NCBI RefSeq assembly: GCF_000378185.1 | Contig: NZ_KB899376.1 | Span: forward strand, 152,357 to 216,356 | Length of the DNA: 64,000 bases | Source: Salinimonas chungwhensis DSM 16280 | Lineage (GTDB): Bacteria > Pseudomonadota > Gammaproteobacteria > Enterobacterales > Alteromonadaceae | Reading direction: 5' to 3' | Shown: positions 1 through 64,000 of the stretch, piece after piece | Numbering within the stretch: the stretch's first letter is position 1 | Layout: the number at the start of each line of letters is the position of its first letter | Program-made: the position numbers and the translations under genes | Notes under the pieces: model-generated | What the model was told of the DNA's origin: nothing | The model's database searches: none | The model's input: the letters and a program-made list of their open reading frames with translations, nothing else

Positions 1-77
1 GGAGCGGTAGTTCAGTTGGTTAGAATACCGGCCTGTCACGCCGGGGGTCGCGGGTTCGAGTCCCGTCCGCTCCGCCA
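1..77 (+). tRNA. tRNA-Asp (anticodon GTC)
   Basis: A complete cloverleaf starts at the first base of the window and ends with an encoded CCA. The acceptor stem pairs GGAGCGG with CCGCTCC. The anticodon loop CTGTCAC carries GTC, and the T arm GGGTTCGAGTCCC is canonical. It is nearly identical to E. coli tRNA-Asp. It lies 87 bp before lolD on the same strand; other tRNA genes may precede it outside the window. Confidence 0.98.
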
Positions 78-164
78 TCTTAATATCTCATTGATTCATC
101 TTGGTTATCTTCCCTTATCACGGTACCATCTAAGCTGGTAAAACCTGGCTTTTAATAGGGTACA

Positions 165-857
165 ATGAAACACATTCTTGTCTGCAAAGACGTCAGCAAA
201 ACCTATTTTGACGGCGCTAACGAAACAGCCGTGCTTAATAATGTCTCATTTCATGTCGATAGTGCAGAACATATTGCAATTCTGGGTAGTTCAGGGTCAG
301 GCAAAAGCACGTTGTTGCATATTCTCGGTGGCCTTGATACCGCCAGCAGCGGTGACGTAACGTTCCAAAGTCAGTCTTTGTTTTCCATGTCTTCCTCCAA
401 ACTGGCAGCATTACGGAATGCGCATATGGGGTTTATTTACCAGTTTCACCATTTATTGCCAGAATTCACGGCGCTTGAAAATGTCGCTATGCCGCTTCTT
501 ATTGGCAAGACCGGTGCTACAGAAGCAAAAAAACGCGCAGCATCAATGCTGGAAAAGGTCAATTTATCTCATCGTTTGACCCATAAGCCGGCGGCGTTGT
601 CGGGAGGTGAACGGCAACGAGTAGCGATCGCCCGAGCACTGGTAAACACGCCCTCTTTGGTATTGGCTGACGAACCGACCGGGAACCTTGATCATCAGAC
701 CGGGGTGCAGATATACCAATTGCTGAGAACGCTGAGCCATGAACTGGGAACCAGTTTTGTCGTGGTTACCCATGATACAGAGCTGGCTGCGCAGATGGAT
801 CGAACGCTCACCATTCAGGATGGTGAGCTTAGCGAAAGCCGGAGCAAACCGCTATGA
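165..857 (+). CDS. lolD: Lipoprotein-releasing system ATP-binding protein LolD
   Basis: This is the ATPase of the LolCDE inner-membrane complex, which extracts outer-membrane lipoproteins from the inner membrane and hands them to LolA. The 230-residue protein has Walker [10 protein letters not shown] (41-49), the signature LSGGE (145-149), Walker B LVLADE (165-170) and the H-loop His203. Length is normal for the family. Its stop overlaps the lolE start (ATGA), so the two are translationally coupled. In E. coli lolC precedes lolD; here the upstream neighbour is tRNA-Asp, so lolC is not adjacent. The MacB-type ATPases are close relatives, but the lolE partner settles the call. Confidence 0.93.
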
Positions 858-2089
858 ATCTGGTCTGGCTTCTGGCCAGGCGATTTCGCCAGGCAAAACA
901 GAAAAATCGCTATATTTCATTTATTTCGTTTTCCTCGACGTTTGGTATTGGGCTGGGATGCTTTGTCCTTATCATTTTGTTGAGCATCATGAACGGCTTT
1001 GAACGAGAATTAACACATCGTATCCTGGCAGTGTTACCGCACGGTGAACTTTATTCAGTCTCTGATGAAGGCATCCAGGACTGGCGGGCAGTGGCTGAGG
1101 AGTTTGAGCAGGATCCACGGATAAAAGCCGTTTCTCCTTACACCAAAATTACCGGCATGCTGCAGCAAAAAGGTGAATTGATGCCGGTAGAGCTAACTGG
1201 CATTGATCCTCTTTATTCTGAAAATGCCGCGTGGCTGAACCAGGTGGAAAAACGGGCCTGGGCCCGCTTTACTGCAGCATCAAATCGCGTGTTGCTGGGG
1301 CAGGGGATCCTAAACAAGCTTGCGCTGCAGCCGGGTGATAAAGTCAGTGTTCTGATCCCGACTTCCTCACAGGATTTATCATTTAAAGCCCCCCAGTTGG
1401 TGAAATTAGAGGTGGCCGGCGCGATTACAGTGGGGGGGGAAATGGATAATTATCTGGGGATGATGCATCTGGCTACCGCTTCTGCCAAGGCGGGGATAGT
1501 ATCTGGAGCAGAAGGTCTGCGCTTTACCTTGCAGGATCCGTTTGCCGCTAACGATGTTATGCGCAATATTGGCTATAGTTTTCCTCAGCCGGTGTATATG
1601 TCTGACTGGACTCGAACGCAAGGGCATTTATACAATGATATTCAGTTGGTTCGTGTCGTTGTCTATATCGTTCTGACACTTGTCATTGCGGTGGCCTGTT
1701 TTAACATCGTATCAACCCTGGTAATGGCCGTAAGGGAAAAGCGCTCAGCCATTGCTATTCTCAAAACCATGGGCGCGCCGGACAGCCTGATCCGCCGCAC
1801 CTTTATTGTTCAGGGCATGATAAACGGGCTCACCGGCATCGTCACCGGAACACTTTTGGGGGTGATTACTGCGCCAAATCTGGCCACACTGGTGAAGGGT
1901 ATTGAAAATATCCTGGGGACAGAAATACTTTCTGGTGATATTTATTTTATTAATTTTTTACCGTCACAGCTGCAGGTTATGGATGTTGTGGTTACTGTGG
2001 TGGTGGCGCTTATTCTGGTTATTATTGCAACCCTTTACCCGGCCTCGACCGCCGCCAAAGTGGCACCGGCCAGCGCACTGAATGGCTAG
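854..2089 (+). CDS. lolE: Lipoprotein-releasing system permease LolE (LolC/E family)
   Basis: This is an inner-membrane permease subunit of the lipoprotein-release ABC transporter, 411 residues. It has the family layout: one N-terminal membrane helix (about 22-45), a large periplasmic domain, and three C-terminal helices. The segments [13 protein letters not shown] (about 282-294) and [10 protein letters not shown] near residue 365 match LolE of E. coli better than LolC. It overlaps lolD by 4 bases. No second permease gene lies nearby, so either lolC is elsewhere or this single permease works as a homodimer, as LolF does in some gammaproteobacteria. A strong hairpin follows its stop codon. 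Confidence 0.88.
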
Positions 2090-2112
2090 CCGGTTCCCGG
2101 CTAGCTGTTTTT
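2085..2112 (+). terminator. Rho-independent terminator after lolE
   Basis: A perfect 9-bp stem (GCTAGCCGG at 2085-2093 with CCGGCTAGC at 2097-2105, loop TTC) is followed by TGTTTTT. It starts within the lolE stop region and also covers the stop codon of the convergent symporter gene. The T-run is present only for the plus strand. Confidence 0.8.
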
Positions 2113-3447
2113 GTCAAAATGCTCTAAATCAACTTCTTCTTCTTCGAGGCCTGCATTCAAATCGTTAAACTTGGCCTCATCCAGCTCATTCTCACTTTTG
2201 GCAATAATACAGGCAACGGTACAGTCGCCGGTAATATTGACGGCTGTTCGTGTCATATCCAGCAAGCGGTCTACCCCTATAATCAGCGCTATTCCTTCAA
2301 CCGGCAAGTTTACCTGTTGTAACACCATGGCTAGCATAATCAGACCAACCCCCGGTACACCGGCGGTGCCGATGGAGGCCAGTGTGGCGGTGAGGACCAC
2401 CATCAGATAATCCTGCAAGGCCAAATCTACACCATAAACATTGGCGATAAATACAGTCGCCACACCCTGCATAATAGCGGTGCCGTCCATATTAATGGTT
2501 GACCCTAAAGGAAGGGTGAAAGAAGAAACCGATTTGCCCACACCTAGCTTATTTCGCGCGGTTTCCATAGTTACCGGTAAGGTGGCACTGGAGCTTGAAG
2601 TGGTAAAGGCGAACTGGGCAGCGTCTCGCATTTTGCGGAACAAAATTATGGGGTTCAGACCGGTAAACGCTTTAAGCATGGCTGAATAGGTAAGTATCGC
2701 GTGTAAAAACAATACGCCCAGAACGAGAAGGAAATATACAGTAAGCCCTTCTAACATTTCCCACCCAATGGAACTGAACAACTTCGCCATCAACACAAAT
2801 ACACCATAAGGTGCGAGATTCATGATAATGGTGACTAACTTCATGATGACGGTATTTATATCTTCAAAGAAGTTAGCAATGCGTTTACCTGCGTCACCGC
2901 ACATCGCCATTGCCACACCTAACAAGACTGCAAAAATAATAATTTGCAGCATATTACCCTGGGCCATAGCGTTAATCGGGTTAGTGGGAAACATATCGAC
3001 GATAACCGACGACAGCGAGGGAGCTTCCTTAGCGGTATAAGTAACATCGGTCGAGATGCTGACGGCATCGCCGGGCCCGATTAACAAAGCCAGACTTAAA
3101 GCCAGTGATATTGCTACGGCGGTTGTGAAAATATACAGGCCTATGGATTTGGCACCCAGGCGCCCAAGTTTGCTGGGCTCTGTTAACGAAGACGTGCCGC
3201 AAATCAGGGAAACAAAAACCAGCGGCACCACCAGCATTTTAAGGCTGGCAATAAAGATTTGCCCCAGGGTGGAAAATATACCTTCCACAAGAATGTTATA
3301 CGTGGAAAAGGAGTAACCGAATATCGTGAAGCGTAAATCTCCGCTATCATCGAAAAGTAGTTGGAGTAAAACGCCAACAAGTGTGCCGGCCACCAGGCCG
3401 ATAAATATTCTGGTCGTTAAACTGTACTTGTGTTCGCTTTGAGACAT
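2101..3447 (-). CDS. Dicarboxylate/amino-acid:cation symporter (SDF/DAACS family)
   Basis: This is a predicted inner-membrane secondary transporter coupling uptake of a C4-dicarboxylate or acidic amino acid (glutamate, aspartate) to Na+ or H+. The 448-residue protein is all-helical and has the family's re-entrant loop signature SSSSATLP followed by the substrate- and cation-binding region NMDGT and the GVPG motif. The C terminus is acidic. Family members include GltP, DctA and GltPh; substrate cannot be told from sequence alone. It stands alone, convergent with lolE and divergent from the Ig-repeat lipoprotein gene. Confidence 0.9.
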   Translation of the reverse strand: MSQSEHKYSLTTRIFIGLVAGTLVGVLLQLLFDDSGDLRFTIFGYSFSTYNILVEGIFSTLGQIFIASLKMLVVPLVFVSLICGTSSLTEPSKLGRLGAKSIGLYIFTTAVAISLALSLALLIGPGDAVSISTDVTYTAKEAPSLSSVIVDMFPTNPINAMAQGNMLQIIIFAVLLGVAMAMCGDAGKRIANFFEDINTVIMKLVTIIMNLAPYGVFVLMAKLFSSIGWEMLEGLTVYFLLVLGVLFLHAILTYSAMLKAFTGLNPIILFRKMRDAAQFAFTTSSSSATLPVTMETARNKLGVGKSVSSFTLPLGSTINMDGTAIMQGVATVFIANVYGVDLALQDYLMVVLTATLASIGTAGVPGVGLIMLAMVLQQVNLPVEGIALIIGVDRLLDMTRTAVNITGDCTVACIIAKSENELDEAKFNDLNAGLEEEEVDLEHFDKNS

Positions 3448-3569
3448 GAATGTTCCCTGAAACTTCTGTTTTTTATTCTTTGTGACGCGGGCTAGTTTGC
3501 CAGATTCGAAAAAGATTTAAACAACAAATACACCACTACTCCATTAATTAGAGGTTCAGGAAGATAATT

Positions 3570-5846
3570 ATGCGTGCATTTGCCCATTCCCTGCTACTTA
3601 TTAGCACATTGTTCATACTGGCTGCCTGCGGGGGCGGTGAATCCCTTGAACGCAGTGACACCGGAACAAATGCCACCGGGTCAAACACCGGGACTACCGG
3701 TGGAACCGATGAGCAAGAGACAGACCCCGTATACTCCGTGCTGGTTGATACAAAAAATAGCGCCGGAGAAGATGATAAGAACCTCACTCAGGACAATGTA
3801 CTGACAATTAGTGCTTCCGTGACCGATGAAAACGGCAATCCTAAATCAGATACTCTGATCACGTTTTCTCTATCTGACGATAATCTGGCCAGCTTCGGAA
3901 ACGATACAGGAACTGCGCGTACGGACGAAAATGGCCTGGCATCGATAACACTGTCAGTAGGCTCTGCTGCAGGAGATGGCACGATTACCGCGACAACAGC
4001 AGACGGTGAAGTCGGTACCACTACGTTCTCATCAACCGGCACTGCACAGATAAGCGCAAAGCCGGATTCGCTCAATCTTTATACCGACAAAGTACAGCTA
4101 CCTTCCAGCGGTTCGGATTCAGCGCAACTGACGGCGCTGGTTAAGAATGCACAAAGCGTGTTGATGGAAGGGCAGAATGTGGCATTTTCTGCACCCGGCG
4201 AATCCGGCGTGGAAATCCAGGTAGACCAGGCCCAGACGGATGCCAGTGGTCGTGCGCTGGCAACACTGACGACCCGAAATAATGCGCAAAATCGCACCGT
4301 TCAGATAACTGCTACAGTGGGTGAGTTAACCCAAACACTGGAGGTTGCAATCACCGGTACGGAAGTAACGGTCAACGGTCCTAAGTCTGTCATACTCTCG
4401 CAACCTGCTGAAATGACGTTGCGGGTTCAGGACTCTGACGGTGTGCCGCTGGCTAATCAGTCGATTGATGTTGTTGCTGAACACGGTGAATTATCCAAAA
4501 AGAGTGACAACCCCGAATTTGCCAGCGCGATGTCAGTAACAACCGAAAGCAATGGTCAGGTGACCGTGCTTTACCAGGGTGTGAAATCCGGCGAGGACGC
4601 TATTAAAGCGTCTGCACTAAACGCTAACACCGAGTTTAAACTTACTGTTCAGGAAGATGACTTTGCCTTTGTTAATTTACCGGTCAAAGATATTCCGTTA
4701 AATACCCAGCAACCTATGACTATTCTGTGGAGTAAAGAAAATAGTCCTTTTGCCGGGGGAAATGTAACTTTCACAACCTCCAGAGGGATTATCTCAGCGG
4801 CTGATGACAATACTGACGCAAATGGTAACGCTCGGTTTAGCATTGAATCCAACAATGCTGGTCTTGCAGCAATAACCGCGACTGGCGTTGACAGTGATGG
4901 CGAGGAAGTCACTGCTCAGGTGCAAATTGAATTTGTTGCTACCGAGCCAGCCACTGTTCAGGCCGACGCAACCCCTGATATTTTAGGACCCGATGGACAA
5001 ACCAGCACTATAACAGCCATAGTCAGAGATATTCGAGGTAATCTTGTCAAAGATGCTACGGTTTCATTTGTAGTGGACGATGTTTCTACCGGGTCAATTT
5101 CACCTTCACAGTCAACGACAGACAGTAATGGAGTTGCTTCCACAGTTTTTACTTCTGGTTCGGTAACGAGTGAAGATTCGGTTGTAGTAACTGCAAGTAT
5201 TAATAGTTCTCTGGAAGATACAGTTGTTCTAACAGTTGCTAATCGGCCTTTCGACGTCGTGATTGGCACTGGGAATAGAATTGAGTCACCGGATACTACA
5301 ACGTACCTGAAAAGGTTCTCTGTTTTTGTGACAGACTCTGCGGGCAGGCCAATCCAGGGTGAGTCTCTTAATGTAACTGCTACGCCTATTAAATATTCCG
5401 AGAATGGGAAGTTCTACAAAGGTGGTTGGGAGTGGGACGATAGTCTCTCCAAATGGAAATTATCCGCTTCTTATACAGCGTGTCCAAATGAAGATCTTAA
5501 TGGAAATGGAAATTTAGACGCTAATGAAGAATTTAAAGAGGACGGAAAGCAAGTTGTCGGCAATGGTGATGGAATGCTTACTCCCGGTAATGTTGGAAGC
5601 GTTACCTTTGATGGCGAAGGTGTTACAGATGAAAATGGTCAGGCGGTGATAGAGTACAGGTATCCGAAGCAATATGGTGCTTTTGCTGAAGTTGAAATTT
5701 CTGTATTTGCCAGATCTACTCGTAGTGAAGCAATGGCTTATACACGTTACAAACTAGGTGTGGCCTCAGAAGACCTATCTTCAAAAGACTCTCCACCACC
5801 ATACAGTCCTTTCGGTCTAAGTAATAATTGTCTAGATACGTTATGA
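3570..5846 (+). CDS. Ig-like repeat lipoprotein (Big_1/invasin-type domains)
   Basis: A 758-residue exported lipoprotein: the signal peptide ends in the lipobox LAAC with Cys20 as the lipidated residue, followed by a Gly/Thr-rich linker (21-50). At least five tandem Ig-like modules follow, each ending in a version of T-D-x-N-G-x-A then a beta-strand and I-T-A-T. These resemble bacterial Ig-like domain 1 of invasin/intimin-type proteins. The C-terminal part (about 570-758) is different, with an EF-hand-like loop DLNGNGNLDANEE (about 645-657), and its DNA is visibly more AT-rich. Probably surface-anchored and adhesive or structural; function not established. RBS AGGAAG precedes the ATG; a terminator follows directly. 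Confidence 0.8.
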   Translation: MRAFAHSLLLISTLFILAACGGGESLERSDTGTNATGSNTGTTGGTDEQETDPVYSVLVDTKNSAGEDDKNLTQDNVLTISASVTDENGNPKSDTLITFSLSDDNLASFGNDTGTARTDENGLASITLSVGSAAGDGTITATTADGEVGTTTFSSTGTAQISAKPDSLNLYTDKVQLPSSGSDSAQLTALVKNAQSVLMEGQNVAFSAPGESGVEIQVDQAQTDASGRALATLTTRNNAQNRTVQITATVGELTQTLEVAITGTEVTVNGPKSVILSQPAEMTLRVQDSDGVPLANQSIDVVAEHGELSKKSDNPEFASAMSVTTESNGQVTVLYQGVKSGEDAIKASALNANTEFKLTVQEDDFAFVNLPVKDIPLNTQQPMTILWSKENSPFAGGNVTFTTSRGIISAADDNTDANGNARFSIESNNAGLAAITATGVDSDGEEVTAQVQIEFVATEPATVQADATPDILGPDGQTSTITAIVRDIRGNLVKDATVSFVVDDVSTGSISPSQSTTDSNGVASTVFTSGSVTSEDSVVVTASINSSLEDTVVLTVANRPFDVVIGTGNRIESPDTTTYLKRFSVFVTDSAGRPIQGESLNVTATPIKYSENGKFYKGGWEWDDSLSKWKLSASYTACPNEDLNGNGNLDANEEFKEDGKQVVGNGDGMLTPGNVGSVTFDGEGVTDENGQAVIEYRYPKQYGAFAEVEISVFARSTRSEAMAYTRYKLGVASEDLSSKDSPPPYSPFGLSNNCLDTL

Positions 5847-5849
5847 TAA

Positions 5850-5876
5850 AAAAGCCCCGCATTCTCGGGGCTTTTC
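5850..5876. terminator. Bidirectional terminator between the Ig-repeat gene and astB
   Basis: AAAAGCCCCG (5850-5859) pairs with CGGGGCTTTT (5866-5875) around the loop CATTCT, with A-run and T-run on the two sides. It serves the plus-strand Ig-repeat gene and could also stop transcripts of the convergent astB. Confidence 0.85.
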
Positions 5877-5905
5877 ATTTTTGTGCCGCTAAATAAAAGT
5901 CGTTG

Positions 5906-7246
5906 TTAATCCTGCTGAAAAGGATACACAGAACCAATATTAAGGATCTGCGTCAGTTCATCCAGAGCCGTACGAGACTCTACAAGGAGCTGCGGATCGC
6001 GCAAATCATCTTCAGTCAGCGCATCACGATAGTGTTTATCCACCCAGGTATTGAGGCGGGCAAACTGCGTATCGTTCAACAAAGTATTTGGATTTACCGC
6101 GTCAAGCTCGCTGTCAGTCAGGGCCACACGCAATCGCAGACATGCAGGGCCGCCGCCGTTACGCATACTTTGTTTAACATCAAAGTATTTTACCTGCTTG
6201 ATTGGCGTACCCTTTTCCACTAATGCATCAAGATAGCGGCTAACCGCTTCATTTTCCTGACAATCAGTAGGCGCTATAATAGCCATATCATTATTAGGTA
6301 ATGTGATGATCTGCGTATTGAATAAGTAAGTTTTTATCGCATCAGACACAGATACTTCATCAGTAGGCACCTCTATGAGATGTAACGGGCTGTCACCAAA
6401 CTTCTGTCTGACCTCAGCCAGGGCTTCTTCTTTCTTGTAAAAAGCCTGCTCGTGGAAGAACAGGACGTTTTGATTGCCTACAGCAATCACATCATTATGG
6501 AACACGCCCTGGTCAATGACATCCGGGTTTTGCTGAATGTAGACCACTGATTCTTGTTCCAGTCCGTGCAAACGGGCAATGGCCTGTGAGGCTTCCAGTG
6601 TTTGTCTGGCCGGATATCGGGTCGGGGCAGGTTTAGTACTGTCAAAGGCATGCCGGCCATATACAAAGAGTTCTACACCTGCCTGGCCGTACTCATTACA
6701 CAGGCGAGTATGATTGGCCGCACCTTCATCTCCAAAATGCTCGTTGTCTGGCAGGTGCGAATGGTGCGCAAAATACTTATCATTGGCGAATGTACCCTGC
6801 AGGATACGGCCGGTAACCTGTGGTTCTAATGAACGATGAAATTTATTGGTGAGGTTGGCCGGCGTAAAGTGCACGCGACCATCCATAGTATCAGCACTTG
6901 GTGATATAGTAGCGGCATTGGCAGTCCACATACTGGACGCTGAGCAGCAGGCCAGGAATACCTGGCGGGATTGTTTTGCCGCATTCTCCAGAACCCGGGC
7001 GTCTGAGCCGGTGAACCCCAGGCGGCGAAGGGTATTGATATCAGGCCGCTCCTGCGGTGCCAGAATACCTTGTGTCATCCCCATATCGGCCAGCGCTTTG
7101 GCTTTGGCAAGACCTTGTTTAGCCGCTTGTCGTGGACTGCTTACCGCATTGGCGTTGTTTAGCGATGCGACGTTGCCGAATGAAAGTCCTGCATAATTGT
7201 GGGTAGGGCCCACCAGGCCGTCAAAATTCACTTCAAAATGCTTCAT
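5906..7246 (-). CDS. astB: N-succinylarginine dihydrolase AstB
   Basis: This is the second enzyme of the arginine succinyltransferase (AST) pathway, hydrolysing N2-succinylarginine to N2-succinylornithine, CO2 and two ammonia. The 446-residue length matches the family. The N-terminal [19 protein letters not shown] and the C-terminal [14 protein letters not shown], which holds the catalytic cysteine, are both intact. The other AST genes (astA, astC, astD, astE) are not in the window, so it is a detached member of the pathway. No neighbour suggests co-regulation. Confidence 0.95.
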
Positions 7247-7605
7247 GCGTTCCTCGGTTTGTTCTTGTAGCAGAGACTGCTACGATATTGGAGCGGTCTT
7301 TTTTTATAGTCGCAGCGTAAGTCTCACAAAGTAAAACAAACATGCTTTAATGTAAAAGTCGCGTTTGGAATGCCCGCATTATACGGTTTTTCAGTGCATT
7401 GCCAATCAGGCTGGATGAAAAGTAAACAGGTTTTGGGCGCTTTCAAGGCAGTTAAGCGAATAACTATTAAGAAGAACTTGTTTTCCATTCATTTTATCGA
7501 TATATGTTAAAAAAGCACAGGCGTCCTTCAGGCATTCCATTCGACGCAAAATTCAAATCATTGGCCATTTAAGTCAATGATATAAAACAGGTTTATTTAA
7601 ATTTT
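7247..7605. other. Divergent intergenic region astB / topA
   Basis: This 359-bp, AT-rich stretch lies between two divergent genes and must hold both promoters. No ORF or RNA gene is supported. I see no clean operator or hairpin, and no strong RBS directly before the topA ATG (TTTAAATTTT). Confidence 0.5.
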
Positions 7606-10245
7606 ATGGCAAAATCACTGGTCATCGTCGAGTCTCCGGCCAAAGCCAAAACGATAAATAAATATCTCGGCAAAAATTTTATCGTAAAATCTTCAGTTGG
7701 CCATGTTCGGGATCTTCCTACGAAAGCGCTGGGCAACGTTGAGCCGAAACGGCCGGCGAAAGAGCTTAAAACGCTTCCCGAAGAAGAGCGCACAGAGTAC
7801 TTGCGCCAGTATGAGTATCGTAAGCTCGTAGATCGCATGGGCGTAGATCCGCAAAACGACTGGCACGCCCATTATCAGGTGCTGCAAGGAAAAGAAAAAG
7901 TTGTTAATGAGCTTAAAAAACTGGCTAAGGAAGCGGATACGGTCTATCTGGCAACTGATTTGGATAGGGAAGGGGAGGCTATTGCCTGGCACCTTCGTGA
8001 ATTGCTGGATAACAAAAAGCAATCTTACCAACGGGTGGTTTTCAACGAAATCACTAAAAATGCTATCCAGGACGCATTTTCTCATCCCGGTGAGGTAAAT
8101 GTCGACAGGGTCAACGCCCAACAGGCGCGCCGTTTTCTTGACCGCGTGGTTGGGTTTATGGTTTCACCGCTGTTATGGAAGAAGGTCGCAAGGGGATTGT
8201 CTGCTGGACGGGTTCAGTCGGTAGCCGTGCGTCTGGTAGTAGAACGTGAGCGTGAAATTAAAGCGTTTGTCCCTGAAGAGTTTTGGGATATACATGCCGA
8301 CTTAAACTCAGCTGACAAGACTGCACTGCGGATGCTGGTTAACCGCTATCAGGGCAATGCCTTTAAGCCGGTTAACAAAGGGCAGGCTGACGAAGCGGTC
8401 AATGCGTTAGAGGATGCCAGCTATACCGTTGAAAGTCGTGAATCGAAACCAACCCAAAGTAAGCCCTCGGCGCCCTTTATTACCTCCACGCTGCAGCAAG
8501 CGGCGAGCACCCGGCTGGGATTTGGGGTAAAGAAAACCATGATGATGGCTCAGCGTCTGTACGAAGCGGGTCACATCACTTACATGCGTACCGACTCTAC
8601 CAATTTGAGTAAAGAAGCGCTGGATAGTTGCCGTGATTATATCGGTGACAATTTCGGGGATAAGTATCTGCCGGACAGTCCCAATCGCTATGGCAGTAAA
8701 GAAGGAGCACAGGAAGCTCACGAAGCGATCAGACCGTCTAACGTCAGTGTGACCGCGGCGAGCCTCAACGACATGGAACGCGATGCACAGCGGCTCTATG
8801 AGCTCATTTGGCGTCAGTTTGTGGCCTGTCAGATGGTTCCGGCGAAATATGATGCAACCACGATTAAGGTCTCTGCGGGTGACTACGAACTGGTTGCGAA
8901 GGGCCGGGTGCTGAGATTTGATGGCTGGACCAAAGTACAGCCGCAGATCCGCAGAAAAGGTGAAGAAGATCGCTTGTTACCTGATGTGAAGCAGGGCGAT
9001 AAGCTGAATCTGAAGGCGCTGGATCCAAAACAGCACTTCACCAAACCTGTTGCTCGTTTTAACGAAGCATCGTTGGTCAAAGAACTGGAGAAACGTGGCA
9101 TAGGACGTCCGTCAACCTACGCCAGTATCATTTCGACCATACAGGACCGGGGTTACGTAAGGCTGGAAAATAAGCGTTTTTATGCTGAGAAAATGGGTGA
9201 AATCGTCAATGACCGGTTAATGGAAAATTTTGATGATTTGATGAGCTTCGATTTTACCGCAAATATGGAACAGCATCTGGATGATATCGCTACCGGCAAT
9301 AAAAACTGGAAACAGGTATTAAACAGTTTTTACGAAGACTTTTACGGCAAGCTTCTCACAGCCGAGAAAGAGGCAGAAGAAGGCGGCATGCGCAGCAACC
9401 AGGCTATTCCTGCTGGCATAAGTTGCGACAAATGCGGACGGGAAATGAACGTCCGCACCGCCAGTACAGGCGTCTTTCTGGGCTGTTCTGGCTATAATCT
9501 GCCGCCTAAAGAACGTTGTACAAATACGATCAACCTGACGCCGGGCGATGAGGTTGTTAAGGTCGATGACGACGAAGAAATGGAAACCGAGGCGTTGCGT
9601 GCTAAGCGACGCTGTCAGGTCTGCGGGACTGCAATGGATAGCTATCTGGTGGATGAAACCCGTAAATTACACGTGTGCGGTAATGCGCCTACTTGTCACG
9701 GGACCTATATCGAATCCGGCACATTCAAAATCAAAGGTTATGATGGGCCGGTGATTGAGTGTGATAAATGTGGCAGTGACATGCAGCTAAAAAATGGTCG
9801 GTTTGGTAAATATTTTGGCTGTACGAACGACGAATGTAAAAATACCCGTAAGCTGCTTCGTAGCGGTGAGCCGGCACCACCTAAGGAAGATCCGGTCGAT
9901 TTACCGGAGCTCGCCTGTGAAAAAAGTGATGCGCATTTTGTTTTACGTGATGGTGCGTCGGGCATCTTTCTGGCTGCTCATAATTTCCCGAAATCCCGGG
10001 AAACCCGCGCGCCTAAGGTAGAAGAACTGGCCCGTTTTCGTGATCGGATCTCGCCGAAGTTCTATTATCTGGCAGACGCGCCACAGCAGGACCCTGACGG
10101 TAACCCCACGGTGGTTCGTTTTAGTCGCAAAACAAAACAGCAATATGTGATGGCAGAAAATGAAAATGGCAAGTCGTCAGGTTGGTCGGCGTGGCATGAA
10201 AATGGTAAATGGGTAGTCAAAGATACCCGTAAAAAATCGAAATAA
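7606..10245 (+). CDS. topA: DNA topoisomerase I TopA
   Basis: Type IA topoisomerase that relaxes negative supercoils. The 879-residue protein has an N-terminal TOPRIM domain with DLDREGE (118-124), the active-site tyrosine Tyr326 in ITYMRTDST, and three Cys4 zinc-ribbon modules towards the C terminus (the regions starting [16 protein letters not shown] and CDKCGSDM), followed by the ribbon-like C-terminal domain. Length and order match E. coli TopA. It is followed 11 bp downstream by the DUF2058 gene, probably co-transcribed. Confidence 0.97.
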
Positions 10246-10256
10246 GGAGTACTCCT

Positions 10257-10805
10257 GTGGCGTCACTTCAGGATCAGCTACTTAAGGCCGGGCTCGCGGA
10301 TAAATCTTCGGCCCGTCAGGCCAGACAGGAAAAGCGTAAAAAACAAAAGCTTAAGAATAAAAATAAGCAGCAGGTTGAAGATGAAAATAAACAAGCTGCG
10401 CAACAAGCGATAGAGGAAAAGAAGGCGCGGGACAGAGCACTTAACGAAGAGCAGCAAAAAGCCAGGGAAGAACGCTCCATTGTGGCCCAGGTCAGGCAGT
10501 TGATCACAATAAATTCTCAGCCGAAAGGCAAGGATGATGTTGTGCTCAATTTTACTGATGATAATGTGGTTAAACGTCTGCGGGTTTCAGAAACAGTCCG
10601 CACTCAGGTTACACAGGGGCGGCTGGCCGTGGTTAAGCTAGATGAGGAGTATCATCTGGTCCCGATGCCGGTGGCGGATAAAATTGCGGAGCGTGATGAA
10701 AGCTCAGTAATCTACCGGGCGGACGTGCTGGAAAATGAAAGCCAGAGTGCAGCAGAAGATGACTGGTACGCCGAATATGAAATTCCTGATGATCTCACCT
10801 GGTAA
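10257..10805 (+). CDS. yaiL: DUF2058 family protein (YaiL-like)
   Basis: A 182-residue cytoplasmic protein of unknown function. The first 85 residues are highly charged and predicted helical, rich in Lys, Gln, Glu and Arg; the second half is a compact domain with conserved DDNVVKRLRVS. It matches E. coli YaiL (DUF2058, sometimes described as nucleoprotein/polynucleotide-associated). The start is GTG at 10257, chosen because AAGGAG lies just upstream. It sits directly behind topA. Confidence 0.85.
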   Translation: MASLQDQLLKAGLADKSSARQARQEKRKKQKLKNKNKQQVEDENKQAAQQAIEEKKARDRALNEEQQKAREERSIVAQVRQLITINSQPKGKDDVVLNFTDDNVVKRLRVSETVRTQVTQGRLAVVKLDEEYHLVPMPVADKIAERDESSVIYRADVLENESQSAAEDDWYAEYEIPDDLTW

Positions 10806-10864
10806 AGTAGATTTTTCAGTTCACCGAACCTGAGTAACGTCAGCCAGGCATTTTTAGGCCATCA

Positions 10865-10919
10865 GCCCTCAGCAGGGCGGCTTTTAACATCAAACCTGCT
10901 CTGTCGGAGCGGGTTTGAT
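10865..10919. terminator. Two hairpins between the convergent yaiL and NYN genes
   Basis: The first hairpin GCCCT-CAGC-AGGGC (10865-10878) is followed by GGCTTTT and fits a terminator for yaiL. The second is a 13-bp stem, ATCAAACCTGCTC (10889-10901) with GAGCGGGTTTGAT (10907-10919), with one wobble pair. Placed between convergent genes, it could act in both directions. Confidence 0.65.
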
Positions 10920-10963
10920 AAATGGCTCCAGAATATTGTTTCAGCTGCTCAGACTACGCATAT

Positions 10964-11437
10964 TCAAAGCAACAATGCTGGTGTTATTGGGTGAAAGGAA
11001 CTGGCGGCAAGCATCAGGCTCGATGCAGTGAGGTTTTCGACACCATAAACTTCTACCTGACAGTTATAGCGTTCGCGTACCTTTCTGGCCAGCAAATCGA
11101 AATCACCATCACCTGATATCAGGATAACAACATCGCTTTCTGGCGCCGCTTCCATAACATCAATGGTGATACCTACATCCCAATCCCCTTTAGCGGAGCC
11201 GTCACTCCGCTGAATGAAGGGTTTGAGTTTTACATCAAAGCCAATCGCCCGCAGGATATTCTGAAATTGTTGTTGTTTTTGATCACCCCGATCAATGGCA
11301 TAAGCATTCGCGTTTACGACTTTTCGGTTTTCAGTGGCCAGAGCCCAGAACGCATTGTAATCAAAATTGCGTTGGAAGGTTGCTCTGGTGGTATAGTATA
11401 CATTTTGCACATCTACAAACAGACTAACAGTTTGCAT
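10964..11437 (-). CDS. NYN-domain (PIN-like, LabA/DUF88) protein
   Basis: A 157-residue single-domain protein of the NYN family, PIN-fold predicted RNases. The acidic active-site pattern is visible: FVDVQN near the N terminus, the GDWDVGITID segment, and the SGDGDFD motif. I place the start at 11437 (MQTVSLF) because AAAAAAAGGAG lies just upstream; the longer reading frame to 11536 has no support. Family members such as LabA and Vpa0982-like proteins are often of unknown role; RNA cleavage is inferred from the fold only. It is a single gene, convergent with yaiL. Confidence 0.8.
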   Translation of the reverse strand: MQTVSLFVDVQNVYYTTRATFQRNFDYNAFWALATENRKVVNANAYAIDRGDQKQQQFQNILRAIGFDVKLKPFIQRSDGSAKGDWDVGITIDVMEAAPESDVVILISGDGDFDLLARKVRERYNCQVEVYGVENLTASSLMLAASSFHPITPALLL

Positions 11438-12052
11438 CGCAGACTCCTTTTTTTGAAAACACACAGACACTGGGCAGACTTGTAACGCGCCGGAGGACAT
11501 TCGTATCGATTGTTCTACCCTGATGAGCGCACTCACCTTTTTGCGGTGTATTAAGCTTGTCGTATACAGTCAGCAATAATTCAGACTATTCTTTATCTTT
11601 TCACCTGCGATGAATAGTACCGCTCTTCGAATTGATAATCAGGCGCATGCTTCAACGCTGGGTTAAATGCCTGACAGCGCCTGCACCTTGACTAAATTTT
11701 TGCGCCACCGAGTTTATCACAGCATGCCTTACTGGTAGTGCTTATAAGAGAGTAAATGCCGCATTTAAACTGAAATGCTGCTACCATTTTTACACGTCAT
11801 TGATTTTATAAGACGCTGGAATTAAAGAGAAAGAAGTGATCTTTTTCAGCTTATAAGCGATACATTCTTTGTGTATCAAATCTGTTTTCGTGAGAACGGA
11901 TAACAGGGTGCTACTGGCTAACTGTCAGACCCGCTGTCTTGTTTATAAAAGTATTTGCTCAGATGCATACTTAACCCGGGCATCCGCTTCTGAACTTGGT
12001 AAATGTCATTACTGACTCAGAGATCCATACTTTTAAATATTAAGGTTCATAA
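11438..12052. other. Intergenic region upstream of the porin gene
   Basis: About 615 bp between divergent genes. No ORF with coding character, no RNA gene and no clear repeat is seen. It must contain the promoter of the porin and solute-binding protein pair, but I could not identify an operator. Confidence 0.5.
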
Positions 12053-13171
12053 ATGAATAAGAAACTGACCAAATTATCTGTACTCACCGCGGGTGTCTTG
12101 TCAGTATCACCAACATTTGCTGACGAGCTGCCAGTCGATATTGGTGGGCATATACGCGTTAACTACGGCCACTTAGACTGGCAGGAAGCAGAAATTCGTG
12201 ACGGTTTTAGCTTTGAGTCACTGCGACTGAATTTGTCCGGTGAGTTAGACAATTTTTCTTACAAAGCTGAGTATCGCTGGTATGAAAACGTCGATTTCGA
12301 CACTGTCCGTTACGCTGATTTAACCTATACCTTTGATGAAGAACTGGATGTTACAGCCGGTATTACTAAAGTGCCGTTTGGTCTGTTGCCATTTGCCTCA
12401 AACAGTTTTTGGTTTTCTGTAAACTATTATCTGGGCTTTGAAGATGATTATGATGCAGGTATCACAACAAACTACACCCGCGGTAACTGGGATTTTCATC
12501 TGGGATACTTTCTGAATGATGAGTACAACGACGCGTCGACTTATGGTCGTTATACCTTTGATGTCGCCGATGATGGCGAGTACCGGAACAAAGAAGATGG
12601 CCAGTACAATTTAAGAGCGAATTATACGGCGAACTTTTTTTCTGGTTCAACCACTGATTTAGGAGCGTCGTTTCAGTATGGCGATATCCTGAATCTGGAT
12701 ACCCTCGAAAATGGTGATATGAAAGCTTATGCTCTACACTTGCGCCACCTTCAGGGGCCGGTCAAAGTCGAACTACAGTACATCGATTTTGACTACAACC
12801 TTGAAGCGCCGGAGGGACAATTGCGAGATAGAATAGCGTTATCATCGTTCAATGCGCCTTTTTTACAGGTTGCAGAGGGCGCAAGCTACATGGCTAACCT
12901 TGTGTATTCTGTGCCGATGAAATTCAAAACTATCACAGACCTAACTTGCTACACTGAATACAGTCGTGTGGAAGGTGATGTCGACGCGCAGAAGGCATCC
13001 TCTCAGTGGGTTAATGGTTGTAGCTTTGGCTGGGACAAGCTGTTTGTTTATGTAGACAGTATTCAGGGGCGTAATATGTGGTTCTCAGGTGGTCCTGGTA
13101 TCGGCCTGGATCTGGGCGGCCTGCAAGATACCACACATCGTTTGAACATTAGTCTTGGCATTTATTTCTAA
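12053..13171 (+). CDS. Outer-membrane porin, OprO/OprP-like
   Basis: A 372-residue protein with a signal peptide (cleavage near PTFA-DEL, residue 23), alternating amphipathic strands throughout and a C-terminal Phe (GIYF), as expected for an outer-membrane beta-barrel. The N-terminal pattern (IGGHIRVNYG, then FSFESLRLNLSGEL and YKAEYRWYENVDF) resembles the phosphate-selective porin O/P superfamily. Substrate is unknown. The next gene, a periplasmic solute-binding protein, begins 11 bp downstream, so the two probably act on the same compound. RBS is weak (ATTAAGG). Confidence 0.7.
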   Translation: MNKKLTKLSVLTAGVLSVSPTFADELPVDIGGHIRVNYGHLDWQEAEIRDGFSFESLRLNLSGELDNFSYKAEYRWYENVDFDTVRYADLTYTFDEELDVTAGITKVPFGLLPFASNSFWFSVNYYLGFEDDYDAGITTNYTRGNWDFHLGYFLNDEYNDASTYGRYTFDVADDGEYRNKEDGQYNLRANYTANFFSGSTTDLGASFQYGDILNLDTLENGDMKAYALHLRHLQGPVKVELQYIDFDYNLEAPEGQLRDRIALSSFNAPFLQVAEGASYMANLVYSVPMKFKTITDLTCYTEYSRVEGDVDAQKASSQWVNGCSFGWDKLFVYVDSIQGRNMWFSGGPGIGLDLGGLQDTTHRLNISLGIYF

Positions 13172-13182
13172 AAGGTACTGAT

Positions 13183-13980
13183 ATGCGTATTTTTACATTA
13201 TTTTTAACCATCGCACTGCTATTTCCTGCGCAAAGCTGGGCGCATGCCTGGCTAAAGCTTGAAATTGCGACAACAGAGTATCCGCCGTTTACCTCTACCG
13301 ATATGGAGCATAATGGCTACATTAATCATATTATCAATCAGGCTTTTCTGGAAACCGGCGTTGTTGTTGAATTTACCTCTTTAAAATGGGAAGAAGCGCT
13401 GGAAGCAGCAAAAAACGGTGAGTACGATGCGGTATCATATGGTTACTTTGTGCGCAGCCGCGAAGATGAGTTTATACATAGTAAATCGATAACCGCGGAA
13501 AGCCTGGTCTTCTATGTACGTGAAGGCAGCCCAATACAGTCTTGGAACACATTGAACGATCTGAGTGACTATAAAATGGGCATGACAGAAGGGTATTTAT
13601 ATACAGACGAGCTTGGTGAGTACATTGAAGACAACGAAAATGTAATCACCTATGATTCGGATGAGGAAAATCTTCGGGCTCTGATGGATGGCGAAATCGA
13701 TATTTTTCCAGTAGACGAGCTGACGGGCTGGTATTTGCTTGAAAGACAGTTCAATCAATCTGATCGAAATAAAGTCAAGCGTCTGGAATCCTATGTCTCG
13801 ACGTATACAACTCACTTACTTGTACCCAAAGGCCGCAAAAATAGTGGTCTGGTTGTTGAGTTGTTCAACAAGGGGCTGGAAGAATTGGTCCTGGAAGGCA
13901 AAATGCAAAGGTTTAAACGTCTGCTTAAACAGGGTTTTTACCAGCACCCGGAAAGGCCAGTAAATTACGACCGTCGCTAG
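13183..13980 (+). CDS. Periplasmic solute-binding protein, family 3 type
   Basis: A 265-residue exported protein (signal peptide about 1-22, ending SWAHA) with the two-lobed fold of amino-acid-binding (SBP_bac_3) proteins: TTEYPPFTS at the start, SLKWEEALEAAKNGEYDAV in lobe 1 and GEIDIFPVDELTG in lobe 2. No ABC permease or ATPase is adjacent. It is therefore either an orphan receptor for a transporter elsewhere or a periplasmic sensor. It is probably co-transcribed with the preceding porin gene; a terminator follows. Confidence 0.75.
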   Translation: MRIFTLFLTIALLFPAQSWAHAWLKLEIATTEYPPFTSTDMEHNGYINHIINQAFLETGVVVEFTSLKWEEALEAAKNGEYDAVSYGYFVRSREDEFIHSKSITAESLVFYVREGSPIQSWNTLNDLSDYKMGMTEGYLYTDELGEYIEDNENVITYDSDEENLRALMDGEIDIFPVDELTGWYLLERQFNQSDRNKVKRLESYVSTYTTHLLVPKGRKNSGLVVELFNKGLEELVLEGKMQRFKRLLKQGFYQHPERPVNYDRR

Positions 13981-13996
13981 TCAGTTAAAACAGCTC

Positions 13997-14025
13997 AAAA
14001 CCCTGGCCCCTCGTCGGGGTTTTTA
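13997..14025 (+). terminator. Terminator after the solute-binding protein gene
   Basis: AAAACCC and GGGGTTTTT flank a short loop containing CCCCTCGTCGGGG, followed directly by the T-run. This is a good Rho-independent terminator for the porin/SBP transcript. Confidence 0.75.
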
Positions 14026-14068
14026 GTCAGAATTAGTGTAAACCGAAGAAACTAACTGCCTGAGTTTT

Positions 14069-14569
14069 TCAAACAGTGTAATGAAGCACTGTTTGATCAT
14101 TTATTTTTGCAGTACCTGATAATTTTCCGCCGCACGCAGTTATCATTCCCACGGAGGCGGAATTATCCTTATAGCAATGAATTTTCACCGGTCTGATGGC
14201 TTTGTCGTGGGCTTTTTGAATCGTGTATGCAAGTAGCAGGGCGCCCAGTCCGATTCGGCGAAAGGACGGTCTGATACCCACACCGATGTGTCCGCCTGCA
14301 AGTTCAAGTTGTTGGTTCAGACAGTGACGAAGATTAGCCACACCGGCAAGCTTGTTGTTGCAAATCAACCAGTAGGTCGAGTTTGGCACGAGTCCTTCAG
14401 AAAGGTTAATACCATATTTATAATCTTCCAGCGTTCTCAACAGTGCCGGAAAATTGCGGTAATCCAAATCCATCGGCATTGGGTAGCGTTCTTCATCGCC
14501 CAGCTCATCTATATACTCTTGATAGCAGGTTTGAAAAGCTTCAGTTGGGGAAATGATGCGAATATCCAT
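14069..14569 (-). CDS. GNAT-family N-acetyltransferase
   Basis: A 166-residue acetyltransferase-like protein. The acetyl-CoA-binding motif A is visible as GVGIRPSFRRIGLGALLL (R-x-x-G-x-G/A), followed by the C-terminal NSASVGMITACGGKL typical of GNAT proteins similar to COG3981. The acceptor substrate is unknown. It lies 20 bp downstream of the YaiI-family gene on the same strand and is probably co-transcribed with it. Confidence 0.8.
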   Translation of the reverse strand: MDIRIISPTEAFQTCYQEYIDELGDEERYPMPMDLDYRNFPALLRTLEDYKYGINLSEGLVPNSTYWLICNNKLAGVANLRHCLNQQLELAGGHIGVGIRPSFRRIGLGALLLAYTIQKAHDKAIRPVKIHCYKDNSASVGMITACGGKLSGTAKINDQTVLHYTV

Positions 14570-14589
14570 ATTATCTGGTCATGGTAAGG

Positions 14590-15048
14590 TTACTGAGCGC
14601 CAGAAAGGTGCCTGTTGAGCCAACGGTCCAGCTGATTGGCAAATTCTTGCTTTTCAGACTGCGAAAGAGCGGGGGGACCGCCGGTTTGAATACCACTGCT
14701 ACGCATTGTATCCATAAAATCACGAATATTTAGTCTGGACTTTATATTTTCCCGGGTCAGTTTTTCGCCACGGGCACTGATAACTGTACAACCTTTTGTG
14801 ATGACCTCATCAGCAAGGGGGATATCCGAAGTAATTACCAGATCGCCCGGAGTACATCGCTTGACTATTTCATCATCAGCAACATCAAAGCCACTGCTTA
14901 CTTGCAACAAATTTACATACTTGGAGGCGGGTGTTTTCATATAATGATTTGCCACAAGTGTGACCTGCACCTTTGTTCTTTGCGCAGCACGAAAAAGAAT
15001 TTCTTTTATTGCCCCCGGACAGGAATCTGCATCAACCCAAACTGACAA
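14590..15048 (-). CDS. yaiI: YaiI/YqxD family protein (DUF188)
   Basis: A 152-residue protein starting [11 protein letters not shown], the hallmark of the UPF0178 (DUF188) family, which has a PIN-like fold with conserved acidic residues. SDIPLADEV and GLVITSDI-like segments are also present. It is a predicted nuclease-like protein, but no activity is established for the family. It is the first gene of a two-gene minus-strand unit with the GNAT gene. Confidence 0.88.
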
Positions 15049-15108
15049 TCGTTTTTCCCCTTTATCGCTTTGCTATCTTAACAATAATGTTGTGATACGC
15101 TCCGGCAG

Positions 15109-15297
15109 GTGTTACCTGCTGGTAAAGTATCATTAAATAAGCCTGATGCTGGCATCACTATTTTTACTACGCTTAGCAGGAAAGTATATGAGAAGCCCAG
15201 AAATAGCAACGGCCAACACCATGGTATTTGTAGCACACAATTCATTTCGCGCGGTAAAGGTCATTTTGAGCAGGGTACCCGGACCCTGAAACCTTAA
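15109..15297 (+). pseudogene. Possible aminotransferase N-terminal remnant
   Basis: Within the 355-bp gap upstream of the LysR gene, the plus frame reads NKPDAGITIFTTLSRK (about 15136-15183). This resembles the N terminus of class I aminotransferases of the YbdL/methionine aminotransferase type, where KLP-x-x-GTTIFT-x-MS is followed by the INLSQGFPDF motif. Here the similarity stops after about 16 residues and the frame ends at 15297. The rest of the gap (to 15403) has no supported gene. It reads as a decayed gene fragment, but the match is short. Confidence 0.3.
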
Positions 15298-15403
15298 GCG
15301 ATTAAAGATGAAACCGTCATTTACAGCTTTACTGAATATTATGATGATTAATCGCCGGGAAATGGTATACAGAGCGCCATGAAACTGCTACACAAAGACA
15401 TGA

Positions 15404-16342
15404 ATGCCAGTTAAGTATGAAAGTCGGGTGCACAGTAGAGTCGATTTAAATTTATTTTTGGTATTAGTGACCATCTATCGGGAACGTACCATCACCGCAG
15501 CGGCACAGCAGTTGTCCTTAACGCAGCCAGCGGTAAGTCACGCGCTAAACCGGTTGCGTGACATGCTTGACGACCCTCTGTTCGAACGCTGTGGCAGAAA
15601 GATGGAGCCTACCCTGCGCTGTCACCAGATTATGCCTCAGGTGCAGCAGTCAATCGATACACTGAGCCTGAGTGTAAACCAGCCCTGGTTACCCAATACC
15701 AGCTCTGTCAGTCGTATCTTTTCGATAAGCGTATCACCGGTCATAGAGTGGCTGTTACTTGATAAACTTCAGGAAAAGCTTAAGCGTAGTGCACCCCATA
15801 TTAGTCTGTGTAGTAAAGAGGCACCGTTATCGGCGCTAAATAATCAACTAAGCGGCGGTGAATTAGATCTGGCCGTTGCGACGGGCTTACCAACCACGCA
15901 GGGTATTATGTATGAAAGACTGTGTGATTCATCATTTTTCGCGCTCTGCCGGCCTGATCACCCGTTTGCAAAGCGCATGACATTATCTGCTTATATAACG
16001 GCAGAGCACGTGTTGGTGACAGAAAATGATAATGACCACAGTTATGTGGATGTCGCGCTGGCCAGAGCAGGTTATCAGCGAAGCATTCGGACCCAGTGCA
16101 GATATTTTCAGGCTGCAGCGGAACTGGCCTTGCACTCTGATATGATATTGACACTGTCGCAAGCGCATGTGAAAGCAGTTACCAGCATGTGTCCGCTGGT
16201 AGCATTACCCCTGCCGTTTGCAGCCGAAACGTTACCGCTGCATATATACTGGCATACGTCTCGCGATAAAGATTCACTCGTGCTTATGGTGCGTCAGTGG
16301 GTAAGTGACATTATACGTGGGCAGCTTAGCGGGCTGCCTTAG
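15404..16342 (+). CDS. LysR-family transcriptional regulator
   Basis: A 312-residue regulator with the classical N-terminal winged helix-turn-helix (about 14-70: DLNLFLVLVTIYRERTITAA then LSLTQPAVSHALNRLRD) and a C-terminal periplasmic-binding-protein-like effector domain. The downstream target is not evident: the next gene is convergent and overlaps by 17 bp, and upstream is only a possible gene remnant. The ATG at 15404 was kept; a GTG at 15428 is an alternative start. Confidence 0.88.
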   Translation: MPVKYESRVHSRVDLNLFLVLVTIYRERTITAAAQQLSLTQPAVSHALNRLRDMLDDPLFERCGRKMEPTLRCHQIMPQVQQSIDTLSLSVNQPWLPNTSSVSRIFSISVSPVIEWLLLDKLQEKLKRSAPHISLCSKEAPLSALNNQLSGGELDLAVATGLPTTQGIMYERLCDSSFFALCRPDHPFAKRMTLSAYITAEHVLVTENDNDHSYVDVALARAGYQRSIRTQCRYFQAAAELALHSDMILTLSQAHVKAVTSMCPLVALPLPFAAETLPLHIYWHTSRDKDSLVLMVRQWVSDIIRGQLSGLP

Positions 16343-17312
16343 ATTTGACATATTTTATCCCTGCCTCACTGTACCTATCTAATACTTGGTTCAGCTTCCA
16401 GTGGTCGGGACTCCAGCCGGTTAAAAATCTTTTGAAATCGGCACAGGCAACCGGATAAAGCGCTCGCCAGCAACTTTCGAGGTGGTCTCTGTCTACAGAA
16501 GAATGGTTTAACGCCTCATACAACGCATTAAAATATACGTCCAGACACTGCCCGGTGTGTGTCAGTTGATCCCTTGTATTGAGCGCACTACCGAGGAAAT
16601 ACGCAACATCCTGAACACCTACACCAGCACCAGCATACTGAAAATCTACCGCAGCGACAGCATGGCTGTCTGGTCTGAAGCAAAAATTAGCGACCTTAGC
16701 ATCACCATGTACAATTGTCTGATAGGGCGACTGGGCCAATGTGTCGTGTAATAACTGAGCGTAATGTTTAAGCTCAGAGTCGGGCATCGCATTCCACTCA
16801 CCCTGCCGGGTGGAAAGTTGCCAGTAAGTACCACGGTCCCACAGACCAGATTCGTTGGCCGAGGTGGAAAGGAACGTCGCATGAAAGCGTGCAAGGTAGA
16901 TGAGCACATGCTTTGCCTCATCGACATTGAGGGTGTTTTTGCGCTGATCAAAACCTTGACTGTTCAGATCTGACATAATCAGGAGCATAGTGTTATCGTC
17001 GGCCCACGCATGTATCAATGTAGGAACAGGTATAGTCAGGCGGGTGCTATGGTATTTATAAAAGTGTGTTTCTACGAGGTAAGACGACAGCTTTCTGTGA
17101 TGGCTGTGTGTGCTGATCCAGCCTTTAGGGTGGGTAGGGATCGTAGATGGCTTGACTGCTTTGGCAACTAACGACGTTTTATTTTTGGGGCTGTAAAATC
17201 GAAAGCATTGGCCATAGCCACTCCACAGATTCTGAATCAATGAAAATTGCGAAATCTCATTATCATTCAGGGCATCGCTGACCCAATCTATAAACTCTGG
17301 TGCCACTTCCAT
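16326..17312 (-). CDS. Phosphotransferase (APH/ecdysteroid kinase-like)
   Basis: A 328-residue kinase-fold protein. The catalytic loop is HGDAKVANF and the metal-binding motif is DFQYAG (DFG equivalent), as in aminoglycoside phosphotransferase and EcKinase-like (DUF1679) proteins. The N-terminal lobe has the Lys of VAKAVK. The small-molecule substrate is unknown. Its 3' end overlaps the convergent LysR gene by 17 bases. The start at 17312 lacks a strong RBS. Confidence 0.75.
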   Translation of the reverse strand: MEVAPEFIDWVSDALNDNEISQFSLIQNLWSGYGQCFRFYSPKNKTSLVAKAVKPSTIPTHPKGWISTHSHHRKLSSYLVETHFYKYHSTRLTIPVPTLIHAWADDNTMLLIMSDLNSQGFDQRKNTLNVDEAKHVLIYLARFHATFLSTSANESGLWDRGTYWQLSTRQGEWNAMPDSELKHYAQLLHDTLAQSPYQTIVHGDAKVANFCFRPDSHAVAAVDFQYAGAGVGVQDVAYFLGSALNTRDQLTHTGQCLDVYFNALYEALNHSSVDRDHLESCWRALYPVACADFKRFLTGWSPDHWKLNQVLDRYSEAGIKYVKSKAAR

Positions 17313-17320
17313 AATAAAAG

Positions 17321-17349
17321 TCAGGCGACGGTTATTTTCCGTCGCCTGA
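17321..17349 (-). terminator. Terminator of rne
   Basis: An 11-bp perfect stem, TCAGGCGACGG (17321-17331) with CCGTCGCCTGA (17339-17349), and loop TTATTTT. Read on the minus strand it is followed by CTTTTATT, so it ends the rne transcript just before the next minus-strand gene. Confidence 0.8.
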
Positions 17350-17360
17350 TACGATAGCGG

Positions 17361-20300
17361 CTACGCTGCGTCATTGCCCGGGTTAGTGGCTGGCGCTGAC
17401 GCTCTTGATTTCGCGCCGTTTGCGCTGGCCCGGCGTCCGGATACCTCTAGTGCAGGGCGGTCGTCGTCTTTACGTGCAACCAGGTTAATATCACCAAAAC
17501 TGGCTTCGACAGACTCAGGCAGCGCGGTGGGGTGCGAAACACTGATTCTGCCTCTGCCACTGGCTGCCAGTTGACCAGATGAAGTTGCGGTGGCCTGGGA
17601 AGCTTGAACAGTCACTTCTGACGGCTTTTCAACCGGGGTAGACAACGTTGCGCTGTTCTCGCTGTCGGGCGTGCTTGTCTCATCGTCCGACGCAACAACG
17701 TCGTCACTATCCAGGCTGATTTCAACTTGCCGGGGTTCACTCTGGTCATTTTTAACAGGCTGGCCATCGGTGCGGTATCTTTCCCTTGGCTTATCCTCTG
17801 GGGTGGCTTTCGACTCAGGAACATCCAATGCCAGCTCATCCTGTTTAGCCTCACTGGATGTATCTATCGAATCAGCTTCTACCTTATCAGGCTGCTCTAC
17901 CGGCTGTGCAATAGTCTGACTCTGGTCTGTATTAGCCTGTTGATCTTCCTGTTCAGTCAGCGTCTCTTGTGCAGAAGATGGTTGTTCAGCGCTCTCATTA
18001 CTGGCAAATGCAGCAGCTTCAGATTTTGCATCATAGGCCACAGGATCCGCAGCTTTCGCTGTCATTTTCTGAGGCTTGCCAGACGCGGACTCTGCCTCGG
18101 CATCGCTGCTGTCAGCGGTTTTCACGTTCATCTGCTGTTTCTCGGCAACCGGTTGGGCAATAGTTTCCTGCTCTGGCCGTGCTGTTTCTTCTTTTGACGA
18201 TGATTCAGAAGTAAACTCTTCCTGCTCACCTTTTTTACGCCGCTGACCTGCTGCTCTTACATGGCGTGGAGAGCGACGGCTGCGAGTACGACCCGTGTCG
18301 CGCTTTTCCTCGGTGGTCTGCTCAGTGGCCGCATTGTTTTGTTCAGAGGTTGGCTCGCTTTTCACTGACGTATTGTCTGTCTTATCCGAAGGCTGCTGTT
18401 TCGCTGGCTGGGCAGTGCTGTCGGTATCAGCGGATACTTTATCAGCAGGTGCTGCAGACGCTTTCGGTTTATTCTCGTCTGCATTTACCCGAACCGAACG
18501 GCGCATGTCGCGACGTTTGCGACGCTCAGCAACCTGCTTTTTCTTAGGCGCTGGTGTTGTGTCTTTCGGACTCTGTGACTCAGCACTGTCATTTTGCTCT
18601 TTGACGTCTCTGCCGTCTTTTGCCTCATTATTGTCAGGTTTATCATTGCGCTGCTGCTTACGAGGCTTACGGTTTTGCGAACCGCTGGCAGGTTTGCCAC
18701 CGCGTTTATCCTGTGCAGGCTTATTCTGACCGCCTCTGTTTTTATTCTCATCACCCTCAGAGGCATCCTCCTGACGTGGACGACGCTGTTTATTATTGCG
18801 CGGCCTGCGGTTACGGTTATCCTGACCGCGGTGCTGATTTTTACGCGTATTTTGCTCTTGTTCTTTACGCGCATCTTCAGTCTCTTGGGTTTCTTTTTCA
18901 GAAGTATCGCCAAGTAGCTTGCCAAGCCAGGTTGAAAGTCGGGTAAATAAAGAAGGCGTAACTTCTTCCTGCTTAGGCGCTGTTTTTTCCGGCACTTTAG
19001 GAGCCGCATCCGGCGCCACCATCCCCTTTATCGCAGGTTCTTCGCGTTTAGCAGGCGCTGCAACAGGTTTGTCGGACTCAGTCTGAGGGGTATCAATGAG
19101 CGTGACACCATAGCTGACATCCTCAACCAGCTCGTCCGGACGTCTGCGACTGACCTCATAATGAGGAGTTTCCAGATTCGGATTTGGAATAATAAGCAAC
19201 TGCACGCCGTGTCGCTGCTCAATAACATTAACGGATTTACGCTTTTCGTTTAGCAGATACGTTGCAACGGGCACCGGCAACTGAGCTTCAATTTGCCCGG
19301 TGTTATCTTTTATGCTTTCTTCTTCAATAATACGCAGAATAGACAGCGCTAAAGATTCGGTTCCCCGAATGGTGCCGTGGCCGGAACAACGTGGGCATAC
19401 ATGATGACTGGACTCGCCCAGCGATGGACGTAAACGCTGACGAGACATCTCCAGCAAGCCAAAACGAGAGATGCGTCCTAGCTGAACGCGGGCACGATCG
19501 GAGCGTACAGCATCTTTAAGACGATTTTCGACCTCGCGCTGATGTCGTACCGGCGTCATATCGATAAAATCGATAACCACAAGACCGCCTAAATCCCGTA
19601 AACGCAACTGCCGTGCGATTTCGTCGGCGGCTTCAAGATTAGTGTTAAAGGCGGTTTCTTCGATATCTCCGCCTTTTGTCGCGCGGGCTGAGTTGATATC
19701 AATGGATGTCAGGGCTTCAGTGGGGTCGATAACAATTGAGCCGCCTGAAGGTAATCGCACTTCACGTTGAAATGCAGACTCTATCTGACTTTCAATCTGA
19801 TAGTGGCTGAACAATGGTACGCCACCATCATACTTTTTAACCCGGCTGGCAAAATCCGGACGAACCAGTTCAATATGCTGTACAGCCTGTTCAAAAACGG
19901 CAGTTTTATCCACCAGAATTTCACCAATATCGCGACGCAAGTAATCCCGAATCGCACGCACAATAACGTTACTTTCCTGATGTATCAGAAAGGGCGCAGA
20001 ACGCTTGTCGGCTTCTTCACGAATGGCTTCCCAGTGTTTCAATAAAACCCGGAGATCCCACTCTAATTCTTCGTAGGATTTACCCACACCGGCAGTACGG
20101 ACAATCAGGCCCATTCCGTCGGGTAACTCTAATTTGCTTAACGCTTGTTTTAACTCTGTACGCTCGTCACCTTCAATACGGCGGCTGATACCGCCAGCAC
20201 GCGGATTATTTGGCATCAAAACCAAATAGCTTCCCGCCAGTGATAAAAACGTCGTGAGCGCTGCCCCTTTTTGTCCGCGTTCTTCTTTATCAATCTGGAC

Positions 20301-20603
20301 AATAACTTCCTGTCCTTCTTTGATGGCGTCTTTAATATTTGGACGACCTTCGAATTTATAACCTTTAGGAAAGTAAGTGCGGGCAATTTCTTTTAAGGGA
20401 AGGAAACCATGGCGGTCGGCACCATAGTCAACAAAAGCGGCTTCAAGACTGGGTTCTACGCGGGTGATTTTACCTTTATAGATATTGGCCTTTTTTTGCT
20501 CATGACCGGGACTTTCGATATCCAGATCGTATAAGCGTTGCCCGTCAACGAGGGCAACACGCAACTCTTCTTGTTGAGTTGCATTAATTAACATTCTTTT
20601 CAT
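17361..20603 (-). CDS. rne: Ribonuclease E
   Basis: The essential endoribonuclease of mRNA decay and rRNA/tRNA processing and scaffold of the RNA degradosome, 1080 residues. The start [18 protein letters not shown] is almost identical to E. coli Rne, so I use 20603 rather than the longer frame. The S1 domain covers about 36-120; catalytic Asp302 and Asp345 lie in IDINSARAT and VIDFIDM; the Zn-link CPRC is at 403-406. From about residue 520 the protein is the unstructured scaffold: an Arg/Lys/Asn/Gln-rich RNA-binding stretch, a second basic block [12 protein letters not shown], then a long acidic, Ser/Glu/Gln-rich tail ending in a conserved-looking segment ([11 protein letters not shown]). Confidence 0.97.
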
Positions 20604-21249
20604 TGTATCTAACTCTGTTTTGCTACAGCCGCTTAGACACAAAATTAAACTGACATGTGCAAACCCTCGCCACGATGCCTCCCGGCAAGGTGCGGACTTT
20701 GTTGTTACGTCGTATTATCCGCGTAGCCTGCTTGTTTATCTGCACCTGATATTTTACTTACAATCGTGCAGCTCGGGCTGTGATTTAGCGGATGTCGGGA
20801 ACGACCGGCCCTGTCTCGTACATCATTTTTATCACCGCCAACACAGTTTGCTGTATTCAGGGCGGTTGTCATTTCAATTCTGTCTTTCTAAACGGCGAAC
20901 ATGGTGTTTTGGTGCCGCAATATTCTGGTGAGGGTAGGTTTTAGTACTACCTACGCGGCTCACTTCAGGCAATGAATTTAGGCTGCCGAATCATTGCGGC
21001 TGTTACATTAAGGTTGTTCAAACCTGTTTAATGATATTTTTTATATTCATTAAACCCTTTGATTATCGCACTATCGTAAGAAAATTAGCAAGGAAAGAAA
21101 CAGTTAGTGCCGGACTTATTTTAGCAAAATCACATCGGCGAGCGACAATACTGTGTTTTAAGAAGCATCCGGCCAATAACCAGACAATTCGTTAAGTACA
21201 TGCAAACTGTAATAGGTAGTTTTACTGAAATCCTTTATACTCTTGCGCC
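20604..21249. promoter_or_regulatory. Divergent region rne / rluC with a long rne leader
   Basis: 646 bp with no ORF of coding character. In E. coli rne has a long, structured 5' leader through which RNase E controls its own mRNA. Here the space upstream of rne is long enough for the same and includes hairpin candidates, for example ACCGCC (20834-20839) pairing with GGCGGT (20861-20866) around an inner ACAG/CTGT stem. The rluC promoter lies at the other end. Autoregulation is inferred from the family, not shown by sequence. Confidence 0.45.
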
Positions 21250-22191
21250 ATGAAAGAACAGAGCCCTCCCAAAGTTAGATTTGTGACCGTTGATGCGGAC
21301 CTTGCCGGTCAGCGCATCGACAATTTTTTGCGTACGCAGTTAAAAGGCGTGCCGAAAAGTATGATTTACCGTATTTTGCGAAAAGGTGAAGTGCGGGTAA
21401 ATAAAGGCCGAATCAAACCAGAATATAAATTACAGGCAGATGACATTGTCCGGGTTCCGCCGGTACGGGTTTCCCCGGCCGATGATAAACCCAACCCTAA
21501 ACTTGATAAGGTTGCAAGCCTGGCTGAACAGATCCTGTTTGAGGACGATCGTATCCTGGTTATTAATAAACCTTCAGGTATCGCCGTTCACGGTGGCAGC
21601 GGATTAAGTTTTGGTTTGATTGAAGGGCTTAGAGCGCTTCGCCCTGAAGCAAAATTTATGGAACTGGTTCACCGGCTTGACCGCGATACGTCCGGGTGCA
21701 TTCTCATTGCCAAAAAACGGTCAGCATTAAGGCATATGCACGAACAGCTTCGTGATGGTCAAATGGATAAGCGCTACCAGGCGCTGGTGCAGGGTGAGTG
21801 GCCGGAAAACCGCTTCAAAGTGAAGGCGCCTTTGCAAAAAAATGTACTTCAGTCTGGTGAGCGGCTGGTTAATGTGAACGAGGCCGGTAAACCATCAGAA
21901 ACCCGTTATCGCATTTTATCACAGTTCGCTGGCGCGACATTGGTGGAAGCCTCTCCCATCACCGGGCGCACGCATCAGATTCGTGTGCACTGCCTGCATG
22001 CCGGTCATCCCATAGCATGTGATACTAAGTACGGTGATGCGCAGTTTGATGAAAAGATGCGCAAGCTTGGTCTCAACCGGCTTTTTTTACATGCATCCAG
22101 CATCCGGTTTATACATCCTAAAAGTGGTGAGCCGGTGACATTTACCGCCCCCCTTGATAATCAACTATGTCGGATATTGGACACCTTGTGA
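21250..22191 (+). CDS. rluC: 23S rRNA pseudouridine synthase RluC
   Basis: Makes pseudouridines 955, 2504 and 2580 in 23S rRNA (E. coli numbering). The 313-residue protein has an N-terminal S4 RNA-binding domain (about 18-80, QRIDNFLRTQLKGVPKSMIYR) and the catalytic RluA-family motif HRLDRDTSGC with the nucleophilic Asp. Divergent from rne as in E. coli. Its stop overlaps the next gene's start (TGATG). Confidence 0.95.
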   Translation: MKEQSPPKVRFVTVDADLAGQRIDNFLRTQLKGVPKSMIYRILRKGEVRVNKGRIKPEYKLQADDIVRVPPVRVSPADDKPNPKLDKVASLAEQILFEDDRILVINKPSGIAVHGGSGLSFGLIEGLRALRPEAKFMELVHRLDRDTSGCILIAKKRSALRHMHEQLRDGQMDKRYQALVQGEWPENRFKVKAPLQKNVLQSGERLVNVNEAGKPSETRYRILSQFAGATLVEASPITGRTHQIRVHCLHAGHPIACDTKYGDAQFDEKMRKLGLNRLFLHASSIRFIHPKSGEPVTFTAPLDNQLCRILDTL

Positions 22192-22844
22192 TGAAAGACT
22201 ATCAATTAATTATTTTTGACTGGGATGGCACGTTGATGGATTCGGCGGGCAAGATTGTCAGTTGTATGCAACAGGCCGCTGCTCAATGCGATGTGCCGAT
22301 ACCTGATGCTCATGCGGTGGGAAATATCATTGGGATCAGTTTGCGCCCCGCTATACAAATTTTGTTTAATACCCGGGATGATAAATTAACCGACGCATTA
22401 TTAACCGCGTACAAAGATGCCTATCTGGAAAAGGATGTCACACCCTGTCCGTTGTTTACTGGCACCATGGACATGCTAAACACATTATCAGCTCACAACA
22501 AGACACTGGCGGTGGCTACCGGCAAGGCCCGGCGGGGTCTTGACAGAGCTTGGAAAAATACGCAGACAGGGCATTTTTTTGTTACTTCCCGAACAGCCTG
22601 TGAAGCAGATTCCAAACCGTCGCCGGATATGCTCAGGCAAATCCTCAGCGAGACCGGCTTCAGTGCGCATGACGCGCTCATGGTCGGTGACACAGTTTAC
22701 GACATGCAGATGGCGCAGGAAATCGGCATGGATCGTTTGGCGGTTTCCTACGGGGTGCATGAAAGTGATCGGTTAGCCGCTCATGAACCGGTCGCCATTG
22801 TTGACTCAATCTATCACATGCAGACATTTCTGCTAGGTCAGTGA
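22191..22844 (+). CDS. HAD-superfamily hydrolase (phosphoglycolate phosphatase-like)
   Basis: A 217-residue HAD phosphatase: DWDGTLMDS with the nucleophile and acid Asp10/Asp12, ATGKARRGL (motif II) and VGDTVYDMQMA (motif IV). Substrate unclear; relatives include Gph-like and pyrophosphatase-type hydrolases often found beside rluC. I chose the start at 22191 because it overlaps the rluC stop as TGATG, while 22167 would run into rluC. Convergent with the maf-like gene, overlapping it by 12 bases. Confidence 0.85.
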   Translation: MKDYQLIIFDWDGTLMDSAGKIVSCMQQAAAQCDVPIPDAHAVGNIIGISLRPAIQILFNTRDDKLTDALLTAYKDAYLEKDVTPCPLFTGTMDMLNTLSAHNKTLAVATGKARRGLDRAWKNTQTGHFFVTSRTACEADSKPSPDMLRQILSETGFSAHDALMVGDTVYDMQMAQEIGMDRLAVSYGVHESDRLAAHEPVAIVDSIYHMQTFLLGQ

Positions 22845-23468
22845 CGCACGCTTTTTACTATACGCAGCGGTTGCCTGTTCGAGCAAATCCACATCAAAGT
22901 GGGTGAGTAGATCGCGTAACAGCATCACAGGCAGGCCTATCAGGCTATTGGGATCACGTCCCTCTATACGGTCAAACAAGAGCGCCCCGAGACCTTCACA
23001 TTTAAAGCTGCCTGCGCAATCCAGTGGCCTCTCTGCGCTGACGTACTGACTTATCTGAGCGGGTGTCAATGCCCTGAAGTACACGTTGGTGATTTCATAT
23101 TGAGTGATACAACGCTGTGTTGTGCCATGATAAATACACAGTGCTGTATAAAACGAAACAGTATGCCCCTGGCAAAGCATAAGCTGCTCACAGGCTTTGT
23201 CGATGGAGCCTGGCTTGCCCAGTAAGGTTACGCCTTCATCAGTGGTTACCATCGCGACCTGGTCAGCGCCCAGTGTCAGATAATCAGGGTTGGCATTGCC
23301 CGCTTTTTGCGCTTTTGTTTTAGCCAGTCGCATCGCCAGTTTCTCTGCAGACTCCCCCTTAGCAGGGGTTTCATCTATATCTGGCGCCATGGTTTTTACG
23401 TCAAGGCCCAGTGCGGCAAGTTGCGCCTTACGATATTTGGATGAGGAGGCGAGCAAAAGGGTAGTCAT
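22833..23468 (-). CDS. yceF: Maf-like nucleotide pyrophosphatase (YceF type)
   Basis: A 211-residue member of the Maf/Ham1-like nucleoside triphosphate pyrophosphatases. The YceF subgroup hydrolyses 7-methyl-GTP, presumably to keep modified nucleotides out of nucleic acids. Conserved parts are LLASSSKYRKAQL (N terminus), DIDETP, LGADQV and the GKP loop. I place the start at 23468 (MTTLLLASSS); the upstream extension to 23561 is not family-like. In E. coli yceF also sits between rluC and yceD. Confidence 0.9.
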   Translation of the reverse strand: MTTLLLASSSKYRKAQLAALGLDVKTMAPDIDETPAKGESAEKLAMRLAKTKAQKAGNANPDYLTLGADQVAMVTTDEGVTLLGKPGSIDKACEQLMLCQGHTVSFYTALCIYHGTTQRCITQYEITNVYFRALTPAQISQYVSAERPLDCAGSFKCEGLGALLFDRIEGRDPNSLIGLPVMLLRDLLTHFDVDLLEQATAAYSKKRASLT

Positions 23469-23617
23469 AATTGCTTGTATCTTTTTATGTCGGTCTACTA
23501 GTGTAATTGCTGTACACACCCTTGAAAAGGTACCGAATCGGGTATTCTTTGCCGTCCTCAAATTTTGGCTGATTAACCTTTGACAGTCAGGGGTTGAAGC
23601 TATATTATTCGCGCCCT

Positions 23618-24145
23618 ATGCAGAAAGTGAAATTACCCCATCAAGTCGATCCGGTTAAAAGTGCTGTCAAGCGCTCTGATTATCAGGGCGTAATTGCCAG
23701 TGGTGATATGGAACGTTTACTCGGTGCAGTGGTTAACTGTGATGAGTGGGTGGACGCCGAAGTACAGTTCAAAAAAGACGCGCAGGGTCTTACTGTCTTT
23801 CACGGCCATCTTTCAACACAGGTAACACTTATCTGCCAGCGGTGTAATGGCGAGTTTAATCAACCGCTTAATGTTGATTTTTGTTACAGTCCCGTGCAGG
23901 GGGCCAACGAGATTGACATGTTACCCGAAGCTTACGATCCGGTAGAGGTCGATGACCACGGAAATGTTGATTTGCTTCAACTGTTAGAAGACGAATTGAT
24001 TATCGGCTTACCTATTGTACCCCTTCATGCAGAGGAGGCGTGTCCGATTGGTGAAAAAGATATGACATTTGGAAAAATCGAACCGGAACAAGAGCGACCA
24101 AACCCTTTCGCGGTTTTGAAAGAACTTAAGCGAGACCAGGAGTAA
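23618..24145 (+). CDS. yceD: YceD/DUF177 family protein (23S rRNA accumulation protein)
   Basis: A 175-residue DUF177 protein, co-transcribed with rpmF across bacteria and needed for normal 23S rRNA accumulation. The start MQKVKLPHQVDPVKSAVKR matches E. coli YceD almost exactly, so I use 23618 rather than 23594. It contains the CQRC motif and an acidic C-terminal half. The rpmF ATG lies 4 bp after its stop. Confidence 0.93.
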   Translation: MQKVKLPHQVDPVKSAVKRSDYQGVIASGDMERLLGAVVNCDEWVDAEVQFKKDAQGLTVFHGHLSTQVTLICQRCNGEFNQPLNVDFCYSPVQGANEIDMLPEAYDPVEVDDHGNVDLLQLLEDELIIGLPIVPLHAEEACPIGEKDMTFGKIEPEQERPNPFAVLKELKRDQE

Positions 24146-24148
24146 GTT

Positions 24149-24319
24149 ATGGCCGTACAAAAAAATCGTAAAACGCGCTCTAAGCGCGGTATGCGTCGTT
24201 CACACGATGCGTTGACATGCGAAACTTTGTCTGTTGATTCAACATCAGGTGAGACGCATCGTCGTCATCACGTAACCGCTGATGGTTACTACAAAGGCAA
24301 AAAAGTTATCGAACGCTAA
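24149..24319 (+). CDS. rpmF: 50S ribosomal protein L32
   Basis: A 56-residue protein beginning [20 protein letters not shown] and ending [10 protein letters not shown], which is L32 beyond doubt. It is too short for usual ORF cut-offs. It lies between yceD and plsX in the conserved order. RBS GGAGTAAG overlaps the end of yceD. Confidence 0.98.
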
Positions 24320-24340
24320 CCGCGTTCGATAGTTTACATT

Positions 24341-25366
24341 TTGTCAAAGCTAACCATTGCGTTAGATATCATGGGGGGCGATCACGGTCCCCCTGTTATT
24401 CTCTCAGCCTCACTGAGAGCTGTTCAGCAACATCCCCATACCGATTTCATTTTCTGTGGCCGACGAGCCGTAATCGAACCGCAACTGGCTCAGCTCAGTA
24501 GTGAGCAACGTCAACGCGTGCGTATCGAGCATTGTGATGATGTGGTTGAAATGGACGATAAACCGGCTTCTGCGTTGCGGAACAAACAAGACTCCTCCAT
24601 GCGTCGAATTGTAGAATTGGTTGCCGAAGGCAAAGCCGATGCCTGTGTCAGCGCCGGTAATACAGGCGCTTTGTTAGCGCTGGCTTATTATCGTTTAAAG
24701 ACGTTGCAGGGGGTAGACCGTCCCGCACTGGTTTCATTTATGCCTACCGCCGGTCACCACAAAGTGTTGCTGTTAGACTTAGGCGCGAATGTCAATTGCA
24801 CCTCCGATACCCTTTTTCAGTACGCCGTGATGGGCTCAGTGCTGGCAGAAGAAATGATGGGCAAGTCTAATCCACGGGTCGCATTACTCAATGTGGGCGA
24901 AGAAGACATCAAAGGAAATGCACTGGTTAAAATGGCGCATCAGCAACTTAAACAGACGCCGGCACTTAACTATATTGGTTATGTCGAAGGTGATGATATT
25001 TTCACCGACTATGCAGATGTTGTAGTCACAGATGGGTTTACCGGTAATGTGGCACTTAAATCGAGTGAAGGCCTTGCGAAACTTGTCGTGAACGAAGTAA
25101 AACGCCTGTCTGCTGCCAGTTTGTGGACCCGCGCGATGGCCCGAATTGCTCTGCCGCTTCTAAAATCTATTTATAATCGCGTGAACCCCGACCAGTATAA
25201 TGGTGCCAGTCTGATAGGATTGCGCGGCATTGTAGTAAAGAGTCACGGAAACGCGTCGGCCGATGCATTTTATTATGCGATAGTCCAGGCGATGCAAGAA
25301 GCGCAATTACGTGTTCCGGAAAAAATAAAAAGCAAAATAGAAACGGTACTGTTGGAGCAACTTTGA
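24341..25366 (+). CDS. plsX: Phosphate acyltransferase PlsX
   Basis: Converts acyl-ACP to acyl-phosphate, the donor for PlsY in phospholipid synthesis; peripheral membrane enzyme. The 341-residue protein has the N-terminal [11 protein letters not shown] and the [12 protein letters not shown] motif. The start codon is TTG (24341); there is no good ATG that keeps the conserved N terminus, and no strong RBS. It overlaps the fabH start (TTGA). Confidence 0.95.
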
Positions 25367-26328
25367 GTAAATATTCACGAATTATCGGGACGGGCAGCTA
25401 TTACCCCAGCGAAGTGCGTACCAACGCAGATCTTGAATCCATGGTTGATACCACCGATGAGTGGATTACCGATCGAACAGGAATAAAAGAGCGGCGCATT
25501 ATAGGTGCTGATGAAACGGCCGCGACAATGGGGGTAGAAGCCTCGAGGAAGGCGCTGGATGCCGCTGAATTGCGGCCTTGCGATATTGATATGATAGTGT
25601 GCGCCACGACCAGCGGCCGGTATTCACTTCCCAGCACAGCCTGCGAAATTCAATATCATCTGGGTATCGATGGCATTCCTGCGTTTGATGTTGCCGCTGC
25701 CTGTGCTGGTTGGTGTTATGCATTGAGCGTCGCTGATCAATATATCAAGTCAGGTATGGCTAAGCGAATTTTAGTAGTAGGAACAGACTGCCTGAGTCGC
25801 TTAATCGACCCGGCTGATCGAAGCATGGTTATTTTATTTGGTGATGCAGCGGGTGCAGCTATTATAGAGGCTAGTGACGAACCCGGTATTTTATCTACGC
25901 ATATCCAGGCCGCCGGCTCGTACAAAGATTTATTGTATGTCGGAAATCCAAGCCGGGGTGATGAAAAGTCCGTGCATGAAAACTGGGGCGTGATGAAAGG
26001 CAATGAAGTATTTAAAGTTGCCGTTACTAAACTTTCCGAGTTAGTGGAGCAAACGCTTCAGGCTAATGATATGCAGAAATCAGAGCTGGACTGGCTGGTG
26101 CCTCATCAGGCCAATTTCAGAATCATTAAAGCTACCGCGAAAAAGCTTAATATGCCGCTTAATCAAGTTGTGCTAACACTTGAAAAATACGGTAATACCT
26201 CAGCTGCAACCGTGCCCACTGCGCTGGATACTGCCATCAGGGATGGTCGCATAAGGCGTGGCCAAAATTTACTGCTGGAAGCCTTCGGCGGGGGTTTTGC
26301 CTGGGCTTCAGCGCTGGTACGGTATTGA
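25363..26328 (+). CDS. fabH: 3-oxoacyl-ACP synthase III FabH
   Basis: Condenses acetyl-CoA with malonyl-ACP to start fatty-acid synthesis. The 321-residue protein has the catalytic triad: Cys114 in AAACAGW, His in PHQANFRI (near 247) and Asn in GNTSAAT (near 277). The start is TTG, overlapping the plsX stop by four bases, which implies translational coupling. Confidence 0.96.
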
Positions 26329-26364
26329 GCCGCATTGAAGATTATCTAACAATAAGGAACGACT

Positions 26365-27294
26365 ATGACTCGTACAGCCTTTGTCTTTCCCGGTCAGGGA
26401 TCACAGTCTCCGGGTATGCTTGCAGAACTGGCCGATGCTTATCCTCAAACTCTGGATACCTTTCAGGAAGCTTCCGATGCACTTGGCTATGATCTGTGGG
26501 CATTGGTACAAAACGATACTGACGGAAAACTGAATGAAACCCATATCACTCAGCCTGCCTTATTAACCGCCAGTGTTGCCATATTTCGCTTACTAGAGCA
26601 AAAGGGTATTACAGCAGATTACATGGCCGGCCACAGTCTGGGGGAATACTCAGCCCTAGTCTGTGCTGGTGCAATGCGTTTTAGCGAAGCGGTCAGATTG
26701 GTCGAAGCGCGCGGCAAATATATGCAGGCGGCGGTGCCCGCCGGAGCCGGTGCTATGTACGCAATTATCAACCTTGATGACGAGAAGATCGCGGATATTT
26801 GTCAGCAAACAGCCATTGCTACGGGTGAAGTGGTCTCTCCGGTAAACTTTAATTCGCCTGGTCAAGTGGTTATTGCTGGTGAGAAGTCGGCCACGGAACA
26901 GGCTGCAAGTGCATGTAAAGAAGCAGGCGCCAAGCGAGCCTTGCCACTACCGGTAAGCGTTCCTTCCCACTGTGAGTTGATGCGGCCGGCAGCTGACCAA
27001 TTGGAAGAAGCGCTCGCCGCTATTTCGTTGACCGCACCAAAGGCAGCGGTAATAAATAATGTTGATGTGAAAAGTGAGTCTGAGCCTTCCGCTATCAAAG
27101 ATGCGCTTATCAGACAGTTGTATTGTCCGGTACGCTGGACAGATACTATCGTTTATCTGGCCGGGCAGGGGGTTGAAGAAGTACTTGAAATCGGCCCGGG
27201 TAAAGTACTTACCGGATTAATTAAACGTATTGATAAATCACTCAACGCCTCTGCAGTAAATACGCCTTCGGATGTAGCTGAGCGTTCAGCATAA
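26365..27294 (+). CDS. fabD: Malonyl-CoA:ACP transacylase FabD
   Basis: Loads malonyl groups onto acyl carrier protein. 309 residues, with the FPGQGSQ oxyanion region (8-14) and nucleophile Ser91 in GHSLGEYSAL, plus the C-terminal EIGPGKVLTGL. The RBS AAGGAACG precedes the ATG. Part of the fab operon. Confidence 0.97.
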   Translation: MTRTAFVFPGQGSQSPGMLAELADAYPQTLDTFQEASDALGYDLWALVQNDTDGKLNETHITQPALLTASVAIFRLLEQKGITADYMAGHSLGEYSALVCAGAMRFSEAVRLVEARGKYMQAAVPAGAGAMYAIINLDDEKIADICQQTAIATGEVVSPVNFNSPGQVVIAGEKSATEQAASACKEAGAKRALPLPVSVPSHCELMRPAADQLEEALAAISLTAPKAAVINNVDVKSESEPSAIKDALIRQLYCPVRWTDTIVYLAGQGVEEVLEIGPGKVLTGLIKRIDKSLNASAVNTPSDVAERSA

Positions 27295-27304
27295 GGACAA
27301 TAAA

Positions 27305-28045
27305 ATGACACAGTTAGCGTCAAAAATCGCACTGGTAACTGGCGCCAGCCGCGGTATAGGAAAGGCCATTGCACAGCAACTTGCCCAGCAAGGAGCGATA
27401 GTAATCGGTACCGCAACCAGCGAAGCTGGTGCTGAAAATATCAGTACATATCTTGCTGAATTTTCCGGTAGGGGAATGTGCTTGAATGTTACTGATAAAA
27501 CCTCCATTGAAGAAACCTTAACACGCATCAAAGAAGACTTTGGTGGTGTAGACATACTGGTCAATAATGCTGGCATAACCCGTGATAATTTGCTCATGCG
27601 AATGAAAGACGATGAATGGCAGGATATTATCGATACGAACCTGACAGCAATTTTCAGCTTGTCGAAAGCCGTTTTACGGGGCATGATGAAGAAAAAGCAG
27701 GGGCGTATTGTTAATGTCGGCTCAGTGGTGGGCAGTTCTGGCAATCCTGGTCAGGCTAATTACGCCGCTGCAAAAGCGGGTGTAATTGGCTTTAGCAAAT
27801 CTATGGCCAGAGAAGTTGCATCACGCGGAATTACCATCAATGTGGTGGCTCCAGGATTTATTGATACAGACATGACCAAGGCGCTATCCGAGGAGCAAAA
27901 GGAAGCAATTTTTAAAGATATTCCTGCCAACCGTCTCGGTAGTCCGGATGAAATAGCCGCAACTGTTGCTTTTTTAGTCAGTGATGGGGCCGCATATATT
28001 ACCGGTGAAACTATTCACGTGAATGGCGGAATGTACATGAATTAG
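27305..28045 (+). CDS. fabG: 3-oxoacyl-ACP reductase FabG
   Basis: NADPH-dependent reduction of 3-oxoacyl-ACP in each elongation cycle. 246 residues; TGASRGIG (12-19) binds the cofactor, NNAG is at 87-90, and the catalytic Ser140, Tyr153 and Lys157 are in place (YAAAK). Starts 10 bp after fabD. Confidence 0.97.
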   Translation: MTQLASKIALVTGASRGIGKAIAQQLAQQGAIVIGTATSEAGAENISTYLAEFSGRGMCLNVTDKTSIEETLTRIKEDFGGVDILVNNAGITRDNLLMRMKDDEWQDIIDTNLTAIFSLSKAVLRGMMKKKQGRIVNVGSVVGSSGNPGQANYAAAKAGVIGFSKSMAREVASRGITINVVAPGFIDTDMTKALSEEQKEAIFKDIPANRLGSPDEIAATVAFLVSDGAAYITGETIHVNGGMYMN

Positions 28046-28241
28046 TGTGTAGCATACACCGCAAATAGTTGAATAATATACTATTTGTTATGCTATATTG
28101 TTAATAATTTGTTGAATACACTTTGGATTGTTGCTGGTTAGACCAGAAAATTAGTTTAGTCTGGTGCTTGCAAGCGTAGAACTTGCAAAATAAACTAGCG
28201 GCACTTTTTATATCTAGTTACGTTAAGGGAAACCTAGAATT
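28046..28241 (+). promoter_or_regulatory. acpP leader with its own promoter (inferred)
   Basis: A 196-bp AT-rich gap between fabG and acpP, the only large gap inside the fab cluster. It contains a hairpin candidate, ACCAGA with TCTGGT (about 28142-28165). acpP is usually far more abundant than its neighbours and often has its own promoter; that role here is inferred from the gap and the family. Confidence 0.4.
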
Positions 28242-28481
28242 ATGAGTAACATCGAAGAGCGCGTTAAAAAGATTATCGTAGAACAACTGGGCGTTAAAGA
28301 AGAAGAAGTAAAGTCTGAAGCTTCGTTCGTTGACGATCTGGGCGCAGATTCACTTGATACCGTAGAGCTGGTGATGGCGTTGGAAGAAGAGTTCGATACA
28401 GAGATTCCTGACGAAGAAGCAGAAAAGATTACTACTGTTCAGTCAGCTATCGACTACATTAACGCAAACAAAGACGCGTAA
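28242..28481 (+). CDS. acpP: Acyl carrier protein
   Basis: Carrier of growing acyl chains as 4'-phosphopantetheine thioesters. 79 residues, strongly acidic, with the attachment Ser37 in [10 protein letters not shown]. The sequence is nearly that of E. coli AcpP. A perfect terminator follows, so acpP probably gives a short abundant transcript besides readthrough to fabF. Confidence 0.99.
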
Positions 28482-28495
28482 TAGCAGCACTTAGC

Positions 28496-28520
28496 AAAAC
28501 GGCTCACCATGAGCCGTTTT
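28496..28520 (+). terminator. Terminator between acpP and fabF
   Basis: An 11-bp perfect stem, AAAACGGCTCA (28496-28506) with TGAGCCGTTTT (28510-28520), loop CCA, ending in the T-run. It should cut most transcription after acpP. Confidence 0.85.
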
Positions 28521-28556
28521 CTATTTCCTACCTAGTTCCAATGCGAGGGCTTTTGT

Positions 28557-29795
28557 GTGACAAAACGTCGCGTAGTGGTTACTGGTCTTGGTATGTTGTC
28601 ACCACTGGCTGCGACGGTTGAGCAAACCTGGCAGCGAGTGCTTTCTGGTGAAAGCGGTATCGGTGAAATTAGCCATTTTGATTGCAGTAACTATTCCACT
28701 CGTTTTGCCGGTCAGGTTAATGACTTTGACCCGCAAGAATATATAGAAAAAAAAGAAGCAAAGAAGATGGATCGCTTTATCCAGCTTGGTATAGCAGCTG
28801 GAAAACAGGCGTTAGCTAACTCTGGTTTGACTATCAATAGTGATAATGCACACCGCGTCGGGGTTGCGATAGGTTCAGGTATTGGCGGTCTTCAGCAGAT
28901 TGAACAAAACCACACAAAACTGATGGAGAGTGGCCCCAAACGGGTATCACCGTTTTTTGTGCCATCCACCATTACCAATATGATATCGGGCTTTCTTTCC
29001 ATCATGGAAGGATTAAAAGGTCCTAATCTGAATGTGGTAACGGCTTGTACTACGGGCGTGCACAATCTTGGAATAGCCGCACGTACTATTGCATATGGCG
29101 ATGCGGACGCAATGCTTGCAGGCGGTGCTGAAGCATCTATCACGCCGCTGGGTATTGCCGGTTTTGCTGCCGCGCGGGCGTTATCATCGCGCAATGATGA
29201 CCCACAAGGTGCGTCCCGCCCCTGGGACAAAAGCCGAGATGGTTTTGTGATGGGCGAAGGTGCCGGTGTGGTGATGTTGGAAGAGTACGAATCCGCGAAA
29301 GCCCGGGGGGCAACCATTTATGGTGAATTGATTGGCTTTGGCATGAGTGGTGATGCGTATCATATGACATCTCCACCAGAAGATGGTGAAGGCGCTGCAG
29401 CGTCTATGGTTAATGCATTGCGTGATGCGGCGTTATCACCCGACGAAATTGGCTATATCAATGCGCACGGTACATCAACACCGGCCGGTGATAAAGCCGA
29501 GGTCGCTGCTGTAAAGCAGGTCTTTGGTAAGCACGCTCATTCATTAATGGTGAGTTCTACCAAGTCGATGACCGGTCATTTGTTGGGCGCAGCCGGTTCT
29601 GTTGAGGCGATATTTACAATTTTGGCGCTTAGAGATAAAACCGCGCCGCCCACCATTAATCTGGATGAACCCGATGAGGGTTGTGACCTGGACTTTGTCG
29701 CTCACAAAGCGAAGAAGTTCGAATCAGACTACGCATTATGTAATTCGTTCGGATTTGGCGGCACCAACGGCACATTGATTTTTAGACGTCTGTAA
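28557..29795 (+). CDS. fabF: 3-oxoacyl-ACP synthase II FabF
   Basis: Condensing enzyme of the elongation cycle, important for temperature control of unsaturated fatty acids. 412 residues, with nucleophile Cys164 in TACTTG and the two active-site histidines in [11 protein letters not shown] (near 304) and TGHLLGAAG (near 341). The start is GTG at 28557. A terminator follows. Confidence 0.97.
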
Positions 29796-29799
29796 TTAC

Positions 29800-29826
29800 A
29801 AGGCAACCAGATTGGTTGCCTTTTTT
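29800..29826 (+). terminator. Terminator after fabF
   Basis: AAGGCAACCA (29800-29809) pairs with TGGTTGCCTT (29813-29822) around GAT, followed by more T residues. The pabC-mltG-tmk-holB group therefore probably needs its own promoter in 29827-29918. Confidence 0.88.
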
Positions 29827-29918
29827 CTATACATCCTCTTCAAAGCAGCGCTACCTTCTGCCTACTGTGATTGTTATACTCAACATCGTGAAAATCACAG
29901 ACGATGGAAAGATGAAGC

Positions 29919-30725
29919 GTGCAAACATTTCCACTTAATGATCGGGCTGCCAACTATGGCGATGCCGTCTTTACGACGATGTCGGTGGTGAATGGTCAGG
30001 TCGCGCTGTTCAACCGGCATGTGGAGCGACTTCGTCGGGATGCCAGTAAACTGGGCGTTAAACTTGATACCTGTCAGTTATCCCGGGCAGTTAGTGAGCA
30101 GGCCAGAGTGTTATCATCGGGAACCCTCAAACTTTTGATTAGTGCCGGGCAGGGGGGCCGGGGTTATGCTCGGGATAAGCAGTCGCAGCCTTGTTTATAT
30201 TTCTCACATCACCCGGTCCCATTATTTTACGACAACTGGCGTACTACTGGTATTTCTCTTGCGCTAAGTTCTGTGAAGTTATCCAGACAGCCACTACTGG
30301 CAGGTTTAAAACACTGCAATCGTCTGGAACAGGTGTTGATTAAACAGACAATCCCTGACTACGCCGACGATGTTCTCGTGTGCGATCAATGCGATAATAT
30401 TATTGAAGCCAGTGCTGCAAACCTGTTTTGGCTGAAAAATGATCGATGGTGTACGCCGTCGCTGGCGTATTGTGGTGTCGCAGGTGTAATGCGTGAGTTT
30501 TTATTATCGTTTTTACAGGATCAGGGGCATAAGGTCGAGTGTGGAAATTTCTCTTTGAAGGAAGCCGAACAGGCTTCAGCCATGCTTATCTCCAACGCGT
30601 TAATGCAAATAGTACCAGTACATACCCTGCATGTAAGGCAAAAAATCTCGCTGCCAATCGGGCCGGTAAAGACCTTGCAGGATGAAATAAAAACAGCCTA
30701 TCAGGACGAAATTAATGGGTTTTAA
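29919..30725 (+). CDS. pabC: Aminodeoxychorismate lyase PabC
   Basis: PLP enzyme (class IV aminotransferase fold) that splits 4-amino-4-deoxychorismate to p-aminobenzoate and pyruvate in folate synthesis. 268 residues; NYGDAVFTTM at the N terminus, the PLP lysine in LLAGLKHCNRLEQVL and EASAANLFWL are family-typical. The start is GTG at 29919. It overlaps mltG by 11 bases. Confidence 0.9.
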   Translation: MQTFPLNDRAANYGDAVFTTMSVVNGQVALFNRHVERLRRDASKLGVKLDTCQLSRAVSEQARVLSSGTLKLLISAGQGGRGYARDKQSQPCLYFSHHPVPLFYDNWRTTGISLALSSVKLSRQPLLAGLKHCNRLEQVLIKQTIPDYADDVLVCDQCDNIIEASAANLFWLKNDRWCTPSLAYCGVAGVMREFLLSFLQDQGHKVECGNFSLKEAEQASAMLISNALMQIVPVHTLHVRQKISLPIGPVKTLQDEIKTAYQDEINGF

Positions 30726-31728
30726 GCGTTTTCTTTTAGTTTTAATCATTATCATCCTGGGTATTGCCGTTAGCATCAGTTATTGGCAACAACAGGTGGA
30801 CGAGCCGTTGATACTTAGCAATCCCGTTCTTATAACGATTGATGAGGGAACCACGGGGCACAGTGCTCTGGCCAGACTCAAAGATAAAAAGTTAACAGAC
30901 ATCAGCGATATAAGTGCCAAAATATGGCTCAAGGTTGTTTTTTCCGGTACTCATATACGCGCAGGAACATACCAGTTGCGCCCGGGGATGACGATGCCCG
31001 AAGCTTTTGATACTTTTGCAAGCGGGCCAGAGCATCAGTTCTCAGTAAGTCTCATCGATGGTTTAACATTCTCCCAGTGGCAGACGTTACTGAGCCAGCA
31101 CCCATTCATTGACTACGACCTGACCCCGGAGGTACTGGCGAAACTAAAATCTCGATGGCCCTGGCCGCCGGAGAGTGGCCTTGAGTCGCTTGAGGGATTG
31201 TTTCTGGCTGATACTTATCATTTTACCGCTGATACCAAAGCGTCATCTTTATTAATCCGGGCGATGGATGCTATGCAGGTGTTTTTAAGCGAACGTTGGC
31301 AGTCACGACAGCAGGGGTTGCCTTTGCAAAGTCCTTATTCTGCACTTATTCTGGCCTCTATAATTGAAAAAGAGACTGCAGTGCCTGCCGAACGCGCTGA
31401 AATTGCAGGCGTTTTTGTTAATCGGTTACAGAAGAACATGCGATTACAGACTGATCCAACTGTCATCTACGGTATTGGTGAGGATTATGACGGTAACATT
31501 ACCCGCGCTCACTTGCGGCAGAAGACGGCTTATAACACCTATGTGATAAAAGGACTTCCACCGACACCCATTGCGATGGCCGGACGACCAGCACTTGAAG
31601 CCGCATTACAGCCACAAACCACCGATGCCCTGTATTTTGTTGCCAAAGGAGATGGTTCTCACCAATTTTCGCAGACGTTAGAGCAACACAATGCAGCGGT
31701 GCAAAAGTATCAGCTTAACAACAGGTAG
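30715..31728 (+). CDS. mltG: Endolytic murein transglycosylase MltG
   Basis: Inner-membrane lytic transglycosylase that cleaves nascent glycan strands and helps set their length. 337 residues: one N-terminal membrane helix (about 5-24), LysM-like region, then the YceG domain with the catalytic Glu in LASIIEKET and the QTDPTVIYG and PPTPIAMAG motifs. Sits between pabC and tmk as in E. coli. Confidence 0.94.
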   Translation: MGFKRFLLVLIIIILGIAVSISYWQQQVDEPLILSNPVLITIDEGTTGHSALARLKDKKLTDISDISAKIWLKVVFSGTHIRAGTYQLRPGMTMPEAFDTFASGPEHQFSVSLIDGLTFSQWQTLLSQHPFIDYDLTPEVLAKLKSRWPWPPESGLESLEGLFLADTYHFTADTKASSLLIRAMDAMQVFLSERWQSRQQGLPLQSPYSALILASIIEKETAVPAERAEIAGVFVNRLQKNMRLQTDPTVIYGIGEDYDGNITRAHLRQKTAYNTYVIKGLPPTPIAMAGRPALEAALQPQTTDALYFVAKGDGSHQFSQTLEQHNAAVQKYQLNNR

Positions 31729-31736
31729 GTAGTATT

Positions 31737-32360
31737 ATGCAAGGAAAGTTTATTGTTGTTGAGGGGCTGGAAGGGGCCGGAAAAAGCTCGGTGATACAAC
31801 TTCTTCTCAACAGAGTAAAAAAGGCGGGTTATAAGTGTATTACCACCCGGGAGCCGGGTGGGACGCCTATGGCCGAGGCCATTAGAGAATGTGTTAAGCA
31901 TCCCTGGCAGGAACATGTCGCTCAGGAAACCGAATTGATGTTGATGTATGCTGCGCGCCGCCAGTTGCTGGTCAACACTATTTTTCCTGCACTTGATAAC
32001 AATGTCTGGGTTATCGGCGATCGTCACAATTTATCTTCATTGGCTTACCAGGGTGGCGGCCGGCAAATAGATGAACACATAATGCGAACATTAAGTGAAA
32101 TTACGCTTAAAGATTTTACACCCGATTTAACCCTGTATCTTGATGTTGACCCGCAAACCGGCCTTGAAAGAGCGCGGGGCAGGGGGGAATTAGACCGTAT
32201 CGAACAGGCCGGGCTGGCATTTTTTGAACGTACCAGAGCGCGTTATATAGAACTGGCAGGCAACGATGAGTCGATAATTACGATCAATGCTATGCAGCCC
32301 ATTGACCAGGTCCACCAGGATGTAATGTCCTCGCTAAACAGGTTTTTAGAATGTCAGTGA
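31737..32360 (+). CDS. tmk: Thymidylate kinase
   Basis: Phosphorylates dTMP to dTDP. 207 residues; P-loop EGLEGAGKSS (9-18), the DR motif GDRHNLSS and the lid RGRGELDRIE are present. In this lid an Arg-rich segment follows the pattern of the E. coli-type enzyme. It overlaps holB by 10 bases. Confidence 0.95.
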   Translation: MQGKFIVVEGLEGAGKSSVIQLLLNRVKKAGYKCITTREPGGTPMAEAIRECVKHPWQEHVAQETELMLMYAARRQLLVNTIFPALDNNVWVIGDRHNLSSLAYQGGGRQIDEHIMRTLSEITLKDFTPDLTLYLDVDPQTGLERARGRGELDRIEQAGLAFFERTRARYIELAGNDESIITINAMQPIDQVHQDVMSSLNRFLECQ

Positions 32361-33253
32361 TTCCGTGGTTCTCAATAGTCTTTGCACAGTTGGTGGACCG
32401 CTTGTTGAAACGGCGCTTGCATCATGGTTTATTGTTAACCGGCCCGGCAGGTATTGGTAAATATGAACTTGCCCGGGCACTGGCTAAAACGATGCTGTGT
32501 AAATCGCCCGATAACGAAGGGCCCTGTGAGCAATGTCAGTCCTGCGCTTTGTTTGACGCCAGCACACATCCTGATTACGGTGAACTCACCAGCGACAAGC
32601 AATTGGGAGTTGATAAGATTCGTGAGGGCATAAGCCGACTCAATGCGACCTCCCAGCTTAGTGGCAGTAAAGTGTTAATAATTCCAGTGGCAGACAGTAT
32701 GACCGAATCGGCAGCGAATGCGTTATTAAAAACACTTGAAGAACCGACGGATAATACCTTCATCATTTTAGTAACTGATCGCATGGCACAGTTGCTGCCG
32801 ACCATCGTAAGCCGGTGTGAAAAACATATTTTATCCCGCCCCCACACTGAAGTTGCGCTGCAATGGCTGCGCGATCAAGGCATTCATAATGCAACCCAGG
32901 CTTTGCTTGACGCGTATGGTGGGGCACCGCTGCGTGTGCAGTCTGCGCTTGAGGAAGGCGCGTCCGGGGTAAGCTATGTACAATATCAGGAAGGTTTGGA
33001 AACGCTTTTAGAAGGCAACAATGATGCCGTTTCTCTGGCGACCAAGTGGCAAGACTCTGCTGCTACCATCGTAGACTGGCTTCAGCAGTATGCGCACCAG
33101 GCTTATTTGCAGGATAACAGCCCGCCGATGTTTAACTTGTATCAATCGTGTATTCGAAGCCGTCAGGTGTTACTAAATCCAGGAGTTAATAAAATTATGA
33201 TCCTCAGCAGTCTGCTGGCCGAAGTAAAACGGCCAGCGAATCGTCTTGGCTAA
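32351..33253 (+). CDS. holB: DNA polymerase III subunit delta-prime
   Basis: Clamp-loader subunit. 300 residues with the AAA+ fold, a GPAGIGKYE P-loop-like region, the zinc module CEQCQSCALF, and the SRC motif in TIVSRCEKH. It lies between tmk and the TatD-family gene, as in E. coli. The PilZ-domain gene often found next in other gammaproteobacteria is absent. Confidence 0.93.
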   Translation: MSVIPWFSIVFAQLVDRLLKRRLHHGLLLTGPAGIGKYELARALAKTMLCKSPDNEGPCEQCQSCALFDASTHPDYGELTSDKQLGVDKIREGISRLNATSQLSGSKVLIIPVADSMTESAANALLKTLEEPTDNTFIILVTDRMAQLLPTIVSRCEKHILSRPHTEVALQWLRDQGIHNATQALLDAYGGAPLRVQSALEEGASGVSYVQYQEGLETLLEGNNDAVSLATKWQDSAATIVDWLQQYAHQAYLQDNSPPMFNLYQSCIRSRQVLLNPGVNKIMILSSLLAEVKRPANRLG

Positions 33254-33310
33254 CTGAACCTGTTGTGTTTTCCATTGCCAAACCCTATCAGCACTTATTA
33301 AGAGGTTATT

Positions 33311-34084
33311 TTGTTTGTAGATTCTCATTGCCATCTCGACCGTCTTGAACAAGGCGATACACCATTGGAAGAAACGCTGAACTTCGCCCGTCAGCGTGGC
33401 GTCGAACATTTTTTATGCGTTAGTGTGTCGGTTAAAGATTTCGATGCGATGTATGAAAAAGTGCAGGGGTTTAATGATGTATCGGTGTCGTGCGGCGTGC
33501 ATCCACTCCATCAGGAAGATGCCTGCAGTTATGAAAAATTGCTACAGAAAGCATCCAGGCCAGAAGTCATCGCTATCGGTGAGACGGGGCTGGACTATTT
33601 CTACAGCGCCGATACCCAGGCTGTGCAGCGCCAATCCTTTATCGACCATATTAATGTTGCCAATGTACTGCAGAAACCATTGATCATTCATACCAGGGAT
33701 GCACGGGAAGATACCATTAACCTGCTTCGTGAGTACAAGGATGCCGGTACGAAAGGGGTGTTACATTGCTTTACCGAAACGCTTGAAATGGCTGAGGCAG
33801 CCATGGAGATGGATTTTTATATCTCCATTTCCGGTATAGTGACATTTAACTCGGCAGAAGCACTTCGGGAGGTGGTCAAAGCAGTGCCAATGGCGCGTTT
33901 GTTAATAGAAACCGACTCTCCGTGGCTGGCTCCGGTGCCCCACCGTGGTAAAAGTAACCAGCCTGGTTATGTTGTCGAGGTCGCCGAATTTATTGCTGAT
34001 TTGAAGGGGATTCCTGTAGAACAGGTGGCCAGCGCCACGACCCAAAATTTTTATCGTCTTTTCGACCAGATCAAAGCAGGGTAA
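33311..34084 (+). CDS. ycfH: TatD-family metal-dependent hydrolase (YcfH type)
   Basis: 257-residue TIM-barrel hydrolase, a predicted 3'-5' DNase. Metal ligands are visible: DSHCHLD (N terminus), GETGLDYF, the HTRDA histidine, HCF and the ETDSPWLAP motif. Starts with TTG at 33311, supported by AAGAGG upstream; this gives the conserved MFVDSHCHLD. Called YcfH rather than TatD by its position behind holB. Confidence 0.92.
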   Translation: MFVDSHCHLDRLEQGDTPLEETLNFARQRGVEHFLCVSVSVKDFDAMYEKVQGFNDVSVSCGVHPLHQEDACSYEKLLQKASRPEVIAIGETGLDYFYSADTQAVQRQSFIDHINVANVLQKPLIIHTRDAREDTINLLREYKDAGTKGVLHCFTETLEMAEAAMEMDFYISISGIVTFNSAEALREVVKAVPMARLLIETDSPWLAPVPHRGKSNQPGYVVEVAEFIADLKGIPVEQVASATTQNFYRLFDQIKAG

Positions 34085-34093
34085 GAAACCAAT

Positions 34094-34654
34094 ATGTCAG
34101 CCTGGAAACAACGTCTTACGAAGAGTTTACATCAAACCCGAAATCAGCCTGAAAGTCGTTATTTTCAGTTGGCTACAGTAGACACACAAGGTGTTCCCGA
34201 AAATCGTACCGTGGTTTTTCGACAGCTTGAAGATGAAGATTATTCATTGGTCATTGTGTCTGATACTCGCTCAGCCAAATGGGAATCACTTACTCATCAG
34301 CCAATGGCATCAATATGCTGGTATTTTTCTAAAACCCGCGAGCAATATCGGTTTACCGTGAATGCCCGTTGTTACAATCGCAAGGATGATAAGTCATTGA
34401 TTGAAACGTACTGGTCGAAGCTATCAGATGCTGGTCGCAAACAATATTTTTGGGGAAGACCTTCTTCAGTGCGCCAGAATGATGCACCATTACGGGTAAG
34501 TGAGGATATGACACAACCACCTGAGCATTTTAGTGTGATGAAGTTTCGGGTACTGGCGGTTGATTATCTTTCACTACAGGGAAATCCACAGCATCGTGAA
34601 AAGCATTGGCTAGATGAATCGGGAAATTGGACAACGCAGCCGATAGTCCCATAG
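34094..34654 (+). CDS. Pyridoxamine 5'-phosphate oxidase family FMN-binding protein
   Basis: A 186-residue split-barrel flavoprotein of the Alr4036/Pyridox_oxase_2 kind. The N terminus FQLATVDTQGVPENRTVVFR and the TRSAKWESL segment are typical FMN-binding regions. It is not a clear PdxH: the C-terminal PdxH signature is not seen. Oxidoreductase activity and substrate unknown. Only 9 bp after the TatD-family gene, so probably co-transcribed. Confidence 0.75.
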   Translation: MSAWKQRLTKSLHQTRNQPESRYFQLATVDTQGVPENRTVVFRQLEDEDYSLVIVSDTRSAKWESLTHQPMASICWYFSKTREQYRFTVNARCYNRKDDKSLIETYWSKLSDAGRKQYFWGRPSSVRQNDAPLRVSEDMTQPPEHFSVMKFRVLAVDYLSLQGNPQHREKHWLDESGNWTTQPIVP

Positions 34655-34680
34655 TCGCCAAATTCGGTTAGCGACTATGG
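34649..34680. terminator. Hairpin between convergent genes
   Basis: CCATAGTCGC (34649-34658) pairs perfectly with GCGACTATGG (34671-34680). The stem includes the stop codon of the upstream gene. There is no T-run on either side, so it is a weak or Rho-assisted terminator at best. Confidence 0.45.
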
Positions 34681-34698
34681 AGTGGTGCTGCTTCGTGA

Positions 34699-35334
34699 TT
34701 ACTGAATAACAGATTTCAATGGTTGATCGCCTTTAAAAAGCCCGTAGATACGATTCAAAGCTTTTTCATTATCGACACTGTACACAATGGCTGTGGCGAC
34801 ATCCTCACGAGGTATCTCGCGTTTATCTTCGTCTCCGGGCAACACTTCCTGTACATATTCAGTGCCCGCTTCATCAGTCAATGAGCCAGGGCGCAAGATG
34901 GTGTAAGCCACGCCGCTATTTTGCAGATGCTTATCGGCCATATGTTTGGCGACAAGATAGGGTTTTATTGGTGAGTCGACAGCGTCTGGATCATCAGAGC
35001 CCACAGAACTGACCATAATAAATTGCTTTACTGAGGCTTTTTTCGCGAACTCTACGGCATTTCTGGCTGCCCACAAATCAATTAATAATGTTTTATCCGG
35101 GCCTGTGCCGGCGCCAGAACCGGCGCAAAATACTACAGTGTCACAACCATCAAAAGCTGTCGAGAAATCTTTTTCAAGATCGCCTTCATAAATAGACAGG
35201 TTATCTCCACTTACATCAGATATTTTGTCTTTATTGCGAACCATGGCGGTAACTGTGTGACCTGCGTCCAATAGCTTTTCGGTCGCCTGTTTACCAATCT
35301 GACCGCTTGCACCTATGACCAAAATATTACTCAT
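34699..35334 (-). CDS. NAD(P)-binding atypical short-chain dehydrogenase
   Basis: A 211-residue Rossmann-fold protein with the dinucleotide-binding motif GASGQIGKQ (8-16) and FCAGSGAGTGPDKTLLIDLW, as in atypical SDRs of the NAD(P)H-binding/YwnB or NmrA-like kind. Substrate unknown. Single gene on the minus strand. A good RBS (CAGGAGATCC) precedes the ATG. Confidence 0.8.
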   Translation of the reverse strand: MSNILVIGASGQIGKQATEKLLDAGHTVTAMVRNKDKISDVSGDNLSIYEGDLEKDFSTAFDGCDTVVFCAGSGAGTGPDKTLLIDLWAARNAVEFAKKASVKQFIMVSSVGSDDPDAVDSPIKPYLVAKHMADKHLQNSGVAYTILRPGSLTDEAGTEYVQEVLPGDEDKREIPREDVATAIVYSVDNEKALNRIYGLFKGDQPLKSVIQ

Positions 35335-35433
35335 CTGGATCTCCTGTTGCTTAAAGAATTAACTTCAAAATAGAATAGTCTTAATTAATTCTCTGTGACT
35401 GACAGGTAAGATCAGGTCTATACGCTATATGAC

Positions 35434-35628
35434 ATGCCATCCTTGTATATAAGTGCCAGACCCGAAGAGGTTAATGATAAAAAGCTGCGCAAAATGGTCT
35501 CACTTTTGAAAAATCACAAAACCGGTAGTCGTTATGATCATTATCTACTGATAACAGGGGAGTCACTTAGAAAAGCCAGGATAAAGAATATACTGACGGT
35601 ATATGTTTTACGGGCAAACAGCGAGTAA
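35434..35628 (+). CDS. Small basic protein of unknown function
   Basis: A 64-residue frame rich in Lys and Arg, without signal peptide, membrane helix or known motif. It has a start without a clear RBS. It stands between divergent and convergent neighbours, so no context helps. It may be spurious; kept because it is the only frame in this 400-bp gap. Confidence 0.3.
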   Translation: MPSLYISARPEEVNDKKLRKMVSLLKNHKTGSRYDHYLLITGESLRKARIKNILTVYVLRANSE

Positions 35629-35738
35629 GCAGCTTATATAGTTATTAGAGACACTATCAACGTGCTTAGGATAGAACAATAACTAAAAACCCGTATGCAA
35701 ATTCATATTAGCGAGTACTTTGCTGTAAAAATGATTGC

Positions 35739-36206
35739 TCAGGCAATTTTTCGCAAACAACATTGCTTAAATTTTTTACCGCTTTTACACGGGCACTGAT
35801 CGTTGCGACCAATCTTTAAAAAGCCACTGTCCTGGTGAATTGTACCAGTCTGGTATTTCCAGACGGATGCCTCCTGCACAAATAGAGAAGTTTCGTGAAG
35901 AACGCCCACTCTTTTTCCTTCAAAGTAAAACGCAGAAAATTCCACAGCCGGCTCCTGACCTGGCAACGAAATGGCATTTAGCGCAAACCACGTGATACCT
36001 GCGGCACTTTCTCTTAATACATTTTCAGTTAACTCCTGCCGTTTGGAATAACAGTAAGTCTGTAAAATGTAATCGTAATCATTTAAACAGTAAGCGGTGA
36101 ACCGTGATCGCATTAAAGCTTCAGCCGTAGTGGCTTCACATTTACGTGTAATAAGAGGCTCGCAACACGCCGAAAACGTAGCGCCAGAACAACAATAACA
36201 TTTCAT
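35739..36206 (-). CDS. ychJ: YchJ family SEC-C motif protein
   Basis: A 155-residue UPF0225 protein. The N terminus CYCCSGATFSACCEPLI and the C-terminal SEC-C zinc motif GRNDQCPCKSGKKFKQCC flank a central NTF2-like domain (AEALMRSRFTAYCLNDYDYI). Function unknown. Downstream of the SulA-like gene on the same strand. Confidence 0.88.
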   Translation of the reverse strand: MKCYCCSGATFSACCEPLITRKCEATTAEALMRSRFTAYCLNDYDYILQTYCYSKRQELTENVLRESAAGITWFALNAISLPGQEPAVEFSAFYFEGKRVGVLHETSLFVQEASVWKYQTGTIHQDSGFLKIGRNDQCPCKSGKKFKQCCLRKIA

Positions 36207-36277
36207 AAAAAACTACCGGCTAACCAAAGTGGGCAGTATATCTGTCTGTTAGCTGATAATCGATATTGTCCATTTGG

Positions 36278-36628
36278 TTACCATGGCCCAATTACAATAT
36301 TCTGTTCAGAATCAGCACTCACCGATAGATTTACAATCGTAACCGGCCGCGATTCACATAATTTATCTATGCGGTTTTTTTCGGCCTTTGTCAGACTCAG
36401 GTTTTCTACATAAATAGTTTCACACTGACCACACTGAATGAGCCGGATAAGCCAGGCTGCCAGCTTTGCTCTCGCGGGTTTCTGAATACGAATGCCATCC
36501 TCAACGTCTTTTGAGAATGCAATATTATCGGCCAGCAAGTACCTCCATCCCAACGGCTTAGGTTGTGGAACCACACCACTGTCCAGTGGCAGAGGGAGCT
36601 GAAATTCGTTACGTGAATGTGTAGTCAT
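36278..36628 (-). CDS. SulA-like SOS-regulated protein
   Basis: A 116-residue protein. The central segment AKLAAWLIRLIQCGQCETIYVENLSL... then LTKAEKNRIDKLCESRPVTIVNLSV resembles the fold and spacing of SulA (an RALRTGNYSVVIGW-like strand, then a helix and MGFIMRPVS-like strand). SulA blocks FszZ-type division rings (FtsZ) during DNA damage. Overall identity to E. coli SulA is low, so the name rests on this pattern plus the LexA-type boxes directly upstream. Without those boxes I would call it hypothetical. Confidence 0.5.
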   Translation of the reverse strand: MTTHSRNEFQLPLPLDSGVVPQPKPLGWRYLLADNIAFSKDVEDGIRIQKPARAKLAAWLIRLIQCGQCETIYVENLSLTKAEKNRIDKLCESRPVTIVNLSVSADSEQNIVIGPW

Positions 36629-36636
36629 AACAAAAC

Positions 36637-36652
36637 CTGTTTATTTATACAG
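36637..36652. promoter_or_regulatory. LexA (SOS) box 1
   Basis: CTGTTTATTTATACAG, a perfect CTGT-N8-ACAG SOS box, 9 bp upstream of the SulA-like start codon on the minus strand. The AT-rich centre and flanking TA fit the gammaproteobacterial LexA consensus. Confidence 0.85.
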
Positions 36653-36668
36653 TATCTATACAGTAGTA

Positions 36669-36684
36669 CTGTATAAATAAACAT
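36669..36684. promoter_or_regulatory. LexA (SOS) box 2
   Basis: CTGTATAAATAAACAT matches CTGT-N8-ACAG at all but the last base. It is part of a perfect 16-bp inverted repeat with the first box (36639-36654 and 36667-36682), so two LexA dimers could bind 32 bp apart. A third ATACAGTA half-site lies between them (36658-36665). Confidence 0.7.
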
Positions 36685-36843
36685 GCAAGTGTTTTTTGCC
36701 GGGATTTTGAGCATCTTCCTCTTTTTCAGGAGGGCACTACTCCTCAAAGGATATGGGTGATAATTCAATAGCGCGTAATTTTAAGATACTACGAGTGGTT
36801 AATTTGCTGTATCCGCTACATAATATAATATAGCTAACACCTT

Positions 36844-39375
36844 TCATTCGCCCTGAATAAAAGCGTCTGTTGCGATATTTACGTTGAATTCGTCAGCCAG
36901 TAGCTCTTGGGTAAATGCTGATGGCGATTTACTGTCTGCGATGAGATAGCATTTATGTTTTGCCCGCGTCAGCGCCACATAAAACAGTCGACGCTCCTCT
37001 GCATATAAATAGTTATCAGACACACAAAGCAGTGCCTCAACCAGTATTTCGTCTTGTTGCTTTGCAGGAAAGCTAAGACCCTGATCTGATAACCCGATAA
37101 CAATACAGTAGTCTGCTTCAAGACCTTTAGCGCTGTGGAATGTCCAAAAGTTTATATTGCTGGCTGTAGTGTGGTGCTCAAGGTAAGCCTTTATTTCTTC
37201 AAGTAAATGGTTGTATCGCGCAAGAATAGCAATGGACCCGTCTGGGTTTGCCGCTGAAACTCTGTCGATAATTTGCCGGGTTTTTTTGGGCAAATTTATT
37301 TTCCCTTCGGCAATATCATCCAGCAGATATACCTGAGAAGCAGCAACAGTCTGGTGGGTTGTGATTGTTTTTTTGAACTGCTCGGGGTTCTTCATAATAA
37401 ACGCGCCGGCCGTGTGCGCGATACTGTTGTTGTACCGGAATGTTTTTTCCAGAGTGGTGAGTGAATGCGTACCTTGATAATGGGTAAAACGGGTCATCAA
37501 TGCAAGATTACTTCCCGAAAAACGATAGATTGATTGCCAGTCATCACCAACAGCAGTGAGCATCGGTCTGTCACTTTTATTGATAAGCGCATTTAGAAAA
37601 GCCATTCGCGCTTCGGAAATATCCTGAAATTCGTCCACCAGAATGTGGCGATACCTATAGATGTGTTCGCCAGAAGCCACACACTCGGTAGCTCTGATTA
37701 TCATATCGTCAAAGTCTATATGACTTTCTTTGCGCAAGTGTGTTTTATACGCTTCAACAAAGGCCGTAAGCAGGTCCGCATAATCATCTGCACGAATAAG
37801 GTCATGGGCGTGTAACCTGCGCACAGTTTCTGCCGGCGACAATGAGCCGGTCCGAATAGCCTGTAAGCATTTGATATAGCGCTTTACCACATTGCTAAAT
37901 CCTGCAAACTCGTGTAACGCGTGAATAACCTCTCGGGAAGGTCGTAATGATAAGCTTATACCTAAATTGTTTAACTGGGTTTCCAGTGTGCTCTCTACGT
38001 TGCCTTCAGCCACGTCGGTGTGAAATACGATGACGTGCAGGGTGCTGCGTTTAGCAAAATGGGTAGATTCAGATGGGGCTTGTGTGTTGTTGGTATGATC
38101 TGCCGTGAAACAAGCATTGGCAGCTCTGGTAGTGTCGCTTTTTGCGTATTTAACAACAATATCTGTCTCACTGAGGTGGAAACACGAGCGACAATAACCC
38201 TGGGCACAGCGCGTGTCAGAAGCAGCTGGTTTATACTGGTAGGGTAAGCAATACAAGTATAGCCAGTTAGCAATGAGCAATTCGTGATAATGTGAGACAT
38301 GCTCACCGTTCAAAGTACAAAATAATTTGCGATTTCTGATTACTTCCTGCCCAGTAGACGTCTTTGTATAAGGCGCGCTAGTACTTGAGCAGAGTAACTT
38401 AATAAATATCTTTAATGAATGTTCGCTATGTTGTATAGCGTTTGAAAACCAATCTGTTGCCCATGCCTCGAGTGCTGAGCCACTTTTAGCCAGCGGCGAT
38501 AGTATGGCAGGCACGCCAGAGCGAGAAAGTATCTGACGTCCTAATCCATGAAAGGTCAGAACCTGCGGAATGTGTTTATAAGGAATACCTATCTTAAGTG
38601 CGCGATTTTCTATTCGTGCTTTTAATTCTTTAGCGGCGGCATTGTTATATGCCAGTATCAGAAGCGTGTCGGGATCAGCGCGATGAGTCTCAATTAAATC
38701 CAGTACTTTGGCGACGATAACTGAGGTTTTTCCGGTTCCGGCAGCAGCAAGTACCAGGTTACGATCATTGTTTCGTATAATCGCAAGTCGCTGCTGCTCA
38801 GTTAATGGGTAGGTTTCAGCATGATCAAAAAATCCGGATCTGGATGCTAAACGAGATTGCTCGAACCTTTTGCGCAGAGAAGCGGCCGATTCAGATAGCG
38901 GGCTTATGTTTTGAAGAGTGCGAAGTTGTTGTAATTGTTTGTCAGCAAGACTATCAGGTTTGTCTAAAAGTGGCGTGTAGAGGTGCAGCACTTTGTTTAT
39001 TTCAGCTTCAAGAAGCTTAATCTGAGAGTCACGCAGGTAATTTTTGATTACACAATTTTCAAAGCGTTGCCAGACGGCGCTGATAAGCAAACACGCATTT
39101 GCACTGATTACCTTGTGAATAGCGCGCTTTAGCTGCGGCAAAACCTTATTAGACAGAAGACGCAATGCAATGGATTTATCAGCAAAATACAGAATTAAGG
39201 TACCGCCCAGCCATCCCTTTCTGAAATACGGAAACGCTTTTAAGTCGCTTACGGGAAAGCGCTTCTCGTACTCACCGTCATACACGACTAGTTCGTTATT
39301 TATCAGCGCAATGTGTTTAACTTCGAATAGCCTGCCAAGAGCATTCGGTGCACAAGTAACGCAGTTTTCAGTCAT
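36844..39375 (-). CDS. UvrD/Rep-family helicase, HelD (helicase IV)-like
   Basis: An 843-residue superfamily 1A helicase. The N-terminal ~190 residues resemble the helicase IV N domain; then QQRLAIIRNNDRNLVLAAAGTGKTS (Q motif and Walker A near 208), LVDEFQDIS (Walker B), GDDWQSIYRFSG (motif III), FHSAKGLEADYCIVIG (motif V) and FYVALTRAKHK (motif VI). Between motifs Ia-c and II is a long, Cys/Asn/Thr-rich insertion where HelD proteins usually carry a nuclease-like segment. Longer than E. coli HelD (684). Exact role (recombination, RNA polymerase recycling) not decidable here. Confidence 0.82.
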   Translation of the reverse strand: MTENCVTCAPNALGRLFEVKHIALINNELVVYDGEYEKRFPVSDLKAFPYFRKGWLGGTLILYFADKSIALRLLSNKVLPQLKRAIHKVISANACLLISAVWQRFENCVIKNYLRDSQIKLLEAEINKVLHLYTPLLDKPDSLADKQLQQLRTLQNISPLSESAASLRKRFEQSRLASRSGFFDHAETYPLTEQQRLAIIRNNDRNLVLAAAGTGKTSVIVAKVLDLIETHRADPDTLLILAYNNAAAKELKARIENRALKIGIPYKHIPQVLTFHGLGRQILSRSGVPAILSPLAKSGSALEAWATDWFSNAIQHSEHSLKIFIKLLCSSTSAPYTKTSTGQEVIRNRKLFCTLNGEHVSHYHELLIANWLYLYCLPYQYKPAASDTRCAQGYCRSCFHLSETDIVVKYAKSDTTRAANACFTADHTNNTQAPSESTHFAKRSTLHVIVFHTDVAEGNVESTLETQLNNLGISLSLRPSREVIHALHEFAGFSNVVKRYIKCLQAIRTGSLSPAETVRRLHAHDLIRADDYADLLTAFVEAYKTHLRKESHIDFDDMIIRATECVASGEHIYRYRHILVDEFQDISEARMAFLNALINKSDRPMLTAVGDDWQSIYRFSGSNLALMTRFTHYQGTHSLTTLEKTFRYNNSIAHTAGAFIMKNPEQFKKTITTHQTVAASQVYLLDDIAEGKINLPKKTRQIIDRVSAANPDGSIAILARYNHLLEEIKAYLEHHTTASNINFWTFHSAKGLEADYCIVIGLSDQGLSFPAKQQDEILVEALLCVSDNYLYAEERRLFYVALTRAKHKCYLIADSKSPSAFTQELLADEFNVNIATDAFIQGE

Positions 39376-39651
39376 AAGAACCTTAGGGTAGTTTATTGCA
39401 AATATTTGTAGTTTCAGCGAAGACGCCGTGCCAGAAGACGTCTTATAACTTCTCAGTGAAAAAGCGGCGTATCATAAGCTTGTCTCAGGATTTAGTACAG
39501 GCTTGCAAAACAATATCAAAAGGCGGGCTATGCGGCTGCCTGAATGCGATCGCAGGGGGGATGGATGCGCGAGGGAGGACGATAATTTTGCACAGAAATG
39601 GTGATAGCTATCCCCATACCACAGAACTGGGGATTTGCAGAGGATGCCTAA
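39376..39651. other. Intergenic, upstream of the helicase
   Basis: 276 bp with no supported gene. It must contain the helicase promoter and the 3' end of the next minus-strand transcript. No LexA-type box is seen here. Confidence 0.4.
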
Positions 39652-40227
39652 TTAAGTACGGCGACGAAGTAGTAAAATACCAGAGGTAAGTATCAGCAAG
39701 GCTGATGCCGGGGCTGGAACAGCTACCTGTTCAGGCGCATCGGCATCAGTAACGCCATCCAACCAGACACTCCAGAATGTACCTTCATTACAATCGTTTG
39801 CTGGTTGGCACCACTCGCTCAACGCAATTGATTCCTCGGAATCGTAGGCAAAACCGTCAGCCAGAGTATCGCCTATTGCGAAGTTGCTATATGTAGCAAC
39901 AGTGAAGATATAATCTCCCGCTGCAAGAAATGGCAGAATAAAGCCTGAATCAAAAATGGTTTGAGTATCAGGGTTTATTGCGGCGTCATCATCATTTTCA
40001 TCCAGGAGATTGCCAGCGCCATCCCAAAGGGCGGTTATAGGATCAAAGTTTTCACCACCTAAATGGGAATCTGTCCATACTCGTACATTTTCGGTATCTT
40101 CAGCAACTGAAAAGTTAATTTGGACCACATCATTATGAAAGGCAATATTGCCGGTGAAATTTATCAGACTGGCATGGGCCGATGAAACACAACAAAACAG
40201 CGTAATTGCTAATAGTTTTCTTAACAT
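39652..40227 (-). CDS. PEP-CTERM-type secreted protein (DVUA0089-like)
   Basis: A 191-residue exported protein: signal peptide (about 1-19, ending SSAHA), a beta-rich domain with DDDAAINPDTQTIFDSGF and GDYIFTVATYSNFA as in DVUA0089-family proteins, and a C-terminal sorting tail VPAPASALLILTSGILLLRRRT: the VPAPA variant of the PEP motif, a membrane helix and a basic cluster. Start at 40227 because GAGGAAAAT lies upstream. Such tails are cut by an exosortase, which is not in this window. Confidence 0.8.
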   Translation of the reverse strand: MLRKLLAITLFCCVSSAHASLINFTGNIAFHNDVVQINFSVAEDTENVRVWTDSHLGGENFDPITALWDGAGNLLDENDDDAAINPDTQTIFDSGFILPFLAAGDYIFTVATYSNFAIGDTLADGFAYDSEESIALSEWCQPANDCNEGTFWSVWLDGVTDADAPEQVAVPAPASALLILTSGILLLRRRT

Positions 40228-40683
40228 GAATTTTCCTCGTAAAATCAACATTGTATTGCTTTTTCAAACTACTTTTAAAAGCAAAAGTCTTAAGCAAAAA
40301 ACGCGCTCTATTTGAAATGTTTTTATTTTACTTGCGGTTAGAGGAAATAATGCTGTCGTATATTCAAATATGTAAAAGAAACTGACAGCTTTTTAACAGT
40401 CAATCGGATAATTATTTTGAAGGTTACAATAACTCCTATCTCTGTTTTTACTCTTAACGTAGATTGCGAACCAGCGCCTTACTAATTCTAACCGAAATCA
40501 CATTTTGTATTGTAAGGTCGTTTAAACCTCGTAGTCACAATCACGGACACTTTGAACAACCCAGTTGGTTGTTTGCATTCGAAATAATTGCACAGCCTGT
40601 TTTTGTGGCGTCAACTTTTAATAAACGCGCCCCTATAATCTGACTCAGGGTAAAACAAATATCCGCATTTATCTGCGATGGGA
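40228..40683. other. Intergenic region downstream of the Fap-like operon
   Basis: 456 bp, AT-rich, without supported gene. It holds the promoter of the PEP-CTERM gene and the 3' end of the minus-strand operon. A weak hairpin, AACAACC (40555-40561) with GGTTGTT (40567-40573), could be the operon terminator but lacks a T-run. Confidence 0.4.
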
Positions 40684-41112
40684 TTAGTTCGTTATATTTT
40701 GATAAAAAAGCGTCTCATACAAATGGGTCTGAGCCATGCCTTTTTGAACATCGCCAAGCCGGCTTAATGAGATATCAATATGTGTTAACGAGGACAGGAT
40801 TTGATCATTTAAATTATTTTGCAAAACTGTACGAAGCTCATTTCCCGGTAGTAAGTCGGTTGATAAATTAACCGCATCGGCAGTATCAAAGTAGGTATTA
40901 CTGACAGGGTCGCCATTGACGAATAATTGCTTATCATATCGAATGTTTACAATCATGCCATTTTCTAATAAAAAACCTGCCCGCAGCGTGTCCAGCTCTG
41001 TATCAGAAACCTGTTGCCAGGCTATCTTATGTAAAGAATTTTCGGCCGTTGCATGCTCTGTACTTATACACAGCATTATCAGAGACAGGACGGTGCAAAG
41101 AAAGATTTTCAT
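40684..41112 (-). CDS. Small exported protein of the Fap-like locus (ELDxLR family)
   Basis: A 142-residue exported protein: signal peptide about 1-23 (ending EHATA), then ELDTLRAGF (39-47) and FLLENGMIVNIRYDKQLFVNG. The later part contains VLQNNLNDQILSSLTHIDISL (96-116). I recognise this layout (E-L-D-x-L-R-G/A, NG, then I-Q-N-x-L-x-N/D-Q) from uncharacterised proteins next to C39 peptidases, but cannot name it. The start at 41112 follows the peptidase stop by one base (TAA-A-ATG), so translation is coupled. Its job is inferred from the locus: minor fibre component or assembly factor. Confidence 0.75.
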   Translation of the reverse strand: MKIFLCTVLSLIMLCISTEHATAENSLHKIAWQQVSDTELDTLRAGFLLENGMIVNIRYDKQLFVNGDPVSNTYFDTADAVNLSTDLLPGNELRTVLQNNLNDQILSSLTHIDISLSRLGDVQKGMAQTHLYETLFYQNITN

Positions 41113-41113
41113 T

Positions 41114-41800
41114 TTAAAAATCCCAGTTTCCGGGAGCCACAACGCTTAATATATCCAGCCGTTGTATATCCACCGGCATGGCCAGATTAGCGGGCGCGTA
41201 TGGTTGCTGATGTTTGTCGAATTGATAATGATATGCCGCCACATCTTCATTATTCTGAATAAGAAAGAAGACATCATTTTCCCAAACGGCGTCAAATTCC
41301 TCCTGCGTCATAATCTTGAGTCCCACGGCTGGGTCGCCAACCACAATGCGATTATCTCGTTGCGCTTTTATAATCACAAAGTGCATATATCCGCCGGTGT
41401 TTATTATGGTGATGGCCGGTCGTTTTGCCTGCGCGAGCTGTTGTAATGTAATTCTGAAACCATTGGATATATAGCCGCGCCGAGTCAGATAACGCTTCAT
41501 ATCCAGTAATGAAAAACCCTGCGCCCGGATTTTTTCTTTATCACCGTGTTTGAACATATCTTTAAATACGCTCAGCTCATCTACAGTATCGTTGTAATGA
41601 AAGGACAACAGACTCGCCAGTGTGGCGGAACCACAACTAAAATCAAATTGTTGTCGGTAGATACGATCAAAGCGCTTATCAACCATACTTTCCAGGCGAA
41701 CGCTATAATCATCAGCAATATTTATCATGCCAGCGTTAGCCAGGTGCGTGCTTAGCAGCAGTGCAATCGCGGTTGTTGTTTTATTTAGTATGTATTTCAT
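41114..41800 (-). CDS. Exported C39-family peptidase (FapD-like)
   Basis: A 228-residue protein with signal peptide (about 1-23) and a lone C39 peptidase domain: oxyanion Gln50 and Cys56 in RQQFDFSCGSATLASLL, His140 in GGYMHFVIIK and Asp156 in VVGDPAVG. The surrounding QGFSLLDMKRYL is typical of FapD of the Pseudomonas fap operon. Unlike bacteriocin-processing C39 domains it is not fused to an ABC transporter and is predicted periplasmic. Its start overlaps the preceding stop (TAATG). Likely cuts or matures the exported proteins of this locus. Confidence 0.85.
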   Translation of the reverse strand: MKYILNKTTTAIALLLSTHLANAGMINIADDYSVRLESMVDKRFDRIYRQQFDFSCGSATLASLLSFHYNDTVDELSVFKDMFKHGDKEKIRAQGFSLLDMKRYLTRRGYISNGFRITLQQLAQAKRPAITIINTGGYMHFVIIKAQRDNRIVVGDPAVGLKIMTQEEFDAVWENDVFFLIQNNEDVAAYHYQFDKHQQPYAPANLAMPVDIQRLDILSVVAPGNWDF

Positions 41801-42147
41801 TAGTCTGGGTGAATGGTTACGGTGATAATGGTTGAGTCCTGAATGATGACATTATTACCGGTATTTTGAATTATTGAGAATACACCACTGGCCTCATTAA
41901 ATGAGCTGCCGTCAATGACGTTATTGCCTGTGACACTGTTTGAGGCATCATTATCTGCCAGTACCGCTTCTAAATTAGCGATATTGGTGATATCTAAAAT
42001 ACCGCTTAGACCACGTATTTCATCCAGCTCTTTGAGTTCCACCGGATGAGTGAATAAATTTGCCGGCGCGGGGGGAGTATCAGCTGACACAAATAACGGC
42101 AAGGCGAAACTCATCAGTGAACAGCTGAAGACATGTACGGGCTTCAT
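41800..42147 (-). CDS. Small exported protein with the F-x4-G-x5-QN-x-G-x-N motif
   Basis: A 115-residue exported protein: signal peptide (about 1-21, ending VSA), ELDEIRGLSG (40-49) and a C-terminal beta-strand segment with F83, G88, Q94-N95, G97, N99 and Q103. The latter pattern is the same, position for position, as that at the C terminus of the Asn-Ser-Asp repeat protein encoded upstream. I place the start at 42147 with RBS AAGGAAT. It is coupled to the peptidase gene by TAATG. Probably a fibre subunit or nucleator; not proven. Confidence 0.72.
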   Translation of the reverse strand: MKPVHVFSCSLMSFALPLFVSADTPPAPANLFTHPVELKELDEIRGLSGILDITNIANLEAVLADNDASNSVTGNNVIDGSSFNEASGVFSIIQNTGNNVIIQDSTIITVTIHPD

Positions 42148-42167
42148 AGCTATATTCCTTATAGGCT

Positions 42168-42187
42168 TGCCCGCCCTGCGGCGGGCA
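42168..42187 (-). terminator. Intra-operon hairpin after the repeat-protein gene
   Basis: TGCCCGCC (42168-42175) pairs with GGCGGGCA (42180-42187), loop CTGC. It lies between the repeat-protein stop and the next gene and has no strong T-run on the minus strand. It could protect the upstream message or lower downstream expression, so that the main subunit exceeds the accessory proteins. Confidence 0.5.
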
Positions 42188-42211
42188 TGCTTTTCAACCC
42201 TCAAACGACTT

Positions 42212-43447
42212 TTACTGAGCAGGATCCACGTTCACATTACCCTGGAAGGAAACCTGCTGCTGAACGAGCGCGTTCTCACCAACATTTTGCACATTCTGGT
42301 TGATACCTGCTGTGCCGGTGAAAGTGTTCTCCATACTGTTGCTCGCAGTGAGGCTGGCGCCATTATCCTGACTGTACTCAACATAATTTCCGGTTACGCT
42401 ACCGGTGAGTACTGACTCATTGACACTGTATGTTGCAGATACGGTAGCACCGTTATCTCCAGCTGCAGTGCCTGTGCCGTCACTCATGACTGAGCTGTTA
42501 TCGGAACTGTCAGTAGAACTTACTGAAGCAGTACTTCCACCATTTGCCGCGGCACCACCTTCATCGGCACTGGCGTAGCTGCTGTCTGAATTATCTGAAT
42601 TATCGGAGTTATCTGAGTTATCAGAACTATCTGAGTTATCTGAGTTATCTGAGTTGTTGGAATTATCGGAGTTATCTGAACGATCACTCATTGCCGTACT
42701 GCCGTTGTTTGCAGCAGAATCGGTAGCACTGGCGTAACTGCCATCAGAATTATCGGAGTTATCCGAGTTGTCAGAATTATCCGAATTATTTGAGTTATCT
42801 GAGTTGTTGGAATTGTCCGAATTATCAGAGCTGTCTGAGTTATCGGACCGATCGCTCATCGCGGTGCTGCCATTATTGGCACCGGCATCTGTGGCACTGG
42901 CATAGCTTTGTTCTGAATTGTCGGAGCGGTCCGAGTTATCAGAATTATCGGAGTTATCCGAGCTGTCAGAATTATCAGACCGGTCACTCATAGCGGTACT
43001 GCCGTTATTGGCACCAGCGTCTGTTGAACTGGCATAGCTTTGGTCTGAATTATTCGAGCTGTCTGAATTGTCAGAATTGTCTGAATTGTTAGAGTTATCC
43101 GAGCTGTTTGAGTTATCGGAGTTGTTTGAGCGGTCGCTCATGGCAGAACTGTAGTTATTGGCGGCAGAGTCTGTACCCGCGGCGTTGCTGCCATCACTGT
43201 TATTTGAGTTGTCAGAGCTGTCACTGTTATCTGAGTTATTCGAATTATCTGTGCTGTAATCCGTCATTGCGGTGGAGTAATCGTTGGCAGCAGCAGACCC
43301 TGCACCGGTACTATCGGCAGTAGCTGTCGCTGTTTGAGAATCTATCACTTCATCAGCGGTGTTGGTAGGATTAGCAAATGCGCTAGCGGAAAGACCAAAT
43401 GCTATTGTCAAACCGGTGGCAAGTAAACTCTTATTAAAGGTTTTCAT
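42212..43447 (-). CDS. Exported Asn-Ser-Asp repeat protein, candidate amyloid/fibre subunit
   Basis: A 411-residue protein with signal peptide (about 1-26, ending SAFA). Residues about 60-300 are built of N-S-D triplets interrupted about every 40-45 residues by a linker such as YASATDAGANNGSTAMSDRS. The C-terminal ~110 residues are not repetitive triplets but beta-rich, ending in NTFTGTAGINQNVQNVGENA (F376, G381, Q387, N388, G390, N392, Q396). It contains no Cys. The start 43447 has RBS GGAG. Low complexity, Asn/Ser richness, neighbouring FapD- and FapF-like genes point to a secreted fibre subunit; it is not recognisably FapB or FapC. Confidence 0.8.
   Translation of the reverse strand: MKTFNKSLLATGLTIAFGLSASAFANPTNTADEVIDSQTATATADSTGAGSAAANDYSTAMTDYSTDNSNNSDNSDSSDNSNNSDGSNAAGTDSAANNYSSAMSDRSNNSDNSNSSDNSNNSDNSDNSDSSNNSDQSYASSTDAGANNGSTAMSDRSDNSDSSDNSDNSDNSDRSDNSEQSYASATDAGANNGSTAMSDRSDNSDSSDNSDNSNNSDNSNNSDNSDNSDNSDNSDGSYASATDSAANNGSTAMSDRSDNSDNSNNSDNSDNSDSSDNSDNSDNSDNSDSSYASADEGGAAANGGSTASVSSTDSSDNSSVMSDGTGTAAGDNGATVSATYSVNESVLTGSVTGNYVEYSQDNGASLTASNSMENTFTGTAGINQNVQNVGENALVQQQVSFQGNVNVDPAQ
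42581..43255. repeat. Tandem Asn-Ser-Asp coding repeat
   Basis: Degenerate 9-bp units (AATTCTGAT and synonyms on the coding strand) arranged in blocks of about 5 to 15 units, with five linker copies that encode (Y/N)-A-x-x-T-D-x-x-A-N-N-x-S-x-A-M-S-D-R-S. Codon use varies between units, so the repeat is kept at protein level and not by recent slippage alone. Confidence 0.9.
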
Positions 43448-43881
43448 TATTTCATTCTCCGTTGAAATGCGCTTTGTTGCCAACGACGATATTTGCCTGT
43501 TCGAAGCAACGATAACGCCTTTAAGGTTGGGTGTGGGGCTGACTCACTTCCGCCCGCTTCAAAACTTTAGTTCACGGCAAACTCAAAATTCCATCAAGAG
43601 GTGCTCAAAAAACACTCAAAATTTGCAATTACGAAATAATGCATCACACTTTTAACAGTTAGTGTATGTTCCGCATGGGCATCGAAAAATAAAAGAAGTA
43701 TGGAATATGTGTTGATGCTCAACCGACTATCGGGGGCAGCCCCAAGGGGGGTGACAGGGAACATGTGCTGACATCTCGTTAACTCGTACGTTAAGAGACA
43801 CTTTCGTTTCAACGGTTTATCTGAATGTTGAATGCAATCTTCGATCGTGTTCTCGCTGCTCATTTTGTCAAGGATACAATA
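43448..43881. promoter_or_regulatory. Divergent promoter region of the repeat-protein operon and its regulator
   Basis: 434 bp between divergent starts. It includes the direct repeat CGTTAA-N6-CGTTAA (43777-43782 and 43789-43794), spaced much like PhoB/OmpR-type half-sites, and a short GC hairpin (GGGGC-AG-CCCC, about 43734-43745). Operator role is a guess. No other gene is supported. Confidence 0.35.
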
Positions 43882-44661
43882 ATGACAGTATTATCTGATA
43901 ACCGCAGCATCATAGTTATATCAAAAGACATCTCATTTTCGGCATTGATGACTGGTTATTGCCGAAGTAAAAAGCTAACGGTGACCTGCCTGAATACGTT
44001 AAATGGCTCAAGCTCGTGTGATGATTTAAACGTAACCGACTTGATGGTAATTGATGCAAGATACTCTGCTGAGCAGTTCGCGTCTGATTTTCATCAGATC
44101 ATCGACATCGCGAGCCATAGCAGTGGACTGCCGATACTGGTTGTGTATAGACAAAACGTCCCCCCGCAAGCGCGTGCTTACTCAAACCTGACATTCATTG
44201 AAGAGTTTGAAATCCTGCCCGAACTCGATCGTTTATTCAATAATACGCGAGTGCCAGGTTCAGGCTATGAAAGACGGGTAAAAGAACGGCGCCGGTGTCC
44301 GGACAGGCGTATTTCATCGAACCATAATGGGCAAGTGAAAAAGATTGAAACCCGTGCTGACTCGCCTGTTCAGATTGGCGATATCTGCGTAAATTATCAG
44401 ACCAAAACAGTGTTCAAAAACAACCGCGATCTACAACTGACCCGAAAAGAATTTGACCTGTTTACCATGCTTTTATCTGAGCGGTCTCAGGTCTATACCG
44501 CCGAATTTATTATGAAGCAGCTTTGGCCTAATACCTCCCGGGCCAACAAATCCGACCTTTATCAGTATATTCATACACTACGCAAAAAACTCGAGCCTGA
44601 TCCTTGCGACCCCAAATGTTTGCTTACGGTCAAAGGGGTAGGTTACCAGCTTTGTCTGTAA
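43882..44661 (+). CDS. PhoB/OmpR-type winged-helix regulator with degenerate receiver
   Basis: A 259-residue protein. The C-terminal ~95 residues form a Trans_reg_C winged helix (LTRKEFDLFTMLLSERSQVYTAEFI ... YQYIHTLRKKLEPD ... VKGVGYQL). The N-terminal ~125 residues look like a receiver domain with only one conserved Asp (LMVIDAR) and no clear acidic pair or Lys, so phosphorylation is doubtful. A basic linker (ERRVKERRRCPDRR) joins them. No histidine kinase is adjacent. It stands between the repeat-protein operon and the barrel gene and probably controls both. Start 43882 has RBS AAGGA. Confidence 0.78.
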   Translation: MTVLSDNRSIIVISKDISFSALMTGYCRSKKLTVTCLNTLNGSSSCDDLNVTDLMVIDARYSAEQFASDFHQIIDIASHSSGLPILVVYRQNVPPQARAYSNLTFIEEFEILPELDRLFNNTRVPGSGYERRVKERRRCPDRRISSNHNGQVKKIETRADSPVQIGDICVNYQTKTVFKNNRDLQLTRKEFDLFTMLLSERSQVYTAEFIMKQLWPNTSRANKSDLYQYIHTLRKKLEPDPCDPKCLLTVKGVGYQLCL

Positions 44662-44674
44662 AATTAGTTATTTA

Positions 44675-45877
44675 TCAAAATGTAATAGGGACCCGCAGAT
44701 TTAACCGAATGTCCTGGGCATCATCAGTGACACCGACAGCCATTGATACATTTATATTGGTTGAAGGAGAGTAGCGGAACGAGTAACCAATAATCAGTTG
44801 ACCGATGTCCAGTTCGCTCCCATCAATTTTTACATCGTTTATCTTAGATTCAAGCACATGCTTATGGGCGTAGCTTACGCTCATTGACGTGCGGGCATTC
44901 AAAGATAACCCCAGTCCAAAACTAACCCCAATTCCATCTCCTGCATCGACTTCGCCAATCTCTTCATCCTCTATTTTTTCATTATAGGAATAGCTGACAT
45001 TACCAAAAAACACGCCCGGATCAGTCGGGTAAATCGCACTCAGACTTGGTTGAATACTCATGTAGCCGGCACCTGTAGGTAACTCGGTGGGAAAAACGGC
45101 GCCAGGTGTTGATTCAATAAATTCTACATCAAAAGGGCTAGTACCGGTTGGAAAGGAGGCCTGCAGATTAGCGACATAAATGATGCCGTTACCTGCCTCA
45201 TTGAGCTGATACCGGGTGGCAACCTGAATGTCCCCAAGCCCTTCACCACTTGCATCAAAAATCTCATCTTCGCTGACACTGACACTCACTGGTCGTGAGC
45301 GTTGCGTATCGTTTCTGGCAACATAAGGGGTTTTTACTTCTATTTCCCAGCGCTCGGTAAGCCCGTATTTCAGTGACAGGCTCGCAATAGCACTATGACG
45401 CTTCACTTCGCGAATATCGATAAGACCAACAATCAAAGCAGGAATAAATGAGTAACCATCAAGAAATACCCGATTATTATCATTGTAAGAATAGCTAAGT
45501 GAAGTCTCCATTGCCCATTGACCATCGCCCACTAATACCCCATTTCTACTGTTAGACTCCGGCAATGCTCTTACATCAGCCTCGGGCTCTGGCGGTTTCT
45601 GCCCTACGGGAGCCTGGGGTTGTGGGTTCGCAGCGGATGACCGGGTTGCTGTAAAAGCCTGCTTATTTGGTGGGGGCTCATCAGAATGGTGCTGCTTTTT
45701 TAATGCGTCGATTTCTTTTTGTAACTGCTCTATCAGCGCACCCTGGCGCCTCAACTCATCTTCATAAGCGGGTGACGATGCCGACTGTGCTGATGTCTGT
45801 GGTGCAAATACTAAAGCACAATTCAACATTACAAATAATGGTATTGCGACAGGCTGTTTCTGATTGAGGTGCTCCAT
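44675..45877 (-). CDS. Coiled-coil plus beta-barrel outer-membrane protein (FapF-like)
   Basis: A 400-residue exported protein: signal peptide (about 1-32), a short coiled coil (about 39-63, with heptads of Leu/Ile), a Pro/Gln/Ala-rich linker (64-105), and a beta-barrel domain (about 118-400) ending in NLRVPITF with terminal Phe. This is the architecture of FapF, the trimeric channel that secretes Fap amyloid in Pseudomonas. The barrel also resembles the MetA-pathway-of-phenol-degradation family. RBS AAGGAAA. It is transcribed from its own promoter, on the far side of the regulator gene. FapF homology is my inference from layout. Confidence 0.72.
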   Translation of the reverse strand: MEHLNQKQPVAIPLFVMLNCALVFAPQTSAQSASSPAYEDELRRQGALIEQLQKEIDALKKQHHSDEPPPNKQAFTATRSSAANPQPQAPVGQKPPEPEADVRALPESNSRNGVLVGDGQWAMETSLSYSYNDNNRVFLDGYSFIPALIVGLIDIREVKRHSAIASLSLKYGLTERWEIEVKTPYVARNDTQRSRPVSVSVSEDEIFDASGEGLGDIQVATRYQLNEAGNGIIYVANLQASFPTGTSPFDVEFIESTPGAVFPTELPTGAGYMSIQPSLSAIYPTDPGVFFGNVSYSYNEKIEDEEIGEVDAGDGIGVSFGLGLSLNARTSMSVSYAHKHVLESKINDVKIDGSELDIGQLIIGYSFRYSPSTNINVSMAVGVTDDAQDIRLNLRVPITF

Positions 45878-46166
45878 GCCGTTTCCTTAGCCAGGGTTGT
45901 CATATTGCGGTTGAAAAATAAACAGCTTTTTAAATGTATATGAGGGTGCGCTGTTTCACAATATAAATGACTAACATTTAGCGATGAGAATTAATATGTT
46001 GCGGTTTTTTACAAAACTTATCGCTTAATGATAGGACGCTACGACATGCAGGTATCAAAGCAGTACACAGAGGCTAACCAGGCGCGATATTAAATACAGG
46101 GAGTGAGTCTGCAAGACTGCAATACTATTTGGAATACACATTACATAGCATTAAAAAGCAGTAAAT

Positions 46167-46202
46167 AAAGCCGGATGGCGTTGTTTGCTGCAACCGGCTT
46201 TT
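46167..46202. terminator. Terminator after the PEP-CTERM-like gene
   Basis: AAAGCCGG (46167-46174) pairs with CCGGCTTT (46194-46201), with A-run and T-run on the outer sides. It lies 16 bp after the stop of the minus-strand gene at 46218 and can act in both directions. The rest of the 45878-46217 gap shows only the barrel gene's promoter region, not identified. Confidence 0.7.
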
Positions 46203-46217
46203 CAACAGACGTTTACA

Positions 46218-46862
46218 TTATCTGACCTTGCGTCTGTAAAGTGCAAGGCCGAAAAAACCACCGGCAAGTGCGCCGAAAAGCACAGGCTCGGAAACTTCAG
46301 CGGGCATAGGAGAGGTTGCAGCAAGACCAAACTGCGCGCCCATTAAGGCCCCTTCCTGTAGCTGAAAAACATCTTCCAGCAGTTCGCTGGCCGCGCTTAA
46401 AAAAGTAAGGGAAATCTGAGGATTATCCAAATCTGTTATGGCAGCGGCATCAAGGCCTGACAGATCAAGACTAAACAAATCCGTCATTCCTCCACCATTA
46501 ACATCTGCTGCCAGCGTTGCCGTGGTTGTGTCGATTAAAAAGTCGCTCAACACTACGGTTACATCATCGCTTTCGTCGTCTGTGCCTAAGTCCCCGGTTA
46601 AGCTTATACTGGATCCGGTGTGTTCAATGGTGCCTGCAAGAGAAGTGAAATCCAGATCTCCTCCGGTAATGCCAAAACCCAGAGTAAGCGGCTCTGCAGA
46701 AACTAACTCCCCGTTAAGCAGCGCCGGGGTGATGCCCAAATCCGCTAAAGGTGCCGTCACCTGAACATTGGTCTGGCCACCCATAATTGGCGCAGCAAAA
46801 ACCGGCGTATGAAACAAGATAGCAGCACCAGCAAGGGCGCCTGTTACGACTTTTTTCATCAT
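46218..46862 (-). CDS. Exported protein with PEP-CTERM-like tail
   Basis: A 214-residue exported protein: signal peptide (about 1-23, ending PVFA), a beta-rich, acidic domain with many Asp/Ser/Thr, and the C-terminal tail SEPVLFGALAGGFFGLALYRRKVR: EP, a hydrophobic helix and an Arg/Lys cluster, as in PEP-CTERM proteins although the PEP triad is incomplete (SEP). No Cys. Function unknown. RBS GAGG precedes the start. Confidence 0.7.
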   Translation of the reverse strand: MMKKVVTGALAGAAILFHTPVFAAPIMGGQTNVQVTAPLADLGITPALLNGELVSAEPLTLGFGITGGDLDFTSLAGTIEHTGSSISLTGDLGTDDESDDVTVVLSDFLIDTTTATLAADVNGGGMTDLFSLDLSGLDAAAITDLDNPQISLTFLSAASELLEDVFQLQEGALMGAQFGLAATSPMPAEVSEPVLFGALAGGFFGLALYRRKVR

Positions 46863-47195
46863 GTAAATCCTCTTTTGTGATGGAAAATCACACGCAATTA
46901 CCTATCTCTAGTGCTACACAATGCGCGTTTATGTCTAACCTGAATTTACGTTGCTCCAATTTCAATAGTTTAAAAATTAGACAAATGTAATGTTGTGCAA
47001 CCGTCCCATCTTGTTGAAATCACCCTCTGCTTATTCCTAATGGAGGTTGGATATAATAAAAATGTAACTTGACCCTCCCTATAAACCTTTATATCGTACA
47101 ATTGCGATATAAGTGCTTTTAGTACGATTTTAAATTTAAAACGTTTAATTATTGCACAATCTGCGCTAACCAACCTGCAATAAAAGGATATACAA
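46863..47195. promoter_or_regulatory. Upstream region of cydA
   Basis: A 333-bp, AT-rich region between divergent genes. The inverted repeat at 47090-47111 is described separately. I see no FNR box (TTGAT-N4-ATCAA). No gene is supported. Confidence 0.45.
47090..47111. promoter_or_regulatory. Inverted repeat upstream of cydA, candidate operator
   Basis: TATATCG (47090-47096) and CGATATA (47105-47111) form a perfect 7-bp inverted repeat with an 8-bp spacer, about 85 bp before the cydA start. The size fits a dimeric regulator site. The protein that binds is not identified. Confidence 0.5.
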
Positions 47196-48578
47196 ATGGA
47201 GCTCGACCCCGTTGTCATTTCACGCATTCAGTTTGCTTTTGTTGTCTCTTTTCACGCAATTTTTCCAGTGTTCACCATAGGTCTGGCATCTTATTTGGCG
47301 CTGGTGTATGGCATGGCGTTTAAAACTGATAATCCAAAGTGGGAAAGGCTTGGCGCATTTTGGACGCAGGTATTCGCAGTTGTGTTTGGTATGGGAGTGG
47401 TATCGGGTATTGTTATGTCGTTTCAGTTTGGTACCAACTGGAGTAATTTTGCGCTGGCTACGGCAAATTTTTTGGGACCGGTTTTAAGTTACGAAGTCGT
47501 AACCGCTTTTTTTCTTGAAGCGGCGTTTTTGGGAATATTGTTATTCGGCCGTGGAAAGGTCCCAAATGGTGTTCATTTTTTTGCAGCTTGTATGGTTTCA
47601 TTTGGCACGTTTATATCCTCTTTCTGGATTTTGTCAGCAAACAGCTGGATGCATACTCCCGCGGGTGTTGAAGTCATCGATGGAATTTATCGGGTTGTTG
47701 ACTGGCAGGCTGCAATTTTCAACGATTCATTCTGGTACAGATTCTCGCACATGGCATTAGCCTCCTTTTTAACTGGTGGATTTGTTGTTGCGGGTGTAAG
47801 CGCTTGGTTTTTGATTAAAAAACACGATATGCAGTTGCATCGAAAATCCTTGTCCATGACACTCTGGCTGTTATTGTTTTTAACCCCTTTACAGGTTTTT
47901 GTCGGGGATCTTCACGGCCTGAATACGTTGGAGCATCAGCCTACAAAAGTGGCAGCCATGGAGGGTAATTGGGAAACCCGGGCAGGCGCGCCATTGCTTT
48001 TATTTGCCATACCTGATCAGGAAAACCAGACCAACCACTTTGAAGTGAAAATTCCAAAGCTGGCAAGTTATGTCTTAACCCATGACTGGGACGGGGTGGT
48101 ACCCGGTATCAAAGAAAAACCTCCAGAGTTACAGCCCAATGTCCCCGTTGTGTTTTGGGCATTTCGTGTGATGGTAGTAATGGGGCTGCTTATGGTGCTG
48201 GTGGCTTTTACGGGCTTATTATTACGTCGCAAGCGGGCTTACATGCACAAACGCTGGTATTTGCAGACGTTAAGAGTAATGACGATAACGCCGTTCATCG
48301 CTGTTTTGTCGGGCTGGATTGTCACCGAAGTAGGACGGGCGCCTTATCTTGTTTATGAACAAATGACACATGCTGAGGCAGTCACTCCCTCGCTTACCGG
48401 TGGCATGGCGCTATTCACATTGATTGGATATATGCTGGTATACGCCTGTGTTTTTATTGCTGGCCTGTACTATTTAACCCGGGTGTTGCAAAAAGGCACG
48501 GAAGTTCCCGATCATGTTAATGATGAACAGCATCGCCCCAAACGGCCGCTGTCGGCTGCTGATGTTAGCTTTGATTAA
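47196..48578 (+). CDS. cydA: Cytochrome bd-type ubiquinol oxidase subunit I, short Q-loop (CIO type)
   Basis: The haem-bearing subunit of a bd-type quinol oxidase, inner membrane. At 460 residues it is clearly shorter than E. coli CydA (522) because the quinol-binding loop is short, the mark of the CioA (cyanide-insensitive) subgroup. FHAIFPVFTIGL holds the haem b595 His; SYEVVTAFFLEAAFLGI has the conserved Glu; GLNTLEHQPTKVAAMEGNW begins the Q loop; the GRAPYLVYE motif is near the end. RBS AAAGGA. First gene of a cydABDC operon. Confidence 0.94.
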   Translation: MELDPVVISRIQFAFVVSFHAIFPVFTIGLASYLALVYGMAFKTDNPKWERLGAFWTQVFAVVFGMGVVSGIVMSFQFGTNWSNFALATANFLGPVLSYEVVTAFFLEAAFLGILLFGRGKVPNGVHFFAACMVSFGTFISSFWILSANSWMHTPAGVEVIDGIYRVVDWQAAIFNDSFWYRFSHMALASFLTGGFVVAGVSAWFLIKKHDMQLHRKSLSMTLWLLLFLTPLQVFVGDLHGLNTLEHQPTKVAAMEGNWETRAGAPLLLFAIPDQENQTNHFEVKIPKLASYVLTHDWDGVVPGIKEKPPELQPNVPVVFWAFRVMVVMGLLMVLVAFTGLLLRRKRAYMHKRWYLQTLRVMTITPFIAVLSGWIVTEVGRAPYLVYEQMTHAEAVTPSLTGGMALFTLIGYMLVYACVFIAGLYYLTRVLQKGTEVPDHVNDEQHRPKRPLSAADVSFD

Positions 48579-48589
48579 GGACAATAGTG

Positions 48590-49597
48590 ATGAGTGAACC
48601 TATCTTCGACTTAACTTACATCTGGGCTGGTATTATCGCATTTGGTGTAATCATGTACGTGCTAATGGATGGCTTTGACCTCGGCCTTGGCGTATTATTT
48701 ATGTTCGCGCCGACAGAAGAAGACCGGGACATTATGATGAATTCTATCGCACCGGTGTGGGATGGCAATGAAACATGGCTGGTATTGGGCGGTGCGGGTC
48801 TTCTGGCTGCCTTTCCCATTGTGTATACGATATTTTTACCCGCGCTTTATATCGGGGTGTTTTTATTACTGGCAGGGCTGATTTTCCGCGGTGTGGCCTT
48901 TGAATTCAGGCTCAAAGCCCATACGTCGCGCTATCTGTGGAACTGGTCATTTGCCATAGGCTCTACGATTGCCGCATTCGCGCAAGGTGCTGTAGTAGGA
49001 GCTTATATCCAGGGGTTTGAAACGGAAAACATGCGTTATGTAGGCGGTGCTTTCGACTGGCTTACTCCCTTCACCGCGTTTACCGGACTAGGGCTGGTGG
49101 CAGGGTATGCGTTACTGGGCGCTACCTGGTTGGTGATGAAGTCGACCGGCGCCACGCAGCAGTGGGCGTACAGGCTGGTAAAACCATTATTGTTTGTGGT
49201 AGTCGCAGTATTCTGTGTCATTAGTACCTGGACCCCTTTTGTAGATACTTTTACCGCCGACAGATGGTTTAGTGGCCCTTCATACATCTGGTTGTTACCC
49301 GTGCTCGGCTTTTTATGTGTCATTTGGCTCTACCGCTCAGTATCCAAAAAGCGCCAGGGTTCACCATTCGTGGCCACGATGGGCATGTTTATTTTCACCT
49401 ATCTTGGCTTGCTTGCCAGCAAGTGGCCCTACGTGGTGCCACCCACTTACACGCTTAAGGATGCTGCTTCAGCGCCGGAATCGCAGCTGTTTCTACTGAT
49501 CGGTTTTCTTTTTGTCATTCCCATTGTGCTGGCTTATACCGCCTGGACATACTGGGTTTTCCGAGGCAAGGTGACTGCGGATGATGGATACCATTAA
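48590..49597 (+). CDS. cydB: Cytochrome bd-type ubiquinol oxidase subunit II
   Basis: 335 residues, membrane protein partner of CydA. Conserved features are DGFDLGLGVLFM near the N terminus and the WDGNETWLVLGG motif. The ATG at 48590 is preferred (AAGGA 9-13 bases upstream) over an in-frame GTG three bases earlier. Ends 2 bp before cydD. No small cydX-like gene is found between cydB and cydD. Confidence 0.94.
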   Translation: MSEPIFDLTYIWAGIIAFGVIMYVLMDGFDLGLGVLFMFAPTEEDRDIMMNSIAPVWDGNETWLVLGGAGLLAAFPIVYTIFLPALYIGVFLLLAGLIFRGVAFEFRLKAHTSRYLWNWSFAIGSTIAAFAQGAVVGAYIQGFETENMRYVGGAFDWLTPFTAFTGLGLVAGYALLGATWLVMKSTGATQQWAYRLVKPLLFVVVAVFCVISTWTPFVDTFTADRWFSGPSYIWLLPVLGFLCVIWLYRSVSKKRQGSPFVATMGMFIFTYLGLLASKWPYVVPPTYTLKDAASAPESQLFLLIGFLFVIPIVLAYTAWTYWVFRGKVTADDGYH

Positions 49598-49599
49598 CA

Positions 49600-51258
49600 T
49601 TGATCCAAAAAGCGCGCGAGGCGATATCGCCTGCAGGTTACCTCAAAGGTCTGTCTGCCAGGGTTAAGCAATCTACCCGGCTGGCAGTAGTGGCAGGAGT
49701 GTTTCACACGTTCGCTACAGTCATTCAGTTGTATCTGGTGGCCTGGTTGGCTGAGCAAGTTATTGTGAACGAGGTGGTTGTTGCTCGGCTTTACTGGCCG
49801 TTTTTCTGGCTGGCAATCGTTACCCTGCTGAGGGTGACGATGCCAGTTGTTCAGCAATGGTTTGCCAGTATCGCGGCCCGTCAGGCATTGGACCAAGCAT
49901 CTGCCGGCATTTTAGGCGACTGGCAGGCGCTGGTTAAGTCAGGTCACACTATAAGACGTGCAGACGGGGCGCTCGTTAGCGAGCCCATTGCAGCGTTGGA
50001 AGGCTATATTGAGCGATTTACAGTAAACCGCTATTTGGTGGTTCTGTCACCCCTTATCATTTTAGTGGTTAGTGTTGCTGTCAACCCGGTTGTCGGAACA
50101 TTACTTCTGTTAAGCGGACCGATCATTCCGATATTTATGGTCATCGTGGGCATGGGGGCAGAGCAAGTCAGCAGAAAACATAGTCATGAAGCTTATTTGT
50201 TAAACCGAACGTTCACTGACAAAGTAAAAAACCTGCTTCTTCTCCATCTTTTCGATGCGCAAGATATTGCCACAAAAGAAGTTGTCGAAGCAGGAAAAAG
50301 ATACAAGCACGCCAACATGGCGGTACTTAAAATAGCTTTTCTTTCTTCGGCTGTGCTGGAGTTTTTTTCCAGTGTTGCTATCGCCGCTATTGCCTTGTAT
50401 GTAGGATTTGGCCTGCTGGGTTATATCAGCTGGCTTAGCGCTGATACGCTGACACTTTTTAGCGGCCTGTATTTACTGCTGCTTGCGCCGGAATACTTCT
50501 CGCCATTACGTAAGTTCGCACAAAGTTATCATGACAGAGCAGAGGCGTTAGGCGCAGCCTCGCTCATTTGTAACATGAGCAGAAATGCAGGCGGGCAATT
50601 GACCGAAGGCCAGCAAAGCCTAACCACAGCGTTCACAGACGGTACCAGAACGAGCCGCCTAATATACTGGAAGGCATTAAGTGCAGCGTTACCCGGTGGT
50701 TATTTTATTTCTTTTCCAGATATCACATTGCCGTGTTCTTCTTTGACCGCAGTATGTGGTGGCTCTGGTAGCGGAAAAACAACACTGCTGCGCATTATCA
50801 CTGGTATGCAGCCCTATGAGGGCGTGCTGGTCCGGCCCGCTAACTACCGCCACATGTTTGCATATCTGGCTCAGGAGCCTTTTTTACCCGCAGGATCACT
50901 GCGCAATACCATCAATCAGTTTGAAACACATAGTGATGAAGCGATTATCAAAGGCCTGTCGCAAATTGGCATGGCGGCGTTGCTCTCACAACTGACATTT
51001 GGCCTGGATACTCATTTACCAGAAGGTCAGGGGCTCTCAGGCGGTGAAAAACGTCGTATCGCATTGTTACGATGTTTGCTGAGCAACAAGCCCGTTATCA
51101 TTGCCGACGAGCCAACCGAAAACCTTGATGAGCAATCCGCCTATATCGTTCGGGGATGCCTGGCCAGTGCAGCAAACAACGGCAAACTGGTAATAGTGGC
51201 GACCCATGATGAAACATTAATAGCGATGGCTGACCTTACTGTGCGGGTGGACGATTAA
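49600..51258 (+). CDS. cydD: ABC exporter subunit CydD
   Basis: 552 residues: six-helix membrane domain (about 1-320) fused to an ATPase domain with Walker A GGSGSGKTT (near 387), signature LSGGEKRRIALLR and Walker B VIIADEPTENLD. CydDC exports glutathione and cysteine and is needed to assemble bd oxidases. The start is TTG at 49600, 2 bp after cydB; no in-frame ATG serves. Overlaps cydC by TAATG. Confidence 0.9.
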   Translation: MIQKAREAISPAGYLKGLSARVKQSTRLAVVAGVFHTFATVIQLYLVAWLAEQVIVNEVVVARLYWPFFWLAIVTLLRVTMPVVQQWFASIAARQALDQASAGILGDWQALVKSGHTIRRADGALVSEPIAALEGYIERFTVNRYLVVLSPLIILVVSVAVNPVVGTLLLLSGPIIPIFMVIVGMGAEQVSRKHSHEAYLLNRTFTDKVKNLLLLHLFDAQDIATKEVVEAGKRYKHANMAVLKIAFLSSAVLEFFSSVAIAAIALYVGFGLLGYISWLSADTLTLFSGLYLLLLAPEYFSPLRKFAQSYHDRAEALGAASLICNMSRNAGGQLTEGQQSLTTAFTDGTRTSRLIYWKALSAALPGGYFISFPDITLPCSSLTAVCGGSGSGKTTLLRIITGMQPYEGVLVRPANYRHMFAYLAQEPFLPAGSLRNTINQFETHSDEAIIKGLSQIGMAALLSQLTFGLDTHLPEGQGLSGGEKRRIALLRCLLSNKPVIIADEPTENLDEQSAYIVRGCLASAANNGKLVIVATHDETLIAMADLTVRVDD

Positions 51259-52871
51259 TGCAGGATGTAAAGCTATTAACTCAATGGTTACGTCCTCTTA
51301 GCGGTACAAAATTTATCGCAGTTTTTGTTTGCTCTCTGGCCTTGCTGACGGTCTTATTCGGGGTGGGCCTGCTCTCCTTGTCGGGTTGGTTAATTACGGC
51401 ATCGGCAGTGATGATGACACTTGAGGTCTACGCGCCAGGTGCGGGTATTCGATTTTTCGCAGTGGGGCGAACCGTCAGTCGTTACTGTGAGCGGCTATTT
51501 AGTCATGACTTGGTTTTATCATTGCAGGCCGCCTGGAGGGAACAATTCTTCGCTGGCTTAAATCTGGCATCGTTTCAGTCTAAGGCCACCGTCAGCCTCT
51601 CTGAAAAAGTACAGCAGTATGTGGGCGACATAGCCACAATGGATAACCTGTATCTGCGAATATTTATGCCAGTTGTCACATCACTTGGTGCGAGCGTTGT
51701 GCTGGCTATTTTCTGGCAATTTTACACAGCAATATTAGCGGCGGCGCTATTTGTGGCTGCGGTTATCACGTTAGTGACTGTTATCCGGATGGTTCGCATG
51801 CAGCGGGTGCTGGCCATAAAACTTCTTCATTATCGCTATAAACACAGACACCTGGCGATGAATATCACAGCTGCCATGACAGAGCTTGTTGTCTGGGACC
51901 ACGAAGAGGATGCCTGTAAGCATATAATGCAATTGTCTGAGCAAATTACGGCTATCGAGAAGCGCTATTTTCAGCACACGTCTTTCGCGCAGACTATAGT
52001 GAATATGGCAGGGCAGGGGTTATTTGTGTTTACCTTCACTTATACGCTGTTAGTGCTTACAGCATCTCCGGCTGAGGCTGCCCAGGCGATTATGCTTACC
52101 TTGAGCACGCTGGTGTGGGCTGAGGTAATAGCTGAACTGCCCGGGCAGTTAGCGCAATATGGAAAAACACTGGCAGCCGCACGGCGTCTCGACAGCCGGG
52201 TTGGCGATAACATGCCGGAATCGGAGTTTTACGTTAAAGGCAATAATCAAAATTTACAGCTAACCGGGGTAAGTGCTTTTCAGTCTCATCGCAGAATTCT
52301 GAATAAGGTAAATGCGGTATTTGAGCCAGACAACATTTATTGGATACAGGGCGAATCCGGCCGCGGGAAGTCTACGCTGGCCAGTGTGATCGCGGGTGTT
52401 CACCCCTTGTCAGCGGGCTATATTACACTGCCTGACACAACTGACAACACAGCCGTGACTTATCTGACACAACATCCAGATTTTCTGGACGCCAGCCTTC
52501 GCGACAATCTTGACCCGGCCAACCGCTATAGTGACGCCGAGTTGATAAGCGTGCTGGAGTTGGTTGAGTTATCTTTTCTGCTTAAAACACTGCCTGAGGG
52601 TCTCAATTGCCAGCCTGAAGAGGCGGGTATTCTGCTTTCCGGGGGGCAAAAGCGTCGTCTGGCGCTGGCCAGAGTGTTACTGCAGCAAAGATCAATATGT
52701 ATTCTTGATGAGCCCTTTACGGGCATTGAAACAGCGCTGGCCCGGCGGATCTATTCCAATATAAAACCATTGTATGAAAGCCGTATACTTATCGTTATCA
52801 GCCACACCTTTCCGGTTGACGATGCCGATGTGGTAAAGCTGACATTTGACAGGCTGGCTGGCCAAACCTGA
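51258..52871 (+). CDS. cydC: ABC exporter subunit CydC
   Basis: 537 residues with the same layout as CydD: membrane domain, then Walker A GESGRGKST, signature LSGGQKRRLALAR and Walker B ICILDEPFTG. It forms a heterodimer with CydD. The order cydD-cydC is as in E. coli. The gene ends the operon; a hairpin follows about 90 bp downstream. Confidence 0.9.
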   Translation: MQDVKLLTQWLRPLSGTKFIAVFVCSLALLTVLFGVGLLSLSGWLITASAVMMTLEVYAPGAGIRFFAVGRTVSRYCERLFSHDLVLSLQAAWREQFFAGLNLASFQSKATVSLSEKVQQYVGDIATMDNLYLRIFMPVVTSLGASVVLAIFWQFYTAILAAALFVAAVITLVTVIRMVRMQRVLAIKLLHYRYKHRHLAMNITAAMTELVVWDHEEDACKHIMQLSEQITAIEKRYFQHTSFAQTIVNMAGQGLFVFTFTYTLLVLTASPAEAAQAIMLTLSTLVWAEVIAELPGQLAQYGKTLAAARRLDSRVGDNMPESEFYVKGNNQNLQLTGVSAFQSHRRILNKVNAVFEPDNIYWIQGESGRGKSTLASVIAGVHPLSAGYITLPDTTDNTAVTYLTQHPDFLDASLRDNLDPANRYSDAELISVLELVELSFLLKTLPEGLNCQPEEAGILLSGGQKRRLALARVLLQQRSICILDEPFTGIETALARRIYSNIKPLYESRILIVISHTFPVDDADVVKLTFDRLAGQT

Positions 52872-52964
52872 AACATACAAGTAGGGGCTGGCTGATAGCT
52901 CAGCTTGTTGCGAAAGATCAGGTAGCGGGGGATTTCAGAAGGCGTAGAATGATGGATAATAAAG

Positions 52965-53004
52965 GCTGCTAAACCCGTTGTTATGCACAAATGGGTTTAG
53001 CAGC
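52965..53004. terminator. 12-bp hairpin between cydC and the PEP-CTERM gene
   Basis: GCTGCTAAACCC (52965-52976) pairs perfectly with GGGTTTAGCAGC (52993-53004). Convergent genes flank it; the plus side lacks a T-run, the minus side reads CTTTATTAT after the stem. Most likely the terminator of the minus-strand PEP-CTERM gene and perhaps of cydC. Confidence 0.6.
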
Positions 53005-53021
53005 GCTACTGCTTACAGTTT

Positions 53022-53789
53022 TTACGCGCGATTAATGCGGCGCGCCGCCAGCCCACCCAGGGCCAGTACGAATAAAACAAAAGTAGACGGCGCAGGAACA
53101 GAAGCAGGTTCTAAATCAATCTGTAAGCTGCGGTTGCCGGTAAATTCCAGATTGATATTATCTATAGATCCTTCGAATGTGTTGGCCCAGCCACTGCCGG
53201 TCTTCACTACAATTCCCTTAATAATTTCTGATGCATAATTTACCCCGGGGAAAGTGTAGTATTCATCATCGCTGTAATTTTCGTCCATAAGCTCAGCAAA
53301 TGTAGGAGCTTCATATCCACCAAAATTCTGATGGTCATATATAGCGAGTTGGTTTTCACCTTCTGCGGTTGACCACGTATTCCAGGTATCGGCCGGTGCA
53401 TTTTTATTTTTTGCATAAAGCGGGTCAAAGGTGATGCGTTGGCCGTACCAACTAGCGCCATCATTTGTACCATCTTTGAATGTATAAATTTGTATAAAAA
53501 AGTCATTGTCGCCTGAAGGTTTCAGTGTCTCGAAACTTAAGCTCATCAAATCGCCCAGACGATAGTCAGCATCAGCGGCGCTACTTTCCCATAAAATATA
53601 CTGTTGAGAATAACTTTCAGGTTCTCCAAAGGTATTGGCAGACCACGCGCCATTGCCTAAGGGTGCATCTGCCATCGCACTGGAGGTAAAACCTCTACCT
53701 GGTTCATCAAGTATAATGGTAGCAGCGCTGGCGGAGCCGATAGCTGTAAGAGATAAGGCTAAGGAGGCAAAAATATGACGTAGTTTCAT
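53022..53789 (-). CDS. PEP-CTERM sorting-signal protein
   Basis: 255 residues from the start at 53789 (RBS AAAGGAAAA), chosen over a longer frame to 53900. Signal peptide about 1-22 (ending GSASA), then a beta-rich domain of the general PEP-CTERM kind with Asn/Tyr/Trp-rich segments, and the tail SVPAPSTFVLFVLALGGLA with the basic end ARRINRA. Predicted to be cut by an exosortase (absent here) and exported to the surface or matrix. A sigma-54 promoter lies upstream. Confidence 0.85.
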   Translation of the reverse strand: MKLRHIFASLALSLTAIGSASAATIILDEPGRGFTSSAMADAPLGNGAWSANTFGEPESYSQQYILWESSAADADYRLGDLMSLSFETLKPSGDNDFFIQIYTFKDGTNDGASWYGQRITFDPLYAKNKNAPADTWNTWSTAEGENQLAIYDHQNFGGYEAPTFAELMDENYSDDEYYTFPGVNYASEIIKGIVVKTGSGWANTFEGSIDNINLEFTGNRSLQIDLEPASVPAPSTFVLFVLALGGLAARRINRA

Positions 53790-53860
53790 TGTATTTTCCT
53801 TTACTACTGCAATCGCAGGGGTTATTCCGACGCGATTAAAAGGTTGATCTGACCGGGTAA

Positions 53861-53876
53861 TGCACCAAATGTGCCA
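53861..53876 (-). promoter_or_regulatory. Sigma-54 promoter of the PEP-CTERM gene
   Basis: On the minus strand the sequence reads TGGCAC-ATTTG-GTGCA; the consensus is TGGCAC-N5-TTGCA, so only one base differs. The GC of the -12 element is about 72 bp upstream of the start codon, leaving a plausible leader. PEP-CTERM genes are often under sigma-54 and the PrsK/PrsR two-component system. Confidence 0.7.
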
Positions 53877-54201
53877 ACCGTAATAAATGTTGAAATACAA
53901 TAAGTTATAAATTTTCTAAGATGCTTATAATACTAAAGTGTTAATTATTTTGACATTAATTAGTTTATTTTATAATCAAAGAAATCAATATCTGTACGCG
54001 ACTATGATTTTTTTCGACTTGTCTGTCAGCCGACCTCGACTTTAAACATCTGATAGATACCTATAGTGCCCGGTACTGAAGATTAGAGCGGCTTATTGTT
54101 TTTATGCAAGTTTATGCAGCATAGGTTCAGGCATTACTCGGCGCGTTTCAAAGCGTCTGCAACGGAAGCTAATTACAACTACACGGAATATGACAGCGGT
54201 A
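53877..54201. other. Intergenic, upstream of the PEP-CTERM gene
   Basis: A 325-bp AT-rich spacer between two minus-strand genes. It probably contains enhancer sites for the sigma-54 promoter, but no clear inverted repeat was found. No gene is supported. Confidence 0.4.
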
Positions 54202-55809
54202 TTAGTCACTGCCGATCATTGCCAGCGCAACGGCCTCTGCTACCCGGATGCCATCGATACCTGCCGACCAGATACCACCTGCATAGCCAGCCCCTTCGCC
54301 AGCCGGGTAGAGGCCCTGGGTGTTCACGCTTTGATAGTTGGCACCGCGTTTAATACATACCGGAGAAGAGGTGCGGGTTTCAACGCCGGTTAAAAGCCCG
54401 TCCCGTTTGGCAAACCCCTTGATCTGCTTATCGAACGCCGGTATAGCTTCCTGAATAGACTGAGTGACATAGTCAGGCACAACTTTGCTTAAATCTGTCA
54501 GCGTGACCCCCGGGGTGTAGGAGGGGGCAACGTCACCTAAATCGGAACTGGGTTTGCCAGCCAGAAAATCACCGATCAACTGCGCGGGCGCATGGTAGTT
54601 TTCTCCGCCCGCCGTGTAGGCAAGCTCTTCCAACTGCCGTTGCAAAGCAATGCCAGCCAACGGATGACCCGGAAAATCCTGCTCAGGTGTAATGCCCACA
54701 ACAATAGCGCTATTGGCATTACGTTCATGACGTGAATACTGGCTCATGCCATTGGTGACTACCCGGCCAGGTTCTGAGGCTGCAGCGACCACTGTGCCGC
54801 CAGGACACATACAAAAGCTGTAGACAGTTCGCCCGTTTTTACAATGATGAACCAGCTTATAATCCGCGGCGCCCAAAATAGGATTGCCGGCATTGTCACC
54901 AAACCGGCACTGATCAATCATACTTTGCTCGTGTTCAATTCTAAAACCCACCGAAAAAGGCTTGGCTTCGATATAGACGCCTTGGTCGTAAAGCGCTTTA
55001 AAGGTATCGCGGGCACTATGACCCACTGCCAGTACCACATGATTGCTGGCCAGGTATTGGTCATCAGAAAGAAACAAGCCCTGAATTTTATTATCCTGAA
55101 TATCCAGCTTTTCCACGCGAGTACTAAAACGAATTTCGCCTCCCAGCGCGATGATCTGGGCACGCATTTTTTCCACCATGTTGACCAGCTTAAAGGTGCC
55201 AATATGCGGCTTGCTGACATACATAATTTCTTCGGGTGCACCGGCCGCGACAAATTCGTGCAATACCTTGCGACCATAATGCTTACGATCTTTAACCTGA
55301 CTATACAGTTTGCCATCAGAGAATGTACCGGCCCCGCCTTCACCAAATTGCACATTCGACTCAGGATTGAGCGGTTGTTTGCGCCAGAAGCCAAAGGTAT
55401 CTTTGGTACGTTCACGCACCGCTTTACCGCGTTCGACCACAATAGGCTTAAAACCCATTTGCGCCAGTATCAACGCTGCAAATAACCCGCAGGGACCAAG
55501 CCCGACTACCACCGGGCGTTGGGTCAGTGTAGCCGGCGCTTCAGCTACAAACTTGTATTGCATATCCGGCGTCAACCGTACCCGGGGGTCCTGACTGAAT
55601 TGCTGTAACAATTCCGCCTCATTAGCGACCTCCACGTCCAGCGTATAAATAAGCAGTATATTTTTGTTGTTCCGGGCGTCATAACCGCGCTTGAACACGG
55701 TAACGGCCTTGAGGTCATCTTTACCGATGTCCAGCCTTGTCAGCACAGCCAGTTCAATAGCCTGCTCATCATGATCAAGGGGTAATTTAATATCGGTTAA
55801 ACGCAGCAT
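54202..55809 (-). CDS. FAD-dependent oxidoreductase of the COG2509 family
   Basis: A 535-residue predicted cytoplasmic flavoprotein. The N-terminal ~95 residues are a separate small domain; then the dinucleotide-binding motif VVVGLGPCGLFAALILAQMG and ERGKAVRERTKDTFGFW, FGEGGAGTFSDGKLYS, and the C-terminal GEGAGYAGGIWSAGIDG. This is the family annotated FAD-dependent protein COG2509, whose reaction is not established. Single gene. Confidence 0.85.
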   Translation of the reverse strand: MLRLTDIKLPLDHDEQAIELAVLTRLDIGKDDLKAVTVFKRGYDARNNKNILLIYTLDVEVANEAELLQQFSQDPRVRLTPDMQYKFVAEAPATLTQRPVVVGLGPCGLFAALILAQMGFKPIVVERGKAVRERTKDTFGFWRKQPLNPESNVQFGEGGAGTFSDGKLYSQVKDRKHYGRKVLHEFVAAGAPEEIMYVSKPHIGTFKLVNMVEKMRAQIIALGGEIRFSTRVEKLDIQDNKIQGLFLSDDQYLASNHVVLAVGHSARDTFKALYDQGVYIEAKPFSVGFRIEHEQSMIDQCRFGDNAGNPILGAADYKLVHHCKNGRTVYSFCMCPGGTVVAAASEPGRVVTNGMSQYSRHERNANSAIVVGITPEQDFPGHPLAGIALQRQLEELAYTAGGENYHAPAQLIGDFLAGKPSSDLGDVAPSYTPGVTLTDLSKVVPDYVTQSIQEAIPAFDKQIKGFAKRDGLLTGVETRTSSPVCIKRGANYQSVNTQGLYPAGEGAGYAGGIWSAGIDGIRVAEAVALAMIGSD

Positions 55810-55994
55810 AATACAGTTACTCTTATAAACACCGGACAGCCTTTTCTGTCAGGGCCGGGCATTTTAAATGACTTATTGTGCTTTAGATAGGGCCGGGACA
55901 GATTGCACAAGCCAGTGTATGAAGAAAACTTGTTTTTTGACCGTGCTACTTTAGACTTGTCAGCTATGAAAAATAATCTCGTAACTAGCTAGTA

Positions 55995-56318
55995 ATGACC
56001 TTTGTAGTGACCGACAATTGCATCAATTGTAAATATACAGACTGTGTTGCAGTGTGCCCTGTGGATGCCTTTTTTGAAGGGCCTAATTTTTTAGCAATTG
56101 ATCCGGCTATCTGTATAGATTGTGCGCTTTGTGTGCCAGAGTGCCCGGCGGATGCAATTGTGCAGGATACCCACTTAACGCCTGACCAGGCACCGTTTTT
56201 AGCCCTGAATGATGAATTGGCACAACAGTGGCCTAACATCACAGAGCTTAAACCCGCACCGGCAGATGCTGATGAGTGGAACGGTGTACCAGATAAAATT
56301 GGGCTGCTTAACTATTAG
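55995..56318 (+). CDS. fdxA: Ferredoxin with two Fe-S clusters (FdxA type)
   Basis: A 107-residue small ferredoxin of the Azotobacter FdI type (7Fe: one 3Fe-4S, one 4Fe-4S cluster). The cysteines are at 9, 12, 17, 21 ([14 protein letters not shown]) and 40, 43, 46, 50 ([12 protein letters not shown]), followed by the long C-terminal helix region. Electron partner unknown. It is alone in its transcription unit. Confidence 0.9.
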
Positions 56319-56484
56319 CCCGGGTATTTTCACGAATAGGACACGCCAATATTCACAATTGCCGGCATACCTGAAAACAGACACTGAACGCGTATAAGGT
56401 ACGCAGTTTACGGGTATCGACGTTGAAGTATCATTGGAATCGGTCAGAAAGCGAATGCACACCAGGGCACAAAAACAGGTGATT

Positions 56485-57222
56485 ATGAAACTGGATGATG
56501 TCAAAAAGCTCCATCAAAAAAAATATCGCTCACAGTTTGGCTTCTATCTGGTAGAAGGTGAGCACTTAATACTGGAGTTGGATAAAGCCTGCACTGCCGG
56601 GTATACCAATGTAACGATCACACTCTATGTGACGCCGGAATACGAATCATGGGCTGAACAGTTAGATAGTCAGTACACTGTAAAACCAGTCAGTCAGCGA
56701 CAAATGAGCCAGCTTAGCGATACTAAGTCGCCACAGGGAATTATTGCCTGTGTGCCAATACCCGGCAAAGCGCCTGCGTCGGGCAAATCAAGTGCACGCT
56801 GTATTTATCTGCATGAAGTCCAGGACCCCGGCAACTTGGGCACGATTTTGCGCAGTCTGGCGTGGTTCGGACAATTTCGTTTGTTACTAAGCCCGGGCAG
56901 TGTGGATCCGTATAACTCTAAAGTTGTTCGCGCCAGCATGGGAGCCATATTTCATGTTCCTGTTGAGCTGGATGTGAGCTTATCTGCTTTGCCGGGCCGT
57001 TTTAGTTCGATTGCCTGTCTAGATATGCAGGGTACCAACATCAGTGATAGTCACTTTCGCGACTTTGACTGTTACTTATTCGGCAATGAGGCACGTGGTG
57101 TCCCTGCTCAGGCACTTGTTGAATGCGATGCACAGCCATTTACTATTAACGGTAGCGGTAAAATTGATTCGCTGAACCTGGCCAGTGCGGTCACCTTATC
57201 GGTTTTTCAGTTAACCCTTTGA
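56485..57222 (+). CDS. SpoU/TrmH-family RNA 2'-O-methyltransferase
   Basis: 245 residues. N-terminal substrate-binding domain with KYRSQFGFYLVEGEHLI, then the SPOUT domain motifs: HEVQDPGNLGTILRSLAWFG (motif 1), FGNEARGVP (motif 2) and SLNLASAVTLSVFQ (motif 3). The RNA target is uncertain; relatives such as RlmB/TrmH-like proteins act on 23S rRNA or tRNA. I use the start at 56485 (MKLDDVKKLHQKKYR) because of CAGGTG upstream, not the earlier ATG at 56434. Confidence 0.85.
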   Translation: MKLDDVKKLHQKKYRSQFGFYLVEGEHLILELDKACTAGYTNVTITLYVTPEYESWAEQLDSQYTVKPVSQRQMSQLSDTKSPQGIIACVPIPGKAPASGKSSARCIYLHEVQDPGNLGTILRSLAWFGQFRLLLSPGSVDPYNSKVVRASMGAIFHVPVELDVSLSALPGRFSSIACLDMQGTNISDSHFRDFDCYLFGNEARGVPAQALVECDAQPFTINGSGKIDSLNLASAVTLSVFQLTL

Positions 57223-57312
57223 TGGGCAATAACAGGGTGTTATCCAGTCAGCACATCCGGTTCGTTTGGGCTAAAACTTGCTCCTATTTTATTAATGTAA
57301 AGGAAAAAAAAC

Positions 57313-58311
57313 GTGGCGTTACAGTGGTTTCCAGGGCATATGCACAAGGCCCTGAAAGAAATAAAAGAATCATTAAGTCAGGTTGATGTCTTAATTGAAG
57401 TGCTTGATGCCCGCATTCCCTTTTCCAGCGAAAATCCGGAAATTGCTAAAATCAGAGGCGACAAACCCTGTATTAAAATTTTGAATAAATTTGATTTGGC
57501 TGACCCTGAACTTACCGCACAGTGGCAGGCGCACCTGGAATCGGAGCGCGGCGTTAAAACAATTACGACTTCCAATGATAACCCGGCAGGTGGTAAGCAA
57601 ATTATTAATCTCATTCGCAGCGTCTGCGCGCAAAAAGATGCTCAGGTAAAGTCGATAAATGCCATGATCACCGGTATTCCGAACGTAGGGAAGTCGACCC
57701 TGATAAATCTTTTGGCCGGCCGTATCATCGCCAAGACCGGCAACGAACCAGCGGTCACCAAAAGCCAGCAGCGGATCAATTTAGGAAGTGGCATCGTGTT
57801 GCATGATACCCCTGGTGTGTTATGGCCAAAAATAGAAAATCCCCAGTCTATCTACCGTCTGGCAGCGTCTGGCGCTGTTAAAAATACCGCAATGGAGTAC
57901 GATGATGTCGGTTTTTTTGCTGCCGACTATTTAATTCAGGCATATCCAGAGATGATGCAACAGCGATTCAAACTGGATGAGTTACCCGACACTGAACTTG
58001 CGTTTTTAGAAGCTGCCGCCAAAAAACGTGGCGCAATTATGAGCGGCGGTCGCGTTAACTTACATAAAATCTGCGAAATATTGTTAAAGGAATTACAGTC
58101 AGGAAAATTGGGGAGAATAACACTTGAAACCCCGGAGATGGTTGTCAGAGAGAATCTCGAAGTAGCTGAGGCCGCAGCGAAAAAGCAGGCAAAAAAAGAA
58201 AAGCGCAAACAGCAATTTAAAGAAGGCTCTCTAACGCCTCAGAAGCAGGATCGTAAGGAAAAACGTACCGAGAAACGTCAGGCACAAAGTCAGCGAATGA
58301 AAAAGAGATAA
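57313..58311 (+). CDS. Ribosome-assembly GTPase YlqF/RbgA family
   Basis: A 332-residue circularly permuted GTPase: G4 NKFDLAD first, then G1 GIPNVGKST, then G3 DTPG, with the start MALQWFPGHMHKALKEI typical of YlqF/RbgA, which act in late assembly of the large ribosomal subunit. The C-terminal ~50 residues are Lys/Gln/Glu-rich and basic, probably RNA-binding. GTG start at 57313 with RBS AAGGA. Confidence 0.88.
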   Translation: MALQWFPGHMHKALKEIKESLSQVDVLIEVLDARIPFSSENPEIAKIRGDKPCIKILNKFDLADPELTAQWQAHLESERGVKTITTSNDNPAGGKQIINLIRSVCAQKDAQVKSINAMITGIPNVGKSTLINLLAGRIIAKTGNEPAVTKSQQRINLGSGIVLHDTPGVLWPKIENPQSIYRLAASGAVKNTAMEYDDVGFFAADYLIQAYPEMMQQRFKLDELPDTELAFLEAAAKKRGAIMSGGRVNLHKICEILLKELQSGKLGRITLETPEMVVRENLEVAEAAAKKQAKKEKRKQQFKEGSLTPQKQDRKEKRTEKRQAQSQRMKKR

Positions 58312-58676
58312 CGCGGTATTCTTATTCAGATTTAAACCGGATATTTTCTGCTGATTGCATGGGGTTCCGTGTTCTTCGTGATTTATTCTGCAACTCAAAT
58401 TGCCATTGATAAAATGGAGATAAGCCAGATCTGCACTTATGACGGATTGTTACAAATGCGCATGATGGCGGGTTAGTTGTGCAAGATTATGTGAGTTTCC
58501 AGAACCTGCATGAGTCTTAAGGATTCAACTGGTTATATGCGTTTTTATGCTTCACCGAATGGCGTAAAACTATCAATATAAGTTCCTGAAAATAAAATTT
58601 TTAATTTCCAATTGGTGCGTATTGAATAGGGTAGCGGTAATAGCAGTATGCTGACATAAGTGCCAGAAAGAAAAGA
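58312..58676. other. Intergenic, downstream of the RbgA-like gene
   Basis: 365 bp between the GTPase gene and tRNA-Tyr. No convincing ORF or RNA gene; no strong hairpin noted. Confidence 0.4.
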
Positions 58677-58762
58677 TGGTGGAGCGGGCAGGATTCGAAC
58701 CTGCGAAGGCTGAGCCGGCAGATTTACAGTCTGCTCCCGTTGACCGCTTGGGTACCACTCCA
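58677..58762 (-). tRNA. tRNA-Tyr (anticodon GTA)
   Basis: Read on the minus strand: acceptor stem TGGAGTG pairs with CGCTCCA plus encoded CCA, with a long variable arm (class II) and the anticodon stem-loop GCAGACTGTAAATCTGC carrying GTA. It closely matches E. coli tRNA-Tyr. No other tRNA adjoins it. Confidence 0.97.
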
Positions 58763-59115
58763 CGAACAAATAGCGATGTGCTTAAACCTGATTGGCGATA
58801 CAATCTGGCTTTGCGCCATTTGAGAAGTGCATAGTAATCGTCGTTGTCTGCAGGGTCAAGTTTTTATTTGAAAAGTATTAATAAAATCATAGGGTTAGTT
58901 TTTGTACAGCAGTGTTGTTTATTTGACCGGCGACGCTCACTAAACACTTAGAATAAGACCCATTTATTGTTATCGATCAGACAGTTGACAGGAATTAACT
59001 GTGCCGCTGGTTTTTGCTTTTGCACTGCTGTAACGGTTTTTTACCCGCAAAAATTAAACTAACGACAACACTATTAGCATCAGACAAGATGCTTACACAG
59101 TCCTTTGTGTACACA
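58763..59115. other. Intergenic between tRNA-Tyr and rluF
   Basis: 353 bp that should include the tRNA-Tyr promoter (minus strand). No coding frame is convincing. The 3' end of rluF lies at the other end. Confidence 0.4.
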
Positions 59116-59976
59116 TTAACCTTTCGGGCGTTTTGGCGCGGACCGGCTTATTCGATTTTTTTGCGACCGTTGTGTGTGTTTTCCAGACTTACCCTTGTTT
59201 TGTTTATAACCACCGGGTTTCGGTCTTGAGCTGCGGTGTCCTGCCGGGGCCTCGGATGATGAGTGCTCAACAGATTTAAGTAATGTAGCCAGCTCATCGC
59301 TGGACAATTCCCGCCATTGTCCGATTTTCAGACCCTTCAGCTTTACGTTCATGATTCTGACACGCTCGAGCTTGTTAACTTCATAGCCAAAGTGGCTGCA
59401 CATGCGTCTAATCTGACGGTTGAGACCTTCAATCAAAATGATTTTGAAGCTGAACCGTCCTTCTTTGGCCACTTTACAACGTTTTGTAACAGTGCCCAGA
59501 ATAGGTACACCATTACGCATACCGCTGAGAAATTCCTCTGTCAGAGGCTTATCAACAGTGACAATATATTCTTTTTCGTGCTGGTTGCCGGCTCGCAACA
59601 CTTTGTTGACTAAATCACCATTATTGGTCAGAAAAATAAGGCCTTGAGAATCTTTGTCCAGTCGACCAATCGGGAATATCCGCTCCTTATAGCGCATGTG
59701 ATTAACAATATTCGCTTTTTCAGCACTGTCAGTGGTACTTACCACACCCACCGGTTTATTCAACGCCAGTACAACAAACTTACTTTTATCAGCTGGCCTG
59801 ATTCGTTTTCCATTTACTTTTACTATGTCGTCAGGCAGCACTTTCGTGCCCACTTCAGCACGTTTACCATTGACCTGCACGGCGCCCTGTTCAATGTACT
59901 TATCGGCATCACGGCGGGAGCAAAAGCCCGTCTCGCTGATGAATTTGTTCAGGCGTGTTGAGTCTGTTGTTTGCAT
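59116..59976 (-). CDS. rluF: 23S rRNA pseudouridine(2604) synthase RluF
   Basis: 286 residues: an N-terminal S4 domain ([21 protein letters not shown]) and the catalytic [20 protein letters not shown] with the nucleophilic Asp, then [10 protein letters not shown]. The whole resembles E. coli RluF (which makes pseudouridine 2604), including [19 protein letters not shown]. The C-terminal ~45 residues form a Lys/Arg/Gly/Ser-rich basic tail. RNA target inferred from the family. Confidence 0.92.
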
Positions 59977-60253
59977 ATCAATTATCTGTAAGTTGTAAGG
60001 TCAGCGTGATGTTTCTATAAAAGCGGCGTATGTTTGGCTCCATCACGGAGTTTATCATAATACGTCCTGACAACATCTACCAAAGCACGCAAGATGCAGC
60101 AATCAATGCGCGGGGGAGCATTTTTTAACAACCCAGGATGTTGAACCAATCATGCATGTTCCCGTAACTAAACTAGTTAAATTTTCTTCCACCATCAGAC
60201 GCCGGCGCTTTATGTTGTGCGCTAATCTGATCAGACACATCTAAGGATTTTTC

Positions 60254-60967
60254 ATGGGTATTAGCACGCGTACAATTGAATACACTGTTGATGGCGAAGT
60301 GTTCGAGGGGTTACTTGCCACGGGCGGGAGCACCGCCGGCCCTGCAGTAATGATCTGTCACGCCTGGGGCGGACGCAAAGAGCATGAGGAAGACACAGCT
60401 AAGCGGCTGGCGGAGCTGGGTTATACAGCTTTCGCTGCTGATGTATATGGCAAGGACGTACGGGGCCATTCAATTGACGAAAACCAGGCATTAATGACGC
60501 CGTTGGTGGAAGATCGCGATGCACTGCAACGCCGCTTGCGCGGGGCGCTGGCCGCGTTGACTGAGCAGCCGGAAGCGGATGCGCAAAAGATTGCTGTTAC
60601 CGGTTATTGTTTTGGCGGCCTGTGTGCACTTGATATGGCGCGCACTAACGCCCCGGTGGTAGGCGCATCGGCCTTTCATGCGGTGATTGGGAAGCCAGGT
60701 AAACCCGGCGAGAATGATATTAAACCTAAGATTGTGTGCTTCCAGGGATTTGATGATCCTATGGCTGATCATAAAGCGCTAATTAACTTTGGTAACGAAA
60801 TGACCAGCCGTAATGCTGACTGGCAGCTACACGTATTTGGCGGGGTTTCTCACGCCTTCACAAACCCCGATGCCAGCAATGATGAGTTGGGTCTGAAATA
60901 CAATAAACAGGCTTCTGAGCGATCCTGGAAAATGTTCACTGACTTCTTGAGTGAACTGTTTAAGTAG
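60254..60967 (+). CDS. Dienelactone hydrolase family protein
   Basis: 237-residue alpha/beta-hydrolase. The nucleophile is Cys in GYCFGG, the hallmark of dienelactone hydrolases; the oxyanion region, the Asp in GFDDPMADH and His in FGGVSHAFTN complete the triad. The actual substrate is unknown; many such proteins are not involved in chlorocatechol breakdown. Stands alone. Confidence 0.87.
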   Translation: MGISTRTIEYTVDGEVFEGLLATGGSTAGPAVMICHAWGGRKEHEEDTAKRLAELGYTAFAADVYGKDVRGHSIDENQALMTPLVEDRDALQRRLRGALAALTEQPEADAQKIAVTGYCFGGLCALDMARTNAPVVGASAFHAVIGKPGKPGENDIKPKIVCFQGFDDPMADHKALINFGNEMTSRNADWQLHVFGGVSHAFTNPDASNDELGLKYNKQASERSWKMFTDFLSELFK

Positions 60968-61414
60968 CAGCGAGTGAAGCTTCCTATATTATGTCTGTCA
61001 GGCCATAGGATAGGATATGTTGTATTCTATTTTTATCATCGGGCAATAATGCTTCACCGTGTAAAGCCGATGTGAAGATAATCTATGAGGGCCTGCCTCT
61101 ACGCAGGCTCTGGGTTATTTTCGGGTTGCTGGCCTTTCTGCTTTACCGATTTGCCAGGCAAATAATTAGCATTCAGTCATTGCGCTGCCACCTTCGGCGC
61201 AAGGCTTCATTACCCACACCCGGCACTGAGCACCACAGGCCCCGTTAGTGCTCCCCTTCGATGATCTTAAAAAGCATAAATTCAGATAGTCAGGCCAGTA
61301 TTTTTTTCAGCTTATCCTGATAGTGTTAAAGCACTTCAGAGATTTTTGCGCACCTAGATGTATCTGAAGTATTTTAGCTTATTTCGTGTTATTTATTTTA
61401 AAGGGAATTGTAAA
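60968..61414. other. Intergenic between the hydrolase and the double-glycine peptide
   Basis: 447 bp. A hairpin GCCTGC (61091-61096) with GCAGGC (61103-61108), extended by flanking GAG/CTC, may end the hydrolase transcript. The rest must hold the promoter of the small-peptide gene. No other gene is supported. Confidence 0.45.
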
Positions 61415-61684
61415 ATGGAAATATTAAATACGTTAGAGGTTCATAAAGTTACCGGTGGTGCTATATCATTTGGTGAAGCAATCGCTATGGGCGGCTTTTC
61501 TGGTGGGGCCGGCGCTGCTGCAGCCGGCGCCGGCATTGGTGTAGTCGCAAGCGCGACAGTGGCAGGTAGCCTTCTGGTAGGTGCCGGCTATGCGGGCTAT
61601 TCTTTTGGTACTGCTATCGGGTTAGGTGGTCTGGGGCGTCGTATGGGAAGTTGGATCTATGATGCAACACATAAACAACACTGA
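61415..61684 (+). CDS. Double-glycine-leader peptide, bacteriocin/microcin-like
   Basis: An 89-residue peptide. Leader of 15 residues ending ...LEVHKVTGG: relative to the cut site it has Leu-12, Asn-11, Glu-8, Val-7, Val-4 and Gly-2 Gly-1, very close to the LSxxELxxIxGG consensus for C39 peptidases of ABC exporters. The core is Gly/Ala-rich and hydrophobic (GFSGGAGAAAAGAGIGVV...), with GxxxG repeats and a basic end (GRRMGSW...HKQH), as in class IIb bacteriocins. Start 61415 is chosen for RBS AAGGGA. No exporter gene lies nearby in the window. Confidence 0.75.
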   Translation: MEILNTLEVHKVTGGAISFGEAIAMGGFSGGAGAAAAGAGIGVVASATVAGSLLVGAGYAGYSFGTAIGLGGLGRRMGSWIYDATHKQH

Positions 61685-61690
61685 GCACGC

Positions 61691-61888
61691 ATGATGACTG
61701 CAAAAAAAAACCTTTTTATATGCAACCTGAAGAGGTTAATTATATTGAGTCTGAGTGTGTTGGCTGGATGGGTGATTTACCCGACGGTAACGGCTGAATA
61801 CGCTATAGAAACCCATCTGGTCTGGGGGCTGTTGCCGATGGCAGGTATTATCGGGATATTTGTTGCCCGCGATTCGAAAGCACGTTAA
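61691..61888 (+). CDS. Small two-helix membrane protein, possible immunity protein
   Basis: 65 residues with two predicted membrane helices (about 16-30 and 43-58) and a basic N terminus (KKNLFICNLKRL). It begins 6 bp after the double-glycine peptide, before a strong terminator, so the two form one transcript. Immunity function is inferred only from position, size and membrane location. Confidence 0.6.
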   Translation: MMTAKKNLFICNLKRLIILSLSVLAGWVIYPTVTAEYAIETHLVWGLLPMAGIIGIFVARDSKAR

Positions 61889-61900
61889 TTGCTTTATAAA

Positions 61901-61936
61901 TGTTTCGCTCTTTAACCTTGTTCAAAGAGCGAAACA
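61901..61936. terminator. Terminator after the peptide and membrane-protein pair
   Basis: A perfect 13-bp stem, TGTTTCGCTCTTT (61901-61913) with AAAGAGCGAAACA (61924-61936). The plus side is followed by AATTTG, a weak T-run. Confidence 0.65.
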
Positions 61937-61990
61937 AATTTGATGATTCACTTTAGCCACCCGTTTTGTCATCGTAATAGAAAATTAACC

Positions 61991-62128
61991 ATGCTGCGTG
62001 AGTTTTTAAAATGGCTTAGTGTGTTATTAATTGTCCTTCACCAGTTAGTGTGTCACGCCTCTAAGGCTAATACTTATATCCGGTTGTCGGTATTAACATT
62101 GCTAACTTCGTCCTGCAGCTTGCTTTAG
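61991..62128 (+). CDS. Small hydrophobic ORF of doubtful status
   Basis: 45 residues with one hydrophobic stretch (FLKWLSVLLIVLHQLVCHA), lying just beyond the terminator of the peptide pair. No RBS is obvious and there is no known match. It may be a tiny membrane peptide or noise. The rest of 62129-62360 shows no gene. Confidence 0.2.
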   Translation: MLREFLKWLSVLLIVLHQLVCHASKANTYIRLSVLTLLTSSCSLL

Positions 62129-62360
62129 ATGCGGCCATTGTTTTTCCACCGTAATCCTGCTGTCTATTTCCATAACTTCAGTCCATCAGTCTTTTGGCTA
62201 TAACGCCGGCTTAGTGTGTATGGCGATTTTAAGTCACTGTGGATTTCAATCTATAAACAGGTACTCGTCGTACCGAAACAGATAAGTAATATCAGCTAGA
62301 ACGGTTTGTGTAACGATAACTGTCAGTTGTTTTTAACGTTTAATTATAAGGGGTGGGTCG

Positions 62361-63434
62361 ATGAAAAACGCATTAGCACTGTCAGGGATAGCGGGACTAA
62401 GTTTACTCACCATGCCGGCGTCAGCCCAGGAAAATAACCTATCGGCTGCGTTGGTTGATGTCGCCGGTGCAAAAATCTGTGACCGTTTGGAAAACCGGTT
62501 TCGGGGGTTGCAGCGTGAAAATGCACAGGGAGAGAAAGTGTATAGCGGCACACTTTGGATTCATTCCTGCGAGGTCAGTTATGATAGTAACGATCAGGAC
62601 GTTATGACACTTGAGCTTGGTGTGAAAGGCTGGCGCTGGCTAGAAAGAGAAAAAGAAAAGCTTGGGGCTGACTTCAATGTAAGTGAATTCGCGCGCTTTC
62701 AGGTCGACGTTGGTTTAACCGGACGCGTCAAAACACATTATGACCCTGATGCAAAGAATTTCGCATTTTGGTTCACACCCGTTAAAGCCCCAGCGGTGAA
62801 CTTCGATGCCTCTGGCGATGTTGATGTTGACAAAGAAGGAGCCTGGGGAACAGTGCTTGCCGGTGCAGCGACCCTGGTAGGTCAGTCGCCCGATACCCTG
62901 GCAGATGAAAAGCTGGTGGATAAGGGTGAGCAGCGTTTCAGCAAAAAAATGTCTGATGGTTTCAGTGCCGCTATAGATTTTTGTTCCGGACGGGTGGTAT
63001 CGGAACTCGGTCAGCTGGAGCAGACTAAGCTATTTTCAAAGTTAGGTGAAACACAGAAAGCAACATATAAGCAGGTGGACCTCGATCCGTCTTCCTTTCT
63101 TCTTTTTGGCCCTTATGGTGAGCAGTCAAAGCTGCTTGACCTTCAACTAAAACTTGATAGTCCGGCGGATTTTCAGAATAAGCTGATTTGTATGGAAGAT
63201 GCTGTCGAGCTTGCGCAGGCTTACATGGAAGGTAACGACCGTACGCCGGAAGTCCCCCCTATTAAACTTGCTCAGGACGGTGACAACAACGGTCGGGTTT
63301 CCCTTCGTAATGCAGACAAAACATGCCCGGTGGTGGCATTGTTCAGTACAGACAAAAGCGTGAAAGAGCGTGCTTCGTTTGAATTCAAGGTACGAGATTA
63401 TGGTGATACAAAGCCGCTGGTTAAATGTGATTAA
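62361..63434 (+). CDS. Secreted protein of unknown function
   Basis: A 357-residue exported protein: signal peptide about 1-22 (ending PASAQ). The mature part is charged, without membrane segment, and has six cysteines (in AKICDR, HSCEV, DFCSG, LICMED, KTCPV and LVKCD), which could pair in the periplasm. There is no family I recognise. RBS AGGGGTGGG precedes the ATG. No operon partner. Confidence 0.7.
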   Translation: MKNALALSGIAGLSLLTMPASAQENNLSAALVDVAGAKICDRLENRFRGLQRENAQGEKVYSGTLWIHSCEVSYDSNDQDVMTLELGVKGWRWLEREKEKLGADFNVSEFARFQVDVGLTGRVKTHYDPDAKNFAFWFTPVKAPAVNFDASGDVDVDKEGAWGTVLAGAATLVGQSPDTLADEKLVDKGEQRFSKKMSDGFSAAIDFCSGRVVSELGQLEQTKLFSKLGETQKATYKQVDLDPSSFLLFGPYGEQSKLLDLQLKLDSPADFQNKLICMEDAVELAQAYMEGNDRTPEVPPIKLAQDGDNNGRVSLRNADKTCPVVALFSTDKSVKERASFEFKVRDYGDTKPLVKCD

Positions 63435-64000
63435 ACAGGTTTGCAACCTTATCCGGCCCAGATTAGGTACCGTGTAATTATCTGGCTAATAGTCAGGGAA
63501 ATGGAAAACCGAGGTATCTGAATCAATTGTGGACGTCATTCTCTTAGGCTCAAAAGTGCAACGGTAAACACCTAAGAGCCAGTGAGTGCTGCGCCAACGT
63601 GCAGCGACTAAAATCGTGATGGTTTGTTGAAGCACTAAATGAAAGTTCTCCTCGCAGGCAGATGGAAGAAAGATGAGCGCGACCACCGGTAACGAGCGGC
63701 CAAACCTTCAAAAAGTGCTATCAAACGCCGCTTCAATGAACCGCTGGTTGATGTCAAACATCGCGACGTCCCTGTCAGCAACAGGCTCGTTTATACCTGT
63801 GTTGCGTAAAGCGGACTATCCTTTTTGATAAGCGCTCGTACCGTATAGAGGGACTGTTGAAATAGCGTGTTTAAAACTGCCGCTGGTTTCTTTAGTTGAA
63901 TAAGCAGTATAGATAATTACCTGATTATCTTTATCGAACGTTCTGCGCACTTTTAGCGATTTCCAGAAAATAGACTTTGATTCTCTAAATATCATTTTAG
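63435..64000. other. No supported gene at the window end
   Basis: 566 bp. The small minus frame (63486-63686) has no RBS, no motif and no coding character, so I do not call it. Nothing else is evident. Confidence 0.5.

Follow-up and report, generated by a model that had tools for sequence, protein, structure and literature searches.

A proposed Fap-type export locus of Salinimonas chungwhensis with a putative FapE-like protein and a candidate C39 cleavage motif

The exported C39 peptidase FapD is essential for secretion by the Fap system of Pseudomonas (fapABCDEF), which is abolished in the C38A variant (PMC5557850). The target of FapD was described as unclear in that study; FapF has been put forward as one (PMC5557850; PMC12822426), and according to a review of 2025 the targets are merely 'thought' to be FapE and FapF (PMC12822426). 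Fap proteins are said in the literature to be without a canonical C39 site. A locus in a 64,000-nucleotide stretch of Salinimonas chungwhensis DNA (hereafter, the window) raises the questions of what a FapD-type peptidase cuts and whether the genes around it are a Fap system. Our preferred reading, to which we give a probability of about 0.7, is that the locus belongs to a widespread sister lineage of Fap and exports a surface fibre in the Fap manner, and that cutting of a minor-subunit leader would license export through an outer-membrane barrel.

Gene set of the locus

All six genes were located in the open reading frame (ORF) listing of the window (Table 1). An earlier note on this DNA had described an operon of four exported proteins with TAATG or one-base coupling and a regulator gene inside the locus, and this observation is confirmed. 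The minus-strand order is repeat protein, 115-aa protein, C39 peptidase and 142-aa protein; the stop of the 115-aa gene and the start of the peptidase gene overlap by one base (TAATG), and one base separates the peptidase gene from the 142-aa gene. The barrel gene lies beyond the regulator gene, which is divergent from the repeat-protein gene and convergent with the barrel gene. The regulator matched Trans_reg_C at 5.6e-19, and its N-terminal half gave no Pfam receiver match.

Table 1. Features of the locus, with positions in the window
Feature	Position	Strand	Size, gene call and occurrence
FapE-like small exported protein, predicted peptidase substrate	40684..41112	-	142 aa from likely ATG 41112; listed ORF 40684-41142
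Lone C39 cysteine peptidase, putative FapD/FilB relative, signal-like start	41114..41800	-	228 aa
FapB-like minor subunit (putative)	41800..42147	-	115 aa from likely ATG 42147; listed ORF 41800-42204
Candidate fibre subunit (Asn-Ser-Asp repeat protein)	42212..43447	-	411 aa, likely ATG 43447; listed ORF 42212-43483
Fibre module, C-terminal 75 aa of repeat protein	42212..42439	-	found in 12/345 class genomes
OmpR-type winged-helix regulator	43882..44661	+	259 aa; listed ORF 43825-44661, likely start 43882
FapF-type outer-membrane barrel (by homology)	44675..45877	-	400 aa

The barrel protein is by homology a FapF protein. A phmmer search against the PDB matched the FapF structures 5o67, 5o65 and 5o68 at E=1.7e-32 (5o67) to 5.9e-32, the NCBIfam FapF model matched at 2.6e-41 (141.8 bits, under the equivalog cut-off of 700), and both PTG motifs are retained. 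The signal-like start, coiled-coil-like stretch, Pro-rich linker and terminal Phe listed in the earlier note were also seen by eye. Likewise, the lone C39 peptidase is by profile matches a relative of FapD and FilB: it scored 130.6 bits (4.9e-38) with NCBIfam FapD, under the cut-off of 330, and 134.1 bits (5.7e-39) with FilB, under the cut-off of 475 and by a narrow margin its top NCBIfam match. It also matched the LahT and PCAT1 peptidases, and its catalytic C56 and H140, together with D156, were invariant in 23/23 sequences. Thus the core inference of the note, that peptidase and barrel are equivalents of FapD and FapF, is supported. It survived both refuting conditions set in the note, the comparison with the FapF structures and the co-occurrence of fibre module, peptidase and barrel described below.

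We found the same gene set again at 109 related loci, of which 108 are distinct and which we call type B here, so that the locus is more than a chance arrangement. A gene of the 142-aa type follows the peptidase gene in 109/109 of them, one of the 115-aa type precedes it in 106/109, a FapF homologue is present in 105/109 and a fibre-type protein with the C-terminal module in 93/109; the set is thus not complete everywhere. A regulator homologue was found in 9 of the 108 other type-B loci. Wherever the fibre module occurred in the 345 sampled class genomes (12/12), it was accompanied by the peptidase and an adjoining FapF/FilC-type barrel. Our literature searches agree with the note that no system with this exact set has been described, though fapD and fapF homologues lying together in the genomes of other phyla have been noted in print (PMC6173800).

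Subunits and the leader motif

The note had taken the peptidase and barrel to serve new substrates and the repeat protein to be not FapB/FapC-like, and here it has to be revised. The C-terminus of the 115-aa protein contains one Fap-type repeat (profile probability 94.2%). The repeat protein has a signal-like start, acidic Asn-Ser-Asp repeats and a conserved C-terminal module, which matched the module of the 115-aa protein at 96.4% probability, whereas the direct match to Fap repeats reached 32.8%. The subunits are therefore, by profile comparison, Fap-related at their C-termini, for the repeat protein via the 115-aa module and not directly. The minimal Fap repeat pattern G-x4-N-x3-G-x6-N had no match in the window subunits; it was present in 16/93 fibre proteins and 2/106 small proteins preceding the peptidase in type B, versus 14/14 FapB (those found by the 115-aa profile) and 21/21 FapC of canonical Fap.

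The 142-aa protein is FapE-like by profile-profile comparison, the sole link between the two. It matched FapE at 92% over 38 columns with a score of 45.6 (maximum of eight shuffles, 14.7), and FapE aligned across the leader motif; the NCBIfam FapE model gave no match to the window protein at E<=1. This leader, V35..L40..L43-R44-A45-G46 | F47, stands behind a signal peptide. Its orthologues carry the signature V/L(-12)-x4-L(-7)-x3-R-G-G|F in 108/109 loci, RAG replacing RGG in the window, and the motif [LM]xxxR[GA]G[FYL] was found in 108 of the 109 orthologues but in just 26 of the 7401 remaining ORFs at these loci. Among these 108, position -12 is hydrophobic in 107, and -7 (L/M), -3 (R), -2 (a small residue) and -1 (G) are conserved in all.

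The leader fits the published C39 consensus, L(-12)xxxE(-8)L(-7)xxxxGG (PMC6959990; PMC6363468). The hydrophobic residues at -12 and -7 and small residues at -2 and -1 expected of a C39 leader are present in the window protein (V35, L40, A45, G46), and E(-8) occurs in only 35/108 orthologues. Information per site rises from about 0.4-1.0 bits at -30 to -16 to 4.0-4.3 bits at -7, -3, -2, -1 and +1. High conservation coincides with the positions that C39 recognises (-12, -7, -2 and -1; -4 less) and drops just upstream. A middling structure model of the 142-aa protein (pLDDT 74, pTM 0.47) predicts a helix at 37-44 (-10 to -3), with beta strands following the motif; leaders bound by C39 are helical at -10 to -4 (PMC6959990). 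The motif suggests a candidate cut site of the protease of this system. The 115-aa protein has a degenerate version, L41-D-E-I-R45-G46-L47.

The C39 domains of PCAT/AMS ABC transporters (LahT, PCAT1, ComA) belong by sequence to the same family as the peptidase, and the hydrophobic -12 and -7 and the GG of their leader consensus are shared with the 142-aa protein. On the other hand, the peptidase here stands alone and begins with a signal-like segment, and the leader sits behind a Sec-type signal peptide.

The RGGF motif might instead be part of a fold or of a secretion signal, such as a docking cue for FapF, with the C39 protein acting as a chaperone or cutting the barrel linker. R(-3) and F(+1) hardly vary, yet the published leader consensus does not name them, and FapF as the proposed FapD target would fit this reading. 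Moreover, canonical FapE has RG[RK][FY] where the type-B protein has R[GA]GF; position -1 is R/K rather than G in 24/24, and therefore the site there may not be cut. We nevertheless consider this explanation unlikely, because the conservation profile is that of C39 recognition, the peptidase Cys/His/Asp are invariant, the C38A exchange stops secretion in Pseudomonas (PMC5557850), and the pre-barrel segment is variable, from about 50 to more than 200 residues. Some observations do count against our preferred reading. In 18/104 type-B barrels fewer than 60 residues stand ahead of the barrel, which is insufficient for a coiled coil. In at least 8 of the 108 loci the motif lies more than 1000 nt past the peptidase gene, odd for a short leader, and the start of the Fap repeat is itself superficially motif-like ([LF]xxxxG).

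Relation to Fap, Fil and other systems

The locus could also be an ordinary Fap system that has merely diverged. It shares with Fap the FapF and FapD homologues, the FapE-like and FapB-like minor subunits and a fibre-protein candidate bearing a related C-terminal module. Four modules are present in the type-B fibre protein of Acidithiobacillus ferriphilus, and published work gives 4-8 repeats for Acidithiobacillus FapC (PMC3792158), and therefore one type-B branch may already be filed under Fap. In addition, tree support for a separate type-B clade was weak (0.243). We find this explanation improbable, however, because peptidase scores over 345 class genomes fall into two groups with none between 237 and 170 bits, the NCBIfam FapE model matched none of the 14 type-B loci of this sample while its matches accompany the lower-scoring peptidase group, and one genome carries both types at separate places. 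The organization also differs: the window order is fibre-B-D-E with the barrel across the regulator instead of contiguous fap(A)BCDEF, no additional exported gene stands at the fapA position in the window, and the type-B fibre protein has a large low-complexity part and a single module (90/93), versus normally three repeats in Fap.

A sister lineage of Fap remains our preferred reading. The type-B peptidase was found in 14 of the 345 class genomes and FapE-model matches in 14, so that surveys which start from FapB/FapC repeats may miss a lineage about as frequent as Fap. There are at least 580 relatives, and among the matches listed, type B spans the Gamma-, Beta- and Deltaproteobacteria and extends to some Alphaproteobacteria.

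The 'putative pilus system' Fil of Acinetobacter (FilB/FilC, NCBIfam names) likewise pairs a lone C39 peptidase with a neighbouring FilC/FapF-type barrel, and FilB was by a hair the best match of our peptidase. Nevertheless, the barrel scored 142 bits with FapF versus 75.1 with FilC (cut-off 630, not reached), and in five Fil-like loci neither of the small proteins nor the fibre module found a match, so a Fil system is very improbable. At two of these five loci, exported neighbours have LxxxTGQ or similar at the N-terminus. Least probable is a barrel that imports hydrophobic compounds (Phenol_MetA_deg/COG4313 type) amid unrelated neighbours, because its Pfam Phenol_MetA_deg match (4.1e-07) is far weaker than that to FapF and co-occurrence with exported proteins in 105/109 loci disfavours it.

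Proposed mechanism

In the Fap-type export system that we propose, Sec would take all five proteins into the periplasm, where the FapD-like peptidase would recognise the second leader of the 142-aa protein. V35, L40 and L43 would dock in its hydrophobic groove, and the cut would fall after R-A-G46 (R-G-G in most orthologues); the looser motif of the 115-aa protein may be cut too. The processed minor subunits would then prime or license the FapF-like barrel, presumably a trimer, for secretion of the acidic Asn-Ser-Asp protein. Its single C-terminal module and that of the 115-aa protein might join and so build a fibre, possibly an amyloid, or anchor it, and the Asn-Ser-Asp part would form a variable coat exposed on the outside. 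Control of the operon may lie with the divergent OmpR-type regulator.

More broadly, we see about even odds that Fap is one branch of a large unnamed proteobacterial fibre-export class, in which an exported C39 peptidase cuts LxxxRGG|F (FapE-type) and looser LxxxRG (FapB-type) sites after removal of the Sec signal and so licenses secretion of an uncut fibre subunit. If true, this cleavage rule would reveal what FapD cuts, and Fil-type loci may follow it as well. The N-terminus of FapE is seemingly processed in Pseudomonas, as judged by mass spectrometry (PMC5557850). Type B offers a near-invariant textbook C39 site in a putative FapE-like protein, and therefore the question of the FapD target reduces to one mass-spectrometry experiment. 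The laboratory strain Cupriavidus metallidurans CH34 is one type-B carrier. The barrel gene is on the same strand as the rest of the type-B locus in 57/105 cases and on the opposite strand in 48/105.

Gene set of the locus and its distribution

The barrel encoded in the window is a relative of FapF. Four distinct sequences of FapF chains with solved structures matched it at E 1.7e-32 to 5.9e-32, and in NCBIfam the FapF model did so at 2.6e-41; the FilC match was lower-scoring (6.5e-21), and Pfam assigned the barrel to Phenol_MetA_deg (4.1e-07). Both PTG motifs, a feature described for FapF (PMC5557850), were found. The peptidase matched the FilB (5.7e-39) and FapD (4.9e-38) models of NCBIfam, both with scores under the curated cut-offs. 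A profile of 23 relatives matched the peptidase domain of LahT (6mpz, 1.5e-14) and also those of PCAT1 and ComA, and Cys56, His140 and Asp156 are among the 27 invariant columns of their alignment.

Features of the locus and its flanks (positions within the window)
Feature	Position	Strand
Operon of four genes: Asn-Ser-Asp repeat protein, 115-aa protein, lone C39 peptidase, 142-aa protein	43447 down to 40684	minus
C39 peptidase gene	41114-41800	minus
Regulator gene	upstream of operon	plus
Barrel gene	44675-45877, upstream of operon beyond regulator	minus
PEP-CTERM-like exported protein, first flank	39652-40251	
PEP-CTERM-like exported protein, second flank	46218-46862	

The 115-aa and peptidase genes share 1 base, and the 142-aa gene, the last of the operon, starts 1 base past the peptidase stop. 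Signal-like N-termini were seen by eye on the barrel and all four operon proteins, and the repeat protein carries 65 acidic versus 7 basic residues. PEP-CTERM models matched the flanking proteins with scores under the cut-off, one of these proteins being a DVUA0089-family match (1e-46); an exosortase with a score over the cut-off is encoded elsewhere in the genome.

Of the 79 related genomes, two, G026 and that of the window, encode the barrel; within the genus this is 2/48. The G026 locus (L036), the sole further copy found in the genus, looks decayed: its barrel gene is split over two ORFs and its 115-aa gene is broken inside the leader motif. Lone C39 relatives (E 6.6e-28 or better) were present in 26/394 genomes of the order, the window's own counted, and gene neighbourhood sorted them into 15 loci of the window type and 11 canonical fap loci. 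Scanning named genomes gave at least 595 stretches, at least 580 of them confirmed; the best 80 of these at least 580 relatives, which we used, include Paraglaciecola, Colwellia, Methylobacter, Nitrosomonas, Paraburkholderia, Cupriavidus, Massilia, Lysobacter, Geobacteraceae and others. Two more carriers came from plasmid records: Cupriavidus metallidurans CH34 and Polymorphobacter (Alphaproteobacteria). In Polymorphobacter, the annotation gives one of the five genes as a C39 family peptidase and the other four as hypothetical proteins. The fibre profile detected a fibre protein in the CH34 locus and none in the Polymorphobacter locus, which PEPxxWA-CTERM genes also adjoin.

Loci of the window type, here called type B, number 109 (the window, L036-L050, L063-L142 and L171-L183), or 108 distinct ones, because L111 and L179 are one contig. 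The 142-aa family gene lies 3' of the peptidase in 109/109, the small 115-aa family gene 5' of it in 106/109, and a fibre-type protein is encoded in 93/109; two fibre-type genes stand 5' of the small gene in L077, L079-L081, L083, L085, L088, L094, L116, L122 and L128. A FapF homologue is present in 105/109, on the same strand in 57 and on the other in 48; of the four loci lacking it, three are shorter than 10 kb and L066 is 12.7 kb. Among the other 108 loci, 9 carry a relative of the window's OmpR-type regulator, in each case opposite the operon strand, and NtrC-like or LuxR-like genes were seen by eye near some others among the loci listed.

In the class sample, type-B peptidases were found in 14/345 genomes at 237 to 336 bits, the next score down being 170 bits. 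All 12 genomes with the fibre module are within these 14, each of which also encodes a FilC/FapF-model match no more than about 3 kb from the peptidase. The NCBIfam FapE model matched 14 genomes of this sample, every one with a peptidase of the lower-scoring group, and only G446 has both peptidase types, about 89 kb apart on a single contig.

Kinship of the subunits to Fap

By profile comparison, the window-type subunits are related to those of Fap. The last 55 residues of the 115-aa family aligned with the canonical Fap repeats (105 repeats, 78 after removal of redundancy) over 34 columns at 94.2% probability, with a score of 33.4 against a maximum of 14.8 over 20 column shuffles. The fibre C-terminus matched the 115-aa family (96.4%, score 45.4 versus 13.1 shuffled) but its direct match to the Fap repeats was weaker, at 32.8% (19.4 versus 12.6). 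The 115-aa and 142-aa families likewise matched one another at 97.5%, scoring 67.9, where eight shuffles reached no more than 17.3. Moreover, the 115-aa profile, made without canonical loci, recovered the gene in the FapB slot of 14/24 canonical loci.

The minimal Fap repeat pattern, as defined in PMC3792158, had no match in either window subunit. It was found in 16/93 type-B fibres and 2/106 type-B small proteins versus 14/14 FapB, themselves recovered by the 115-aa profile, and 21/21 FapC. Because this pattern is mostly absent from type B, earlier surveys, described as anchored on FapB/FapC repeats (PMC12822426), would probably miss such loci. Outside the module, the fibre protein is of low complexity and varies by taxon, rich in Asn-Ser-Asp in many Gammaproteobacteria and Nitrosomonas and in Gly-Ala-Ser-Thr in many other Betaproteobacteria.

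The module occurs once in 90/93 fibre proteins and four times in 3/93 (L123, L172 and L173), so the lineage has no set number of modules. Since L123, from Acidithiobacillus ferriphilus, groups with type B, and Acidithiobacillus FapC was reported with 4-8 repeats (Dueholm 2013, PMC3792158), a branch of type B may have been classed as Fap before. The same paper notes that the FapD and FapF models match many proteins outside fap operons, as parts of larger families, and a 2018 review mentions five additional phyla in which homologues of fapD and fapF sit together (PMC6173800). In the literature searched, mostly from outside the subscription journals, we found no description of either the type-B gene set or the RGGF site.

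A predicted cutting site in the 142-aa family

In 108/109 type-B loci, the 142-aa family member contains [LM]xxxR[GA]G[FYL]; in the exception, L076, the gene is in two pieces. This motif is encoded 3' of the peptidase and in the same orientation in 108/108, and since the 142-aa family gene occupies this place in every locus, the count is not a product of a profile picking motif carriers. Across all compared loci, canonical included, the pattern occurred in 26/7401 other ORFs, and in 7/1879 of those with a signal-peptide-like start, three of the seven belonging to the 115-aa family. Multiple matches within the protein were seen in L110 (two) and L112 (three).

Counted from the predicted cut, L/M at -7, R at -3 and G at -1 are found in 108/108, G at -2 in 104/108 (A in 4/108), F at +1 in 102/108 and V/L/A/I/M at -12 in 107/108; E at -8 is found in only 35/108, and -4 is variable, yet L/M/I/Y in 77/108. 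The window protein has V35, L40, L43, R44-A45-G46 and F47. Conservation is about 0.4-1.0 bits per site at -30 to -16 and 4.0-4.3 bits at -7, -3, -2, -1 and +1. For C39-processed leaders the reported consensus is L(-12)xxxE(-8)L(-7)xxxxG(-2)G(-1), where the segment from -10 to -4 is helical when bound to the peptidase and specificity is tuned by position -4 (PMC6959990; PMC6363468). The predicted structure of the 142-aa protein (mean pLDDT 74) has a helix at 37-44 (-10 to -3), followed by beta strands. In the 115-aa family, [LM]xxxRG occurs in 81/106 and RGG in 48/106; among the fibres, [LM]xxxRG within the first 120 residues occurs in 4/93.

The 142-aa family also aligned with FapE, at 92% over 38 columns spanning the motif, and scored 45.6 where eight shuffles gave 14.7 at best. 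Canonical FapE has [LM]xxxRG[RK][FY] in 23/24 loci (22/23 distinct), L052 having K for R. In Pseudomonas, FapE alone among the Fap proteins was reported with complete N-terminal processing, and the catalytic Cys of FapD is required for secretion; in the same paper, the authors state that Fap proteins are without canonical C39 sites and that the FapD target is unclear (PMC5557850). From the motif comparison and these facts, type B looks like the lineage that retains an apparently canonical form of the site from which Fap proper drifted, or the reverse.

In two of five Fil-like loci (L188 and L190), exported proteins of 300-490 aa adjoin the FilB-type peptidase and carry an N-terminal LxxxTGQxG or similar motif, placed about where type B has LxxxRGG. 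A third lineage may follow the same leader rule.

Proposed mechanism

We propose that the proteins are exported by Sec, and that the peptidase would then cut the second leader of the FapE-like 142-aa protein, possibly also that of the FapB-like 115-aa protein. Gating of the barrel would follow, and the fibre protein would be exported. Its end module would join the FapB-like module, presumably in a fibre that may be amyloid. Two observations fit this scheme awkwardly. In at least 8/108 loci, over 1000 nt separate the motif from the peptidase gene upstream of it. Moreover, the stretch before the barrel is shorter than 60 residues, signal peptide included, in 18/104 type-B barrels, versus 57 to 158 residues in canonical FapF (n=23). 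The periplasmic coiled coil, held critical in Pseudomonas (PMC5557850), is therefore not general. The short-stretch homologues, with little room for such a coiled coil, are those of L038, L040-L050 and six other loci.
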